DNA of 39,220 bases, taken from IMG/VR virus record IMGVR_UViG_3300049736_000498, positions 1 to 39,220 of that record; one strand, 5' to 3'. Both the position numbers and the translations under genes were made by a program. This stretch comes from a virus. This document shows positions 1 through 39,220 of this stretch, piece after piece (position 1 is the first letter of the stretch; every line of letters starts with the position of its first letter). The notes beneath the pieces are model-generated. The model was not told the DNA's origin, ran no database searches, and was given only the letters and a program-made list of their open reading frames with translations.

Positions 1-8
1 TTGGTAAA

Positions 9-257
9 ATGGATCCATACGTAAATAAAGGTAACATAAGAACGTTTTCGAAAGATGTAAATAAACTAGAATTAGTTTGGCACCAAGACGCTGAAGATAG
101 AGATATCGAAGTATTAGAAGGCAAGGGATGGGAATTACAAATGGATAATGAATTACCCTTTGAATTAGTAAAGGGAGATCGTATATTTATAACAGAAGGT
201 AGAATACACCGAATATTAAAAGGTACTACCGATTTAAAAATAAAAATAAATGGATAA
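9..257 (+). CDS. Small conserved phage protein, possibly cupin-like
   Basis: 82 residues, function unknown. The sequence is rich in beta-prone and acidic residues. Its second half (PFELVKGDRIFITEGRIHRI) has the spacing of a small cupin half-barrel: a GD turn, then a strand, then His-Arg-Ile. That fold guess is inference. It resembles small proteins carried by other marine T4-like phages, from memory only. The ATG at 9 is the first in frame, but the frame is open to the window edge, so the true start could lie upstream. The 3' end overlaps the next gene by 8 bases (ATG at 250), which suggests translational coupling. Confidence 0.6.
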   Translation: MDPYVNKGNIRTFSKDVNKLELVWHQDAEDRDIEVLEGKGWELQMDNELPFELVKGDRIFITEGRIHRILKGTTDLKIKING

Positions 258-666
258 CTTTGATTTAAAAAAATATTTAGCTGAAGGTAAGCTCTTTGAA
301 CAAGATAGATATAAAAAAGTAGAAGACGATGCACAAGATGGTACCTTTTATGTTTCCGGATATGATATGGAAAATGAAAGAGATATCGATGATTATTTTG
401 TTGATCTAAATTATGGTAAATATAAATCTGCTACTCAAGAATTATTAGACCTTGCTATGGAACAAGGACACGAGTATGAAAGTGTAGAAGATTATTATGA
501 ATATGTTGAGGGTTTTGAAAATGATCTTAAAGATTATGCTGAAGGTGAAGAAGTACCTGATTGGAAGATGAATGATCTAGCTATGCGTTATGGAACTGAT
601 TATAGTCAATTTTACGGTGAAGAAGAAGATGAAGACTATGATGAAGAAGAATATGAAGATTATTAA
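250..666 (+). CDS. Acidic hypothetical protein
   Basis: 138 residues, not recognised. It is strongly acidic and rich in Tyr, with a C-terminal tail of Glu/Asp/Tyr (roughly residues 122-138) that is probably disordered. There is no signal peptide, membrane segment or nucleotide-binding motif. It overlaps the preceding gene by 8 bases and is followed by about 120 bases without a gene that holds two hairpins, so it probably ends the upstream operon. Confidence 0.6.
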   Translation: MDNFDLKKYLAEGKLFEQDRYKKVEDDAQDGTFYVSGYDMENERDIDDYFVDLNYGKYKSATQELLDLAMEQGHEYESVEDYYEYVEGFENDLKDYAEGEEVPDWKMNDLAMRYGTDYSQFYGEEEDEDYDEEEYEDY

Positions 667-681
667 AATAAAAAACATATA

Positions 682-749
682 GGATAGATTCATAGCCTAT
701 CCGATTAGAAATAATTAAAGAGATCTGTGGCCTCCATTTGGAGGTCACA
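682..749 (+). terminator. Two hairpins after the first operon, possible weak terminator
   Basis: The first hairpin pairs GGATAG (682-687) with CTATCC (697-702). The second pairs TGTGGCCTCC (726-735) with GGAGGTCACA (740-749) around an ATTT loop, ten pairs including one G-T. Only three T follow directly, so termination efficiency is uncertain. The right arm of the second hairpin overlaps the upstream box of the promoter-like element at 737-766. Confidence 0.45.
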
Positions 750-766
750 TTTAAGTTTCGTATATT
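737..766 (+). promoter_or_regulatory. Bipartite promoter-like element, copy 1
   Basis: TTTGGAG at 737-743, eight bases, then TAAGTTTCGTATATT ending at 766. It aligns without gaps to copies at 2213-2242 and 26723-26752. TTTG (737-740) and TATATT (761-766) are 20 bases apart, as in the Bacteroidetes -33 TTTG / -7 TAnnTTTG promoter. The next start codon is at 791. Confidence 0.55.
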
Positions 767-790
767 AACGTGTTAAAAATAGAAGTATAG

Positions 791-946
791 ATGGATATAG
801 ATAAAGAATTTTATTTAGTAAGAAAAAATGAAGGTAATTCATTTCAAAGATTAATGATGTTTTTTTTAGAACAAAACAAAAAACATGGTGCAGATTTCGG
901 AGTAGCAGGAATGTATAATACTTTAAATAGATTTTATGGTGAGTAA
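791..946 (+). CDS. Small hypothetical protein (51 aa)
   Basis: An ATG at 791 opens a 51-codon frame that stops at TAA 944-946. The product begins MDIDKEFYLVRKNEG and ends LNRFYGE. It has mixed charged and aromatic composition with no recognisable domain. Support for a real gene is positional: it starts 24 bases after the promoter-like element and its end overlaps the oxidoreductase start (936) by 11 bases, a typical coupled arrangement. Otherwise the stretch 667-935 would be empty. The function is unknown. Confidence 0.55.
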   Translation: MDIDKEFYLVRKNEGNSFQRLMMFFLEQNKKHGADFGVAGMYNTLNRFYGE

Positions 947-2225
947 AAACATAGTAATGATTGGAGCAGGTGTAGCAAATGTAAATGCTGCTACTAAGCT
1001 AGTTGACAATGGATTTAAAGGTAAAATCACTATTATTGATATGGGTAAAGACCCATATTTAAGGCCATATGAAGAGGTAATGACAGGTTTCCTAGGAGCA
1101 GGAGGTTGGTCTGATGGTAAATTAACTTATCATACTTCAATTGGAGGGCAATTATCTAAATATTGTGGTGAAGAAAAAGCAATGGAATTATTTGATCAGG
1201 TGATAGATAATTTTAAACGTTTCCACCCTAAACCAGAAGAGGTGCAATGTTCAAATCCAGTTGCAGAACCAGATTTTATTAAGCCTTATTTTGGACTACG
1301 TTTATTCCCTGTATGGCATGTTGGTACTGATTATTTACACGAAATAGGTAAAAATTGGTATGACTTTTTAGTTGATGGGGGTGTTGAATTTATTTGGGAA
1401 ACTAAAATAGATGATATTGATTTTGATAATGAATGGGTTTATTGTGATGGAGAAAAAATGCAATATGATGAACTTATCTTTGGTGTAGGCAAATCAGGTA
1501 TTGATTTTGGTAAAAAATTAGCTGAAAAATATAATTTACCAACTGAACCAAAACCCGTACAAATTGGTGTTAGATTTGAAGCACCACAAAAACACTTTCA
1601 AAAATTAATTGATATAAGTTATGATTTTAAATTATATAGAAAATTTGAGGAAGCAGGAGTATCACTTCGTTCCTTTTGTACTAATAACAATGCAGCTTAT
1701 GTAGCTGTAGAAGAAACATACGGTAACCATTCATATAATGGTCACGCTAAAAAAGACGAAAAGTTTAGAAACGATATGACCAATTTTGGTATTCTAATGG
1801 AAGTTAGAGGTATTGAAAAACCATTTGAATGGTCTAGAGATGTAGTAAATAAACTACAAAAAGATGGTACAGGATTATATTATAGTCCAACTAGAGAACC
1901 ATCAACAACATCAGAAGGTGTAGATGTATCAGCAATTAAAGTAGATACAATGCATGAAATAGCTAAAGCAATGCAACCATATTTTTGGTATGTATTGGAT
2001 TTTATTGAAGACATGAAAAAAGTATTTCCAACATTGAAAGATGATTGGGGTATTTATGTGCCTGAAGTAAAATACCTTTCTCCTGAGCCGCTTGTCGATT
2101 ATACCAATTTAGCCCTCACCAAGTATCCTAACGTTCACTTTGTTGGCGATGCATTATCAGCTAGAGGTATAACGGTAAGCGGCGCACAAGGAACTTATGT
2201 TGCTGAATCACTTTTGGAGGATTAA
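936..2225 (+). CDS. FAD-dependent oxidoreductase (COG2509-like)
   Basis: 429 residues. The N-terminus has a dinucleotide-binding Rossmann segment, IVMIGAGVAN (residues 6-15), with GxGxxN in place of the usual GxGxxG. A typical C-terminal flavin site follows: FVGDALSARGITVSGA (402-417), where the GD pair contacts the FAD ribityl/phosphate in related enzymes. The layout resembles the COG2509 / HI0933-like flavoprotein dehydrogenases. The substrate cannot be read from the sequence. It is the largest non-structural gene in the first 4 kb and probably cotranscribed with the small gene at 791. As a phage gene it would be an auxiliary metabolic gene. A role in redox or cofactor chemistry during infection is inference. 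Confidence 0.75.
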   Translation: MVSKNIVMIGAGVANVNAATKLVDNGFKGKITIIDMGKDPYLRPYEEVMTGFLGAGGWSDGKLTYHTSIGGQLSKYCGEEKAMELFDQVIDNFKRFHPKPEEVQCSNPVAEPDFIKPYFGLRLFPVWHVGTDYLHEIGKNWYDFLVDGGVEFIWETKIDDIDFDNEWVYCDGEKMQYDELIFGVGKSGIDFGKKLAEKYNLPTEPKPVQIGVRFEAPQKHFQKLIDISYDFKLYRKFEEAGVSLRSFCTNNNAAYVAVEETYGNHSYNGHAKKDEKFRNDMTNFGILMEVRGIEKPFEWSRDVVNKLQKDGTGLYYSPTREPSTTSEGVDVSAIKVDTMHEIAKAMQPYFWYVLDFIEDMKKVFPTLKDDWGIYVPEVKYLSPEPLVDYTNLALTKYPNVHFVGDALSARGITVSGAQGTYVAESLLED

Positions 2226-2242
2226 AATAAATTTCGTATATT
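2213..2242 (+). promoter_or_regulatory. Bipartite promoter-like element, copy 2
   Basis: TTTGGAG at 2213-2219, eight bases, TAAATTTCGTATATT ending at 2242. The upstream box lies inside the last codons of the oxidoreductase gene. TTTG and TATATT are again 20 bases apart. The next start codon is at 2260. Confidence 0.55.
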
Positions 2243-2259
2243 TACAATAAACAAAAATT

Positions 2260-2520
2260 ATGTCAGATAAAACACCATTTCCACAGAGTAGAAAATTAAA
2301 AAAAGTAGACGGAACCATTGCTTACGTATGGGACGGTAAATTACATAATTGGGAGGGGCATGCTTTAATTCCTGAGGGTAATGAAAAAAAAGGAGAATAT
2401 CATTTATATGGTATTAAACATACCAAAGAAGAATGGAGTGAGGCTAGATCTCAAAGAGAAGGATTACCTTATTATAAAAATCAATCAATGAAAGCACACC
2501 TTTCAGATTATAGAAATTAA
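2260..2520 (+). CDS. Small hypothetical protein with WDGKLHN motif
   Basis: 86 residues, hydrophilic, with no membrane segment. The central part (YVWDGKLHNWEGHALIPEG) resembles the 'DGKLHRxdGPA' strand-turn motif seen in many small phage and bacterial proteins of unknown function. The rest contains KHTKEEW and several aromatic residues. The gene starts 17 bases after the bipartite promoter-like element and is followed after three bases by the P-loop gene at 2524, so the two probably form one transcript. Confidence 0.6.
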   Translation: MSDKTPFPQSRKLKKVDGTIAYVWDGKLHNWEGHALIPEGNEKKGEYHLYGIKHTKEEWSEARSQREGLPYYKNQSMKAHLSDYRN

Positions 2521-2523
2521 GAT

Positions 2524-3054
2524 ATGAAAATAGGTTTATGTGGTACAATGAGTGTAGGTAAAACTACATTAGTTAATGCTTTAAAAGAAACAAAACAATT
2601 TAAAGATTATATGTTTAGAACAGAGCGTTCTAAATTTTTGATGGAGCAGGGTATTCCACTTAATACTGATTCTACATTAAAGGGTCAAACTGTATTTTTA
2701 GCTGAACGCTGTGCCGAATTAATCCAAACAGATATTATTACAGATAGAACAGTAATAGATGTTATGGCATTTACTTTAAATGCAAAATCTATACCTCATC
2801 AAGATAAAGAGGCATTTGAAACTTATGCTAGTGAATTTATTAGAGATTATGATTTTATATTTTATATTTCTCCTTATGGGTTAGATATTGAAGATAATGG
2901 AGTACGTGAAACAGATGAACATTATAGGGATTTAATTGATTTTACTATTACTACATTAATTAAAAGACATGGCCATAAAGCAGGCAAAATAGAAAAAATA
3001 TCTGGATCTACAGAGGAACGTATTCAACAAATATTGAATATTACAGGCCTTTAA
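2524..3054 (+). CDS. P-loop nucleotide kinase / AAA_28-like ATPase
   Basis: 176 residues. The Walker A loop GTMSVGKTT is at residues 7-15, and ITDRTVIDVMAFT in the first half resembles the DRT-x-D segment of NadR-type and thymidylate-kinase-like P-loop proteins. An acidic segment (YISPYGLDIEDNGVRETDE) takes the place of the lid region. The length fits a minimal kinase. The substrate is unknown; a nucleoside, deoxynucleotide or nicotinamide riboside would all be possible for this superfamily. It is cotranscribed with the small gene at 2260 and followed directly by the first late-type promoter motif. Confidence 0.65.
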   Translation: MKIGLCGTMSVGKTTLVNALKETKQFKDYMFRTERSKFLMEQGIPLNTDSTLKGQTVFLAERCAELIQTDIITDRTVIDVMAFTLNAKSIPHQDKEAFETYASEFIRDYDFIFYISPYGLDIEDNGVRETDEHYRDLIDFTITTLIKRHGHKAGKIEKISGSTEERIQQILNITGL

Positions 3055-3055
3055 C

Positions 3056-3070
3056 ATATTTATAATAAAA
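3056..3070 (+). promoter_or_regulatory. Late-promoter-like motif (before 3081)
   Basis: ATATTTATAATAAAA, exact consensus, ten bases before the ATG at 3081. Confidence 0.55.
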
Positions 3071-3080
3071 CCTTATTATA

Positions 3081-3638
3081 ATGAAAAAATCTGAATTAAA
3101 AAATTATATCAGAGAAAATATTATCTCTACCCTATCTGAGGATACTGAGGCAGAAATTGCTAAAACTAAAGAATTAACTTCAGCAATCAAAGATCTTGAA
3201 GCTGCTAAAAAAGAAGCTGGTATAGAAGAAGATGCAACCCCTAAAGGTGAAGATTTTTTTTATGATTATTTAGATATTGGTATGTCTTATTTAGAAGGAT
3301 TTGGTAAAAAACATTCTTTAGATGACAGTCAGTTAGAAAAACTAGGTAAAAAAATAGTAGATCAATTATATAAAGGTGATGTTGGTAAAGCATATGATGC
3401 GATTGTTAAAAGAGGTGTAATGAAAGAAGATGAAGATAAAGAACCATCTAAAGCAGATCTTAAAAAAACAAAAGGTTTAGCCAAAGCAAAAGAAGAATTA
3501 GCTTTATTAACTCGTGAGATGAAATCATTAGCTAAAAAGTATTCCAAAGCTGAAGGTGAAGAAAAAGAAAAGTTAGTTAAAGTCTTAAAAGATAAAACTA
3601 AATTAAAAAAAGAGTTAGAGAGTATTATAGATAAGTAA
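3081..3638 (+). CDS. Hypothetical coiled-coil protein
   Basis: 185 residues, Lys/Glu-rich and mostly helical by composition. The N-terminus MKKSELKNYIRENI followed by a TLSE segment resembles the amphipathic leader found on several prohead-associated proteins of marine T4-like phages, from general recollection. The last 60 residues are a charged coiled coil. There is no catalytic motif. Position directly after a late-type motif and before the spanin-like pair and terminase suggests a late, possibly virion-associated protein. The function is unknown. Confidence 0.6.
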   Translation: MKKSELKNYIRENIISTLSEDTEAEIAKTKELTSAIKDLEAAKKEAGIEEDATPKGEDFFYDYLDIGMSYLEGFGKKHSLDDSQLEKLGKKIVDQLYKGDVGKAYDAIVKRGVMKEDEDKEPSKADLKKTKGLAKAKEELALLTREMKSLAKKYSKAEGEEKEKLVKVLKDKTKLKKELESIIDK

Positions 3639-3640
3639 AT

Positions 3641-4024
3641 ATGAAATTTAACGAAAGGTTTTTGTATTCATTAAAGATTGTTATTTTATTAGTTATTATA
3701 GCTTGGCTATTATTTTCTAATGAAGAAGATTATACTGAAGATTACAATGCTAAAATAATAGCATTAGGACAAAAAGTCGATTCGTTGCATCATATAAATG
3801 ACGAATTGACTTTTAAAATTGATACATTAAATGGTCAAATATCAAAATTAGATCAACAAATTGATTTAAAAGATAATAGAATAAGAACTTTAAAATGGAA
3901 AGTAAATGAAAAAGTTAATGCCGTTGATTCTTTTGATGATGATGAGCTTGAAAGGTTTTTCACAGAACGTTACGGACAGTACATCGATTCAATTGAAAAA
4001 GCCAATAGCGAAACTAGTAATTAA
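3641..4024 (+). CDS. Membrane-anchored coiled-coil protein, candidate i-spanin (Rz-like)
   Basis: 127 residues. A single N-terminal membrane segment (about residues 11-26, IVILLVIIAWLLF) precedes an acidic hinge and a long heptad-patterned periplasmic helix (about 35-95) with repeated Leu/Ile at a/d positions. This is the plan of an inner-membrane spanin such as lambda Rz. The last 119 bases overlap, in another frame, the start of an exported protein at 3906, an architecture characteristic of Rz/Rz1 pairs. No endolysin or holin is visible next to it. The assignment rests on topology and overlap, not on sequence identity. Confidence 0.5.
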   Translation: MKFNERFLYSLKIVILLVIIAWLLFSNEEDYTEDYNAKIIALGQKVDSLHHINDELTFKIDTLNGQISKLDQQIDLKDNRIRTLKWKVNEKVNAVDSFDDDELERFFTERYGQYIDSIEKANSETSN

Positions 4025-4310
4025 GGATTTAATTACTGGTGATGGAGCTAAAGAAGAATTATTACTTAGTTTAAGTAAAATAAGATTATTAGAACAAAAG
4101 GTTGTTTTAAAAGATAGTGTTATAGGAAGTTTAAATTTTCAAGTAGGGAATTTTAAATCTATAATGATAACAAAATCAGACCAACTGGCTTTATCTCAAG
4201 AATTATCTAAAAGACTCCAAACAGATTTAAAAAAGCAAAAATTAAAAACTAAACTAATGGGTGGTGCTGGTTTAGTGGCTATTGCTGGGGTAATTCTTAT
4301 ATTAAAATAA
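3906..4310 (+). CDS. Exported coiled-coil protein with C-terminal membrane anchor, candidate spanin partner
   Basis: 134 residues. The start MKKLMPLILLMMMSLKGFSQ is a textbook signal peptide with a Bacteroidetes-style FSQ cleavage region. A periplasmic helical region with heptad Leu/Val (about 45-110) follows, then a C-terminal hydrophobic segment (AGLVAIAGVILILK). The signal peptide lies entirely in the out-of-frame overlap with the gene at 3641, and both frames encode sensible protein there. There is no lipobox cysteine, so it is not a classical Rz1 outer-membrane lipoprotein. Similar proteins ('KLVIKDLI.GDGAKEEL') occur in Bacteroidetes phages and prophages as I recall. A lysis role is inference. 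Confidence 0.55.
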   Translation: MKKLMPLILLMMMSLKGFSQNVTDSTSIQLKKPIAKLVIKDLITGDGAKEELLLSLSKIRLLEQKVVLKDSVIGSLNFQVGNFKSIMITKSDQLALSQELSKRLQTDLKKQKLKTKLMGGAGLVAIAGVILILK

Positions 4311-4313
4311 TAT

Positions 4314-5885
4314 ATGTCTGATTTAAAAAAAGTAATACGCCAAGAATATTTAAAATGTGCCCAAGACCCGGTACATTTTATGCGTAAGTACTGTTATATA
4401 CAGCATCCCCAACGTGGACGCATACAATTTAACCTATATCCATTTCAAGAAAAAGTATTAACGTTAATGCGCGATAATCCATATTCGATTATCTTAAAAT
4501 CTAGACAATTAGGTATATCAACATTATCAGCTGGTTACTCTTTATGGTTAATGACATTTCATAAAGATAAAAATATTCTTTGTATTGCAACAAAGCAGGA
4601 AACGGCTAAAAATATGGTTACAAAGGTAAAATTTATGTATGAAAATTTACCTTCATGGTTAAAAATTGATGCAGATGAAAATAATAAGTTAACACTTAGG
4701 TTAGCAAATGGGTCCCAAATTAAAGCAACATCAGCTTCAAGTGATGCAGGTAGATCAGAAGCAGTATCATTACTATTAATTGACGAAGCAGCATTTATTG
4801 ATAATATTGGTGAAATTTGGGCATCAGCCCAGCAAACATTAGCAACTGGAGGTGGTTGTATAGCTTTAAGTACTCCATATGGTACTGGTAATTGGTTTCA
4901 TCAAACATGGACCAGAGCAGAGGCAGCTGAAAATGATTTTTTACCTATTAAATTACCATGGTATGTCCATCCTGAAAGAGATGAAGCATGGAGAAAAAGA
5001 CAAGATGAATTACTAGGTGACCCCAGAATGGCGGCACAAGAATGTGACTGTGATTTTTCAACTTCTGGTGATATTGTATTTTACCCTGAATATATAGATT
5101 TTTACGAAAAAACTTATATAAAAGATCCAATGGAAAGAAGAGGTGCAGACCAAAATTTATGGGTTTGGGAATCACCTGATTATACAAGAGATTATGTTGT
5201 AGTAGCAGATGTTGCTCGTGGAGATGGTAAAGATTATTCTGCATGTCATGTAATTGATGTAGCAAATAATACACAAGTTGCTGAATATAAAGGACAATTA
5301 GGTACAAAAGAGTTTGGACATTTATTAATAGGTTTAGCTACTGAATATAATGAAGCAATGTTAGTAATAGAAAATGCTAATATTGGTTGGGCAACTATAC
5401 AAGTTGCTTTAGATAGACAATATACTAATCTTTATTATTCACAAAAGAGTGACTCCCCAAATGCTAGTTCGTATTTTGACAAATATCAAGACCACTCCAA
5501 AATGGTAGCTGGTTTTACAATGTCATCTAGAACTAGACCTATGGTAATAGGTAAATTTCAAGAGTACATTAGTGATAAAGGAGTAACTATACAATCAAAA
5601 AGGTTAATTGAAGAAATGAAAACCTTTATATGGAGAAATAATAGAGCGGAAGCTCAAAGTGGGTATAATGATGATTTAGTAATGTCATTTGGTATTGCTA
5701 TGTACATTAGAGATACTGCTTTAAGATTAAAACAAAGAGGTTTAGACGGAACTAAAAATGCATTAAGTAATATGTCAGTCAACAGAACACCATATCAAGG
5801 GGGTTATGGGACTAACCAACAGGGCAAAAATCCATATGAACAAAATTTCGGAAATGGTAAAGAAGACATTAGATGGCTCTTCTAA
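4314..5885 (+). CDS. terL: Terminase large subunit (T4 gp17-like)
   Basis: 523 residues. This is the packaging motor: an N-terminal ATPase and a C-terminal nuclease that cuts concatemeric DNA. Visible motifs are Walker A SRQLGIST (63-70), Walker B LLLIDEAAF (153-161, with D157/E158) and the STPYGTGN coupling motif (186-193). The RNase-H-like nuclease acids are D299 (VVVADVARGDGKD), E353 (LVIEN) and D453/D454 (YNDDLVMSFG). It is somewhat shorter than T4 gp17. The C-terminus is a Gly/Asn/Gln-rich tail. No small terminase is recognisable upstream in the window. The portal gene follows directly. Confidence 0.96.
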   Translation: MSDLKKVIRQEYLKCAQDPVHFMRKYCYIQHPQRGRIQFNLYPFQEKVLTLMRDNPYSIILKSRQLGISTLSAGYSLWLMTFHKDKNILCIATKQETAKNMVTKVKFMYENLPSWLKIDADENNKLTLRLANGSQIKATSASSDAGRSEAVSLLLIDEAAFIDNIGEIWASAQQTLATGGGCIALSTPYGTGNWFHQTWTRAEAAENDFLPIKLPWYVHPERDEAWRKRQDELLGDPRMAAQECDCDFSTSGDIVFYPEYIDFYEKTYIKDPMERRGADQNLWVWESPDYTRDYVVVADVARGDGKDYSACHVIDVANNTQVAEYKGQLGTKEFGHLLIGLATEYNEAMLVIENANIGWATIQVALDRQYTNLYYSQKSDSPNASSYFDKYQDHSKMVAGFTMSSRTRPMVIGKFQEYISDKGVTIQSKRLIEEMKTFIWRNNRAEAQSGYNDDLVMSFGIAMYIRDTALRLKQRGLDGTKNALSNMSVNRTPYQGGYGTNQQGKNPYEQNFGNGKEDIRWLF

Positions 5886-5888
5886 ATC

Positions 5889-5903
5889 ATATTTATAATA
5901 ATA
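5889..5903 (+). promoter_or_regulatory. Late-promoter-like motif (before portal)
   Basis: ATATTTATAATAATA, one change from the consensus, ten bases before the portal ATG at 5914. Confidence 0.5.
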
Positions 5904-5913
5904 ATAATACATT

Positions 5914-7845
5914 ATGGCTGATAAAAGCGTATTTTCAAGATTAAAAAGATTATTTTCAACTGATGTAATCATCAGAAATGTTGGGGGGAATCAAGTAAAA
6001 GTAATAGATAGTGGTAAAATACAATCAACTGGGGAATTACAAACTAATTCGTTAATTGATAGATATAATAGAATTTATTCTACTAGCCCTTCTTCATTAT
6101 ATGGTGCTCAATTTAATATGAATTACCAGTACCTTAGACCTCAATTATACTCAGAATATGATTTAATGGATCAAGATGCTATTATCGCTTCTGCATTAGA
6201 TGTATTAGCAGATGAATCAACACTCAAAAATGATATGGGTGAAGTACTTCAAATTAGAAGTGCTAATGAAGATATACAAAAAATACTATATAATTTATTT
6301 TATGATGTATTAAATGTAGAATTTAATCTATGGATGTGGGTTAGACAAATGTGTAAATATGGAGATTTTTTCTTAAAATTAGAAATTGCAGAAAAGTATG
6401 GGGTCTATAATGTTATTCCTTACACAGCATACCACATCGAAAGACAAGAAGCTTACAACCCAGATAATCCATCTGAAGTAAGATATAGATATTCACCAGA
6501 TGGAATGGATAATTTAAGTTCTGGAATGTATCCTGTACCTGGAGCAGGTGGTGGAAATTTAGAAAATGAATCAGGTATATTTTTTGATAATTACGAAATG
6601 GCTCATTTTAGATTACTATCAGATGTTAACTATCTTCCTTATGGTAGAGCATATATTGAACCTGCTCGTAAATTATATAAACAGTATGTACTAATGGAAG
6701 ATGCAATGTTAATTCATAGAATTGCTCGTGCCCCTGAAAAACGTATTTTTTATATGAATGTTGGTTCTATCCCTCCAAATGAAATAGAAACATTTATGCA
6801 AAAAACTATTTCACAACTTAAACGTACACCCTTCCAAGATAATAAAACCGGTGAATATAATTTAAAATATAACATGCAAAACATGTTAGAAGATTTTTAT
6901 ATCCCAATTCGAGGAAATGATGCTACAACAAAAATAGAAACTACACCTGGATTACAATATGATGGAATTCAAGATGTAGAGTACTTAAGAGGTAAATTAT
7001 TTGCAGCTTTAAAAATACCAAAAGCATTTTTAGGGTATGAAGAAGGAGTAGAAGGGAAAGCTACTCTGGCCCAACAAGATATTAGATTTGCTCGTACAAT
7101 TGAGCGAATCCAAAGAATATTACTATCAGAATTGAATAAAATTGCATTGGTTCATTTATATACCCAAGGATATACTGATGAAACACTAACCAATTTTACA
7201 TTAGATATGGCTAGTCCATCTATAGTATTAGAACAAGAAAAAATTGAGTTATTAAAATCTAAAACAGAATTAGCTGGGACATTATTAGAACAAAATTTAG
7301 TACCATCTGATTGGATTTATGATAATGTATATCAATTTAGTGAAGACCAATATGATGAATATAGAGATTTATCTAGAGAAGATGCTAAACGTAAATTTAG
7401 AATAGCACAAATAGAAGCAGAGGGTAATGATCCTGTAGAAACAGGCAAATCATATGGTACACCTCATGACTTAGCTTCATTATATGGTAGTGGAAGAATG
7501 TATACAAATCCGGGTGGAGTCCCAGACCCAGAAAAATATGCTGCAGATGATCCTAAATTAGGCAGACCAAAAGATACTAATGTAAAACGTAATACACAAG
7601 GTGATAATTTTGGTAAAGATAGATTAGGAGTTAAACGTATGAAAGATACAGATAAAAACGATTCTAATAGTATTAAAAATAAATTTAAAGGGGGTAGCCC
7701 ATTAGCATTAGAAAGTGCTAGAACTACATATTTAAAAAACTTAGATATGTTTAAGTCTATTCCTCAACCTAACAAAAAGCAATTAGTATTTGAAGAAAAT
7801 AAAGATAATACTTCATTGTTAGATGAAAACCAGTTAAAGAAGTAA
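5914..7845 (+). CDS. gp20: Portal vertex protein (T4 gp20-like)
   Basis: 643 residues. It forms the dodecameric ring at the unique capsid vertex through which DNA enters and to which the neck attaches. The gp20 family pattern is clear: an N-terminal region with YLRPQLYSEYDLMDQDAII, a conserved core WVRQMCKYGDFFLKLE, the segment VLMEDAMLIHRIARAPEKR, then KAFLGYEEGVEGKATLAQ and the helix RFARTIERIQ. The C-terminal 130 residues are Lys/Asp/Asn-rich and look flexible. The gene lies between terminase and the prohead core genes, as in other T4-like phages. Confidence 0.95.
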   Translation: MADKSVFSRLKRLFSTDVIIRNVGGNQVKVIDSGKIQSTGELQTNSLIDRYNRIYSTSPSSLYGAQFNMNYQYLRPQLYSEYDLMDQDAIIASALDVLADESTLKNDMGEVLQIRSANEDIQKILYNLFYDVLNVEFNLWMWVRQMCKYGDFFLKLEIAEKYGVYNVIPYTAYHIERQEAYNPDNPSEVRYRYSPDGMDNLSSGMYPVPGAGGGNLENESGIFFDNYEMAHFRLLSDVNYLPYGRAYIEPARKLYKQYVLMEDAMLIHRIARAPEKRIFYMNVGSIPPNEIETFMQKTISQLKRTPFQDNKTGEYNLKYNMQNMLEDFYIPIRGNDATTKIETTPGLQYDGIQDVEYLRGKLFAALKIPKAFLGYEEGVEGKATLAQQDIRFARTIERIQRILLSELNKIALVHLYTQGYTDETLTNFTLDMASPSIVLEQEKIELLKSKTELAGTLLEQNLVPSDWIYDNVYQFSEDQYDEYRDLSREDAKRKFRIAQIEAEGNDPVETGKSYGTPHDLASLYGSGRMYTNPGGVPDPEKYAADDPKLGRPKDTNVKRNTQGDNFGKDRLGVKRMKDTDKNDSNSIKNKFKGGSPLALESARTTYLKNLDMFKSIPQPNKKQLVFEENKDNTSLLDENQLKK

Positions 7846-7855
7846 AAAACTTTAC

Positions 7856-7870
7856 ATATTTATAAATAAA
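7856..7870 (+). promoter_or_regulatory. Late-promoter-like motif (before 7882)
   Basis: ATATTTATAAATAAA, a close variant, eleven bases before the ATG at 7882. Confidence 0.5.
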
Positions 7871-7881
7871 TATATTTTTTG

Positions 7882-8745
7882 ATGAAGATAAAACACTCAA
7901 AGTACAAAAATACAGGCATATTATTTGAACTGTTAGTACGACAAATTACCGCTGATACACTTAAAGGTGGTAATTCACCAGCTATAGATATATTAAAAGA
8001 ATATTTTGTTAATACTAGTTTAGGCAAAGAATATAAATTATACGAATCTGTAATTAAATCTAAAGTAATAACTGAAGGTAGAGCTACATTAGTTATTGAT
8101 ACTATATTAGAAGCATCTACTAAATTTAATAGAAAATCTTTAAAAAAGCAAAAATATAATTTAATTAATGAAATTAAAAAACATTATAATTTAGAATCCT
8201 TTTTTGGTTCTAAAATTTCAAACTATAAAGAATTAGCAGCTTTATATACTTTAGTAGAAAATATTAATTCAAAATCTATATCTAACCCAACACAGTTAGT
8301 TGATAATAAAATTACTTTATTAGAACATTTAACTAAAAAAGAAGTTACTCAAAATTCAAAACAAACAGTACTTGAAGAATTTTCTACATATGATAAAGAT
8401 ATAAGAACTCTTACTTATAAAGTACTACTAGAAAAATTTAACGATAAATATGATTCATTAACTAATGATCAAAAACAAGTACTTAAAGAATATATTAATT
8501 CAGTAGATTCAACCCCTGATTTAAGAAACTTTTATAATACTAAAATTAGCGAATTAAAAAATATTTTAGTTAAAGAAACTAAAAATATTAAAGATAAAGC
8601 TACTCAAATAAAAATTACTGAAGTATCTAAATTTTTAACTGAATTAAAGAAAACTGATAAAGTTGGAGATGATAATTTAGTTGATTTGTTACGTTATTAT
8701 CAATTAATAAATGAAATACAAGTAGCAAATGGCTCTCAAATATAA
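7882..8745 (+). CDS. Conserved phage protein between portal and protease, unknown function
   Basis: 287 residues from the ATG at 7882. A TTG at 7879 directly before it could extend the protein by one residue but is unnecessary. The N-terminus (KHSKYKNTGILFELLVRQIT) is a pattern I associate with uncharacterised proteins at this position in marine T4-like phages. The protein is Lys/Leu/Asn-rich and mostly helical. There is no enzyme motif. Its location corresponds to the T4 prohead-core genes (67/68), so an assembly or core role is possible but unproven. Its 3' end overlaps the next gene by 17 bases. Confidence 0.7.
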   Translation: MKIKHSKYKNTGILFELLVRQITADTLKGGNSPAIDILKEYFVNTSLGKEYKLYESVIKSKVITEGRATLVIDTILEASTKFNRKSLKKQKYNLINEIKKHYNLESFFGSKISNYKELAALYTLVENINSKSISNPTQLVDNKITLLEHLTKKEVTQNSKQTVLEEFSTYDKDIRTLTYKVLLEKFNDKYDSLTNDQKQVLKEYINSVDSTPDLRNFYNTKISELKNILVKETKNIKDKATQIKITEVSKFLTELKKTDKVGDDNLVDLLRYYQLINEIQVANGSQI

Positions 8746-9649
8746 ACTTAAAGAAGCACCATCCCCTAATTTAGCCAATCAAGTTGGAGCTAAAATTGGT
8801 GATGTATCTTATTCTAAAGATGGAGACACTAAATTTGTAGTTAATTCTATAGATAAAGAAACAGGTCAAATAGGATGGAAAGTAATTGAACTCCCAGCAT
8901 TTGATAAATTGAATGATGATGTTGATGAATTAGTTTCTACAGCTAAAGGGGTTTATACTAAAACCAAATCAGACGAAGAGTTTAGAAAAATATACGAAGA
9001 AGCTAGATTATTAAGAAATAAAATTAGAAAACACCTTCGTAATGAATACCCAGACGAGTATAAAAGAATGACTATGGAAGGGGAAATTGAAGAAGCTACG
9101 GGTGTTGATGGGGATGTTATGGATTTAAATCCAAATAATAAAACTAAAGCATCTAATTATGTTAAATTACCTCACCATTTAGCAGCTGTTATTTTAGATT
9201 TAGCGGATGAACTTATGGCAGATGAAGCTGATACAATTAAAAACCAACCCCAAATAAAACAAGCTCTTGCATTATTAAAAAAAGCAGCTGAAAAAGCCAT
9301 GACAGGGGAAAAAGAAGTTGAAGAAGTTTCAACCTCTGGTGCAGCTGGTGCTTATAATACACCTTATGCTTTTGTAAGAAAAAAATTACAACCTGGTAAA
9401 AAGAAAAAAAAGAAAAAATCTAAATACAAAATGAAAATGCCATCTGGTATGGTAAGTTCTTTAGGTTATACAATGGGTGAAGGTAAATTAGGTGATGGAG
9501 CTGATTTAGGTCCTGGACCCAAAGCAGGTCCTGATGGGGTTACTGATAGCGCTTATACAAAACAATTTAAATATAAATTAGTTCCTAAAAATAAAGATGG
9601 TACTTATGTACAAAAGGGATCAGGAATGATAGTTAAAAAACTATTTTAA
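8729..9649 (+). CDS. Conserved phage protein with Lys-rich linker, probable prohead/structural
   Basis: 306 residues, function unknown. The N-terminal half is mixed alpha/beta. The middle is helical and rich in Ala/Leu/Asp. The segment EEVSTSGAAGAYNTPYAF and a following stretch of consecutive lysines (about residues 224-231) are striking. The TSGAAGAYNTPxAF motif recurs, as I recall, in virion-associated proteins of marine T4-like phages. It overlaps the preceding gene by 17 bases and ends one base before the next start, so the set 7882-11791 reads as one operon. Confidence 0.65.
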   Translation: MALKYKLKEAPSPNLANQVGAKIGDVSYSKDGDTKFVVNSIDKETGQIGWKVIELPAFDKLNDDVDELVSTAKGVYTKTKSDEEFRKIYEEARLLRNKIRKHLRNEYPDEYKRMTMEGEIEEATGVDGDVMDLNPNNKTKASNYVKLPHHLAAVILDLADELMADEADTIKNQPQIKQALALLKKAAEKAMTGEKEVEEVSTSGAAGAYNTPYAFVRKKLQPGKKKKKKKSKYKMKMPSGMVSSLGYTMGEGKLGDGADLGPGPKAGPDGVTDSAYTKQFKYKLVPKNKDGTYVQKGSGMIVKKLF

Positions 9650-9650
9650 T

Positions 9651-9884
9651 ATGTATAACCGTAATATAAAAGAAAATGAAGATAAAGTATCTAAATTCCA
9701 TGCGGAACGTATAGAAGCTTTTGATAAATTAGAATCTAGATTTGAAGATATTAAAAAAGCAATCAAACTAGGGAAAATAGAAACAATAAAATATTACAGA
9801 GATAATCCGGAAAGTTTTGCTGTCGTAATTGGGACAGATATGATTAACGATTATTTTAACGATATAGAAACATTATTACAATAA
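9651..9884 (+). CDS. Small hypothetical helical protein
   Basis: 77 residues, charged and mostly helical, starting MYNRNIKENEDKVSKFHAER. No recognisable domain, signal or membrane segment. It sits tightly between two prohead-region genes (one base after the previous stop, seven before the next ATG) and is likely cotranscribed. It could be a small core or assembly factor analogous to T4 gp67/68 by position only. Confidence 0.6.
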   Translation: MYNRNIKENEDKVSKFHAERIEAFDKLESRFEDIKKAIKLGKIETIKYYRDNPESFAVVIGTDMINDYFNDIETLLQ

Positions 9885-9891
9885 TATAATT

Positions 9892-11184
9892 ATGAAACAA
9901 ACATCAAATCAATTATTCGAACAACTTTCAAAGGAATTTAGTCCTAAAAAAGATAAAGAATTAATTAACGAAGAATTAGGTCAAGTAGTAACTTTAAAGC
10001 CAATCAATACTATTGAGGCCAGTGCTAAAGACCCATTTTGGACTAAATTTGAAAACTTTTTAGCTGAAGGTGGCACATTAGATCCTATTGTAAATACAGA
10101 AGAAAAAGTAAATACAAAAGAAGAAGACGAAAAAATTAAAGCTGAAGCTAAAAAAGTAGACAAAACTGTTGAAAACATAGATTCTCATAATTATGATTAT
10201 AAAGCAGAAAACATTAATAATGTTAATGCTCAAGAAGTACTTACGGGTATTCAATGTGAAATTAATTATAATAAAGAATTAACTTTAGATGAAGCTAAAG
10301 AATTAGCTGTTAAAAACTTATCTAAGGATCCATTACATTATGTAAAAGAAGGCCAATTTGGTGTTAAAGGTCTTGGATACACAGAACCAAAAGTTCAAGA
10401 AAATACTGGTAAAACATATGGTGGTAGTGGTTTTAGTGAAAAACTAAAAGATAGTAGCACTGAAATGCAAGTAGTTAAGGAAAATAAAGATAAAGATTGT
10501 GGGTGTGAAAAAGAAGTAATTAATGAATCTTTTGGCCAAGTAGTAACTTCAGGAAACCCAAATTCATTAGCGGCTCAATCAGGAAACGTAATTAGACAAA
10601 TGATGGCTGAAAAAGAAGAAGCTCCACTACCAATGGATGAAATGGAAGATGAAGGTACAGCGGTATCATACTCAGATACTACTATGGAAGCTAAAGGTAA
10701 AGATCATGATGGTGACGGTGATGTAGATTCAGATGATTATATGGCGGCTAAAGATAAAGCTATCAAAGCAGCTAAAGCTAAAAAATCTAAAAAAGAATCA
10801 ATCGATTCTAAATTAGCTGAAATTGGTAAAGCAGGTGATATTACAAAAATGGAAGCTCAATTAGAATTTTTATCTAACCATATTGATGAAAAAATTCAAA
10901 GAGTAAGTTCAATTAATGAAGATGATAATCTTAAAGAATTAATTGATAAGTCTAAAATGAAAGCAATGCAAAAAGAAATCAAGCTTTTAGAAAAAAGAAA
11001 AGGCAAGATGGAAAAAATGTATGAAAAAATGTGTGGTAAAAAATACAAAAAAGCTGAAATGGTAGACGAAATGGATGCTGTAAGCTGGAATGAAAAAAAC
11101 AACCCAACAAGAGGAGCTACTAAAAAAGAATTAGATCCTAAAAAAGTAGGTAAATCAACATCTGACTACGCTGTAAATATATAA
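9892..11184 (+). CDS. Prohead-region protein with EF-hand-like calcium loop
   Basis: 430 residues, acidic/Lys-rich, function unknown. Residues 271-282 (DHDGDGDVDSDD) match a canonical EF-hand loop: D at 1, 3, 5, 7, 9 and 12, G at 6 and V at 8. A short internal repeat, INEELGQVVT (25-34) and INESFGQVVT (210-219), marks two similar segments. A CGC motif lies at about 203-205. The C-terminal 150 residues are a charged helical region. It lies directly before the prohead protease, so a core protein that may be cleaved during maturation is a reasonable inference. Confidence 0.65.
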   Translation: MKQTSNQLFEQLSKEFSPKKDKELINEELGQVVTLKPINTIEASAKDPFWTKFENFLAEGGTLDPIVNTEEKVNTKEEDEKIKAEAKKVDKTVENIDSHNYDYKAENINNVNAQEVLTGIQCEINYNKELTLDEAKELAVKNLSKDPLHYVKEGQFGVKGLGYTEPKVQENTGKTYGGSGFSEKLKDSSTEMQVVKENKDKDCGCEKEVINESFGQVVTSGNPNSLAAQSGNVIRQMMAEKEEAPLPMDEMEDEGTAVSYSDTTMEAKGKDHDGDGDVDSDDYMAAKDKAIKAAKAKKSKKESIDSKLAEIGKAGDITKMEAQLEFLSNHIDEKIQRVSSINEDDNLKELIDKSKMKAMQKEIKLLEKRKGKMEKMYEKMCGKKYKKAEMVDEMDAVSWNEKNNPTRGATKKELDPKKVGKSTSDYAVNI

Positions 11185-11185
11185 T

Positions 11186-11791
11186 ATGGGTAAATCACTC
11201 TTAATAGAAACTCATACTGTTAAGATTTCTCCCTCTCAATTAACTGAGAATGTTAATTCAGATAATGGAAATTTAATGGTAGAAGGTATTTTGGCTACGG
11301 CTGAAGTAAAAAATGGTAATGGTCGTTATTATTCAAAATCTTTATGGAATAGAGAAATGGATAAATATAAAGAACTTATTGAACAAAGACGTTCAATGGG
11401 AGAATTAGACCACCCAGAATCTACTGTTATAAATCTAAAAAATGTATCACATTTAATTACTGATTATTTTTGGGATGGAGATAATGTAATGGGTAAAATA
11501 GAAATTTTACCTACTCCCTCAGGTGATATATTAAAAGAACTTATTAGAAATGGTATTACAGTAGGTGTATCATCTCGTGGTATGGGTTCTTTAGAAGAAA
11601 GAGGTGGTGTAATGGAAGTACAGGATGACTTTGAATTACTATGTTGGGATTTTGTTTCAACACCATCCAACCCAGGTTCTTACATGCATACCTTAAATGA
11701 AGGTAAAAATATAGTTACATATGATTATACTAATGTAAATAAAGTAATACACGAAATCCTTTGTTCTAAAGGAAATTGTACTATTTTTTAA
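11186..11791 (+). CDS. gp21: Prohead core protease (T4 gp21-like)
   Basis: 201 residues. A serine protease that processes scaffold and capsid proteins inside the prohead. Visible motifs are GRYYSKSLWNREM, then GELDHP with the probable catalytic His (H76), and VGVSSRGMGS with the probable nucleophile Ser (S129 or S130). The later D155 in LLCWDFVSTPSNPGS is a candidate acid. Length matches gp21-family proteases. It begins one base after the preceding stop and is followed by a 126-base leader and the scaffold gene, the usual gp21-gp22-gp23 order. Confidence 0.92.
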   Translation: MGKSLLIETHTVKISPSQLTENVNSDNGNLMVEGILATAEVKNGNGRYYSKSLWNREMDKYKELIEQRRSMGELDHPESTVINLKNVSHLITDYFWDGDNVMGKIEILPTPSGDILKELIRNGITVGVSSRGMGSLEERGGVMEVQDDFELLCWDFVSTPSNPGSYMHTLNEGKNIVTYDYTNVNKVIHEILCSKGNCTIF

Positions 11792-11826
11792 TTCTTACTT
11801 AACCTACATATACGTATAACCGCAAT

Positions 11827-11893
11827 GTGTCATGAGTACTTAGATATGACACCAATATAAAATTATTCCCTATTACGATTCCTAATAATCGTA
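11827..11893 (+). promoter_or_regulatory. Structured leader of the scaffold gene
   Basis: The 126 bases before the scaffold ATG (11918) contain two hairpins: GTGTCAT (11827-11833) with ATGACAC (11846-11852), and TACGATT (11874-11880) with AATCGTA (11887-11893). Just upstream, ATATACGTATAAC (11808-11820) is a poor match to the late motif and could be its promoter. No open frame of useful length is present. Confidence 0.4.
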
Positions 11894-11917
11894 TTTCACA
11901 AAAAAAATTTTGAGATT

Positions 11918-13111
11918 ATGGCAAACAATGATTTGTTAAAAGAAGCAATTGCCGATGCTAAAGCTGTTAAAGAAACTGCTATCGCAAATGCTAAACTTGC
12001 TCTTGAGGAGGCTTTTACTCCACATTTGAAATCTATGCTTTCTGCAAAATTAGAAGAAATGGACAAAGAAGACGTTGACGAAGGATACGGTAAAAAGTAT
12101 GAAGAAGACGACGTTAAAGAAGAAATGGATTCTAAAGATGATATGAAAGAAGAGAAAGAAGAAATGGATGAAGCTAAAGAAGAGCTTGACGAGATTAACC
12201 TAGACGAATTACTTGCTGAACTTGAATTGGATGAAGACAAACGTACAGATGCTGAACAAGAAGGCTATAAGGACGGATTCGAAGACGCTAAAGACGACAT
12301 CGAAAAAGAACTTAAATCTATGAAAGTATCAGAAGCAAAAGACGAAGACGACAAAATGGAAGAAGCTAAGGACGAAATGGACGAAGCTATGGACAAAGAA
12401 GACGTTAAGGAAGATGCTAGAACTGATGCTGAAGAAGAAGGCTACAAAGATGGTATGAAGGACGAAAAAGAAGACATGGACGACAAAGACGACGAGGAAA
12501 TTGACCTTGAAGATATGTCAGAAGATGACTTAAAAGGATTCATTGAGGATGTTATTAAAGATTTAGTATCAGACGGAACAATTGAGGCAGGCGAAGACTT
12601 CGAAGAGGAAGATATGGAAATGATGGATGTTGAAGATGTTGAAGATGTGGATGTTGATGTAGAAATTGACGAAGCAAAAGACATGGACAAAGGCGAAAAA
12701 GGTGTTGGAAACGAAGATGGAGACAAAGATGACTCTAAAATCGAAAAAGAAACCGAAAAAATGAGATTCAAAGAAGCACTTGATGAAATCAATGAGCTTA
12801 AAAAAGAATTGAATGAAGTTAACCTTTTAAATGCTAAACTTCTTTACACAAACAAAGTTTTTAAATCTAAAAACTTAACTGAAGATAAAAAAGTTAAAGT
12901 GCTTAAAGCATTTGACAAAGCATCAACAGTAAAAGAAGCTAAAGTTATTTTTGAAACACTAAACGAAGGTTTAGTATCAAAAACAGAAGCTAAAGCAAGA
13001 CCACAAGGTAGTGCTTCTAAAGCAACTGGAACAATAACTGAAGCTAAGAAACCTATTATTGAAAGCAATGATGTATACAATCGTATGCGTAAACTTGCTG
13101 GATTAATTTAA
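11918..13111 (+). CDS. gp22: Prohead scaffolding core protein (T4 gp22-like)
   Basis: 397 residues, extremely acidic, with long Asp/Glu/Lys/Met runs typical of scaffold that is degraded by the gp21 protease. Two copies of the unit RTDAE(Q/E)EGYKDG occur about 60 residues apart. The C-terminal third is helical, and the end (NDVYNRMRKLAGLI) resembles the C-termini of gp22-like proteins of marine T4-like phages. Position between protease and capsid gene supports the call. Alternating GAC/GAA-rich codons give this gene a locally different base pattern from its neighbours. Confidence 0.88.
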   Translation: MANNDLLKEAIADAKAVKETAIANAKLALEEAFTPHLKSMLSAKLEEMDKEDVDEGYGKKYEEDDVKEEMDSKDDMKEEKEEMDEAKEELDEINLDELLAELELDEDKRTDAEQEGYKDGFEDAKDDIEKELKSMKVSEAKDEDDKMEEAKDEMDEAMDKEDVKEDARTDAEEEGYKDGMKDEKEDMDDKDDEEIDLEDMSEDDLKGFIEDVIKDLVSDGTIEAGEDFEEEDMEMMDVEDVEDVDVDVEIDEAKDMDKGEKGVGNEDGDKDDSKIEKETEKMRFKEALDEINELKKELNEVNLLNAKLLYTNKVFKSKNLTEDKKVKVLKAFDKASTVKEAKVIFETLNEGLVSKTEAKARPQGSASKATGTITEAKKPIIESNDVYNRMRKLAGLI

Positions 13112-13146
13112 AAAACTATTAATTAACCCTATTAAAACTTAAAAAA

Positions 13147-14823
13147 ATGAGCTTAAATACTCTTTTAGAAAGCGCAAACCCATATCAGTCATTACAGTCT
13201 GATGCGGCTAGATTAGCTAGCAAATGGGAAAAAACAGGTTTATTAGAAGGTTTAGGTGGTGCCCAGAAAAATAACATGGGTATGATCCTTGAAAACCAAG
13301 CTAAACAACTTGTTGTTGAATCATCACAAACTAGTGGTGGTGTAAGTGGTGGTGGTACATTTCAGTCACAAACTGGCGTAAACGTTGGTGGACAGTGGGC
13401 TGGTGTAGCTTTACCATTAGTACGTAAAGTATTTGGTCAAATTGCTGCACAGGAATTTGTATCAGTACAACCAATGAATTTACCTTCTGGTCTTGTATTT
13501 TTCCTAGATTTCCAATATGGATCTAGTAAATCTCCATTCCAAGCTGGTGATTCATTATATGGTGACAAAGGTGGTAATGATCCTTTTGGAAACACTAACA
13601 CAGGTGGTCTTTACGGATCAGGTCGTTTCGGATACTCAGTACAAAATACTGAATCAGTTGTTGCTGCTGCTGGTGTTGCTAATGCAGATTGGGCAGACTT
13701 TAATTTTAGTTCTGAATATTCTGCTTCTGCAATTGCTGGTACTTACCAAGTAATTTCTGTTGCTGCTGCTGATTTGGATTATGGAGATTTTGAAGGTGTT
13801 AAAGCATTCCAAATCTTTACAGGATCTTTATCTTCTGCTGTACCTACAGGATCTGATGGTTCTATTGCTGGTGATCAATTATCTGAATTTACTACTTACG
13901 ATGGATCAAACGTTAACTTCGTAGTACTAGATACATTTAATGCTGGTGATAAAGTAACTGTAAACTATCAATTACAACCTCAAGATAATGCTAGAGGTGA
14001 TTTTGAAGCTGGTAACTCAACTCCTAACAAATTTAATGATGAAGCAGGATGCTGCCCAGACCAAGTTATTCCAGAAATCAACATTCAGATGCAATCATCT
14101 GCAATTGTTGCTAAAACTAGAAAACTTAAAGCTGTATGGACACCAGAATTTGCACAGGATTTAAATGCATACCATGCATTGGATGCTGAAGCTGAATTGA
14201 CTTCAATCTTAAGTGAGTACATTTCATTAGAAATTGACCTAGAAATCTTAAGTATGTTGATTGATTCTGCTGCTGCAGGAACAGAAAACTGGTCTGCTGT
14301 AAATAACCAATCTATTACTGGTGCTGGAAATGGTACTGTTACAGATCTTGGATTTTACAATTCTCAAGGACAATGGTTCCAAACATTAGGAACTAAAATC
14401 CAAAAATTGAGCAACATCATTCACCAGAAGACTCTTCGTGGTGGTGCTAACTTTATGGTTGTTTCTCCAACTGTAGCTACTATCCTAGAATCAATTCCAG
14501 GATTTGCTGCTGATACAGATGGTGATGCTGCTAAAATGAGCTATGCATTTGGTGTACAAAAAGTTGGTGCTTTAAATAGCCGCCAAAAAGTATACAAAAA
14601 CCCTTATATGACTAGTAACCAAATCCTATTAGGATATAGAGGTACTCAGTTCTTAGAAAGTGGTGCTGTATTTGCTCCTTACATTCCGTTAATTATGACT
14701 CCTCTTGTATACGATCCAGATACGTTCGTACCAAGAAAAGGTCTATTAACTAGATATGCTAAGAAAATGGTTCGTCCAGAATTTTACGGATTAATCAACG
14801 TAGCAGGTTTAAATACTCTATAA
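13147..14823 (+). CDS. gp23: Major capsid protein (T4 gp23-like)
   Basis: 558 residues. It builds the hexamers of the HK97-fold shell. The N-terminal 58 residues are a probable delta domain removed at maturation; LVVE58-S59 is a plausible gp21-type cleavage site after Glu. Conserved gp23 signatures follow: WAGVALPLVRKVFGQIAAQE, MNLPSGLVFFLDFQYG and, near the C-terminus, GYRGTQFLESGAVFAPYIPL and TRYAKKMVRPEFYG. Length is close to T4 gp23 (521). A strong intrinsic terminator follows 28 bases after the stop, consistent with a highly expressed gp22-gp23 transcript. Confidence 0.96.
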   Translation: MSLNTLLESANPYQSLQSDAARLASKWEKTGLLEGLGGAQKNNMGMILENQAKQLVVESSQTSGGVSGGGTFQSQTGVNVGGQWAGVALPLVRKVFGQIAAQEFVSVQPMNLPSGLVFFLDFQYGSSKSPFQAGDSLYGDKGGNDPFGNTNTGGLYGSGRFGYSVQNTESVVAAAGVANADWADFNFSSEYSASAIAGTYQVISVAAADLDYGDFEGVKAFQIFTGSLSSAVPTGSDGSIAGDQLSEFTTYDGSNVNFVVLDTFNAGDKVTVNYQLQPQDNARGDFEAGNSTPNKFNDEAGCCPDQVIPEINIQMQSSAIVAKTRKLKAVWTPEFAQDLNAYHALDAEAELTSILSEYISLEIDLEILSMLIDSAAAGTENWSAVNNQSITGAGNGTVTDLGFYNSQGQWFQTLGTKIQKLSNIIHQKTLRGGANFMVVSPTVATILESIPGFAADTDGDAAKMSYAFGVQKVGALNSRQKVYKNPYMTSNQILLGYRGTQFLESGAVFAPYIPLIMTPLVYDPDTFVPRKGLLTRYAKKMVRPEFYGLINVAGLNTL

Positions 14824-14851
14824 TTAGATATTTAACTTTTCTTAATAAATT

Positions 14852-14877
14852 AACCCGGCTTTATGCCGGGTTTTTTT
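14852..14877 (+). terminator. Intrinsic terminator after the capsid gene
   Basis: AACCCGGC (14852-14859), TTTAT loop, GCCGGGTT (14865-14872) followed by a T run to 14877. It is the most GC-rich hairpin in the window. Confidence 0.92.
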
Positions 14878-14886
14878 ATGTTTTTA

Positions 14887-14901
14887 ATATGTATAATAAA
14901 A
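14887..14901 (+). promoter_or_regulatory. Late-promoter-like motif (phoH leader)
   Basis: ATATGTATAATAAAA (G variant), ten bases after the capsid terminator. The phoH ATG is 118 bases downstream; the AT-rich leader between them holds no supported gene. Confidence 0.45.
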
Positions 14902-15019
14902 TGCGTTATACACAGACTATATTTATCTCACTATATAGCTATATTCATAATTTACTGTTTTTTAACGTATTTACTTCGGTTTTATTCAATTATTGTGTAA
15001 TCCCTAATTTCAAGAATTT

Positions 15020-15757
15020 ATGGCAAGTAAACCCCATACAGACGATGTTTATCGTCCTAAGAGAATTCCTAAAAACCCAATTAAGTTCAAACTCCAACTT
15101 AATGATGAACAAAAAGACGCTAAAAAACACATCCTGGAAAATACAATTACCCTCCTGGGAGGGGGTGCAGGTAGTGGGAAAACATTACTAGCATGTAATG
15201 TTGCATTAGACGGACTGTTACGTAGACAATATGATAAAATAATAATTACTAGACCTACTGTATCAAAAGAAGAAATAGGTTTTTTACCTGGTGATTTAAG
15301 AGAAAAGATGGATCCTTGGGTTCAACCTATTTATCAAAATTTCTTTGCTTTACATGATAAAGTAAAAATTGAAAAACTTATTGAAGATGGTAAAATAGAA
15401 ATTGTACCAGTATCATTTATGAGAGGTAGGACATTTATGGATTCAATGATTATTGTTGATGAAGCACAAAATGTTACCCATGAACAAATGGAAATGATTA
15501 CTTCACGTATAGGTTTAAGAAGTAAAATGATAATATGTGGTGATGCTCACCAAACAGATCTAAAGAAAAAATCAGATTCTGGTTTTAAATTTTTATATAC
15601 AGCAGCTAGAAAAATTAAAAATTTAGAAGCAATTACATTAATAACTAACCATAGAAATGAGATTGTTGAAGATTTATTAGATTATTATAATGAAGCAGTT
15701 GATAAGGGAGTAAGTATTACTACTTCTGGATCATATATTTATAATAGTAAAAATTAA
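15020..15757 (+). CDS. phoH: PhoH-like P-loop ATPase
   Basis: 245 residues. Walker A GGGAGSGKT (47-55), the PhoH-typical RPTVSKEEIGFLPGDL (78-92) and Walker B MIIVDEAQN (D147/E148) are all present, followed by the sensor-like ICGDAHQTDL and TNHRNEIVEDLL. PhoH proteins are common in marine phages. Their role in infection is not settled; an RNA-associated helicase/ATPase activity is discussed for the family. Here the gene is inserted between capsid and neck genes with its own promoter-like motif. The start at 15020 has no Shine-Dalgarno. Confidence 0.93.
   Translation: MASKPHTDDVYRPKRIPKNPIKFKLQLNDEQKDAKKHILENTITLLGGGAGSGKTLLACNVALDGLLRRQYDKIIITRPTVSKEEIGFLPGDLREKMDPWVQPIYQNFFALHDKVKIEKLIEDGKIEIVPVSFMRGRTFMDSMIIVDEAQNVTHEQMEMITSRIGLRSKMIICGDAHQTDLKKKSDSGFKFLYTAARKIKNLEAITLITNHRNEIVEDLLDYYNEAVDKGVSITTSGSYIYNSKN
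15735..15749 (+). promoter_or_regulatory. Additional late-motif copy inside the phoH 3' end
   Basis: ATATTTATAATAGTA, one or two changes from the consensus, 27 bases upstream of the copy at 15762. It could be chance in a coding sequence or a tandem promoter. Confidence 0.3.
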
Positions 15758-15761
15758 TATC

Positions 15762-15776
15762 ATATTTATAACAAAA
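15762..15776 (+). promoter_or_regulatory. Late-promoter-like motif (before 15784)
   Basis: ATATTTATAACAAAA (C variant), seven bases before the ATG at 15784. Confidence 0.55.
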
Positions 15777-15783
15777 TAAAATT

Positions 15784-16338
15784 ATGGGATCATCTCCATT
15801 CTTGTGTACTAACACAGGTTCATTAGAAGTATTTATACGAGAAAGTATAACTTTACCAAATGGTAATGAAGAAATAGCAACTAACAGTATTAAAATCCCA
15901 GGCGTAAACCAATTAGTAAGAAGAATTGATACTATTTCTGTTAATTGGGAAAATACTGGTGTTGAACTTTTAAGATTTGTAGATGATGAAGCATCTCAAG
16001 TTGCTGGATCTTTTGTAAGAGATACTGTAAAATACTTAAGATTTACTAATTTAGATTGTCATAACTATCTTTCTTTATATCTTATCCAAAACAGTCCTGA
16101 TGCCCAAGCACCTAATACAGATAATTTTAGTTCAGGAGATGAAGGTGTATTTAGAATAGATCCAGGTAAATCAATGATGCTATCAAATGCACAATTTGAA
16201 AGTAGTAATTATTATGATTATGCAGTAGAAGGGTATGTTGATTTACAATATTATTCATCATTTGCATCATTATATAGCATAAAAGCAAAAGCAAACGCAG
16301 CAGATATTAGGATAGAGTACCTTGTAGGTTCTTCTTAA
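15784..16338 (+). CDS. Hypothetical beta-rich structural protein
   Basis: 184 residues, not recognised as a named family. Composition is beta-rich (many Ser/Thr/Val/Tyr), with no signal peptide or membrane segment. Segments such as VKYLRFTNLDCHNYLSLYLI and FRIDPGKSMMLSNAQFE look like strands of a small beta-sandwich. Its own late-type motif and its position next to a fibre gene suggest a virion decoration or fibre-associated protein. That is inference from context. Confidence 0.6.
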   Translation: MGSSPFLCTNTGSLEVFIRESITLPNGNEEIATNSIKIPGVNQLVRRIDTISVNWENTGVELLRFVDDEASQVAGSFVRDTVKYLRFTNLDCHNYLSLYLIQNSPDAQAPNTDNFSSGDEGVFRIDPGKSMMLSNAQFESSNYYDYAVEGYVDLQYYSSFASLYSIKAKANAADIRIEYLVGSS

Positions 16339-16352
16339 TATTTATAACAAAA
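16338..16352 (+). promoter_or_regulatory. Late-promoter-like motif (before 16368)
   Basis: ATATTTATAACAAAA, fifteen bases before the ATG at 16368; its first base overlaps the stop codon of the previous gene. Confidence 0.55.
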
Positions 16353-16367
16353 TAAATTAAATAAAAA

Positions 16368-17648
16368 ATGGCATTAACGTATAGAACAGGTTCAGGTGAA
16401 CACCCAGGCAAGGGTTCAGCTTTAACAATTGAAGAAGTAGATAATAATTTTAGACACTTTACAGGATCACATTCAATAAGTGGTTCACTTATTATTTCAA
16501 GTAGTCTAGCTGATAGTTTTGCTCTTGTAGTATCTGGAAATATTGGCATTTCAGGTAGTATTATACCAAGTGAAGCTACTGCAACCTTAGGAAGTGTAGA
16601 TAATCCTTTTCAGGAATTATTTATTTCCGATACTTCAATCATTTTTGTTAGTGGTTCAAATAAAGTTACTAGTTCTTTTGTAGTTGATTCTAGTGGAGCT
16701 TTATCTGGTTCTTTTGATGGTAATTTAACAGGTTCATTTACAGGATCAGGTGCAATAACAGGCTCATTCACAGGCTCATTTATTGGAGATGGTTCAGGAT
16801 TAACTGGGATAACAGGAAGTGGTGGTAGTGGTACAAGTGGAACAAGCGGTATATCAGGAACATCTGGTACCTCTGGCGAAGCAGGAACAAGCGGAACTTC
16901 AGGTGAAGCAGGAACAAGCGGAACAAGTGGCGAAGCAGGAACAAGCGGAACTTCAGGTGAAGCAGGAACATCAGGAACAAGTGGTGAATCTGGAACATCT
17001 GGTACTTCAGGTGAAGCAGGAACAAGCGGAACAAGTGGCGAAGCAGGAACAAGCGGAACAAGTGGCGAAGCAGGAACAAGTGGAACAAGTGGCGAATCTG
17101 GAACATCAGGAACAAGCGGAAATGGTACTTCTGGTACTTCAGGATCGGGAACTAGTGGTACAAGTGGCGAAGCAGGAACAAGCGGAACTTCAGGTGAAGC
17201 AGGAACAAGCGGAACAAGTGGCGAAGCAGGAACAAGCGGAACTTCGGGGGAATCTGGAACATCTGGTACATCAGGAGAATCCGGAACAAGCGGAACATCA
17301 GGAGCTAATATTAATACTGGTTCTTTAGGTGATACAGTTATATCAGGATCTGCAATTGTAACAGGTAGTATGTCGGTTATTGGATCATTAACAGTATCTG
17401 GTTCAAGTACACTTAATAATATTGGTCTTTTTGCACAAGATGGAATATCAACTTTTAAATCTGGAGAAGTTAATGGGTTTCAAGTTTCATCATCTGCAAT
17501 ATTTATTAATGATCATAGACAAATTTCTCTATCAGCAACATCTTCAATATCAACATCATATATTGTATTTTCAAATCTACCAACTGCCGACCCTGGAATA
17601 CCTGGGAGACTATGGAAAGATGGGATAGATTTAAAAATATCACCTTAA
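16368..17648 (+). CDS. Collagen-like virion fibre protein
   Basis: 426 residues. The N-terminal 148 residues are a Ser/Gly-rich beta domain with GSFTGSFIGDGSGLTGI-type repeats that often precede shafts in phage fibres. Residues about 149-313 are an uninterrupted collagen-like (Gly-x-y) segment built from GTSGTSGEA units with a few GES and GN variants. The last 110 residues contain a short beta domain ending FSNLPTADPGIPGRLW, a closing motif I associate with marine phage structural proteins. A trimeric fibre is expected for such Gly-x-y shafts. A terminator follows 31 bases after the stop. Confidence 0.8.
   Translation: MALTYRTGSGEHPGKGSALTIEEVDNNFRHFTGSHSISGSLIISSSLADSFALVVSGNIGISGSIIPSEATATLGSVDNPFQELFISDTSIIFVSGSNKVTSSFVVDSSGALSGSFDGNLTGSFTGSGAITGSFTGSFIGDGSGLTGITGSGGSGTSGTSGISGTSGTSGEAGTSGTSGEAGTSGTSGEAGTSGTSGEAGTSGTSGESGTSGTSGEAGTSGTSGEAGTSGTSGEAGTSGTSGESGTSGTSGNGTSGTSGSGTSGTSGEAGTSGTSGEAGTSGTSGEAGTSGTSGESGTSGTSGESGTSGTSGANINTGSLGDTVISGSAIVTGSMSVIGSLTVSGSSTLNNIGLFAQDGISTFKSGEVNGFQVSSSAIFINDHRQISLSATSSISTSYIVFSNLPTADPGIPGRLWKDGIDLKISP
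16812..17306 (+). repeat. Collagen-like coding repeat, fibre 1
   Basis: Nine-codon GTSGTSGEA-type units repeated in frame. An exact 81-base duplication occurs at 16874-16954 and 17165-17245, offset 291 bases (97 codons), so the copies are in frame with each other. Confidence 0.9.
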
Positions 17649-17679
17649 TATTTAATAAATAATTTAAAATAAAAATCTA

Positions 17680-17705
17680 GGGACTCAATCTGAGTCCCTT
17701 TTTTT
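17680..17705 (+). terminator. Intrinsic terminator after fibre 1
   Basis: GGGACTCA (17680-17687), ATC loop, TGAGTCCC (17691-17698), then T run to 17705. A perfect eight-pair stem. Confidence 0.93.
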
Positions 17706-17706
17706 C

Positions 17707-17721
17707 ATATTTATAATAAAA
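17707..17721 (+). promoter_or_regulatory. Late-promoter-like motif (before 17733)
   Basis: ATATTTATAATAAAA, exact consensus, one base after the T run of the terminator and eleven before the ATG at 17733. Confidence 0.6.
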
Positions 17722-17732
17722 CTAGGTATAAT

Positions 17733-18932
17733 ATGAATATTCCAATTTACGATGGTAATCCTTTATGGAATCGAAATGCAACAGCTTTTGGTTTTTATGA
17801 TAACGATATTGAATTTCAAGTTGATTCTATAAAAGTAGCAAAATTTGTAACTACACGTTTAGGTTACCCCTTAATGGATGTTGAATTACAAACATCTTCT
17901 ATTTTTACTGCATTTGAAGAAGCTATAACAATGTATGGGAATGAATTATATGCTTATTTAATTAGAGAAAACGTACTAGATCTTACGGGTTTACCTTATG
18001 AAAATATAAATTTAAATGAAGTTATAGTTCAACCTAATTTTGAAACAATCATTAGATTATCAGAACAATATGGTGAAGAAGCTGGTGTAGGAGGGAATGT
18101 TACTTGGTACAAAGGGTTTGTTCCTTTAACTTCTAGTGTGCAAGATTATGATTTAAAAACTTGGGCAAAACAACAAGATATAACTGGTAGTATAGAAATA
18201 AAAAGAGTATTTTACCAAGAACCAATACCAGCCTCAGCTAGATATCTTGCTCCTTTTGATGGATTTGGATTTGGAGGAGTTGCAGCTGCTGGATTAATGG
18301 GAATGGGTGGATTTGGTGGTTCAATGGGATTTTTAATGATGCCATTAAATTATGATATGCAAATTATTCAATCAATTGAAATGAATCAAATGGTTAGGTT
18401 GTCTAATTATAGTTTTGAAATACATAATAATGTAATTAGAATATTTCCAATACCTGGGCCTTATGATGTAAGTGGTGTTGGTGATATTACTGAAGATATA
18501 AATGGTTCATGTAATTGTGGTAATTTATGGTTTGAATATATTTTAAGAGATGAAAGAATAGAAAGTAGTTTAATTTGTGCTGAAGATAGAGTAACAAATG
18601 TATCTAATATGCCATACCAAAATCCAGTTTATGCCCTAATTAATTCAGTAGGCAGACAATGGATATTTGAAATGACTTTAGCAATTTGTAAAGAAATTTT
18701 AGGATATGTACGTGGTAAATATAGTACAGTACCTATTCCAAATGCTGATATGACATTAAATCAAGCTGATTTATTAGCAGCGGCAACAGCTGAAAAAACA
18801 GCATTATTAGAAAGATTAAGAGCTTATTTTGATGAAAACTCACGTGCTTCATTATTAGAAAGAAAAGTAAGAGAAGCTGATGCAGTATTAAAAGAATTAG
18901 ATCAAGTTCCAAGAGTAATTTATATAGGATAA
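17733..18932 (+). CDS. Neck/connector protein (gp13-like by position)
   Basis: 399 residues. The N-terminus (NPLWNRNATAFGFYDNDIEF, then VAKFVTTRLGYPLMDVELQ and FEEAITMYGNELYAY) matches a structural protein family found before gp14-like genes in marine T4-like phages. It is usually called a neck or head-completion protein. A Gly/Met-rich insertion (FGFGGVAAAGLMGMGGFGG) lies at about residues 175-205 and looks like an exposed loop. First gene of a tightly packed set with the genes at 18934 and 19497. Assignment to gp13 is by gene order, so moderate. Confidence 0.6.
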   Translation: MNIPIYDGNPLWNRNATAFGFYDNDIEFQVDSIKVAKFVTTRLGYPLMDVELQTSSIFTAFEEAITMYGNELYAYLIRENVLDLTGLPYENINLNEVIVQPNFETIIRLSEQYGEEAGVGGNVTWYKGFVPLTSSVQDYDLKTWAKQQDITGSIEIKRVFYQEPIPASARYLAPFDGFGFGGVAAAGLMGMGGFGGSMGFLMMPLNYDMQIIQSIEMNQMVRLSNYSFEIHNNVIRIFPIPGPYDVSGVGDITEDINGSCNCGNLWFEYILRDERIESSLICAEDRVTNVSNMPYQNPVYALINSVGRQWIFEMTLAICKEILGYVRGKYSTVPIPNADMTLNQADLLAAATAEKTALLERLRAYFDENSRASLLERKVREADAVLKELDQVPRVIYIG

Positions 18933-18933
18933 T

Positions 18934-19497
18934 ATGGCAATGTTCGCAAGACAGAGAGATGTTTCTCTGGTAAGACACTTAAATAGAGAAGTTATGGGTA
19001 ATGTAATTACCCAACAAGCTGCTTTCTACCAATTTAAATTAGAAGAAACTAAAGTTAATATATATGGTGAAGCAGCAGCAGAAAAATTTTATAATGGACC
19101 TTTTTTATTTAATTGCTTAATTGATAGGGGAGCTCAGGAATATCCTGAAAATGCTGAAGGTATTCAGTTTGAACAATCTATTGATTTTTATTTTTTAAGA
19201 GATGACTTAAAAGCTGTAAAACCAGGTTATCCAAATGGAAATGTAGAAGAAGAAGTAGTTCCTGATGTTGGGGATATAATTTTATACCAAGAGGGATATT
19301 ATGGGGTACAAAGTACTGTAGCAAACCAATATTGGAGTGGTAAAAACCCAGATTATCCTAATAATAATTCAGATGGTACAGATAATCCATTAAATCCAAA
19401 TTTACAATTATTTGGAACTAATCTATCAGTATTAGTCTCAACATACTACATATCAGCAGATAAACCTGCTATTTCACCATATAAAGAAAGATTTTAA
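18934..19497 (+). CDS. Neck protein (gp14-like)
   Basis: 187 residues. The segment FYQFKLEETKVNIYGEAAAEKFYNGP, which spans the first third, is characteristic of gp14-like neck proteins in marine T4-like phages. The remainder is beta-rich with many Tyr/Asn/Pro (for example QYWSGKNPDYPNN), and the C-terminus is KPAISPYKERF. It begins one base after the preceding stop, and its stop codon overlaps the next ATG (19497), so these neck genes are translationally coupled. Confidence 0.62.
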   Translation: MAMFARQRDVSLVRHLNREVMGNVITQQAAFYQFKLEETKVNIYGEAAAEKFYNGPFLFNCLIDRGAQEYPENAEGIQFEQSIDFYFLRDDLKAVKPGYPNGNVEEEVVPDVGDIILYQEGYYGVQSTVANQYWSGKNPDYPNNNSDGTDNPLNPNLQLFGTNLSVLVSTYYISADKPAISPYKERF

Positions 19498-20480
19498 TGG
19501 CACTAAGAAAACCTATACCAAAAACCCAAAAAGAAATTAGTATTGACCAACAAAGGCCAACATCTACAAGGTATGGTAATCCTAATATTCCTTCAAATTC
19601 TAATGAAAGTGAAACAGGTATAGCATTTAATAGGTCAGAAAAATTATCATGGAAAGGTGATAATACAAAACCTTTTTCAATTGGTATACAAGATTTAGAT
19701 GAAGCAGTATTTTATTATTTTCAAAATGTAATTAAACCTTTTGTTTATCAAAATGGAGAAAGAAGAGAAGTACCAGTAATTTATGGTTCTCCAGAAAGAT
19801 GGAAATCCTATCAAAGAGATGGATATTATAGAGATAAAAAAGGTTCTATTATGTTGCCTATTATAGTAGTTAAAAGAGATACAATAACAAAAGATAGAAC
19901 TGTCTACAATAAGTTAGATGCTAATAGTCCTAATTTATATGGTACTTTCCAACGAGCTTATAATCCTAAAAACTTTTATAATAATTGGGCTGCTATAAAA
20001 AATAAAATCCCTGCAAAACAATTTTACGCAGTAGCAGTTCCCGATTTTGTAAATTTAGAATATAGTGTAATTGTTCAAACTTATTATATGGAACAATTAA
20101 ATAAAATAATTGAATCATGTGAATATGCTTCTGATGCTTACTGGGGTGATCCTGAAAGATTTAAATTTAGAGCTTTTATTGATAGTTTTTCAACAGCTAC
20201 AGAATTAACAACAGGTAGAGATAGATTAGTAAAAGGAACATTTAATATTAGATTAAGAGGATATATAATACCTGATACAGTACAAAAAGATATGAATTCG
20301 ATATCTAAATATAACTCAAAATCAAAATTTACTATTTCAATGGAAACTACATCTAATTCAGAAATATTTGATGTAGATGTTGTAAAAACAAAAGATAATA
20401 GAACTAGGAGACAAAGAGAAAATAAAGATAATCTTTCTAATATTTCCGATGTGTCACCAGGAACAGAATTAAAAAATTAA
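19497..20480 (+). CDS. Tail completion / sheath terminator-like protein (gp15-like by position)
   Basis: 327 residues. Conserved-looking segments include AVFYYFQNVIKPFVYQNGER, VPVIYGSPERWKSYQRDGYY and the later YSVIVQTYYMEQLNKIIE with GRDRLVKGTFNIRLRGYI. The pattern, an N-terminal low-complexity arm then a compact alpha/beta core, fits the tail-completion proteins that follow gp13/gp14 in T4-like order. I cannot confirm gp15 identity from sequence alone. The start overlaps the preceding stop by one base. The C-terminal 50 residues are charged and probably disordered. Confidence 0.55.
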   Translation: MALRKPIPKTQKEISIDQQRPTSTRYGNPNIPSNSNESETGIAFNRSEKLSWKGDNTKPFSIGIQDLDEAVFYYFQNVIKPFVYQNGERREVPVIYGSPERWKSYQRDGYYRDKKGSIMLPIIVVKRDTITKDRTVYNKLDANSPNLYGTFQRAYNPKNFYNNWAAIKNKIPAKQFYAVAVPDFVNLEYSVIVQTYYMEQLNKIIESCEYASDAYWGDPERFKFRAFIDSFSTATELTTGRDRLVKGTFNIRLRGYIIPDTVQKDMNSISKYNSKSKFTISMETTSNSEIFDVDVVKTKDNRTRRQRENKDNLSNISDVSPGTELKN

Positions 20481-20485
20481 AATAG

Positions 20486-20863
20486 ATGGCTAGTAATGTA
20501 AGATTTGTAGACTCATTAAAAGTTGGATCATACCAGGTTCAAAATGCTGGTGGTGGTGGTGGAAGTGGAATAACTATTAATAATAATGTAGATAATTATT
20601 TATTAAGTGCTACTGGAAACCCCAGTATAATAAATGGTGAATCTAATTTACAGTTTGATGGCACAACACTAACAATAAAAGGTGATCTTGTTATTGATGA
20701 TCAGGGATCTGGAGCAAATTTAATATTAATTCAAAATCCTAGTGGTCAGGGAATAACAGTAACTAGTGAAGGAATATTTCAACTTATAGAATTTAGTTCT
20801 TTACCAACTCCTATAGAAGGAGGTATAGTTTTAAATTCTAATAATCTTTATGTAGGAATATAG
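20486..20863 (+). CDS. Small fibre-like structural protein without collagen segment
   Basis: 125 residues. A short N-terminal arm (MASNVRFVDSLKVGSYQV), a GGGGGSG linker, then a beta-rich module NYLLSATGNPSIINGESNLQFDG followed by TTLTIKGDLVID. The same module type appears after the collagen segments in the proteins at 20914 and 22453 ('NNRV(I/V)T ... AE ... LTV'). The end FSSLPTPIEGGIVL resembles the closing motif of fibre 1. It looks like a minimal member of the same fibre family, cotranscribed with the neck genes. Confidence 0.6.
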   Translation: MASNVRFVDSLKVGSYQVQNAGGGGGSGITINNNVDNYLLSATGNPSIINGESNLQFDGTTLTIKGDLVIDDQGSGANLILIQNPSGQGITVTSEGIFQLIEFSSLPTPIEGGIVLNSNNLYVGI

Positions 20864-20881
20864 ATTTAAAAAAAAAATTTA

Positions 20882-20896
20882 ATATGTATAATAAAA
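20882..20896 (+). promoter_or_regulatory. Late-promoter-like motif (before 20914)
   Basis: ATATGTATAATAAAA (G variant), seventeen bases before the ATG at 20914. Confidence 0.5.
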
Positions 20897-20913
20897 TTAA
20901 AAATTAAGATAAA

Positions 20914-21924
20914 ATGGCAAATTGGAAAAAAGTAATAGTTAGTGGGTCAAATGCTGAATTAGCAGAATTATCACTATCAAATCTTTCAAATCAGGGATCC
21001 GAAAATACAGTATTAACAATAAATGATTCTGGGGTTGTTGGGACAAGAGAAAATGCAGCTAGTTCTGGAACATCTGGTTCATCAGGAACAAGCGGAAATT
21101 CTGGTTCGTCAGGTACATCAGGTTCTTCAGGTACCTCGGGTGCAGATGGTTCTTCCGGAACATCAGGAAATTCTGGTTCGTCAGGTACATCAGGAAATTC
21201 TGGTTCGTCAGGTACATCAGGAGACTCTGGTTCGTCAGGTACAAGTGGTACTTCAGGTAATGATGGTTCATCAGGTACATCAGGAGACTCTGGTTCTTCT
21301 GGAACTTCGGGCTCAAGTGGTACATCAGGTTCTTCAGGTACTTCGGGTGATGATGGTTCTTCCGGAACTTCAGGTTCAAGCGGTTCATCTGGTTCATCTG
21401 GTACAAGTGGTTCATCAGGTGTAATTAATATTACTAATACAGGCAATAACAGAGTTATAACTGATATTGATGGTGATAGTGCAAATGCTGAAGAAAGACT
21501 AACATTTGTTAGTGATGGAGGCTCAGCACCAAATACTGGATTGTTAACAGTAACAGGTGATGTTATTATATCAAATGATTTATTTGTTGATGGTACAGCT
21601 TCATTTAGAAATAATGAAAACTTATTAGTTAAAGATAGATTTATATTACTTGGATCAGGTTCAACAACAGTAGGAGATGGTGGTATTGTTATTCAACAAA
21701 CAGCACAAGATAAAGGTGATGCATTTGCTTATGATGGTTTATCAACTGGAAGATGGGGTGTAACTAGTTCATTTGATGCAGGTTTATCCTCATATACTCC
21801 AGATGCATTTATGGCTGCAGTAGTAGTTGGATCTACAGATGATCCAAATGATGCCCCAGCTAAATATGATAAAGAAGGAAATATATTTGTAGCAGATAAC
21901 GAGGATATTTATATTTATTCTTAA
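20914..21924 (+). CDS. Collagen-like fibre protein, paralogue of the giant fibre
   Basis: 336 residues. The N-terminal 50 residues (MANWKKVIVSGSNAELAEL, then SNQGSENT and VGTRENAAS) are nearly the same as those of the 1305-residue protein at 22453, so the two are paralogues and probably bind the same virion site. Residues about 50-169 are Gly-x-y repeats (GSSGTSG with occasional Asp/Asn). A beta domain follows, starting INITNTGNNRVITDI and containing FILLGSGSTTVGDGGIVIQ and GRWGVTSSFDA. It probably forms a trimeric fibre or fibre-base protein. Its own promoter-like motif precedes it. Confidence 0.78.
   Translation: MANWKKVIVSGSNAELAELSLSNLSNQGSENTVLTINDSGVVGTRENAASSGTSGSSGTSGNSGSSGTSGSSGTSGADGSSGTSGNSGSSGTSGNSGSSGTSGDSGSSGTSGTSGNDGSSGTSGDSGSSGTSGSSGTSGSSGTSGDDGSSGTSGSSGSSGSSGTSGSSGVINITNTGNNRVITDIDGDSANAEERLTFVSDGGSAPNTGLLTVTGDVIISNDLFVDGTASFRNNENLLVKDRFILLGSGSTTVGDGGIVIQQTAQDKGDAFAYDGLSTGRWGVTSSFDAGLSSYTPDAFMAAVVVGSTDDPNDAPAKYDKEGNIFVADNEDIYIYS
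21061..21420 (+). repeat. Collagen-like coding repeat, fibre 2
   Basis: In-frame GSSGTSG units with Asn/Asp substitutions (residues about 50-169 of the protein). Confidence 0.88.
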
Positions 21925-21964
21925 AATTGCAATAAAATTGTTTTATAAAATATTAAAAAGGTTT

Positions 21965-22171
21965 ATGGGATTTAAAACTAAAAATATAGTTGTAGGAGGA
22001 GAAGAAACTAAATCTGACCCTCCTACAATTAATGTAGAACTAACACACAAGCAACTTCAATTTTTACTTATTACTATTAAAAATAGTCTATTTAAGGGTG
22101 AATATGTAGAAATATGCTATAATACAACTTTAAAATTACAAGAAAAATATCAAGAATTCAATAAAAAATAA
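21965..22171 (+). CDS. Small hypothetical protein
   Basis: 68 residues from the ATG at 21965. A TTG at 21938 would add nine residues (FYKILKRF), but the ATG is preferred because other genes here use ATG. The body (NVELTHKQLQFLLITIKNSLFKGEYVEICYN, shown in two parts: NVELTHKQLQFLLITIK and NSLFKGEYVEICYN) resembles small helical proteins found in many phages that pair 'ELTxxQLxFLL' with 'FKGExVE'. No function is known. It sits between the two paralogous fibre genes. Confidence 0.55.
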   Translation: MGFKTKNIVVGGEETKSDPPTINVELTHKQLQFLLITIKNSLFKGEYVEICYNTTLKLQEKYQEFNKK

Positions 22172-22176
22172 TAGTT

Positions 22177-22365
22177 ATGTCTTACAATTTAACCAACTTA
22201 TCTTTAAGAGAATTACGTGCTCTTAGAAAATCAACTAATTATATTCCAATAACAGGAATTGATGCCATCTTTATTGGGACTATACAAGTAAAATTAGACC
22301 AAAAAATAAAAGGTATTGAAAAACAAGAAGAAGAAATTAAAATTTCTTCTCCTCCTGTTCAATAG
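22177..22365 (+). CDS. Small hypothetical protein
   Basis: 62 residues, starting MSYNLTNLSLRELRALRKST, with IPITGIDAIFIGTIQVKLDQ in the middle and a charged tail. Similar short 'LRELRxLRxSxxYIPITG' proteins occur in phages as I recall, without assigned function. It begins six bases after the preceding stop and is followed by a structured 87-base leader of the giant fibre gene. Confidence 0.5.
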   Translation: MSYNLTNLSLRELRALRKSTNYIPITGIDAIFIGTIQVKLDQKIKGIEKQEEEIKISSPPVQ

Positions 22366-22379
22366 GAAAAATATAAATA

Positions 22380-22394
22380 ATATTTATAACAAAT
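22380..22394 (+). promoter_or_regulatory. Late-promoter-like motif (before the giant fibre)
   Basis: ATATTTATAACAAAT. Together with the preceding bases it forms a perfect inverted repeat TATAAATA-A-TATTTATA (22372-22388), so the T4 late octamer TATAAATA is present here in both orientations. The ATG is 58 bases further on, the longest leader among the motif-linked fibre and tail genes. Confidence 0.5.
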
Positions 22395-22401
22395 ATTACG
22401 G

Positions 22402-22435
22402 CCCGAAAGGGAAGTGGACTGATAGTACAGTAGCC
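22402..22435 (+). promoter_or_regulatory. Structured 5' leader of the giant fibre gene
   Basis: Two small hairpins: CCC-GAAA-GGG (22402-22411), a GNRA-type tetraloop, and GG-ACTG-ATAGTA-CAGT-(AG)-CC (22416-22435). GC content is well above the surroundings. No other gene start here has such a leader. The function is unknown. Confidence 0.4.
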
Positions 22436-22452
22436 AACCTAATAGAATAGAT

Positions 22453-25400
22453 ATGCCAAATTGGAAAAAAGTAATAATCAGTGGTTCTAACGCTGAATTA
22501 GCTCAAATTAAACTAACAGACCTTTCAAATCAGGGTTCTGAAAATACAACACTTGTAATTAATAGTAGTGGTGAAGTGGGCACAAGAGAAAACGCAGCCT
22601 CCTCAGGTACAAGCGGCTCTTCTGGATCTTCGGGATCATCAGGAACATCTGGTAACTCAGGTTCTTCAGGTACTAGTGGTAACTCTGGTTCAAGTGGTTC
22701 CTCAGGTACAAGTGGTTCATCAGGATCATCTGGAAACTCGGGTTCTTCAGGTTCAAGTGGAACGTCTGGTAATTCGGGTTCATCAGGAACAAGTGGTAAC
22801 TCAGGATCATCAGGTACAAGTGGTAATTCAGGTTCAAGCGGTTCCTCAGGTACAAGTGGCTCATCAGGTTCATCTGGTAACTCAGGTTCTTCAGGAACAA
22901 GTGGTAACTCAGGTTCTTCAGGTTCAAGTGGAACGTCTGGTAATTCTGGATCATCAGGAACAAGTGGTAATTCGGGATCATCGGGAACAAGTGGTAATTC
23001 AGGTTCTTCAGGTTCTTCAGGAACAAGTGGCTCATCAGGTTCTTCTGGAACCTCTGGTAACTCTGGTTCATCAGGATCTTCAGGTACTTCAGGTAATTCA
23101 GGATCAAGTGGGTCTTCAGGAACAAGCGGTAACTCAGGTTCATCAGGTACTTCAGGAAATAGTGGTTCAAGTGGTTCTTCTGGTACAAGTGGCAACTCAG
23201 GCTCTTCTGGTACAAGTGGCAACTCAGGTTCTTCCGGTACATCAGGTTCATCCGGAACAAGTGGTAATTCCGGTTCATCAGGAACTTCAGGTAGTTCTGG
23301 CTCCTCGGGATCTTCAGGGACAAGTGGAAGTAGTGGCTCATCAGGTTCTAGTGGCTCATCGGGTTCATCAGGGCAAGATGGTAATTTTGGTGGTGCTACA
23401 TTTGATTATACTTTTAGTACTTCTACTACAATTGGAAACCCAAATACTGGTAAAGTAAGATTAAATAATGCAACTCAAACCTCTGCAACTATATCCGCAA
23501 TTAGTGAAACGGATGATGATGGGAATTCTGTTCAATCATTTTTTGAAACTATAGATTCATCAACTTCAGCTATAAAAGGTTTTATGAGATTATCAGATAA
23601 AGATGATCCTTCAGATTTTATACTATTTGCCCTTGATGAATTAACAGATCAAGGAGCTTGGTGGCAATTTACAATAATATTTGAATCACAGGGGGGCAAT
23701 GCTTTAACAAATGGTGAAGATATTATAGCATCCTTTGTAACAACAGGTGATAGAGGTGATGATGGCACATCTGGTAGCTCTGGAAGTTCTGGTAGCTCTG
23801 GAAGTTCTGGCTCTAGTGGTACAAGTGGATCATCAGGTTCATCAGGTAACTCAGGTTCATCAGGTACTTCAGGAACAAGTGGTAATTCTGGTTCAAGTGG
23901 AACATCTGGTAATTCTGGTTCATCTGGGAGTAGTGGAACCTCTGGTAACTCTGGTTCATCAGGATCTTCAGGTACTTCAGGTAATTCAGGATCAAGTGGG
24001 TCTTCAGGAACAAGCGGTAACTCTGGTTCTTCAGGAACAAGCGGTAACTCTGGTTCTTCAGGTTCCTCAGGAACAAGTGGTAATTCTGGTTCATCTGGAA
24101 CTTCAGGTAATTCAGGCAGTAGTGGAACAAGTGGAAACTCAGGCTCAAGTGGTACGTCAGGTTCATCCGGTAACTCCGGTTCTTCTGGTACAAGCGGTAA
24201 TAGTGGCTCCTCAGGAACAAGTGGTAATTCAGGTTCTTCTGGTACATCTGGTTCTAGTGGTAATTCAGGTTCTTCAGGAACAAGCGGTAATAGTGGCTCC
24301 TCAGGAACAAGTGGTAACTCTGGATCTTCTGGTACATCTGGTTCTAGTGGTAACTCCGGCTCTTCTGGTACAAGTGGTAATAGTGGCTCCTCAGGAACAA
24401 GTGGTAACTCTGGATCTTCTGGTACATCTGGTTCTTCTGGTTCTAGTGGTACAACAACTATAACTAATGCATCTAATAATAGAGTAGTAACTTCTACAGG
24501 AGGTGTAGGATTAAATGCTGAATCTTGTATGTTATTCAATGGAAATTCTCTAACAGTAGGAGGATTACATTCTAATTCAGGTGCTTGTAGTACTATAGCA
24601 GGTGGTTTAAAAAACAAAATAAATTGTAACTTATCATCAATTGGAGGGGGTACTCTTAATACATCATCAGCAGTATGTACTTTTATAGGAGGTGGTTCTT
24701 GTAATGATATCGCAAGTTCTTATAGTTATGGTAGTAGTATAGTAGCGGGAATTGGGAATTGTATATATGGTACTAGTCCAGGCAGTATCATAGGAGGTGG
24801 ATTTCAAAATGATTCTTATGGAAGATATGATGTTATAGGTGGAGGTGTACGAAACTGTTTAAATGGATATGGATGTGATTTTATAGGTGGAGGATGTTGT
24901 AATAAAATTACAGGATATGGAAGGAATGTTATAGTAGGTGGTGGAAAAAATTGTAATAATGGATATGATTCTAGCGCTATTGTTGGAGGTTTTTGTAACT
25001 GTATAAAAGATAATTATACAAATCAATCATTTATAGGTGGAGGGTTTTGTAACCATATGGATTCTAAATATGGTAATACTAATTTAATAGTAGGTGGTGC
25101 AAAAAATTGTATAAAAAACATTGATTCTGGTGATGTTATCGGCTGCACCACAATTGTAGGAGGAAATTTAAATGCTGCATGTTCTTGTTGTGTTGGACAA
25201 TGTAAAACACAACCAAGTTGTGGTTTTATAGGTGGTGGGTCATGTAATTTAATAACAAATCCTTTTGATTTTATTGTAGCAGGGGAATGTAATAAAATAT
25301 GTTATAATAAAGCGAGAAATATTGGTGTAGGTTATGGTGAAGGTTGTAGTTTTATAGTAGGTAATAAAAATAAAATTGACACTGGTTATGGAACCAATAT

Positions 25401-26370
25401 GCTTATAGGACATAATAACTGTGTTACTTCTACAGGAGGTTATGGTGGAAGTGGTAGAATTATTGGAGGTTTTAATTCTTGTATTTTGGGTGAATATGGA
25501 TCTGGTGCAACTATTTTAGGTGGGTCTTGTCATTCCATAAATCAAGGATATGGATCTGGTGGAGATATAATTGGTGGTCAAAATCATACAATAAACGCTT
25601 ATAGTAATAAGGTATTAATAGTAGGGGGTAGAAATCACCAAATAGGTAGTGGTAATTCTTATACTAGTATTATAGGAGGAAATAATAACAGTATAAGCTC
25701 AAACAAATACCGATCAGCTATAATGGGAGGATGTAACAATACTAATAACCATTCTTGTGCTATTATGTTAGGTTTAGCCGGTAGAACATCCTGTACAGAT
25801 AGTACTACTCATGTTAATTGTCTTAACATTCAAAATACTTGTGGAGGAACTACAGGTGCTAAACAAGTTTCAATATTACCTGGAATAACATCCAATGGTA
25901 GTGTTGTAACAGATATGTGTGAAATGTGTGTGGCTTATAATGCTACACAAATCCAAGGTGTTTTAGGGAATGGGCCAAATTGTGTTATAATAGCGGCTCC
26001 GGGAGCAAATAAAACATTAGTAATATATGAAGCTATATTCCAAATACAAACATCTGGAACAAATACAACACAAGGTTTTAATGGTGCATTTCAAGTAGTT
26101 TCACCTTCATATAACTGTAATAATACAAGTATAAGAAATACAACTGCAGCCTTAGTACCAGCAAATGTATTACAAGCGGCTGTTAGAAATGGTCAAACAT
26201 ATACAACGTACCAAAGAGATGCTCCTACAGATGGTAGAGTGTATTCTACAAATCAATGTGTACGTTTTGGATGGAGTAATTCTAACCCTTATCCAAATGG
26301 TTTTCCATCTGTATTTATTTGCTTAAGGACAAGATTAAGATATAAAATTTACTGCGACACAGCATTCTAA
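22453..26370 (+). CDS. Giant collagen-like fibre protein with Cys-rich beta-repeat domain
   Basis: 1305 residues. Order: a 50-residue N-terminal domain shared with the protein at 20914; collagen-like arm 1 (about 50-305, GSSGTSGNS units); an inserted globular beta domain (about 306-436, with FDYTFSTSTTIGNPNTGKV and GAWWQFTIIFESQGG); collagen-like arm 2 (about 437-665); a linker TITNASNNRVVTSTGG; a domain of about 22 short repeats built on (I)IGGGxxN (about 709-1105) that suggests a YadA-like beta-roll or beta-helix; and a C-terminal domain of about 200 residues. By eye about 33 cysteines lie in and next to the repeat domain, often as GGGxCN. It is probably a long tail fibre or receptor-binding fibre. 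The accessory sugar/sulfate operon follows downstream. Confidence 0.82.
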   Translation: MPNWKKVIISGSNAELAQIKLTDLSNQGSENTTLVINSSGEVGTRENAASSGTSGSSGSSGSSGTSGNSGSSGTSGNSGSSGSSGTSGSSGSSGNSGSSGSSGTSGNSGSSGTSGNSGSSGTSGNSGSSGSSGTSGSSGSSGNSGSSGTSGNSGSSGSSGTSGNSGSSGTSGNSGSSGTSGNSGSSGSSGTSGSSGSSGTSGNSGSSGSSGTSGNSGSSGSSGTSGNSGSSGTSGNSGSSGSSGTSGNSGSSGTSGNSGSSGTSGSSGTSGNSGSSGTSGSSGSSGSSGTSGSSGSSGSSGSSGSSGQDGNFGGATFDYTFSTSTTIGNPNTGKVRLNNATQTSATISAISETDDDGNSVQSFFETIDSSTSAIKGFMRLSDKDDPSDFILFALDELTDQGAWWQFTIIFESQGGNALTNGEDIIASFVTTGDRGDDGTSGSSGSSGSSGSSGSSGTSGSSGSSGNSGSSGTSGTSGNSGSSGTSGNSGSSGSSGTSGNSGSSGSSGTSGNSGSSGSSGTSGNSGSSGTSGNSGSSGSSGTSGNSGSSGTSGNSGSSGTSGNSGSSGTSGSSGNSGSSGTSGNSGSSGTSGNSGSSGTSGSSGNSGSSGTSGNSGSSGTSGNSGSSGTSGSSGNSGSSGTSGNSGSSGTSGNSGSSGTSGSSGSSGTTTITNASNNRVVTSTGGVGLNAESCMLFNGNSLTVGGLHSNSGACSTIAGGLKNKINCNLSSIGGGTLNTSSAVCTFIGGGSCNDIASSYSYGSSIVAGIGNCIYGTSPGSIIGGGFQNDSYGRYDVIGGGVRNCLNGYGCDFIGGGCCNKITGYGRNVIVGGGKNCNNGYDSSAIVGGFCNCIKDNYTNQSFIGGGFCNHMDSKYGNTNLIVGGAKNCIKNIDSGDVIGCTTIVGGNLNAACSCCVGQCKTQPSCGFIGGGSCNLITNPFDFIVAGECNKICYNKARNIGVGYGEGCSFIVGNKNKIDTGYGTNMLIGHNNCVTSTGGYGGSGRIIGGFNSCILGEYGSGATILGGSCHSINQGYGSGGDIIGGQNHTINAYSNKVLIVGGRNHQIGSGNSYTSIIGGNNNSISSNKYRSAIMGGCNNTNNHSCAIMLGLAGRTSCTDSTTHVNCLNIQNTCGGTTGAKQVSILPGITSNGSVVTDMCEMCVAYNATQIQGVLGNGPNCVIIAAPGANKTLVIYEAIFQIQTSGTNTTQGFNGAFQVVSPSYNCNNTSIRNTTAALVPANVLQAAVRNGQTYTTYQRDAPTDGRVYSTNQCVRFGWSNSNPYPNGFPSVFICLRTRLRYKIYCDTAF
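22600..23370 (+). repeat. Collagen-like coding repeat, giant fibre arm 1
   Basis: In-frame GTSGNSGSSG-type units. Contains 23046-23135, an exact 90-base copy of 23934-24023 in arm 2. Confidence 0.9.
23761..24450 (+). repeat. Collagen-like coding repeat, giant fibre arm 2
   Basis: The same unit type as arm 1. Contains 23934-24023 (exact copy of arm 1 sequence) and the three-unit tandem repeat at 24169-24438. Confidence 0.9.
24169..24438 (+). repeat. Three tandem 90-base units in arm 2
   Basis: Units begin at 24169, 24259 and 24349, each 90 bases (30 codons), starting GGTAAYTC and ending GGTTCTAGT or GGTTCTTCT. The encoded 30-residue unit is identical in all three; the DNA copies differ at scattered synonymous positions. 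Confidence 0.85.
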
Positions 26371-26381
26371 TAAAAAAAATA

Positions 26382-26396
26382 ATATTTATAATAAAA
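26382..26396 (+). promoter_or_regulatory. Late-promoter-like motif (before 26406)
   Basis: ATATTTATAATAAAA, exact consensus, nine bases before the ATG at 26406. Confidence 0.55.
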
Positions 26397-26405
26397 TAAT
26401 AACAA

Positions 26406-26717
26406 ATGGAACATAATTGGAAAATATATGATTTAAAAAGAGTAATAGCTAATGGTATGGTTACCCAAGCAACTTATGCTTGTGAATCAAAAGAAGATAC
26501 TGCATCAACCAGATACATAGAAGATATAGAATTAGTAACAGGTTCAATATCAGACCCAGATTTTGTTACTTTTAATAATTTAACCCAAGATGAGGTTTTA
26601 GGATGGATTACAGGGAGTATTGATACAGCATCAATTGAAACAGAAAACTCAGCTTCTATTGCTAGAGCCTTAGTACAAAAATCAAAAATAACAAAAAGAA
26701 ATGGTACTCCTTGGTAA
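26406..26717 (+). CDS. Small conserved phage protein after the fibre gene
   Basis: 103 residues, starting MEHNWKIYDLKRVIANGMV. The pattern NWKIYDLKR...VTQATYACE, then VLGWITGSID, ETENSASIARALV and the C-terminal GTPW is one I associate with a widespread uncharacterised phage family (possibly DUF7936). No enzyme motif. Directly downstream of the giant fibre and with its own late motif, so it may be virion- or fibre-associated. The function is not known. Confidence 0.6.
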   Translation: MEHNWKIYDLKRVIANGMVTQATYACESKEDTASTRYIEDIELVTGSISDPDFVTFNNLTQDEVLGWITGSIDTASIETENSASIARALVQKSKITKRNGTPW

Positions 26718-26722
26718 AATAA

Positions 26723-26752
26723 TTAGGAGTATTTAATTAAGTTTTGTATATT
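26723..26752 (+). promoter_or_regulatory. Bipartite promoter-like element, copy 3
   Basis: TTAGGAG at 26723-26729, eight bases, TAAGTTTTGTATATT ending at 26752; the same spacing as copies 1 and 2. The next start is at 26776. It appears to drive the glycosyltransferase/sulfotransferase operon. Confidence 0.55.
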
Positions 26753-26775
26753 GTTTTATCATAAAAAAGTTATAA

Positions 26776-27654
26776 ATGAATATTATATTTCAAATAGACG
26801 GTGGTCTAGGCAAAAGCATCATGGGAACGGCCATGGTAAAAGTTATAAGAAAACGCTATAAAAACTCAAAAATTATAGTAGTAACAGGTTATCCTGATAT
26901 ATTTTTAAACAACCCTGATATTAATGAAGTTTACCACCCTAATAATATAAATGGTTTTTACTTAAAATATATTAAAGACCAAAATTGTAAAATATTTGTT
27001 GAAGATCCTTATAGACGTAATGATTTTATTTTAGAAAAACCAATAAATCTTCTTAAAACTTGGTGTGAATTATATGGTTTACATTATAATAATGAACAAC
27101 CCCAAATATATCTTACCCAACCAGAACTAGATTATTTTTCTCCTTATTATCAAACGGATAAACCAATATTAGCTATTCAACCAAATGGAGGACCAGTTGG
27201 ATTAGGTTATCAATATGCATGGACAAGAGATATCCCTGAAACAAATATGTTAGAAATAATAGAACATTATAAGGATAATTATTCTATTATTCATATAAAA
27301 AGAGAGGATCAAAAAATATACTCTAATACAATGCAGGCATTAGATGGGTTTAGAAGTATAGCTATATTACTTCAATTGTCTTCTAAAAGATTATTAATAG
27401 ATAGTTTTGGCCAACATATGGCAGCAGCTTTAAATAAAAAATCTACAGTTTGTTGGAGTATTACTAAACCAGAAGTTTTTGGTTATAAATTACATGATAA
27501 TATTAAATCAAACCCCTTTACTAAAGAACCTAATTTTCAACATACTCAATATAACCCTTTTGGGTTATCTGAAGATATTAGTACAATACCTTATAATGAT
27601 TTAAATGAAGTATTTGATACTAATAAAATTATAGAATCCATAAATAACCAATAA
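26776..27654 (+). CDS. GT9-like (heptosyltransferase-type) glycosyltransferase
   Basis: 292 residues. The N-terminal GT-B fold signature is IFQIDGGLGKSIMGTAMVK (residues about 4-22), the variant of the GT9 'xxGDxxxxTP' glycine loop seen in phage and marine bacterial homologues. The C-terminal half has AIQPNGGPVGLGYQYAWTR, then IIHIKREDQ and the donor-side helix LLIDSFGQHMAAALNKKSTV. The donor and acceptor are unknown. It is the first gene of the accessory operon behind the bipartite promoter-like element. A second GT9-type domain occurs in the operon's last gene. Confidence 0.7.
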   Translation: MNIIFQIDGGLGKSIMGTAMVKVIRKRYKNSKIIVVTGYPDIFLNNPDINEVYHPNNINGFYLKYIKDQNCKIFVEDPYRRNDFILEKPINLLKTWCELYGLHYNNEQPQIYLTQPELDYFSPYYQTDKPILAIQPNGGPVGLGYQYAWTRDIPETNMLEIIEHYKDNYSIIHIKREDQKIYSNTMQALDGFRSIAILLQLSSKRLLIDSFGQHMAAALNKKSTVCWSITKPEVFGYKLHDNIKSNPFTKEPNFQHTQYNPFGLSEDISTIPYNDLNEVFDTNKIIESINNQ

Positions 27655-27658
27655 TTAT

Positions 27659-28354
27659 ATGGTATTTTTAGATGAAAAAATAATATTTCTTTTACCTCCC
27701 AAATGTGGTACTTCTTCTTTTGTTTCTTTAATAAATAGTATTCCTAAATTTAATTCTAATAATGCTCTAGACTCAAATAAAGGTAGACATATCCGTTTAT
27801 CACATACAGTTAGACGCCATAGTATTAAAAATTTACAAGATTATAAAATTTATCAAATATGTCGTCATCCCTTAGATAGATTGATTTCAAGTTTTTATTA
27901 TTTAAAACCCCCAATTTCTAAAGATACAAAAAACCCATTCAGTATTATTACTCATTATGATAAAAAATATGAATTTAATGAATTTTTAGAACTAATTTTA
28001 CCTTTTATGATTAGTATTAAACATAAACCCCCAAAAAGCTTTTGGTATTTGTGGAATAGAGCAATTAAGAAAGATTTTAAAAGAATAAATAATTTTTTTT
28101 ACCAACCCCAAATTTACTGGAATGATTTAAATACTAATGTAGAATATATTAAACTAGAAGATATTGTACAAGATTCATCCTTGTTATTTTCTATTTTAGG
28201 GGAAAATACACTAAAAACATTTCCTTTTGAAAATAAAAATAAAGGGAATAATAATAAACCTAAAACTCCAACTCTAGAAATGTTTACAAAACAAAATTTA
28301 GAATTAGCATATGAGGCATACGAACAAGATTTTAAAATTCTTGGGTATAAATAA
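27659..28354 (+). CDS. Sulfotransferase 1 (PAPS-dependent)
   Basis: 231 residues. The 5'-phosphosulfate-binding loop PPKCGTSSF is at 13-21 and the 3'-phosphate-binding motif CRHPLDRLISSFY at 68-80 (R69, S77/S78), the two hallmarks of PAPS-dependent sulfotransferases. The remainder is Lys/Asn-rich, with LEDI (EYIKLEDIV) in the usual position for the family. The cytosolic enzyme would transfer sulfate from PAPS to a hydroxyl on a sugar or protein; the acceptor is unknown. Another sulfotransferase and an APS-kinase-like protein follow directly, so donor supply and use are encoded together. Confidence 0.8.
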   Translation: MVFLDEKIIFLLPPKCGTSSFVSLINSIPKFNSNNALDSNKGRHIRLSHTVRRHSIKNLQDYKIYQICRHPLDRLISSFYYLKPPISKDTKNPFSIITHYDKKYEFNEFLELILPFMISIKHKPPKSFWYLWNRAIKKDFKRINNFFYQPQIYWNDLNTNVEYIKLEDIVQDSSLLFSILGENTLKTFPFENKNKGNNNKPKTPTLEMFTKQNLELAYEAYEQDFKILGYK

Positions 28355-28369
28355 TAAATTAACTAAATA

Positions 28370-29188
28370 ATGGAACAAATATTTTTTCAATCATCATTAC
28401 CAAGAGCGGGTAGTACCTTACTACAAAATATTATGGGTCAAAATCCGGAATTTTATGTCACACCTACATCAGGTGCATTAGAACTTTTACATGCCGCTAG
28501 AACTAATTATACAAATGATCCTTCTTTTCTAGCCCAGGATTCAGAGATAATGAAAAAGGCATGGCTTAGTTTTTGCAGTCATGGTTTAGAAGGTTATTTT
28601 AAAGGAATTACAGATAAAAAATATATTTTAGATAAATCTAGAGGGTGGGGAATAAGTTATAATTTTTTAAATTCTTTTTACCCAAATCCTAAAATAGTTT
28701 GTATGGTTAGAGATCCAAGATCTATTTATGCTTCTATGGAAAAAAATTTTCGAAAACATCCTGATAAACATAGCAATATAGTTGATTGGTCGAAACTAAA
28801 AAATACAACAACAGCTAAAAGAGTTGATTTTTGGGCGGATTCACCCCCAGTTGGAACTTCAATGGAAAAATTAGAACAAATTATAACAGAAGGAATAAAT
28901 AAAGATATGTTATTTATTCGTTTTGAAGATTTAACTTTATTTCCCCACAGAGAATTAGATAAAATATATGATTTTTTTGGAATAAGTAGATTTAAACACG
29001 ATTTTCAAAATGTTGAACAAATAACTCAGGAAGATGATAAAATACATGGTATATTTGGTGATCATAAAATTCGAAAAGAGGTTAAACCTGTACCTGAAAC
29101 ATACATTAAATATTTAGGTTTAGAATTATCTCAAAATATAGCTAATACTTACCCATGGTTTTATCAACACTTTAATTATAAACTATAA
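28370..29188 (+). CDS. Sulfotransferase 2 (PAPS-dependent)
   Basis: 272 residues. The 5'-PSB loop SSLPRAGSTLL spans 8-18 and the 3'-PB motif MVRDPRSIYASM spans 112-123 (R114, S118/S122). FIRFEDLTLFP is the family's later conserved 'RYEDL' element, followed by IYDFFGI. It is not closely similar to sulfotransferase 1 outside the motifs, so the two are unlikely to be a recent duplication. The acceptor is unknown. It ends three bases before the APS-kinase-like gene. Confidence 0.82.
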   Translation: MEQIFFQSSLPRAGSTLLQNIMGQNPEFYVTPTSGALELLHAARTNYTNDPSFLAQDSEIMKKAWLSFCSHGLEGYFKGITDKKYILDKSRGWGISYNFLNSFYPNPKIVCMVRDPRSIYASMEKNFRKHPDKHSNIVDWSKLKNTTTAKRVDFWADSPPVGTSMEKLEQIITEGINKDMLFIRFEDLTLFPHRELDKIYDFFGISRFKHDFQNVEQITQEDDKIHGIFGDHKIRKEVKPVPETYIKYLGLELSQNIANTYPWFYQHFNYKL

Positions 29189-29191
29189 AAT

Positions 29192-29704
29192 ATGATATAT
29201 TGGTTTACAGGTCAACCTTGTTCAGGGAAGACCGTTTTAGCAAACATGCTTAAAGAAAAATATCTCCCCCATGCTTATCGCATAGATGGGGATGAAATGA
29301 GAGAATTATTTACAAATAAAGATTATTCTATAAAAGGTAGAATAACTAATGTAGATGCGGCTCAAAAAATTGCACATTATTTACATAATCAAGGTAAGGA
29401 TGTAATTGTATCTTTAGTTTCTCCTTACTTAGATCAAAGAGAAGAATTTAAGGATATAATGGAGTGGCAATTACAAGAAATTTTTGTACATTATGATATA
29501 GATAAAGGGTTTAGAGGCAGAGAAAATTATCATGTTATGCAATTCCAAAAACCAGATTTAGATTATATTGATATTGATACTACAAAACAAACCCCAGAAG
29601 AATCTTTAAAGATAATAGCTAAAAAGGCTGGTTTAGATGTAATATATCCTAAAGGATCACTATTAAATGAATTACCACCTTCAGATTACCAACTAGATAG
29701 TTAA
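29192..29704 (+). CDS. cysC: Adenylylsulfate (APS) kinase-like protein
   Basis: 170 residues. Walker A GQPCSGKT (7-14), the APS-kinase motif IDGDEMRELF (31-40, canonical DGDNxR), and RITNVDAAQKIAHYLHNQGKDVIVSLVSPY (shown in parts: RITNVDAAQKIAH and DVIVSLVSPY). This enzyme would make PAPS from APS and ATP, the donor for the two sulfotransferases just upstream. It is shorter than usual CysC (about 200): the lid segment around 'FVxxPLxxCExRDxKGLY' is replaced by IFVHYDIDKGFRGREN. So substrate range could differ. No ATP sulfurylase gene (cysD/cysN) is present, so APS would come from the host unless the gene at 30041 supplies it. Confidence 0.8.
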   Translation: MIYWFTGQPCSGKTVLANMLKEKYLPHAYRIDGDEMRELFTNKDYSIKGRITNVDAAQKIAHYLHNQGKDVIVSLVSPYLDQREEFKDIMEWQLQEIFVHYDIDKGFRGRENYHVMQFQKPDLDYIDIDTTKQTPEESLKIIAKKAGLDVIYPKGSLLNELPPSDYQLDS

Positions 29705-29705
29705 T

Positions 29706-30044
29706 ATGGAGAAAAAAAATACATACTTTTGTGATATAGATGGTACTATATTTAAATATCGTAAATTTGAAACGTATGAGACAACAAAAGCTGAGGGGAT
29801 AAAATCTACTATAGAATATTTAGATAAGGCAGCAAGTGAAGGACACATGATAATTCTAACAACAGCCCGTCCAGAATATCTTAGGATGCATACCGAAGTA
29901 GAATTACATGAAAATTATGTTCCTTATGATAGGTTAATTATGGGTATAGAAAGAGGTCCTCGTTATTTAATTAATGATATGGATCCAAATAAACCTGGAG
30001 AACGGGCTATTGCAATAAATTTAGAAAGAGATAGAGGATTATGA
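29706..30044 (+). CDS. Small HAD-superfamily phosphatase
   Basis: 112 residues. HAD motif I FCDIDGTIFKYR (D10, D12), motif II in ILTTARPEYLR (Thr after the strand), and a late acidic motif in YLINDMDP. The small size means no large cap domain, as in HAD proteins that dephosphorylate sugar or polynucleotide phosphates. The 3' end overlaps the nucleotidyltransferase start by four bases (ATGA), so the two are coupled. HAD plus nucleotidyltransferase pairs are common in sugar-activation pathways; the substrate here is unknown. Confidence 0.72.
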   Translation: MEKKNTYFCDIDGTIFKYRKFETYETTKAEGIKSTIEYLDKAASEGHMIILTTARPEYLRMHTEVELHENYVPYDRLIMGIERGPRYLINDMDPNKPGERAIAINLERDRGL

Positions 30045-30397
30045 GTAAACAATATTCAATGTTTATCGGTAGATGGCAACCTTGGCACCAAGGGCATCGA
30101 TGGTTAATAGACCAGCGTTTAAATGAAGGTAAAAACGTATTAATTTGTATTAGAGATGTGGAACCAAATGAAAAACAACCTTGGACTGCACAAGAAGTTT
30201 TAGTAAATGTATCAAAAGAATTAGATGGTTTAATACAAGAAGGTAGAATAAAAATAATTATTATACCTGATGTTGAGTCAATAAATTATGGAAGAGGTGT
30301 GGGATATGATGTTATTGAACACATACCCCCTGAAGATATAAAAGAAATATCTGCTACTAAAATTAGAGCTAAGATGAGAAAAGATGGTAAGTTATAA
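30041..30397 (+). CDS. Cytidylyltransferase-like nucleotidyltransferase
   Basis: 118 residues. N-terminal FIGRWQPWHQGHRWLI carries the HxGH nucleotide-binding signature (H16-H19), and the C-terminal EISATKIRAKM carries the ISxTxIR signature of the HIGH nucleotidyltransferase superfamily (glycerol-3-phosphate cytidylyltransferase, NMNAT, ATP sulfurylase). The protein is a minimal single domain. Possible products include a CDP-activated alcohol or sugar phosphate. Because ATP sulfurylase belongs to the same superfamily and the gene sits next to an APS kinase, APS formation is conceivable but speculative. Confidence 0.72.
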   Translation: MSKQYSMFIGRWQPWHQGHRWLIDQRLNEGKNVLICIRDVEPNEKQPWTAQEVLVNVSKELDGLIQEGRIKIIIIPDVESINYGRGVGYDVIEHIPPEDIKEISATKIRAKMRKDGKL

Positions 30398-30602
30398 AAG
30401 ACACATTGCAAAAACAATTTCATGGAGAATAATAGGAACAATAGACACAGTAATTATTTCAGGGCTTATAACGGGTTCTTGGGTAGCAGGGTTAGCTATA
30501 GGAGGGGTAGAAGTTATCTCCAAAATGGTGCTTTACTTTCTACACGAAAGGGCTTGGTATAAATTTATTAAATTTGGGGTAAATGATAAAACAAAAACCT
30601 AA
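30384..30602 (+). CDS. DUF2061-family membrane protein
   Basis: 72 residues. KRHIAKTISWRIIGTIDTVI followed by ITGSWVAGLAIGGVEVISKM and FLHERAWYKF is the DUF2061 pattern: two membrane segments with a conserved 'HERxW' end. DUF2061 proteins are frequently encoded next to sulfate-activation genes (cysC, cysD, cysN) in marine bacteria, from general knowledge, but their function is not established. The start overlaps the nucleotidyltransferase by 14 bases and the end overlaps the next gene by 20 bases. Confidence 0.78.
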   Translation: MVSYKRHIAKTISWRIIGTIDTVIISGLITGSWVAGLAIGGVEVISKMVLYFLHERAWYKFIKFGVNDKTKT

Positions 30603-32868
30603 AATATTTGCACACGGTAGTTATATAGGAACTACTGGGTATGCAAATCATACAAAATCATTTTTTAGGGAACTTTCTAATATATATGATTTAAAAGTTA
30701 AAAATTTTACAGTAGGTAAATCTTGGGATGGGTATAAAGATGAGCCACATAATAATGAAAGTTATATTGATAATTTAGATAAAAAATTATTATGTTCCCA
30801 ATACTTATGGGAAGGAGATAATTTATCTTCTAAAGATATTTATACTAAGTATTCTAATAATTTTAAACATGATATTAACTTAGTATTATGTGAAACTTAC
30901 CATCACGTATTTTACCAAGATTATCAAGGACCTAAAATAGCATATAATGTATGGGAAACAACCCGTCAACCCAAAGAGTTTTTTAACCAATTAAATAAAT
31001 TTGATCAAATTTGGGTTGCATCAAATTGGCAAAGAGATTGTACTATAGAACAAGGAACAGATCCTGATAAAGTAAAAGTTGTCCCGGAAGCAGTAGATTC
31101 TACTATTTTTTTCCCTAATGAAAAAGCCACTCTTCCCGAATATGATGATGGGAGGTTTAAATTTACAATGTTTGGCAGATGGGATTACAGAAAATCAACT
31201 AAAGAAATTATAGAATCATTTTTAGAGGAATTTAAAGAAGATGAACCTGTAGATTTAATTTTATCTATAGATAATCATATGGCTAAAGATAGTTTTAAAA
31301 CAACAGAAGAAAGATTAAAGCATTATAATTTAGTTGACCCAAGACTAAAAATAAAACATTTTCCTAGTAGGGAGGAATATATAAAGTATCTCCAAAAAGG
31401 TCATGTATTTTTATCTTGTGCTCGTTCTGAAGGGTGGAATTTACCCTTAATTGAAGCTATGGCTTGTGGAACACCGTCAATATACTCTAATTGTAGTGGG
31501 CAATTAGAATTTGCAAAAGGTAAAGGATTACCCGTAAAAATAAAAGGTACTATACCTGCAATAGGAGGAGAATATAGTATATATTCCCAATCAGATCTCC
31601 CAGGAGAATTTTATCAACCGGATTATAGTGATTTAAAAAAAGTAATGAGAGATGCTTATGTTAATTATAAGAAACATAAAAAACAAGCATTAAAAGAATC
31701 TATTAAAATAAGAAAAAAATTTACTTGGGCTAATATAGCAGAAATTGCAGAAAAAGAAATTGACCATTTAGTAAGTAATCTTCCCCCTAATAAAATTGAA
31801 ATAAGTTTTATTGATGGTCCTAAAGTAGAAGTAATAGGTTCTAATTTTAAAAATTACAAGGTAGAATTTATAGATAGTAGAACAGATAAATTAATACATT
31901 CTTCTACTATTAGTAATAATATGTGGACTAAATGTAATAAATCATATTATATTCCTTGGACAATTAAAGTTAATGGTAAAATAGTACATAAATTAGATCT
32001 TGAAAATAAAGATGTTGTAATATCTATAGATTCTAAATCTATAGGAGATACATTAGCATGGACTCCTCAAATATTAGAATTTGCAAAAAGGCATAAATGT
32101 AAAATATCAGTAAGTACTTTTTTTAACAAATGGTTTCAGGGATTAAAAGAATATAAAGATATAACTTTTATAAAACCAGGTGATAAATTTAATGCTTATG
32201 CTTATTATAAAATAGGATGGTTTAAAAATAAAGAAGGAAATTGGCAGAATTTTGATAATCATCCAACTCAAGTAAATACAATTCCTTTAATTCAAGCGGC
32301 AACAGATATATTAGATTTACCTTATATAGTTAAAACATCACCAATAAATTTTACTCCTTTAAAAAGACCTATTAAGGACAAATACATATGTATTGGGCCT
32401 CAATCTACTGCTGGTTTAAAAGAATGGCCCCACCAAAACTGGAGAAAATTAGCTAAACTTTTACATTCTAAGGGATATAAAGTAGTAAGTTTATCTTTAA
32501 ATGGATTTAAAGGGACTAATATAATTAATAAATCAAACCTTCCTTGGGATGAATTATTTAATTACTTATACCACTCAGACTTATTTATAGGTTTAGGTTC
32601 TGGTTTATCTTGGATTAATTGGACTTTAAATAAACATACAGTAATGATAAATAATTTTGTTCCTTATGGTTACGATATACCTAATAATTTAACTAAAATA
32701 GAAAATTATAAAGTATGTAATGGTTGTTGGGTAAATAAAGATTATGTATTTGATGCTGGAGATTGGGATTGGTGTCCCGTATATAAAGGAACAGAAAAAC
32801 AACATATATGTCAAAAATCATTAACTGTTGAACAAGTATTTAGTAAAGTAGATAAACTTTTAAAATAA
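30583..32868 (+). CDS. Two-domain glycosyltransferase: GT4 plus TibC/Aah-like O-heptosyltransferase domain
   Basis: 761 residues. Domain 1 (about 1-400) is a GT4-type GT-B enzyme: HGSYIGTTGYANHTKSFF at the start, WVASNWQRDCTIEQG, FGRWDYRKSTKEIIESF, and the E-x7-E donor motif CARSEGWNLPLIEAMACGTP (E283, E291). Domain 2 (about 478-761) is GT9-type: ISIDSKSIGDTLAWTP, IGPQSTAGLKEWP, LFIGLGSGLSWINW. It ends with a four-cysteine cluster, C712xxC715-x15-C731-x11-C743, in CNGCWVNKDYVFDAGDWDWC and following residues. That resembles the metal-binding finger of bacterial autotransporter O-heptosyltransferases (TibC, Aah). A protein O-glycosylation role is inferred. Last gene of the accessory operon. Confidence 0.75.
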   Translation: MIKQKPKIFAHGSYIGTTGYANHTKSFFRELSNIYDLKVKNFTVGKSWDGYKDEPHNNESYIDNLDKKLLCSQYLWEGDNLSSKDIYTKYSNNFKHDINLVLCETYHHVFYQDYQGPKIAYNVWETTRQPKEFFNQLNKFDQIWVASNWQRDCTIEQGTDPDKVKVVPEAVDSTIFFPNEKATLPEYDDGRFKFTMFGRWDYRKSTKEIIESFLEEFKEDEPVDLILSIDNHMAKDSFKTTEERLKHYNLVDPRLKIKHFPSREEYIKYLQKGHVFLSCARSEGWNLPLIEAMACGTPSIYSNCSGQLEFAKGKGLPVKIKGTIPAIGGEYSIYSQSDLPGEFYQPDYSDLKKVMRDAYVNYKKHKKQALKESIKIRKKFTWANIAEIAEKEIDHLVSNLPPNKIEISFIDGPKVEVIGSNFKNYKVEFIDSRTDKLIHSSTISNNMWTKCNKSYYIPWTIKVNGKIVHKLDLENKDVVISIDSKSIGDTLAWTPQILEFAKRHKCKISVSTFFNKWFQGLKEYKDITFIKPGDKFNAYAYYKIGWFKNKEGNWQNFDNHPTQVNTIPLIQAATDILDLPYIVKTSPINFTPLKRPIKDKYICIGPQSTAGLKEWPHQNWRKLAKLLHSKGYKVVSLSLNGFKGTNIINKSNLPWDELFNYLYHSDLFIGLGSGLSWINWTLNKHTVMINNFVPYGYDIPNNLTKIENYKVCNGCWVNKDYVFDAGDWDWCPVYKGTEKQHICQKSLTVEQVFSKVDKLLK

Positions 32869-32882
32869 TCAAATAATTATTA

Positions 32883-32897
32883 ATATTTATAAACAAA
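32883..32897 (+). promoter_or_regulatory. Late-promoter-like motif (before 32904)
   Basis: ATATTTATAAACAAA, a close variant, six bases before the ATG at 32904. Confidence 0.5.
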
Positions 32898-32903
32898 ACA
32901 AAA

Positions 32904-33158
32904 ATGAGTAAAGCAATTAAGTTATCGGAAGAAGAATTAAAAACTCTTAGGGATTATCAAAAAACCCAAAACCAAATTACTTTTAATCTAGGTAATGTAG
33001 ATATTCAAAAAGCTATATTAGAAGGTCAAAGAAGTCAAATTTTAGACAATTTAGCTAGTTTACAAGAAAAGTCTAATAAAACAGCTAAAGAATTACAAGA
33101 TAAGTACGGTGAAGGAAATATTGATTTAGAAACTGGAGAATTTACTTTAACAGAATAG
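32904..33158 (+). CDS. Small coiled-coil protein before the sheath gene
   Basis: 84 residues, mostly one long charged helix (LSEEELKTLRDYQKTQNQ, then QRSQILDNLASLQEKSNK). The end YGEGNIDLETGEFTLTE is acidic. Short helical proteins with a 'GxGxIDxxTGEFT' end are common next to structural genes in marine T4-like phages, without a defined role. It has its own late motif and precedes the sheath gene. Confidence 0.6.
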   Translation: MSKAIKLSEEELKTLRDYQKTQNQITFNLGNVDIQKAILEGQRSQILDNLASLQEKSNKTAKELQDKYGEGNIDLETGEFTLTE

Positions 33159-33177
33159 TTTTTTGAAAAGGTTTTTA

Positions 33178-33192
33178 ATATTTATAATAAAA
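33178..33192 (+). promoter_or_regulatory. Late-promoter-like motif (before the sheath)
   Basis: ATATTTATAATAAAA, exact consensus, twenty-three bases before the ATG at 33216. Confidence 0.55.
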
Positions 33193-33215
33193 CAATATTA
33201 AAATAAGAAAATAAA

Positions 33216-35558
33216 ATGGCAGAAACGTTAATATCTCCCGGTGTAGCAGCAAGAGAAAATGATCAATCTTTTGTAACCTCACAACCAGTTGAAAGGGGTG
33301 CAGCAATTATAGGTCCAACTGTATTAGGTCCTGTTGAAAGACCCACATTGATTAGTTCATTTAGTTCATACCAAGCTTTATTTGGTGGAGCTTTACAAAG
33401 TGGTTCTAATGAATATACTTACCTTACTTCAATTGCAGCAAATCAATATTTTCAAAATGGTGGAAATTCATTATTAGTAACTAGAGTAACGTCAGGATCA
33501 TTTAGTTCTGCAACTTCTACTTTAATCCAAAATACTGTTCAAGAATTAACAGGGGGATTAATTGGTAATATAGTTGGAGATCTAACTACATCAGGTGACG
33601 CTCAATTATCTACTTTTAGTGAAACTGGTGTATTTAATAATGTTCCTTTACCTGGGGGTGAGAATGGAATTGAAGCATCAGCTTCTATAACTGTAAGTAG
33701 TGCAAATGGTTTACTTTGGGTTACATCAACATTTACTCCACAAGGGGATGCACCAACAACAACACAAGATGGTACTACTGGTGCTATCACATCTTTAACT
33801 GGAGCAGGTTCTAATACTAGTGGTACTGGAGCATCAATTACAGTAACAGTTGCAGGAGGGGTAGTAACTACCGCTACAGTAACAGCTGCAGGATCAGGGT
33901 ATAGTGTTGGAGATACATTAGTTGTACTCGCAGAAACACTTCAAAGTGATGGAAATATAGGTGATGTAACTGGAAATCTAACTATTATTATAGGTACTAC
34001 AAATTTAACAGGTCAAATTACATCTATAGTAGTAACAGAAGATGGTGAAGATTATATTGTAGGTGAAACTATTACTATAGATAATGCATTAATTGGATTA
34101 AGTGGTATAGATCCAATATTAACTTTAACAAATCCTTCTATAGAAAATGGAAATGCATTTGAATTAGAAACTATTTCTGAAGGGATTGTTATGAATAACA
34201 CTAACCCTGTAGGATCAGATACCGGAGGTACTGAGCTACCAGGAGGGGCACTAGTAAGTGGTTCATCTAAAAATGTTAGATGGGAAATTACAAGTGTAAA
34301 TACTGCATCTGGTGTATTTTCTTTAGCAGTTAGACGTGGTAATGATAATAACAATAATAAAGTAATATTAGAACAATATAATAATGTTTCATTAGATCCA
34401 TTTTCACCAAATTATATTGCACGAGCAATTGGTGATATTTCAACTAATTTAGTAACAGAAGGAGCAGATACATTCTTACAAGAATCTGGTTCATTTGCAC
34501 AAATTTCTAACTATGTTAGAGTAAAATCAGTTAATTCACCTACCCCAAATTATTTTAATAATGATGGTAGCGCAAAAACCGAATATACCGCATCCTTACC
34601 AATGATTGGGTCAGGTTCATTTGATGGAGCAGTTGGTGCAAATATTCCAAATGGTAGAGCTGCTAATTTTTACCAAAACATTAATAATATTGATGCACAA
34701 GGGTTAGTAGGATCTGATTATAATAATGCAATAGCGCTATTAGCTAGTCAAGATGATTACCAATATAATGTAATATCAGTACCTGGTTTAACTAATCAAG
34801 ATCACGCAGCCCAAATCACTAGTGTAATGAATAATTCAATTTCACGTGGTGATAATATTGCGGTAGTTGATTTAGTAAGATATAACTCACAAATAAATGC
34901 GGTAACAAACCAAGCAGGTGGAATTGATAATAGCTATACAGCTACATATTGGCCATGGTTGCAAACTGTTGATCCAAATTCAGGACAATTAGTTTACATC
35001 CCAGCTTCTACATTTATACCAGGTGTATATGCGTTTACAGATGCTTCAAGTGATCCATGGTTTGCACCAGCAGGTATTACTAGAGGAGGAATGGGACAAG
35101 TTGTTAGAGCTGAAAGAAAATTAACTTCTACTAACAGAGATACTTTATATGAAGCAAATGTTAATCCAATTGCTACATTCCCACAACAAGGAGTAGTAGT
35201 ATTTGGACAAAAAACATTACAAAAAGCAGCATCAGCATTAGATAGAGTAAATGTACGTAGATTATTAATTACTCTTAAAGATTTCATTTCTCAGATTGCT
35301 GATAATTTGGTATTTGAACAAAATACAATTGCAACAAGACAAAACTTTTTAACACAAGTAAATCCATATTTAGAAAGTGTTCAACAAAGACAAGGATTAT
35401 ATGCTTTTAAAGTAGTAATGGATGAAACAAATAACACACCAGATGTAATAGATAGAAATGAGTTAATTGGACAAATTTTCTTACAACCAACTAGAACAGC
35501 TGAATTTATTATGTTAGATTTCAATGTATTACCAACTGGAGCAACATTCCCAGCATAA
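33216..35558 (+). CDS. gp18: Contractile tail sheath protein (T4 gp18-like)
   Basis: 780 residues, longer than T4 gp18 (659). N-terminus ISPGVAARENDQSFVTSQPV and the nearby RGAAIIGPTVLGPVERPTLI are typical sheath starts. The C-terminal domain is well conserved: GVVVFGQKTLQKAASALDRV, NVRRLLITLKDFISQIADNL and PTRTAEFIMLDFNVLPTGA. Residues about 190-295 form a Gly/Thr-rich insertion with repeated GYSVGDTL / DYIVGETI turns, probably a surface domain. The sheath polymerises around the gp19 tube and contracts on infection. Confidence 0.94.
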   Translation: MAETLISPGVAARENDQSFVTSQPVERGAAIIGPTVLGPVERPTLISSFSSYQALFGGALQSGSNEYTYLTSIAANQYFQNGGNSLLVTRVTSGSFSSATSTLIQNTVQELTGGLIGNIVGDLTTSGDAQLSTFSETGVFNNVPLPGGENGIEASASITVSSANGLLWVTSTFTPQGDAPTTTQDGTTGAITSLTGAGSNTSGTGASITVTVAGGVVTTATVTAAGSGYSVGDTLVVLAETLQSDGNIGDVTGNLTIIIGTTNLTGQITSIVVTEDGEDYIVGETITIDNALIGLSGIDPILTLTNPSIENGNAFELETISEGIVMNNTNPVGSDTGGTELPGGALVSGSSKNVRWEITSVNTASGVFSLAVRRGNDNNNNKVILEQYNNVSLDPFSPNYIARAIGDISTNLVTEGADTFLQESGSFAQISNYVRVKSVNSPTPNYFNNDGSAKTEYTASLPMIGSGSFDGAVGANIPNGRAANFYQNINNIDAQGLVGSDYNNAIALLASQDDYQYNVISVPGLTNQDHAAQITSVMNNSISRGDNIAVVDLVRYNSQINAVTNQAGGIDNSYTATYWPWLQTVDPNSGQLVYIPASTFIPGVYAFTDASSDPWFAPAGITRGGMGQVVRAERKLTSTNRDTLYEANVNPIATFPQQGVVVFGQKTLQKAASALDRVNVRRLLITLKDFISQIADNLVFEQNTIATRQNFLTQVNPYLESVQQRQGLYAFKVVMDETNNTPDVIDRNELIGQIFLQPTRTAEFIMLDFNVLPTGATFPA

Positions 35559-35573
35559 AAACTAAAAAGATAA

Positions 35574-35588
35574 ATATTTATAATAAAA
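35574..35588 (+). promoter_or_regulatory. Late-promoter-like motif (before the tube)
   Basis: ATATTTATAATAAAA, exact consensus, twelve bases before the ATG at 35601. Confidence 0.55.
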
Positions 35589-35600
35589 TAAGAAAATAAA

Positions 35601-36089
35601 ATGGCAGTATTAAACCCAAACGAAGTATTTTTCACAGCTTTCGAGCCAAAACAAAAGAATAGATTTATCTGTTTTGTGGATGGATTCCCTGCTTACATTA
35701 TGAAAGGTGTAGGAGCTGTAACTGTATCACAAGGAACAGTACCTTTGAATCACATTAATGTTCAAAGATTTGTAAAAGGTAAAACAACTTGGGGTACCAT
35801 TCAGTTTACATTATTTGACCCAATCACTCCATCTGGTGCACAATCAGTAATGGAATGGGTTAGATTACACCACGAATCAGTAACTGGTAGAGATGGTTAT
35901 AGTGATTTCTATAAGAAAGATCTTACAATCAATGTACTAGGACCTGTAGGTGATATTGTATCAGAATGGATCATCAAAGGAGCAATGATTACAGAGGCTT
36001 CATTTGGAGATTTCAACTGGGATACTGAAAATGCTGCTCAAGAAATTACAATGACTGTACAACCAGATTATTGTGTATTAAATTTCTAA
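35601..36089 (+). CDS. gp19: Tail tube protein (T4 gp19-like)
   Basis: 162 residues, matching the usual gp19 size (163 in T4). Conserved features are FTAFEPKQKNRFICFVDGFP at the start, the central WGTIQFTLFDPITPSGAQSV, and the later VGDIVSEWIIKGAMITEASF with a closing EITMTVQPDYCVLNF. It forms hexameric rings of the inner tail tube. The gene directly follows the sheath gene with its own promoter-like motif and is closed by a strong terminator. Confidence 0.95.
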   Translation: MAVLNPNEVFFTAFEPKQKNRFICFVDGFPAYIMKGVGAVTVSQGTVPLNHINVQRFVKGKTTWGTIQFTLFDPITPSGAQSVMEWVRLHHESVTGRDGYSDFYKKDLTINVLGPVGDIVSEWIIKGAMITEASFGDFNWDTENAAQEITMTVQPDYCVLNF

Positions 36090-36118
36090 AAATTTTACCC
36101 ACCCCTAATTTGAAAAAT

Positions 36119-36145
36119 AGCTTGGCTTCGGCCGAGCTTTTTTTT
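36119..36145 (+). terminator. Intrinsic terminator after the tube gene
   Basis: AGCTTGGC (36119-36126), TTCG tetraloop, GCCGAGCT (36131-36138; one G-T pair), then a T run to 36145. cUUCGg is an exceptionally stable loop. Confidence 0.93.
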
Positions 36146-36201
36146 ATATTGAACGCCAATACTAAAAGGAATAGTTCTTTGACATTTAAAAATAATAAGA
36201 T

Positions 36202-36471
36202 ATGGAAAATTTAGAATTTGTTTTAGGTGTCCTATCCACAGTAGGTGTATTCTTAGTAGGGTATGCTTCGATAGGAGTGTTTAAGGTGAAAACCAAAGTT
36301 AAAGATGTCATACAATCTGTAGATAATGCTTATTTAGCTATGGATGAAATAGGCAAAGATCATTACAATAATATTAATGATTTACGATTAGATTACCAAA
36401 ATCAAATTGATGAAATTTATAGGCAAATAGATTCAAGATTTGATAAATTTGAAAATAAAATAAATAAATAA
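36202..36471 (+). CDS. Small membrane-anchored coiled-coil protein
   Basis: 89 residues. An N-terminal hydrophobic segment (LGVLSTVGVFLVGYASIGVF, about residues 8-27) and then a helical charged domain with heptad pattern (DLRLDYQNQIDEIYRQ). No catalytic motif. The region between the terminator and this gene (36146-36201) holds no clear late motif; CATTTAAAAATAATA at 36183-36197 is at best a degenerate version. Role unknown: a membrane or tail-associated small protein. Confidence 0.55.
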   Translation: MENLEFVLGVLSTVGVFLVGYASIGVFKVKTKVKDVIQSVDNAYLAMDEIGKDHYNNINDLRLDYQNQIDEIYRQIDSRFDKFENKINK

Positions 36472-36543
36472 TACTAACCCGTTTTAAGAACTTTCCTTTT
36501 TAGTATTTATCAACGATAAAAACGTTTTAATTAAATAAAGATT

Positions 36544-37272
36544 ATGGCTGAATTTAAATTTCCAAGTGAAGAAGTAGAATTACCATCTAAAGGTTTAATA
36601 TATCCTAAAGATCATCCCTTATCAAGCGGTAAAATAGAAATTAAATATATGACTGCTAAAGAAGAGGATATTCTAACTAATCAATCCTACATTAATAAAG
36701 GAACAGTATTAAATAAATTATTAGATTCTGTAATTTTAACTGAAGGAGTTAAACAACAAGATTTAATATTAGGAGATAAAAATGCAGTATTAGTTGCTAC
36801 TCGTGTATTAGGGTATGGAGCAGAATACAAATTTACTTATAGGGGAGAAGAAAAAACTATTGATTTATCAACTTTAGAAAATAAAGAATTTGATGAATCT
36901 TTAATTACTCAGGGTAAAAATGAATTTTCTTTTATTTTACCCCATTCTAAAACTCCAATTACATATAAAATTTTAACCGGGGCAGACGAAAGTAAAATTG
37001 ATAGAGAATTAGAAGGATTAAAGAAAATAAATAAAAACGCAGCTCCAGAATTAAGTACAAGATTAAAATATATTATTACATCAGTTAATGGAGAAACAGG
37101 AACTAAAGAAATTAGAGAATTTGTTGATAATTTTTTACTAGCTATAGATTCTAAAGCACTAAGAAAACATCTTAGAGATACACAACCAGATGTAGACCTT
37201 CGTTACATAGACGAAGATGGGAAGGAGGTAGCCATCCCCATTGGGATTAGCTTTTTTTGGCCTGAGCTCTAA
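36544..37272 (+). CDS. gp26-like baseplate protein / tail assembly chaperone, 5' part
   Basis: 242 residues. FPSEEVELPSKGLIYPKDHP, then IEIKYMTAKEEDILTNQSYI and ILTEGVKQQDLILGDKNAVL match the T4 gp26-type baseplate/assembly family (Pfam T4_baseplate, from memory). The end IPIGISFFWPEL is a typical 'FFWP' terminus. An out-of-frame gene (37241) overlaps its last 32 bases and the tape-measure gene follows, the position normally held by tail assembly chaperones. A weak, degenerate late motif (AGTATTTATCAACGA, from 36502) lies upstream. Confidence 0.75.
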   Translation: MAEFKFPSEEVELPSKGLIYPKDHPLSSGKIEIKYMTAKEEDILTNQSYINKGTVLNKLLDSVILTEGVKQQDLILGDKNAVLVATRVLGYGAEYKFTYRGEEKTIDLSTLENKEFDESLITQGKNEFSFILPHSKTPITYKILTGADESKIDRELEGLKKINKNAAPELSTRLKYIITSVNGETGTKEIREFVDNFLLAIDSKALRKHLRDTQPDVDLRYIDEDGKEVAIPIGISFFWPEL

Positions 37273-37552
37273 AATAGCTCCTCAATTTAGGGTAGGGTTA
37301 TTCACACAAATACACTCTATATTATTTCATGGTAAAGGTGGATATGATTATCATACTGTATATAATATGCCAGTATGGTTGCGTAAGTTTACTTTTAAAC
37401 AAATATCTGACTTTTATGAAGAAAAAAACAAAGCACAAAAAGCAGCACAAACTTCAGGTAAAACCTCACTAGTAGGAGATGATGGGAAAATTAATGCTCC
37501 TGCATTTAAGAATGCTTCTAAGCCATATCAAAATAAAAGTAGCTATAAATAG
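37241..37552 (+). CDS. Out-of-frame extension of the gp26-like protein (TTG start or frameshift product)
   Basis: Up to 103 residues. There is no ATG: the first in-frame Met codon is residue 43, and the only upstream candidate is TTG at 37241. The frame opens at 37232 after a stop at 37229-37231. The reading begins GLAFFGLSSKIAPQFRVGLF and continues HSILFHGKGGYDYHTVYNMP and WLRKFTFKQISDFYEE, which reads like a natural continuation of the gp26-like protein after 'FFWP'. The shared T7 run (37252-37258) is a candidate slip site. The frame is +1 (or -2) relative to the upstream gene. A GGAGG lies 12 bases before the TTG (37224-37228). Confidence 0.6.
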   Translation: MGLAFFGLSSKIAPQFRVGLFTQIHSILFHGKGGYDYHTVYNMPVWLRKFTFKQISDFYEEKNKAQKAAQTSGKTSLVGDDGKINAPAFKNASKPYQNKSSYK

Positions 37553-37563
37553 TTGCTTTTTTT
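37535..37563 (+). terminator. Intrinsic terminator overlapping the stop of 37241
   Basis: AAAAGTAGCTA (37535-37545), TAAA loop, TAGTTGCTTTT (37550-37560), eleven pairs including two G-T, then T to 37563. The stop codon TAG (37550-37552) is part of the stem. Confidence 0.75.
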
Positions 37564-37564
37564 A

Positions 37565-37579
37565 ATATTTATAATAAAA
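37565..37579 (+). promoter_or_regulatory. Late-promoter-like motif (before the tape measure)
   Basis: ATATTTATAATAAAA, exact consensus, one base after the terminator T run and seven before the ATG at 37587. Confidence 0.6.
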
Positions 37580-37586
37580 TCTATTA

Positions 37587-39220
37587 ATGGCTAAGTCTCC
37601 TGAAGAAATCCAAAAACAACTAGAACGTATAGCAAAACTATACCAACAATTAGGTGAAAAAAATCCTTTTGCTAAAATGGATCCTGCTAAAATTTCAGCC
37701 TCTACAGATGAAGTTAAAAAATTAGAAATCGCTATAGTAGGTGCTACTACTGCAGTTACAGCAATGAATGCTGAGGTTGATGATATAAGATCAGCTTTTA
37801 TGGCTACTGTAGGTGAAATTAAAAAAACTACTGTTGGGTTAAATATGAGTACTAGAGTATTTAGAGATTTTGGTAGTATAGCTCAACAAATTAAATATGA
37901 CCAAGAGGGTATTGTAGATTTAACAGAAAAAGATGTTAAAGCTCTTAGAGAAAAATTTAATATAACTTTATCTAATTTAGAAGCATCTAAAGGTCAATTA
38001 GAATCCGATAGACAAAATCTTTTAGATAGACAAGCAGCAGGAGAAAATGTTAACAAACAACTAGAAAAAAATAGATTAGCCCAAAATGCTATTAATGCAG
38101 AGTACAAAAATGAAATAGGTAATGTAGCATTATTAAATGAAAAACTAAAAGAAACCGAAAAAATTCAAGAGGACACTGGTAAAAACATGGGTACTTTTGG
38201 AAAATCTGTAGGTGGTCTAGGTGATGTTTTAGATAAAGTAGGTGGAGGTAAATTTGGTAAAATGCTTGGTATTGAAGATGCTATGAAAGCTGGTACTAAA
38301 GAAGCAAAAGGTTTAGCTAAAGCAGGAAAAGCGGGAGATATAGGAAGTAAATTTAAGGTAGCAAATAAAATGATTGGTACAATGGCTAAATCATTAGCTA
38401 AAGCCTTAGGTCCTATTGCAATTATAGCTGAATTAGTTAAGGGTTTAATAGCTGCAGATAAACAAACTAATGAAATAGGTAGGTCAATGATGATGACCCA
38501 AAGAGAATCTATGAAATTCTCCAGAGACATCCAAACAGCTACAACTAATAATTTTCAATTTGGAATAACAGCAACCAAAGTTTTAGAAAATGTATCTGCA
38601 TTAAGTAAACAGTTTGGTTTTATAACTGAATTTAGTGGTGAAACTTTAGTTAGTATGACAAAACTAACTTATACACTAAAAATAGGTGCTGAAGAAGCAG
38701 GTAATTTAGCAGCGGCATCAGAAGTAGCAGGTGAAAATTTTGAGGATAATTATAGGAATATATTAGCTGCTAGTTATGAACTACAACAACAGGCGGGAAC
38801 TCAAATAGATTTAAGGCAAGTATTAACAGAAACTGGAAAAGTAACTGGTCAAATTAGAGCTAATATGGGGGGTAATACTGTTGAAATAGCAAAAGCAGTT
38901 ACAAATGCTCGTTTATTAGGTACTGAAATGGGTACAATAGCAGCAGCAGGAAAACAACTTTTAGATTTTGAAAGTTCAATAACAAAAGAAATGGAAGCAG
39001 AAATGTTGCTTGGTAGAGATATAAATCTTGAAAGAGCAAGGGCAGCTGCTTTAACTGGGGATCAAGTAACACTTCAAAATGAATTAGCTCGAGAAATGGG
39101 CTCATTTGAAGACTTTACTAAAATGAACGTTATTCAACAAGAAGCTTTAGCTGGAGCAATGGGTATGAGTGCGGATCAAATAGCAGATATGTTATTTAAT
39201 CAAGAAACTATGAATAAATC
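37587..39220 (+). CDS. Tape-measure / large tail protein, 5' part (runs off the window)
   Basis: Open from the ATG at 37587 to the window end: 544 complete codons with no stop. The start is MAKSPEEIQKQLERIAKLYQ. The first 200 residues are coiled-coil-like with heptad Leu. A Gly/Lys/Ala-rich stretch and a hydrophobic segment (SLAKALGPIAIIAELVKGLI) follow, then helical Ala/Thr-rich sequence. This composition, the late motif, and the position after a chaperone-like overlapping pair support a tape-measure protein that sets tail length. A large baseplate-hub protein is the alternative. The 3' end is not in the window. Confidence 0.7.
   Translation, partial: MAKSPEEIQKQLERIAKLYQQLGEKNPFAKMDPAKISASTDEVKKLEIAIVGATTAVTAMNAEVDDIRSAFMATVGEIKKTTVGLNMSTRVFRDFGSIAQQIKYDQEGIVDLTEKDVKALREKFNITLSNLEASKGQLESDRQNLLDRQAAGENVNKQLEKNRLAQNAINAEYKNEIGNVALLNEKLKETEKIQEDTGKNMGTFGKSVGGLGDVLDKVGGGKFGKMLGIEDAMKAGTKEAKGLAKAGKAGDIGSKFKVANKMIGTMAKSLAKALGPIAIIAELVKGLIAADKQTNEIGRSMMMTQRESMKFSRDIQTATTNNFQFGITATKVLENVSALSKQFGFITEFSGETLVSMTKLTYTLKIGAEEAGNLAAASEVAGENFEDNYRNILAASYELQQQAGTQIDLRQVLTETGKVTGQIRANMGGNTVEIAKAVTNARLLGTEMGTIAAAGKQLLDFESSITKEMEAEMLLGRDINLERARAAALTGDQVTLQNELAREMGSFEDFTKMNVIQQEALAGAMGMSADQIADMLFNQETMNK

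Follow-up and report, generated by a model that had tools for sequence, protein, structure and literature searches.

Gene content of the locus

The window is the whole of a viral record of 39,220 bases, which is probably a fragment. Eight open reading frames, all on the + strand, lie at 26776..32868. They are separated, in order, by 4, 15, 3, 1, -4, -14 and -20 bases, in agreement with a sequence-only reading of this DNA which had described gaps of at most 15 bases and abutment or overlap of the last five genes. Placement in the virion module also held, as genes for terminase, portal and major head protein were found upstream, and a tail sheath gene downstream. A promoter and terminator scan of the locus gave a signal about equal to that of shuffled sequences. 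Pfam searches agreed with the labels given to the sulfotransferases, the APS kinase, the nucleotidyltransferase, the DUF2061 protein and the glycosyltransferase fusion; the labels GT9 for the first gene and HAD for the fifth are weakly supported.

Glycosyltransferases, sulfotransferases and fibre

The accessory gene GT9a (26776..27654, 292 aa; phrog_8954) encodes a putative, weakly GT9-like glycosyltransferase. It has no Pfam match of its own, matched no solved structure, and did not match the GT9 portion at the C-terminal end of the fusion in a profile comparison; PF01075 is matched by 3 of its 17 relatives (best E 8.6e-4). GT9a-type genes often precede ST3 in relatives. The second accessory gene, GTfus (30583..32868, 761 aa), joins a GT4-type (PF00534, 42.6 bits, cut-off 26.4) to a GT9-type glycosyltransferase (PF01075, 34.0 bits, cut-off 22), and matches Microcystis phage Mel-JY01 at 44%.

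Both sulfotransferases score over profile cut-offs and have intact 5'-PSB and 3'-PB motifs for PAPS binding. ST2 (27659..28354, 231 aa), of the Sulfotransfer_2 family (PF03567, 35.1 bits, cut-off 22), is assigned to phrog_3347, galactose-3-O-sulfotransferase, and features the motifs PPKCGTSS and RHPLDRLISSF; it is scarce among relatives, being found in the window and in contigs L062 and L064. ST3 (28370..29188, 272 aa), of the Sulfotransfer_3 family (PF13469, 63.2 bits, cut-off 27), has motifs LPRxGSTL and VRDxRxIxASM, kept in 15 relatives. An APS kinase gene was found in 18 of the 28 contigs retrieved by means of the ST3 gene alone, nearly always just downstream. The view that these genes form a sulfation set is supported by the PAPS motifs and by this linkage.

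Bacterial glycosyltransferases and sulfotransferases work on cell-surface polysaccharides. The sulfated glycan may belong to the host surface rather than to the virion, for example to block superinfecting phages, a tentative but serious alternative which involves the same biochemistry and overlaps the preferred explanation. It is favoured, besides these established substrates, by the membrane nature of the DUF2061 protein, by a WavE-like LPS gene next to the core in one phage group, and by the lack of a tie between cassette and SGSSG-rich fibre. The link to a Ser/Thr/Gly-rich fibre had been part of the sequence-only reading, but among 52 distinct sheath loci a sulfotransferase was found at 0 of 5 SGSSG-rich and 7 of 47 other loci, and the core likewise showed no association with such fibres; five loci give little power. 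The SGSSG fibre was dropped as the specific partner of the cassette. Against the host surface stands the position of the cassette, between fibre and sheath in the tail module, where it would probably be expressed late with the structural genes. As the cassette sits in the tail module, the virion is slightly favoured as the site of the sulfated glycan.

Core genes

APSK (29192..29704, 170 aa) is a core gene encoding a short-lid APS kinase. The protein passes the Pfam cut-off (PF01583, 61.8 bits against 21.1), but scores 59.6 bits with the NCBIfam equivalog TIGR00455, whose cut-off is 138.7. Aligned with canonical CysC, it keeps the P-loop, DGDxxR, the second arginine and the SPY loop; the phosphosulfate-contacting arginines, according to the APS-contacting residues named in PMC4373884, are retained. 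The lid DPKGLYKKA...FTGI is absent, and replaced by a short RGRE segment.

The HAD phosphatase (29706..30044, 112 aa) is an optional core member; in a minority of loci it separates APSK from NT. It is barely above the cut-off of the generic Hydrolase_3 profile (PF08282, 22.1 bits against 20.9), is weakly similar to polynucleotide 3'-phosphatase (PNKP-phosphatase) domains, and is proposed as a candidate PAP 3'-phosphatase. The DUF2061 membrane protein (30384..30602, 72 aa; PF09834, 78.2 bits, cut-off 23.1) is a core member; elsewhere the domain is fused to CysC or to CysN, and is encoded upstream of CysC in 5/18 operons. A role as companion of sulfate-activating enzymes is proposed.

The third constant core gene, NT (30041..30397, 118 aa), encodes a nucleotidyltransferase of the HIGH superfamily (CTP_transf_like, 25.2 bits, cut-off 21). 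The family is unnamed and matches neither of the known ATP sulfurylases, Sat and CysD. With Sat (PF01747), NT scores 13.1 bits over 24 residues, below the cut-off of 24.3; the Sat motifs TRxPxHxxH and GRDHAG were not found, and NadM-type GRxQPxHxGH and GRGVGY are present instead. Profile and motif spacing rule out that NT is a remnant of Sat. Haloarchaeal members feature IGRDVGY and ISGTETR, merely reminiscent of Sat motifs. A structural model built on a deeper alignment reached a mean pLDDT of 89; the acceptor loop was weak in the first model.

The models, structures and folds nearest to NT are those of NMN adenylyltransferases. NT may accordingly be read as an NMN adenylyltransferase, APSK-like proteins as nucleoside kinases, and the core as a somewhat NadR-like set for NAD metabolism. 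In Stenotrophomonas phages, kinase and NT are fused, and a NADAR-domain protein is encoded one gene away, as this reading would suggest. However, NT scores far below the curated NMNAT cut-offs (39.8 against 127, and 33.8 against 181.2 bits), its acceptor half is unlike that of NMNAT, NadD is already present, over cut-off, in 31 of 40 genomes carrying NT, and the neighbours of NT are CysC, CysH, CysQ, AprAB and sulfotransferases. Scores, NadD and acceptor half disfavour an NMN adenylyltransferase, and a role in NAD metabolism is very unlikely.

Conservation in phages

Relatives of the cassette genes were found in hundreds of contigs and keep a related gene order, so a chance grouping is ruled out. 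What is conserved is a core of APS kinase - (HAD) - NT - DUF2061; the sulfotransferase and glycosyltransferase genes next to it vary, and this site ahead of the tail-sheath gene is a hot-spot. The eight genes had been proposed to be one system, with lack of conservation as a unit in related phages as a finding that would speak against it. Close relatives hold subsets, and many hold none; the eight-gene set is rejected as a conserved unit, and the objection applies in part. The cassette appears to be mobile; as host of a phage bearing it, a member of the Bacteroidota is the first guess.

Pairing of NT and APS kinase is close to constant in phages: both were found at 178 loci, one alone at 5 and 5. 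Sulfotransferases are less regular. They score over cut-off in 17/30 long phage records bearing the core, were not found by profile searches in 10/30, and occur within the searched flank in 24 of 78 NT loci. Scans based on sheath and head proteins, meant as an unselected test of the co-occurrence of sulfotransferase and core, gave too few cassette-bearing loci for that purpose, 3 out of 50 (p = 0.06). The many cores lacking a nearby sulfotransferase could mean that the core serves as an auxiliary metabolic module which raises sulfur assimilation of the host (PAPS to sulfite to cysteine), sulfotransferases being mere neighbours. We regard this as improbable: CysH and sulfite reductase were not recognised beside phage cores in the neighbour clusters examined, and ST3 and core are tightly associated, as on haloarchaeal plasmids.

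Some phage cores sit in replication or QueC/carbamoyltransferase neighbourhoods, with a DUF1599, QueC, carbamoyltransferase or clamp-loader gene next to them. Phages are reported to have nucleotide modification systems based on sulfotransferases (PMC10829341), and PAPS could serve the sulfation of modified DNA bases. The cassette is, however, in the tail module in the window and its relatives, and no base-modification gene was recognised there; this use of PAPS seems very unlikely.

NT in cellular genomes

NT was identified in Marinimicrobia, marine Flavobacteriales, Nitrospirota, Dadabacteria, SAR11, MGIII archaea and haloarchaeal plasmids, as in hundreds of phage contigs. Most SAR11 lack an ATP sulfurylase despite encoding AprAB (PMC10356861). 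Cellular contexts include CysC–NT–CysQ–sulfotransferase, sulfite reductase–CysH–NT and, in SAR11, NT–AprB–AprA. NT adjoins an APS kinase in 39 of 80 cellular loci, AprB-AprA in 12/12 Pelagibacteraceae loci, and in 4 loci of Nitrospirota it follows sulfite reductase-CysH; on haloarchaeal plasmids a CysC::NT fusion directly follows a sulfotransferase. No sulfur gene was adjacent, within the searched flank, in about 25 of the 80.

Among the 40 NT genomes, Sat is absent in 38, CysD in all, and an APS kinase is present in 32; both Sat copies are degenerate in their motifs, with GRDHAG lost. In 148 genomes of a single order, none of which carries Sat, CysD was found in 59/59 CysC genomes lacking NT, and in 0/5 of those with NT. 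These counts come mostly from partial MAGs or single-cell genomes and are uncorrected for relatedness. NT co-occurs with APS-using enzymes in genomes devoid of Sat and CysD, CysN being outside the search. Such genomic substitution for CysDN/Sat supports an ATP-sulfurylase function.

In the Campylobacter capsule pathway, the activated group for O-methyl phosphoramidate is made by Cj1416/Cj1415, a small nucleotidyltransferase and an APS-kinase-like enzyme. By the same logic, and given the altered lid of APSK, NT and APSK might make a different 3'-phosphorylated activated group, transferred by the supposed sulfotransferases. But NT replaces CysDN in genomes with canonical CysC, APSK keeps the arginines contacting phosphosulfate, and APS itself is used in the operons that combine NT with sulfite reductase-CysH or with AprAB; we give this analogy little credence, as little as NAD metabolism. 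Judged from sequence and genomic context, NT is very probably an ATP sulfurylase by activity.

Proposed function

The sequence-only reading had assigned PAPS synthesis to the locus. The APS kinase is indeed present, but the assignment was incomplete, because APS kinase needs APS, and the source of APS, likely NT, was overlooked. The key result, NT as a likely ATP sulfurylase, is outside what had been claimed.

There is good reason to think that NT represents a third ATP sulfurylase family, NadM-like, single-domain, of ~110-180 residues, and that in phages portable cassettes for PAPS supply and sulfotransfer are built around it; SAR11 would use the enzyme in the direction of ATP and sulfate, which would complete sulfite oxidation by way of AprAB. 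The locus itself is likely a sulfation cassette by which the phage provides activated sulfate for itself. Gene content, conserved motifs, the pairing of NT with APS kinase and its complementarity to CysD and Sat are observed, whereas the enzymatic steps and the acceptor are predicted. NT, a compact enzyme separate from Sat and CysDN, would adenylylate sulfate from ATP to give APS, and APSK would phosphorylate the 3'-OH of APS to give PAPS. ST2 and ST3 would use this PAPS to sulfate an acceptor. The likeliest acceptor is a glycan, assembled by GT9a and the GT4+GT9 fusion and displayed either by the virion or by the infected cell at its surface. HAD may strip the 3'-phosphate from the by-product PAP, the role of CysQ in bacteria, and DUF2061 may be the membrane companion of the sulfate-activating enzymes.

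Should NT prove to be an ATP sulfurylase, marine sulfate activation is under-annotated, and genomes with CysC, CysH or AprAB but without Sat/CysDN would count as complete. The clearest example is SAR11, as NT would fit the enzyme missing from the most abundant bacteria of the ocean. In phages, PAPS supply and sulfotransferase would then travel together, making the sulfation of glycans, on the virion or on the infected cell, a concrete hypothesis.

Comparison with known systems

NT shares with NadM and archaeal NMNAT the HIGH nucleotidyltransferase fold and the GRxQPxHxGH and SxTxxR motifs, but is 50-60 residues shorter, falls under all NMNAT cut-offs, and has as acceptor half a conserved PDIESxNYGRGVGY block. 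For environmental phages, single sulfotransferases are on record as auxiliary metabolic genes (PMC8290583, PMC10829341), and mycobacteriophage virions are O-glycosylated (PMC11652166); the literature searched, which covered few subscription journals, describes no APS-forming enzyme or module for PAPS linked to these. Neither the NT family nor a PAPS-sulfotransferase cassette of a phage was found described in it.

Bacterial PAPS operons (CysD-CysN or Sat, CysC, CysQ, sulfotransferases) have APS kinase, DUF2061, sulfotransferases and the PAPS logic in common with the phage cassette; the latter is phage-borne, and features NT in place of CysDN/Sat, a short-lid APS kinase, and HAD instead of CysQ. 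On haloarchaeal plasmids CysC and NT form one fused protein with a canonical CysC lid, and glycosyltransferase, HAD and DUF2061 are not annotated beside it; yet sulfotransferase, APS kinase and NT follow the same order as in the phage, and the NT part is 45% identical to NT of the window.

The phage and its eight-gene locus

The analysis yields, as its chief outcome, a candidate third ATP sulfurylase family, next to Sat and CysDN, and a portable sulfation cassette based on this family. The claims on the cassette and on its 118-residue nucleotidyltransferase (NT, 30041-30397) were tested by comparison, and enzyme functions are predicted. The virus, represented by a record of 39,220 bases, is a contractile-tailed phage, with recognised terminase, portal, T4-type major head protein and tail sheath. 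The closest named relatives of the head protein belong to the Flavobacterium phage immuto group (55%) and to Microcystis phage Mel-JY01 (46%). Most start codons in the region 22453-33216 have A/T-rich surroundings and no Shine-Dalgarno sequence, as in Bacteroidota. Taken with a head protein resembling that of Flavobacterium phages, this is a hint that the host belongs to the Bacteroidota.

The eight genes (26776-32868, plus strand) are flanked by a long SGSSGTSG-repeat fibre on one side and the sheath on the other. Their order and spacing (gaps of 4, 15, 3, 1, -4, -14 and -20 bases) are those described in the sequence-only reading, which was right in its observation and half right in its interpretation. 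Most of its family labels hold; the exceptions are the first gene (GT9a), whose likeness to GT9 is weak, and the HAD protein, which can be assigned only in generic terms.

A conserved core in a variable setting

Viral contigs searched with the APS kinase gave 346 relatives, 80 of which were fetched; the second sulfotransferase (ST3) gave 28 loci. The core conserved across the viral neighbourhoods is made of APS kinase, NT and the membrane protein DUF2061, with HAD as an optional member; the presence of sulfotransferases, GT9a and the GT4+GT9 fusion varies. APS kinase and NT occur together in 178 viral loci, and each without the other in 5, in a tally which keeps contigs recovered by more than one scan. 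In an independent viral scan using NT as query, APS kinase is nearby in 76/78 loci. Sulfotransferase and core do go together: APS kinase is present in 18 of the 28 ST3 loci, and a sulfotransferase exceeds Pfam cut-offs in 17 of 30 long core-bearing records (20 with weaker matches included). ST3 has matches in only 10 of 50,697 deposited phage records.

In the clade of this phage, the stretch from gene 19497 to the sheath is a hot-spot for gene content. About 40 relatives carry none of the cassette genes there, others a glycosyltransferase alone, the core plus a glycosyltransferase, or the core plus a sulfotransferase. Since content differs from relative to relative, the eight genes do not form a fixed unit. 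Longer forms of the GT4+GT9 fusion (L002:2953-6681 and similar loci) have about 480 extra residues, including a PIG-L deacetylase domain.

Location of the cassette in the tail module slightly favours a virion glycan as acceptor of the sulfate; mycobacteriophage virions are known to be glycosylated (PMC11652166). The core is also found in replication or QueC/carbamoyltransferase neighbourhoods of other phages, so PAPS may be put to other uses there. The marine phage loci with QueC and carbamoyltransferase genes are L031, L045, L050, L051, L073 and L080. The Ser/Thr/Gly-rich fibre, earlier proposed as partner of the cassette, shows no link to sulfotransferase or core across relatives, only five such loci being available. 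In Stenotrophomonas phages, kinase and NT form a divergent fusion (phrog_10255; L110:4590-5321, L111:4584-5324), without sulfotransferase; it follows a NADAR-domain gene in phage Bhz60 and may have a different function.

Partners of NT

The APS kinase retains the P-loop, DGDxxR, the second phosphosulfate-binding arginine, the SPY loop and an aromatic at the adenine-stacking position, as judged against the Mycobacterium tuberculosis CysC-APS complex (PMC4373884), but its lid is short, RGRE. Marinimicrobia and MGIII archaea likewise have the short-lid form next to NT. The C-terminal tail of the phage's APS kinase, YPKGSLLNELPPSDYQLD (29640-29701), recurs nearly letter for letter in L048:10001-10528 and is missing from most relatives. 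PAPS-binding signatures are intact in both sulfotransferases. DUF2061 is fused to the CysC N-terminus in a Chitinophagaceae genome (L159:7210-8001) and to the CysN C-terminus on a Microvirga plasmid (L454:5761-7350), and it immediately precedes CysC in 5 of the 18 CysC operons examined; it therefore looks like a membrane domain tied to sulfate activation. The least supported step of the proposal is removal of PAP, a role that a weak resemblance to polynucleotide 3'-phosphatases suggests for HAD.

NT belongs to no curated family. Its top NCBIfam models are NMN adenylyltransferases, with scores far under their cut-offs, and alignment to solved NMNATs is restricted to the nucleotide-binding half. 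GRxQPxHxGH, the GRGVGY loop and ISATxIR are invariant or nearly so among 41 aligned phage and cellular members. The AlphaFold2 model (mean pLDDT 89, pTM 0.77) matches the HIGH-superfamily nucleotidyltransferase fold. In the PDB it most resembles NMN and phosphopantetheine adenylyltransferases; ATP sulfurylase 8a8g appears only at rank 46 (rmsd 2.3 over 73 columns), a modelled likeness expected inside one superfamily and thus not diagnostic. In the NT tree, most phage copies cluster together near Marinimicrobia, and another phage group falls among the longer Flavobacteriales type, which, at moderate branch support, suggests more than one acquisition by phages.

NT and the known ATP sulfurylases

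Among 40 NT-bearing genomes, APS kinase was found in 32, Sat in 2 and CysD in none; in 6 of the 8 lacking APS kinase, NT lies beside AprAB. Both Sat proteins, encoded on the minus strand at L432:934-2673 and L433:783-2522, come from Nitrospirota and are fused to an APS kinase. Their sulfurylase motifs are degenerate: GWDYAS or GQDYAS stands in place of GRDHAG, and one protein additionally reads TRHPLYRVH, so both are probably inactive as sulfurylases. A further set of 148 genomes, drawn separately from one order, lacks Sat throughout. CysC is carried by 64 of them; among these, CysD is found in 0/5 of those with NT and in 59/59 of those without (Fisher p = 1.3e-7, uncorrected for relatedness). 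NadD exceeds its cut-off in 31 of the 40 NT genomes, where NT is accordingly not needed for NAD.

APS kinase requires APS as substrate. The sequence-only reading had based PAPS synthesis on the kinase alone and omitted the APS source; complementarity with Sat and CysD, taken together with NadD presence, makes NT the probable APS-forming enzyme. On these comparative tests NT is a well-supported candidate member of a third family of ATP sulfurylases. The Microvirga plasmid also encodes a fusion (L454:3581-4363) of an APS-kinase-like protein with an NT-like domain that has GLDLGY in place of the GRGVGY loop; the fusion adjoins CysD, CysN and a sulfotransferase. The domain is either an exception to the exclusion between NT and CysDN, or has another role.

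NT beside sulfur genes in cellular genomes

A single genome per species was scanned; among the 80 cellular loci fetched, NT adjoins APS kinase in 39. The tested CysH, AprA and CysQ neighbours, and one canonical APS kinase, exceed NCBIfam cut-offs. NT follows sulfite reductase and CysH in four Nitrospirota loci; the two genomes with degenerate Sat fusions carry this arrangement too. Several Flavobacteriales feature the order CysC-NT-CysQ-sulfotransferase. On haloarchaeal plasmids a CysC-NT fusion lies immediately behind a sulfotransferase, the same gene order as ST3-APS kinase-NT in the phage. In all 12 Pelagibacteraceae (SAR11) loci (L163-L165, L175, L177, L183-L186, L189-L191), NT is found 50-80 bases upstream of a gene for a 263-aa membrane protein, after which come AprB and AprA. 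According to PMC10356861, ATP sulfurylase is absent from most SAR11; the NT homologue is a candidate for the enzyme they are said to lack, and fits this published gap.
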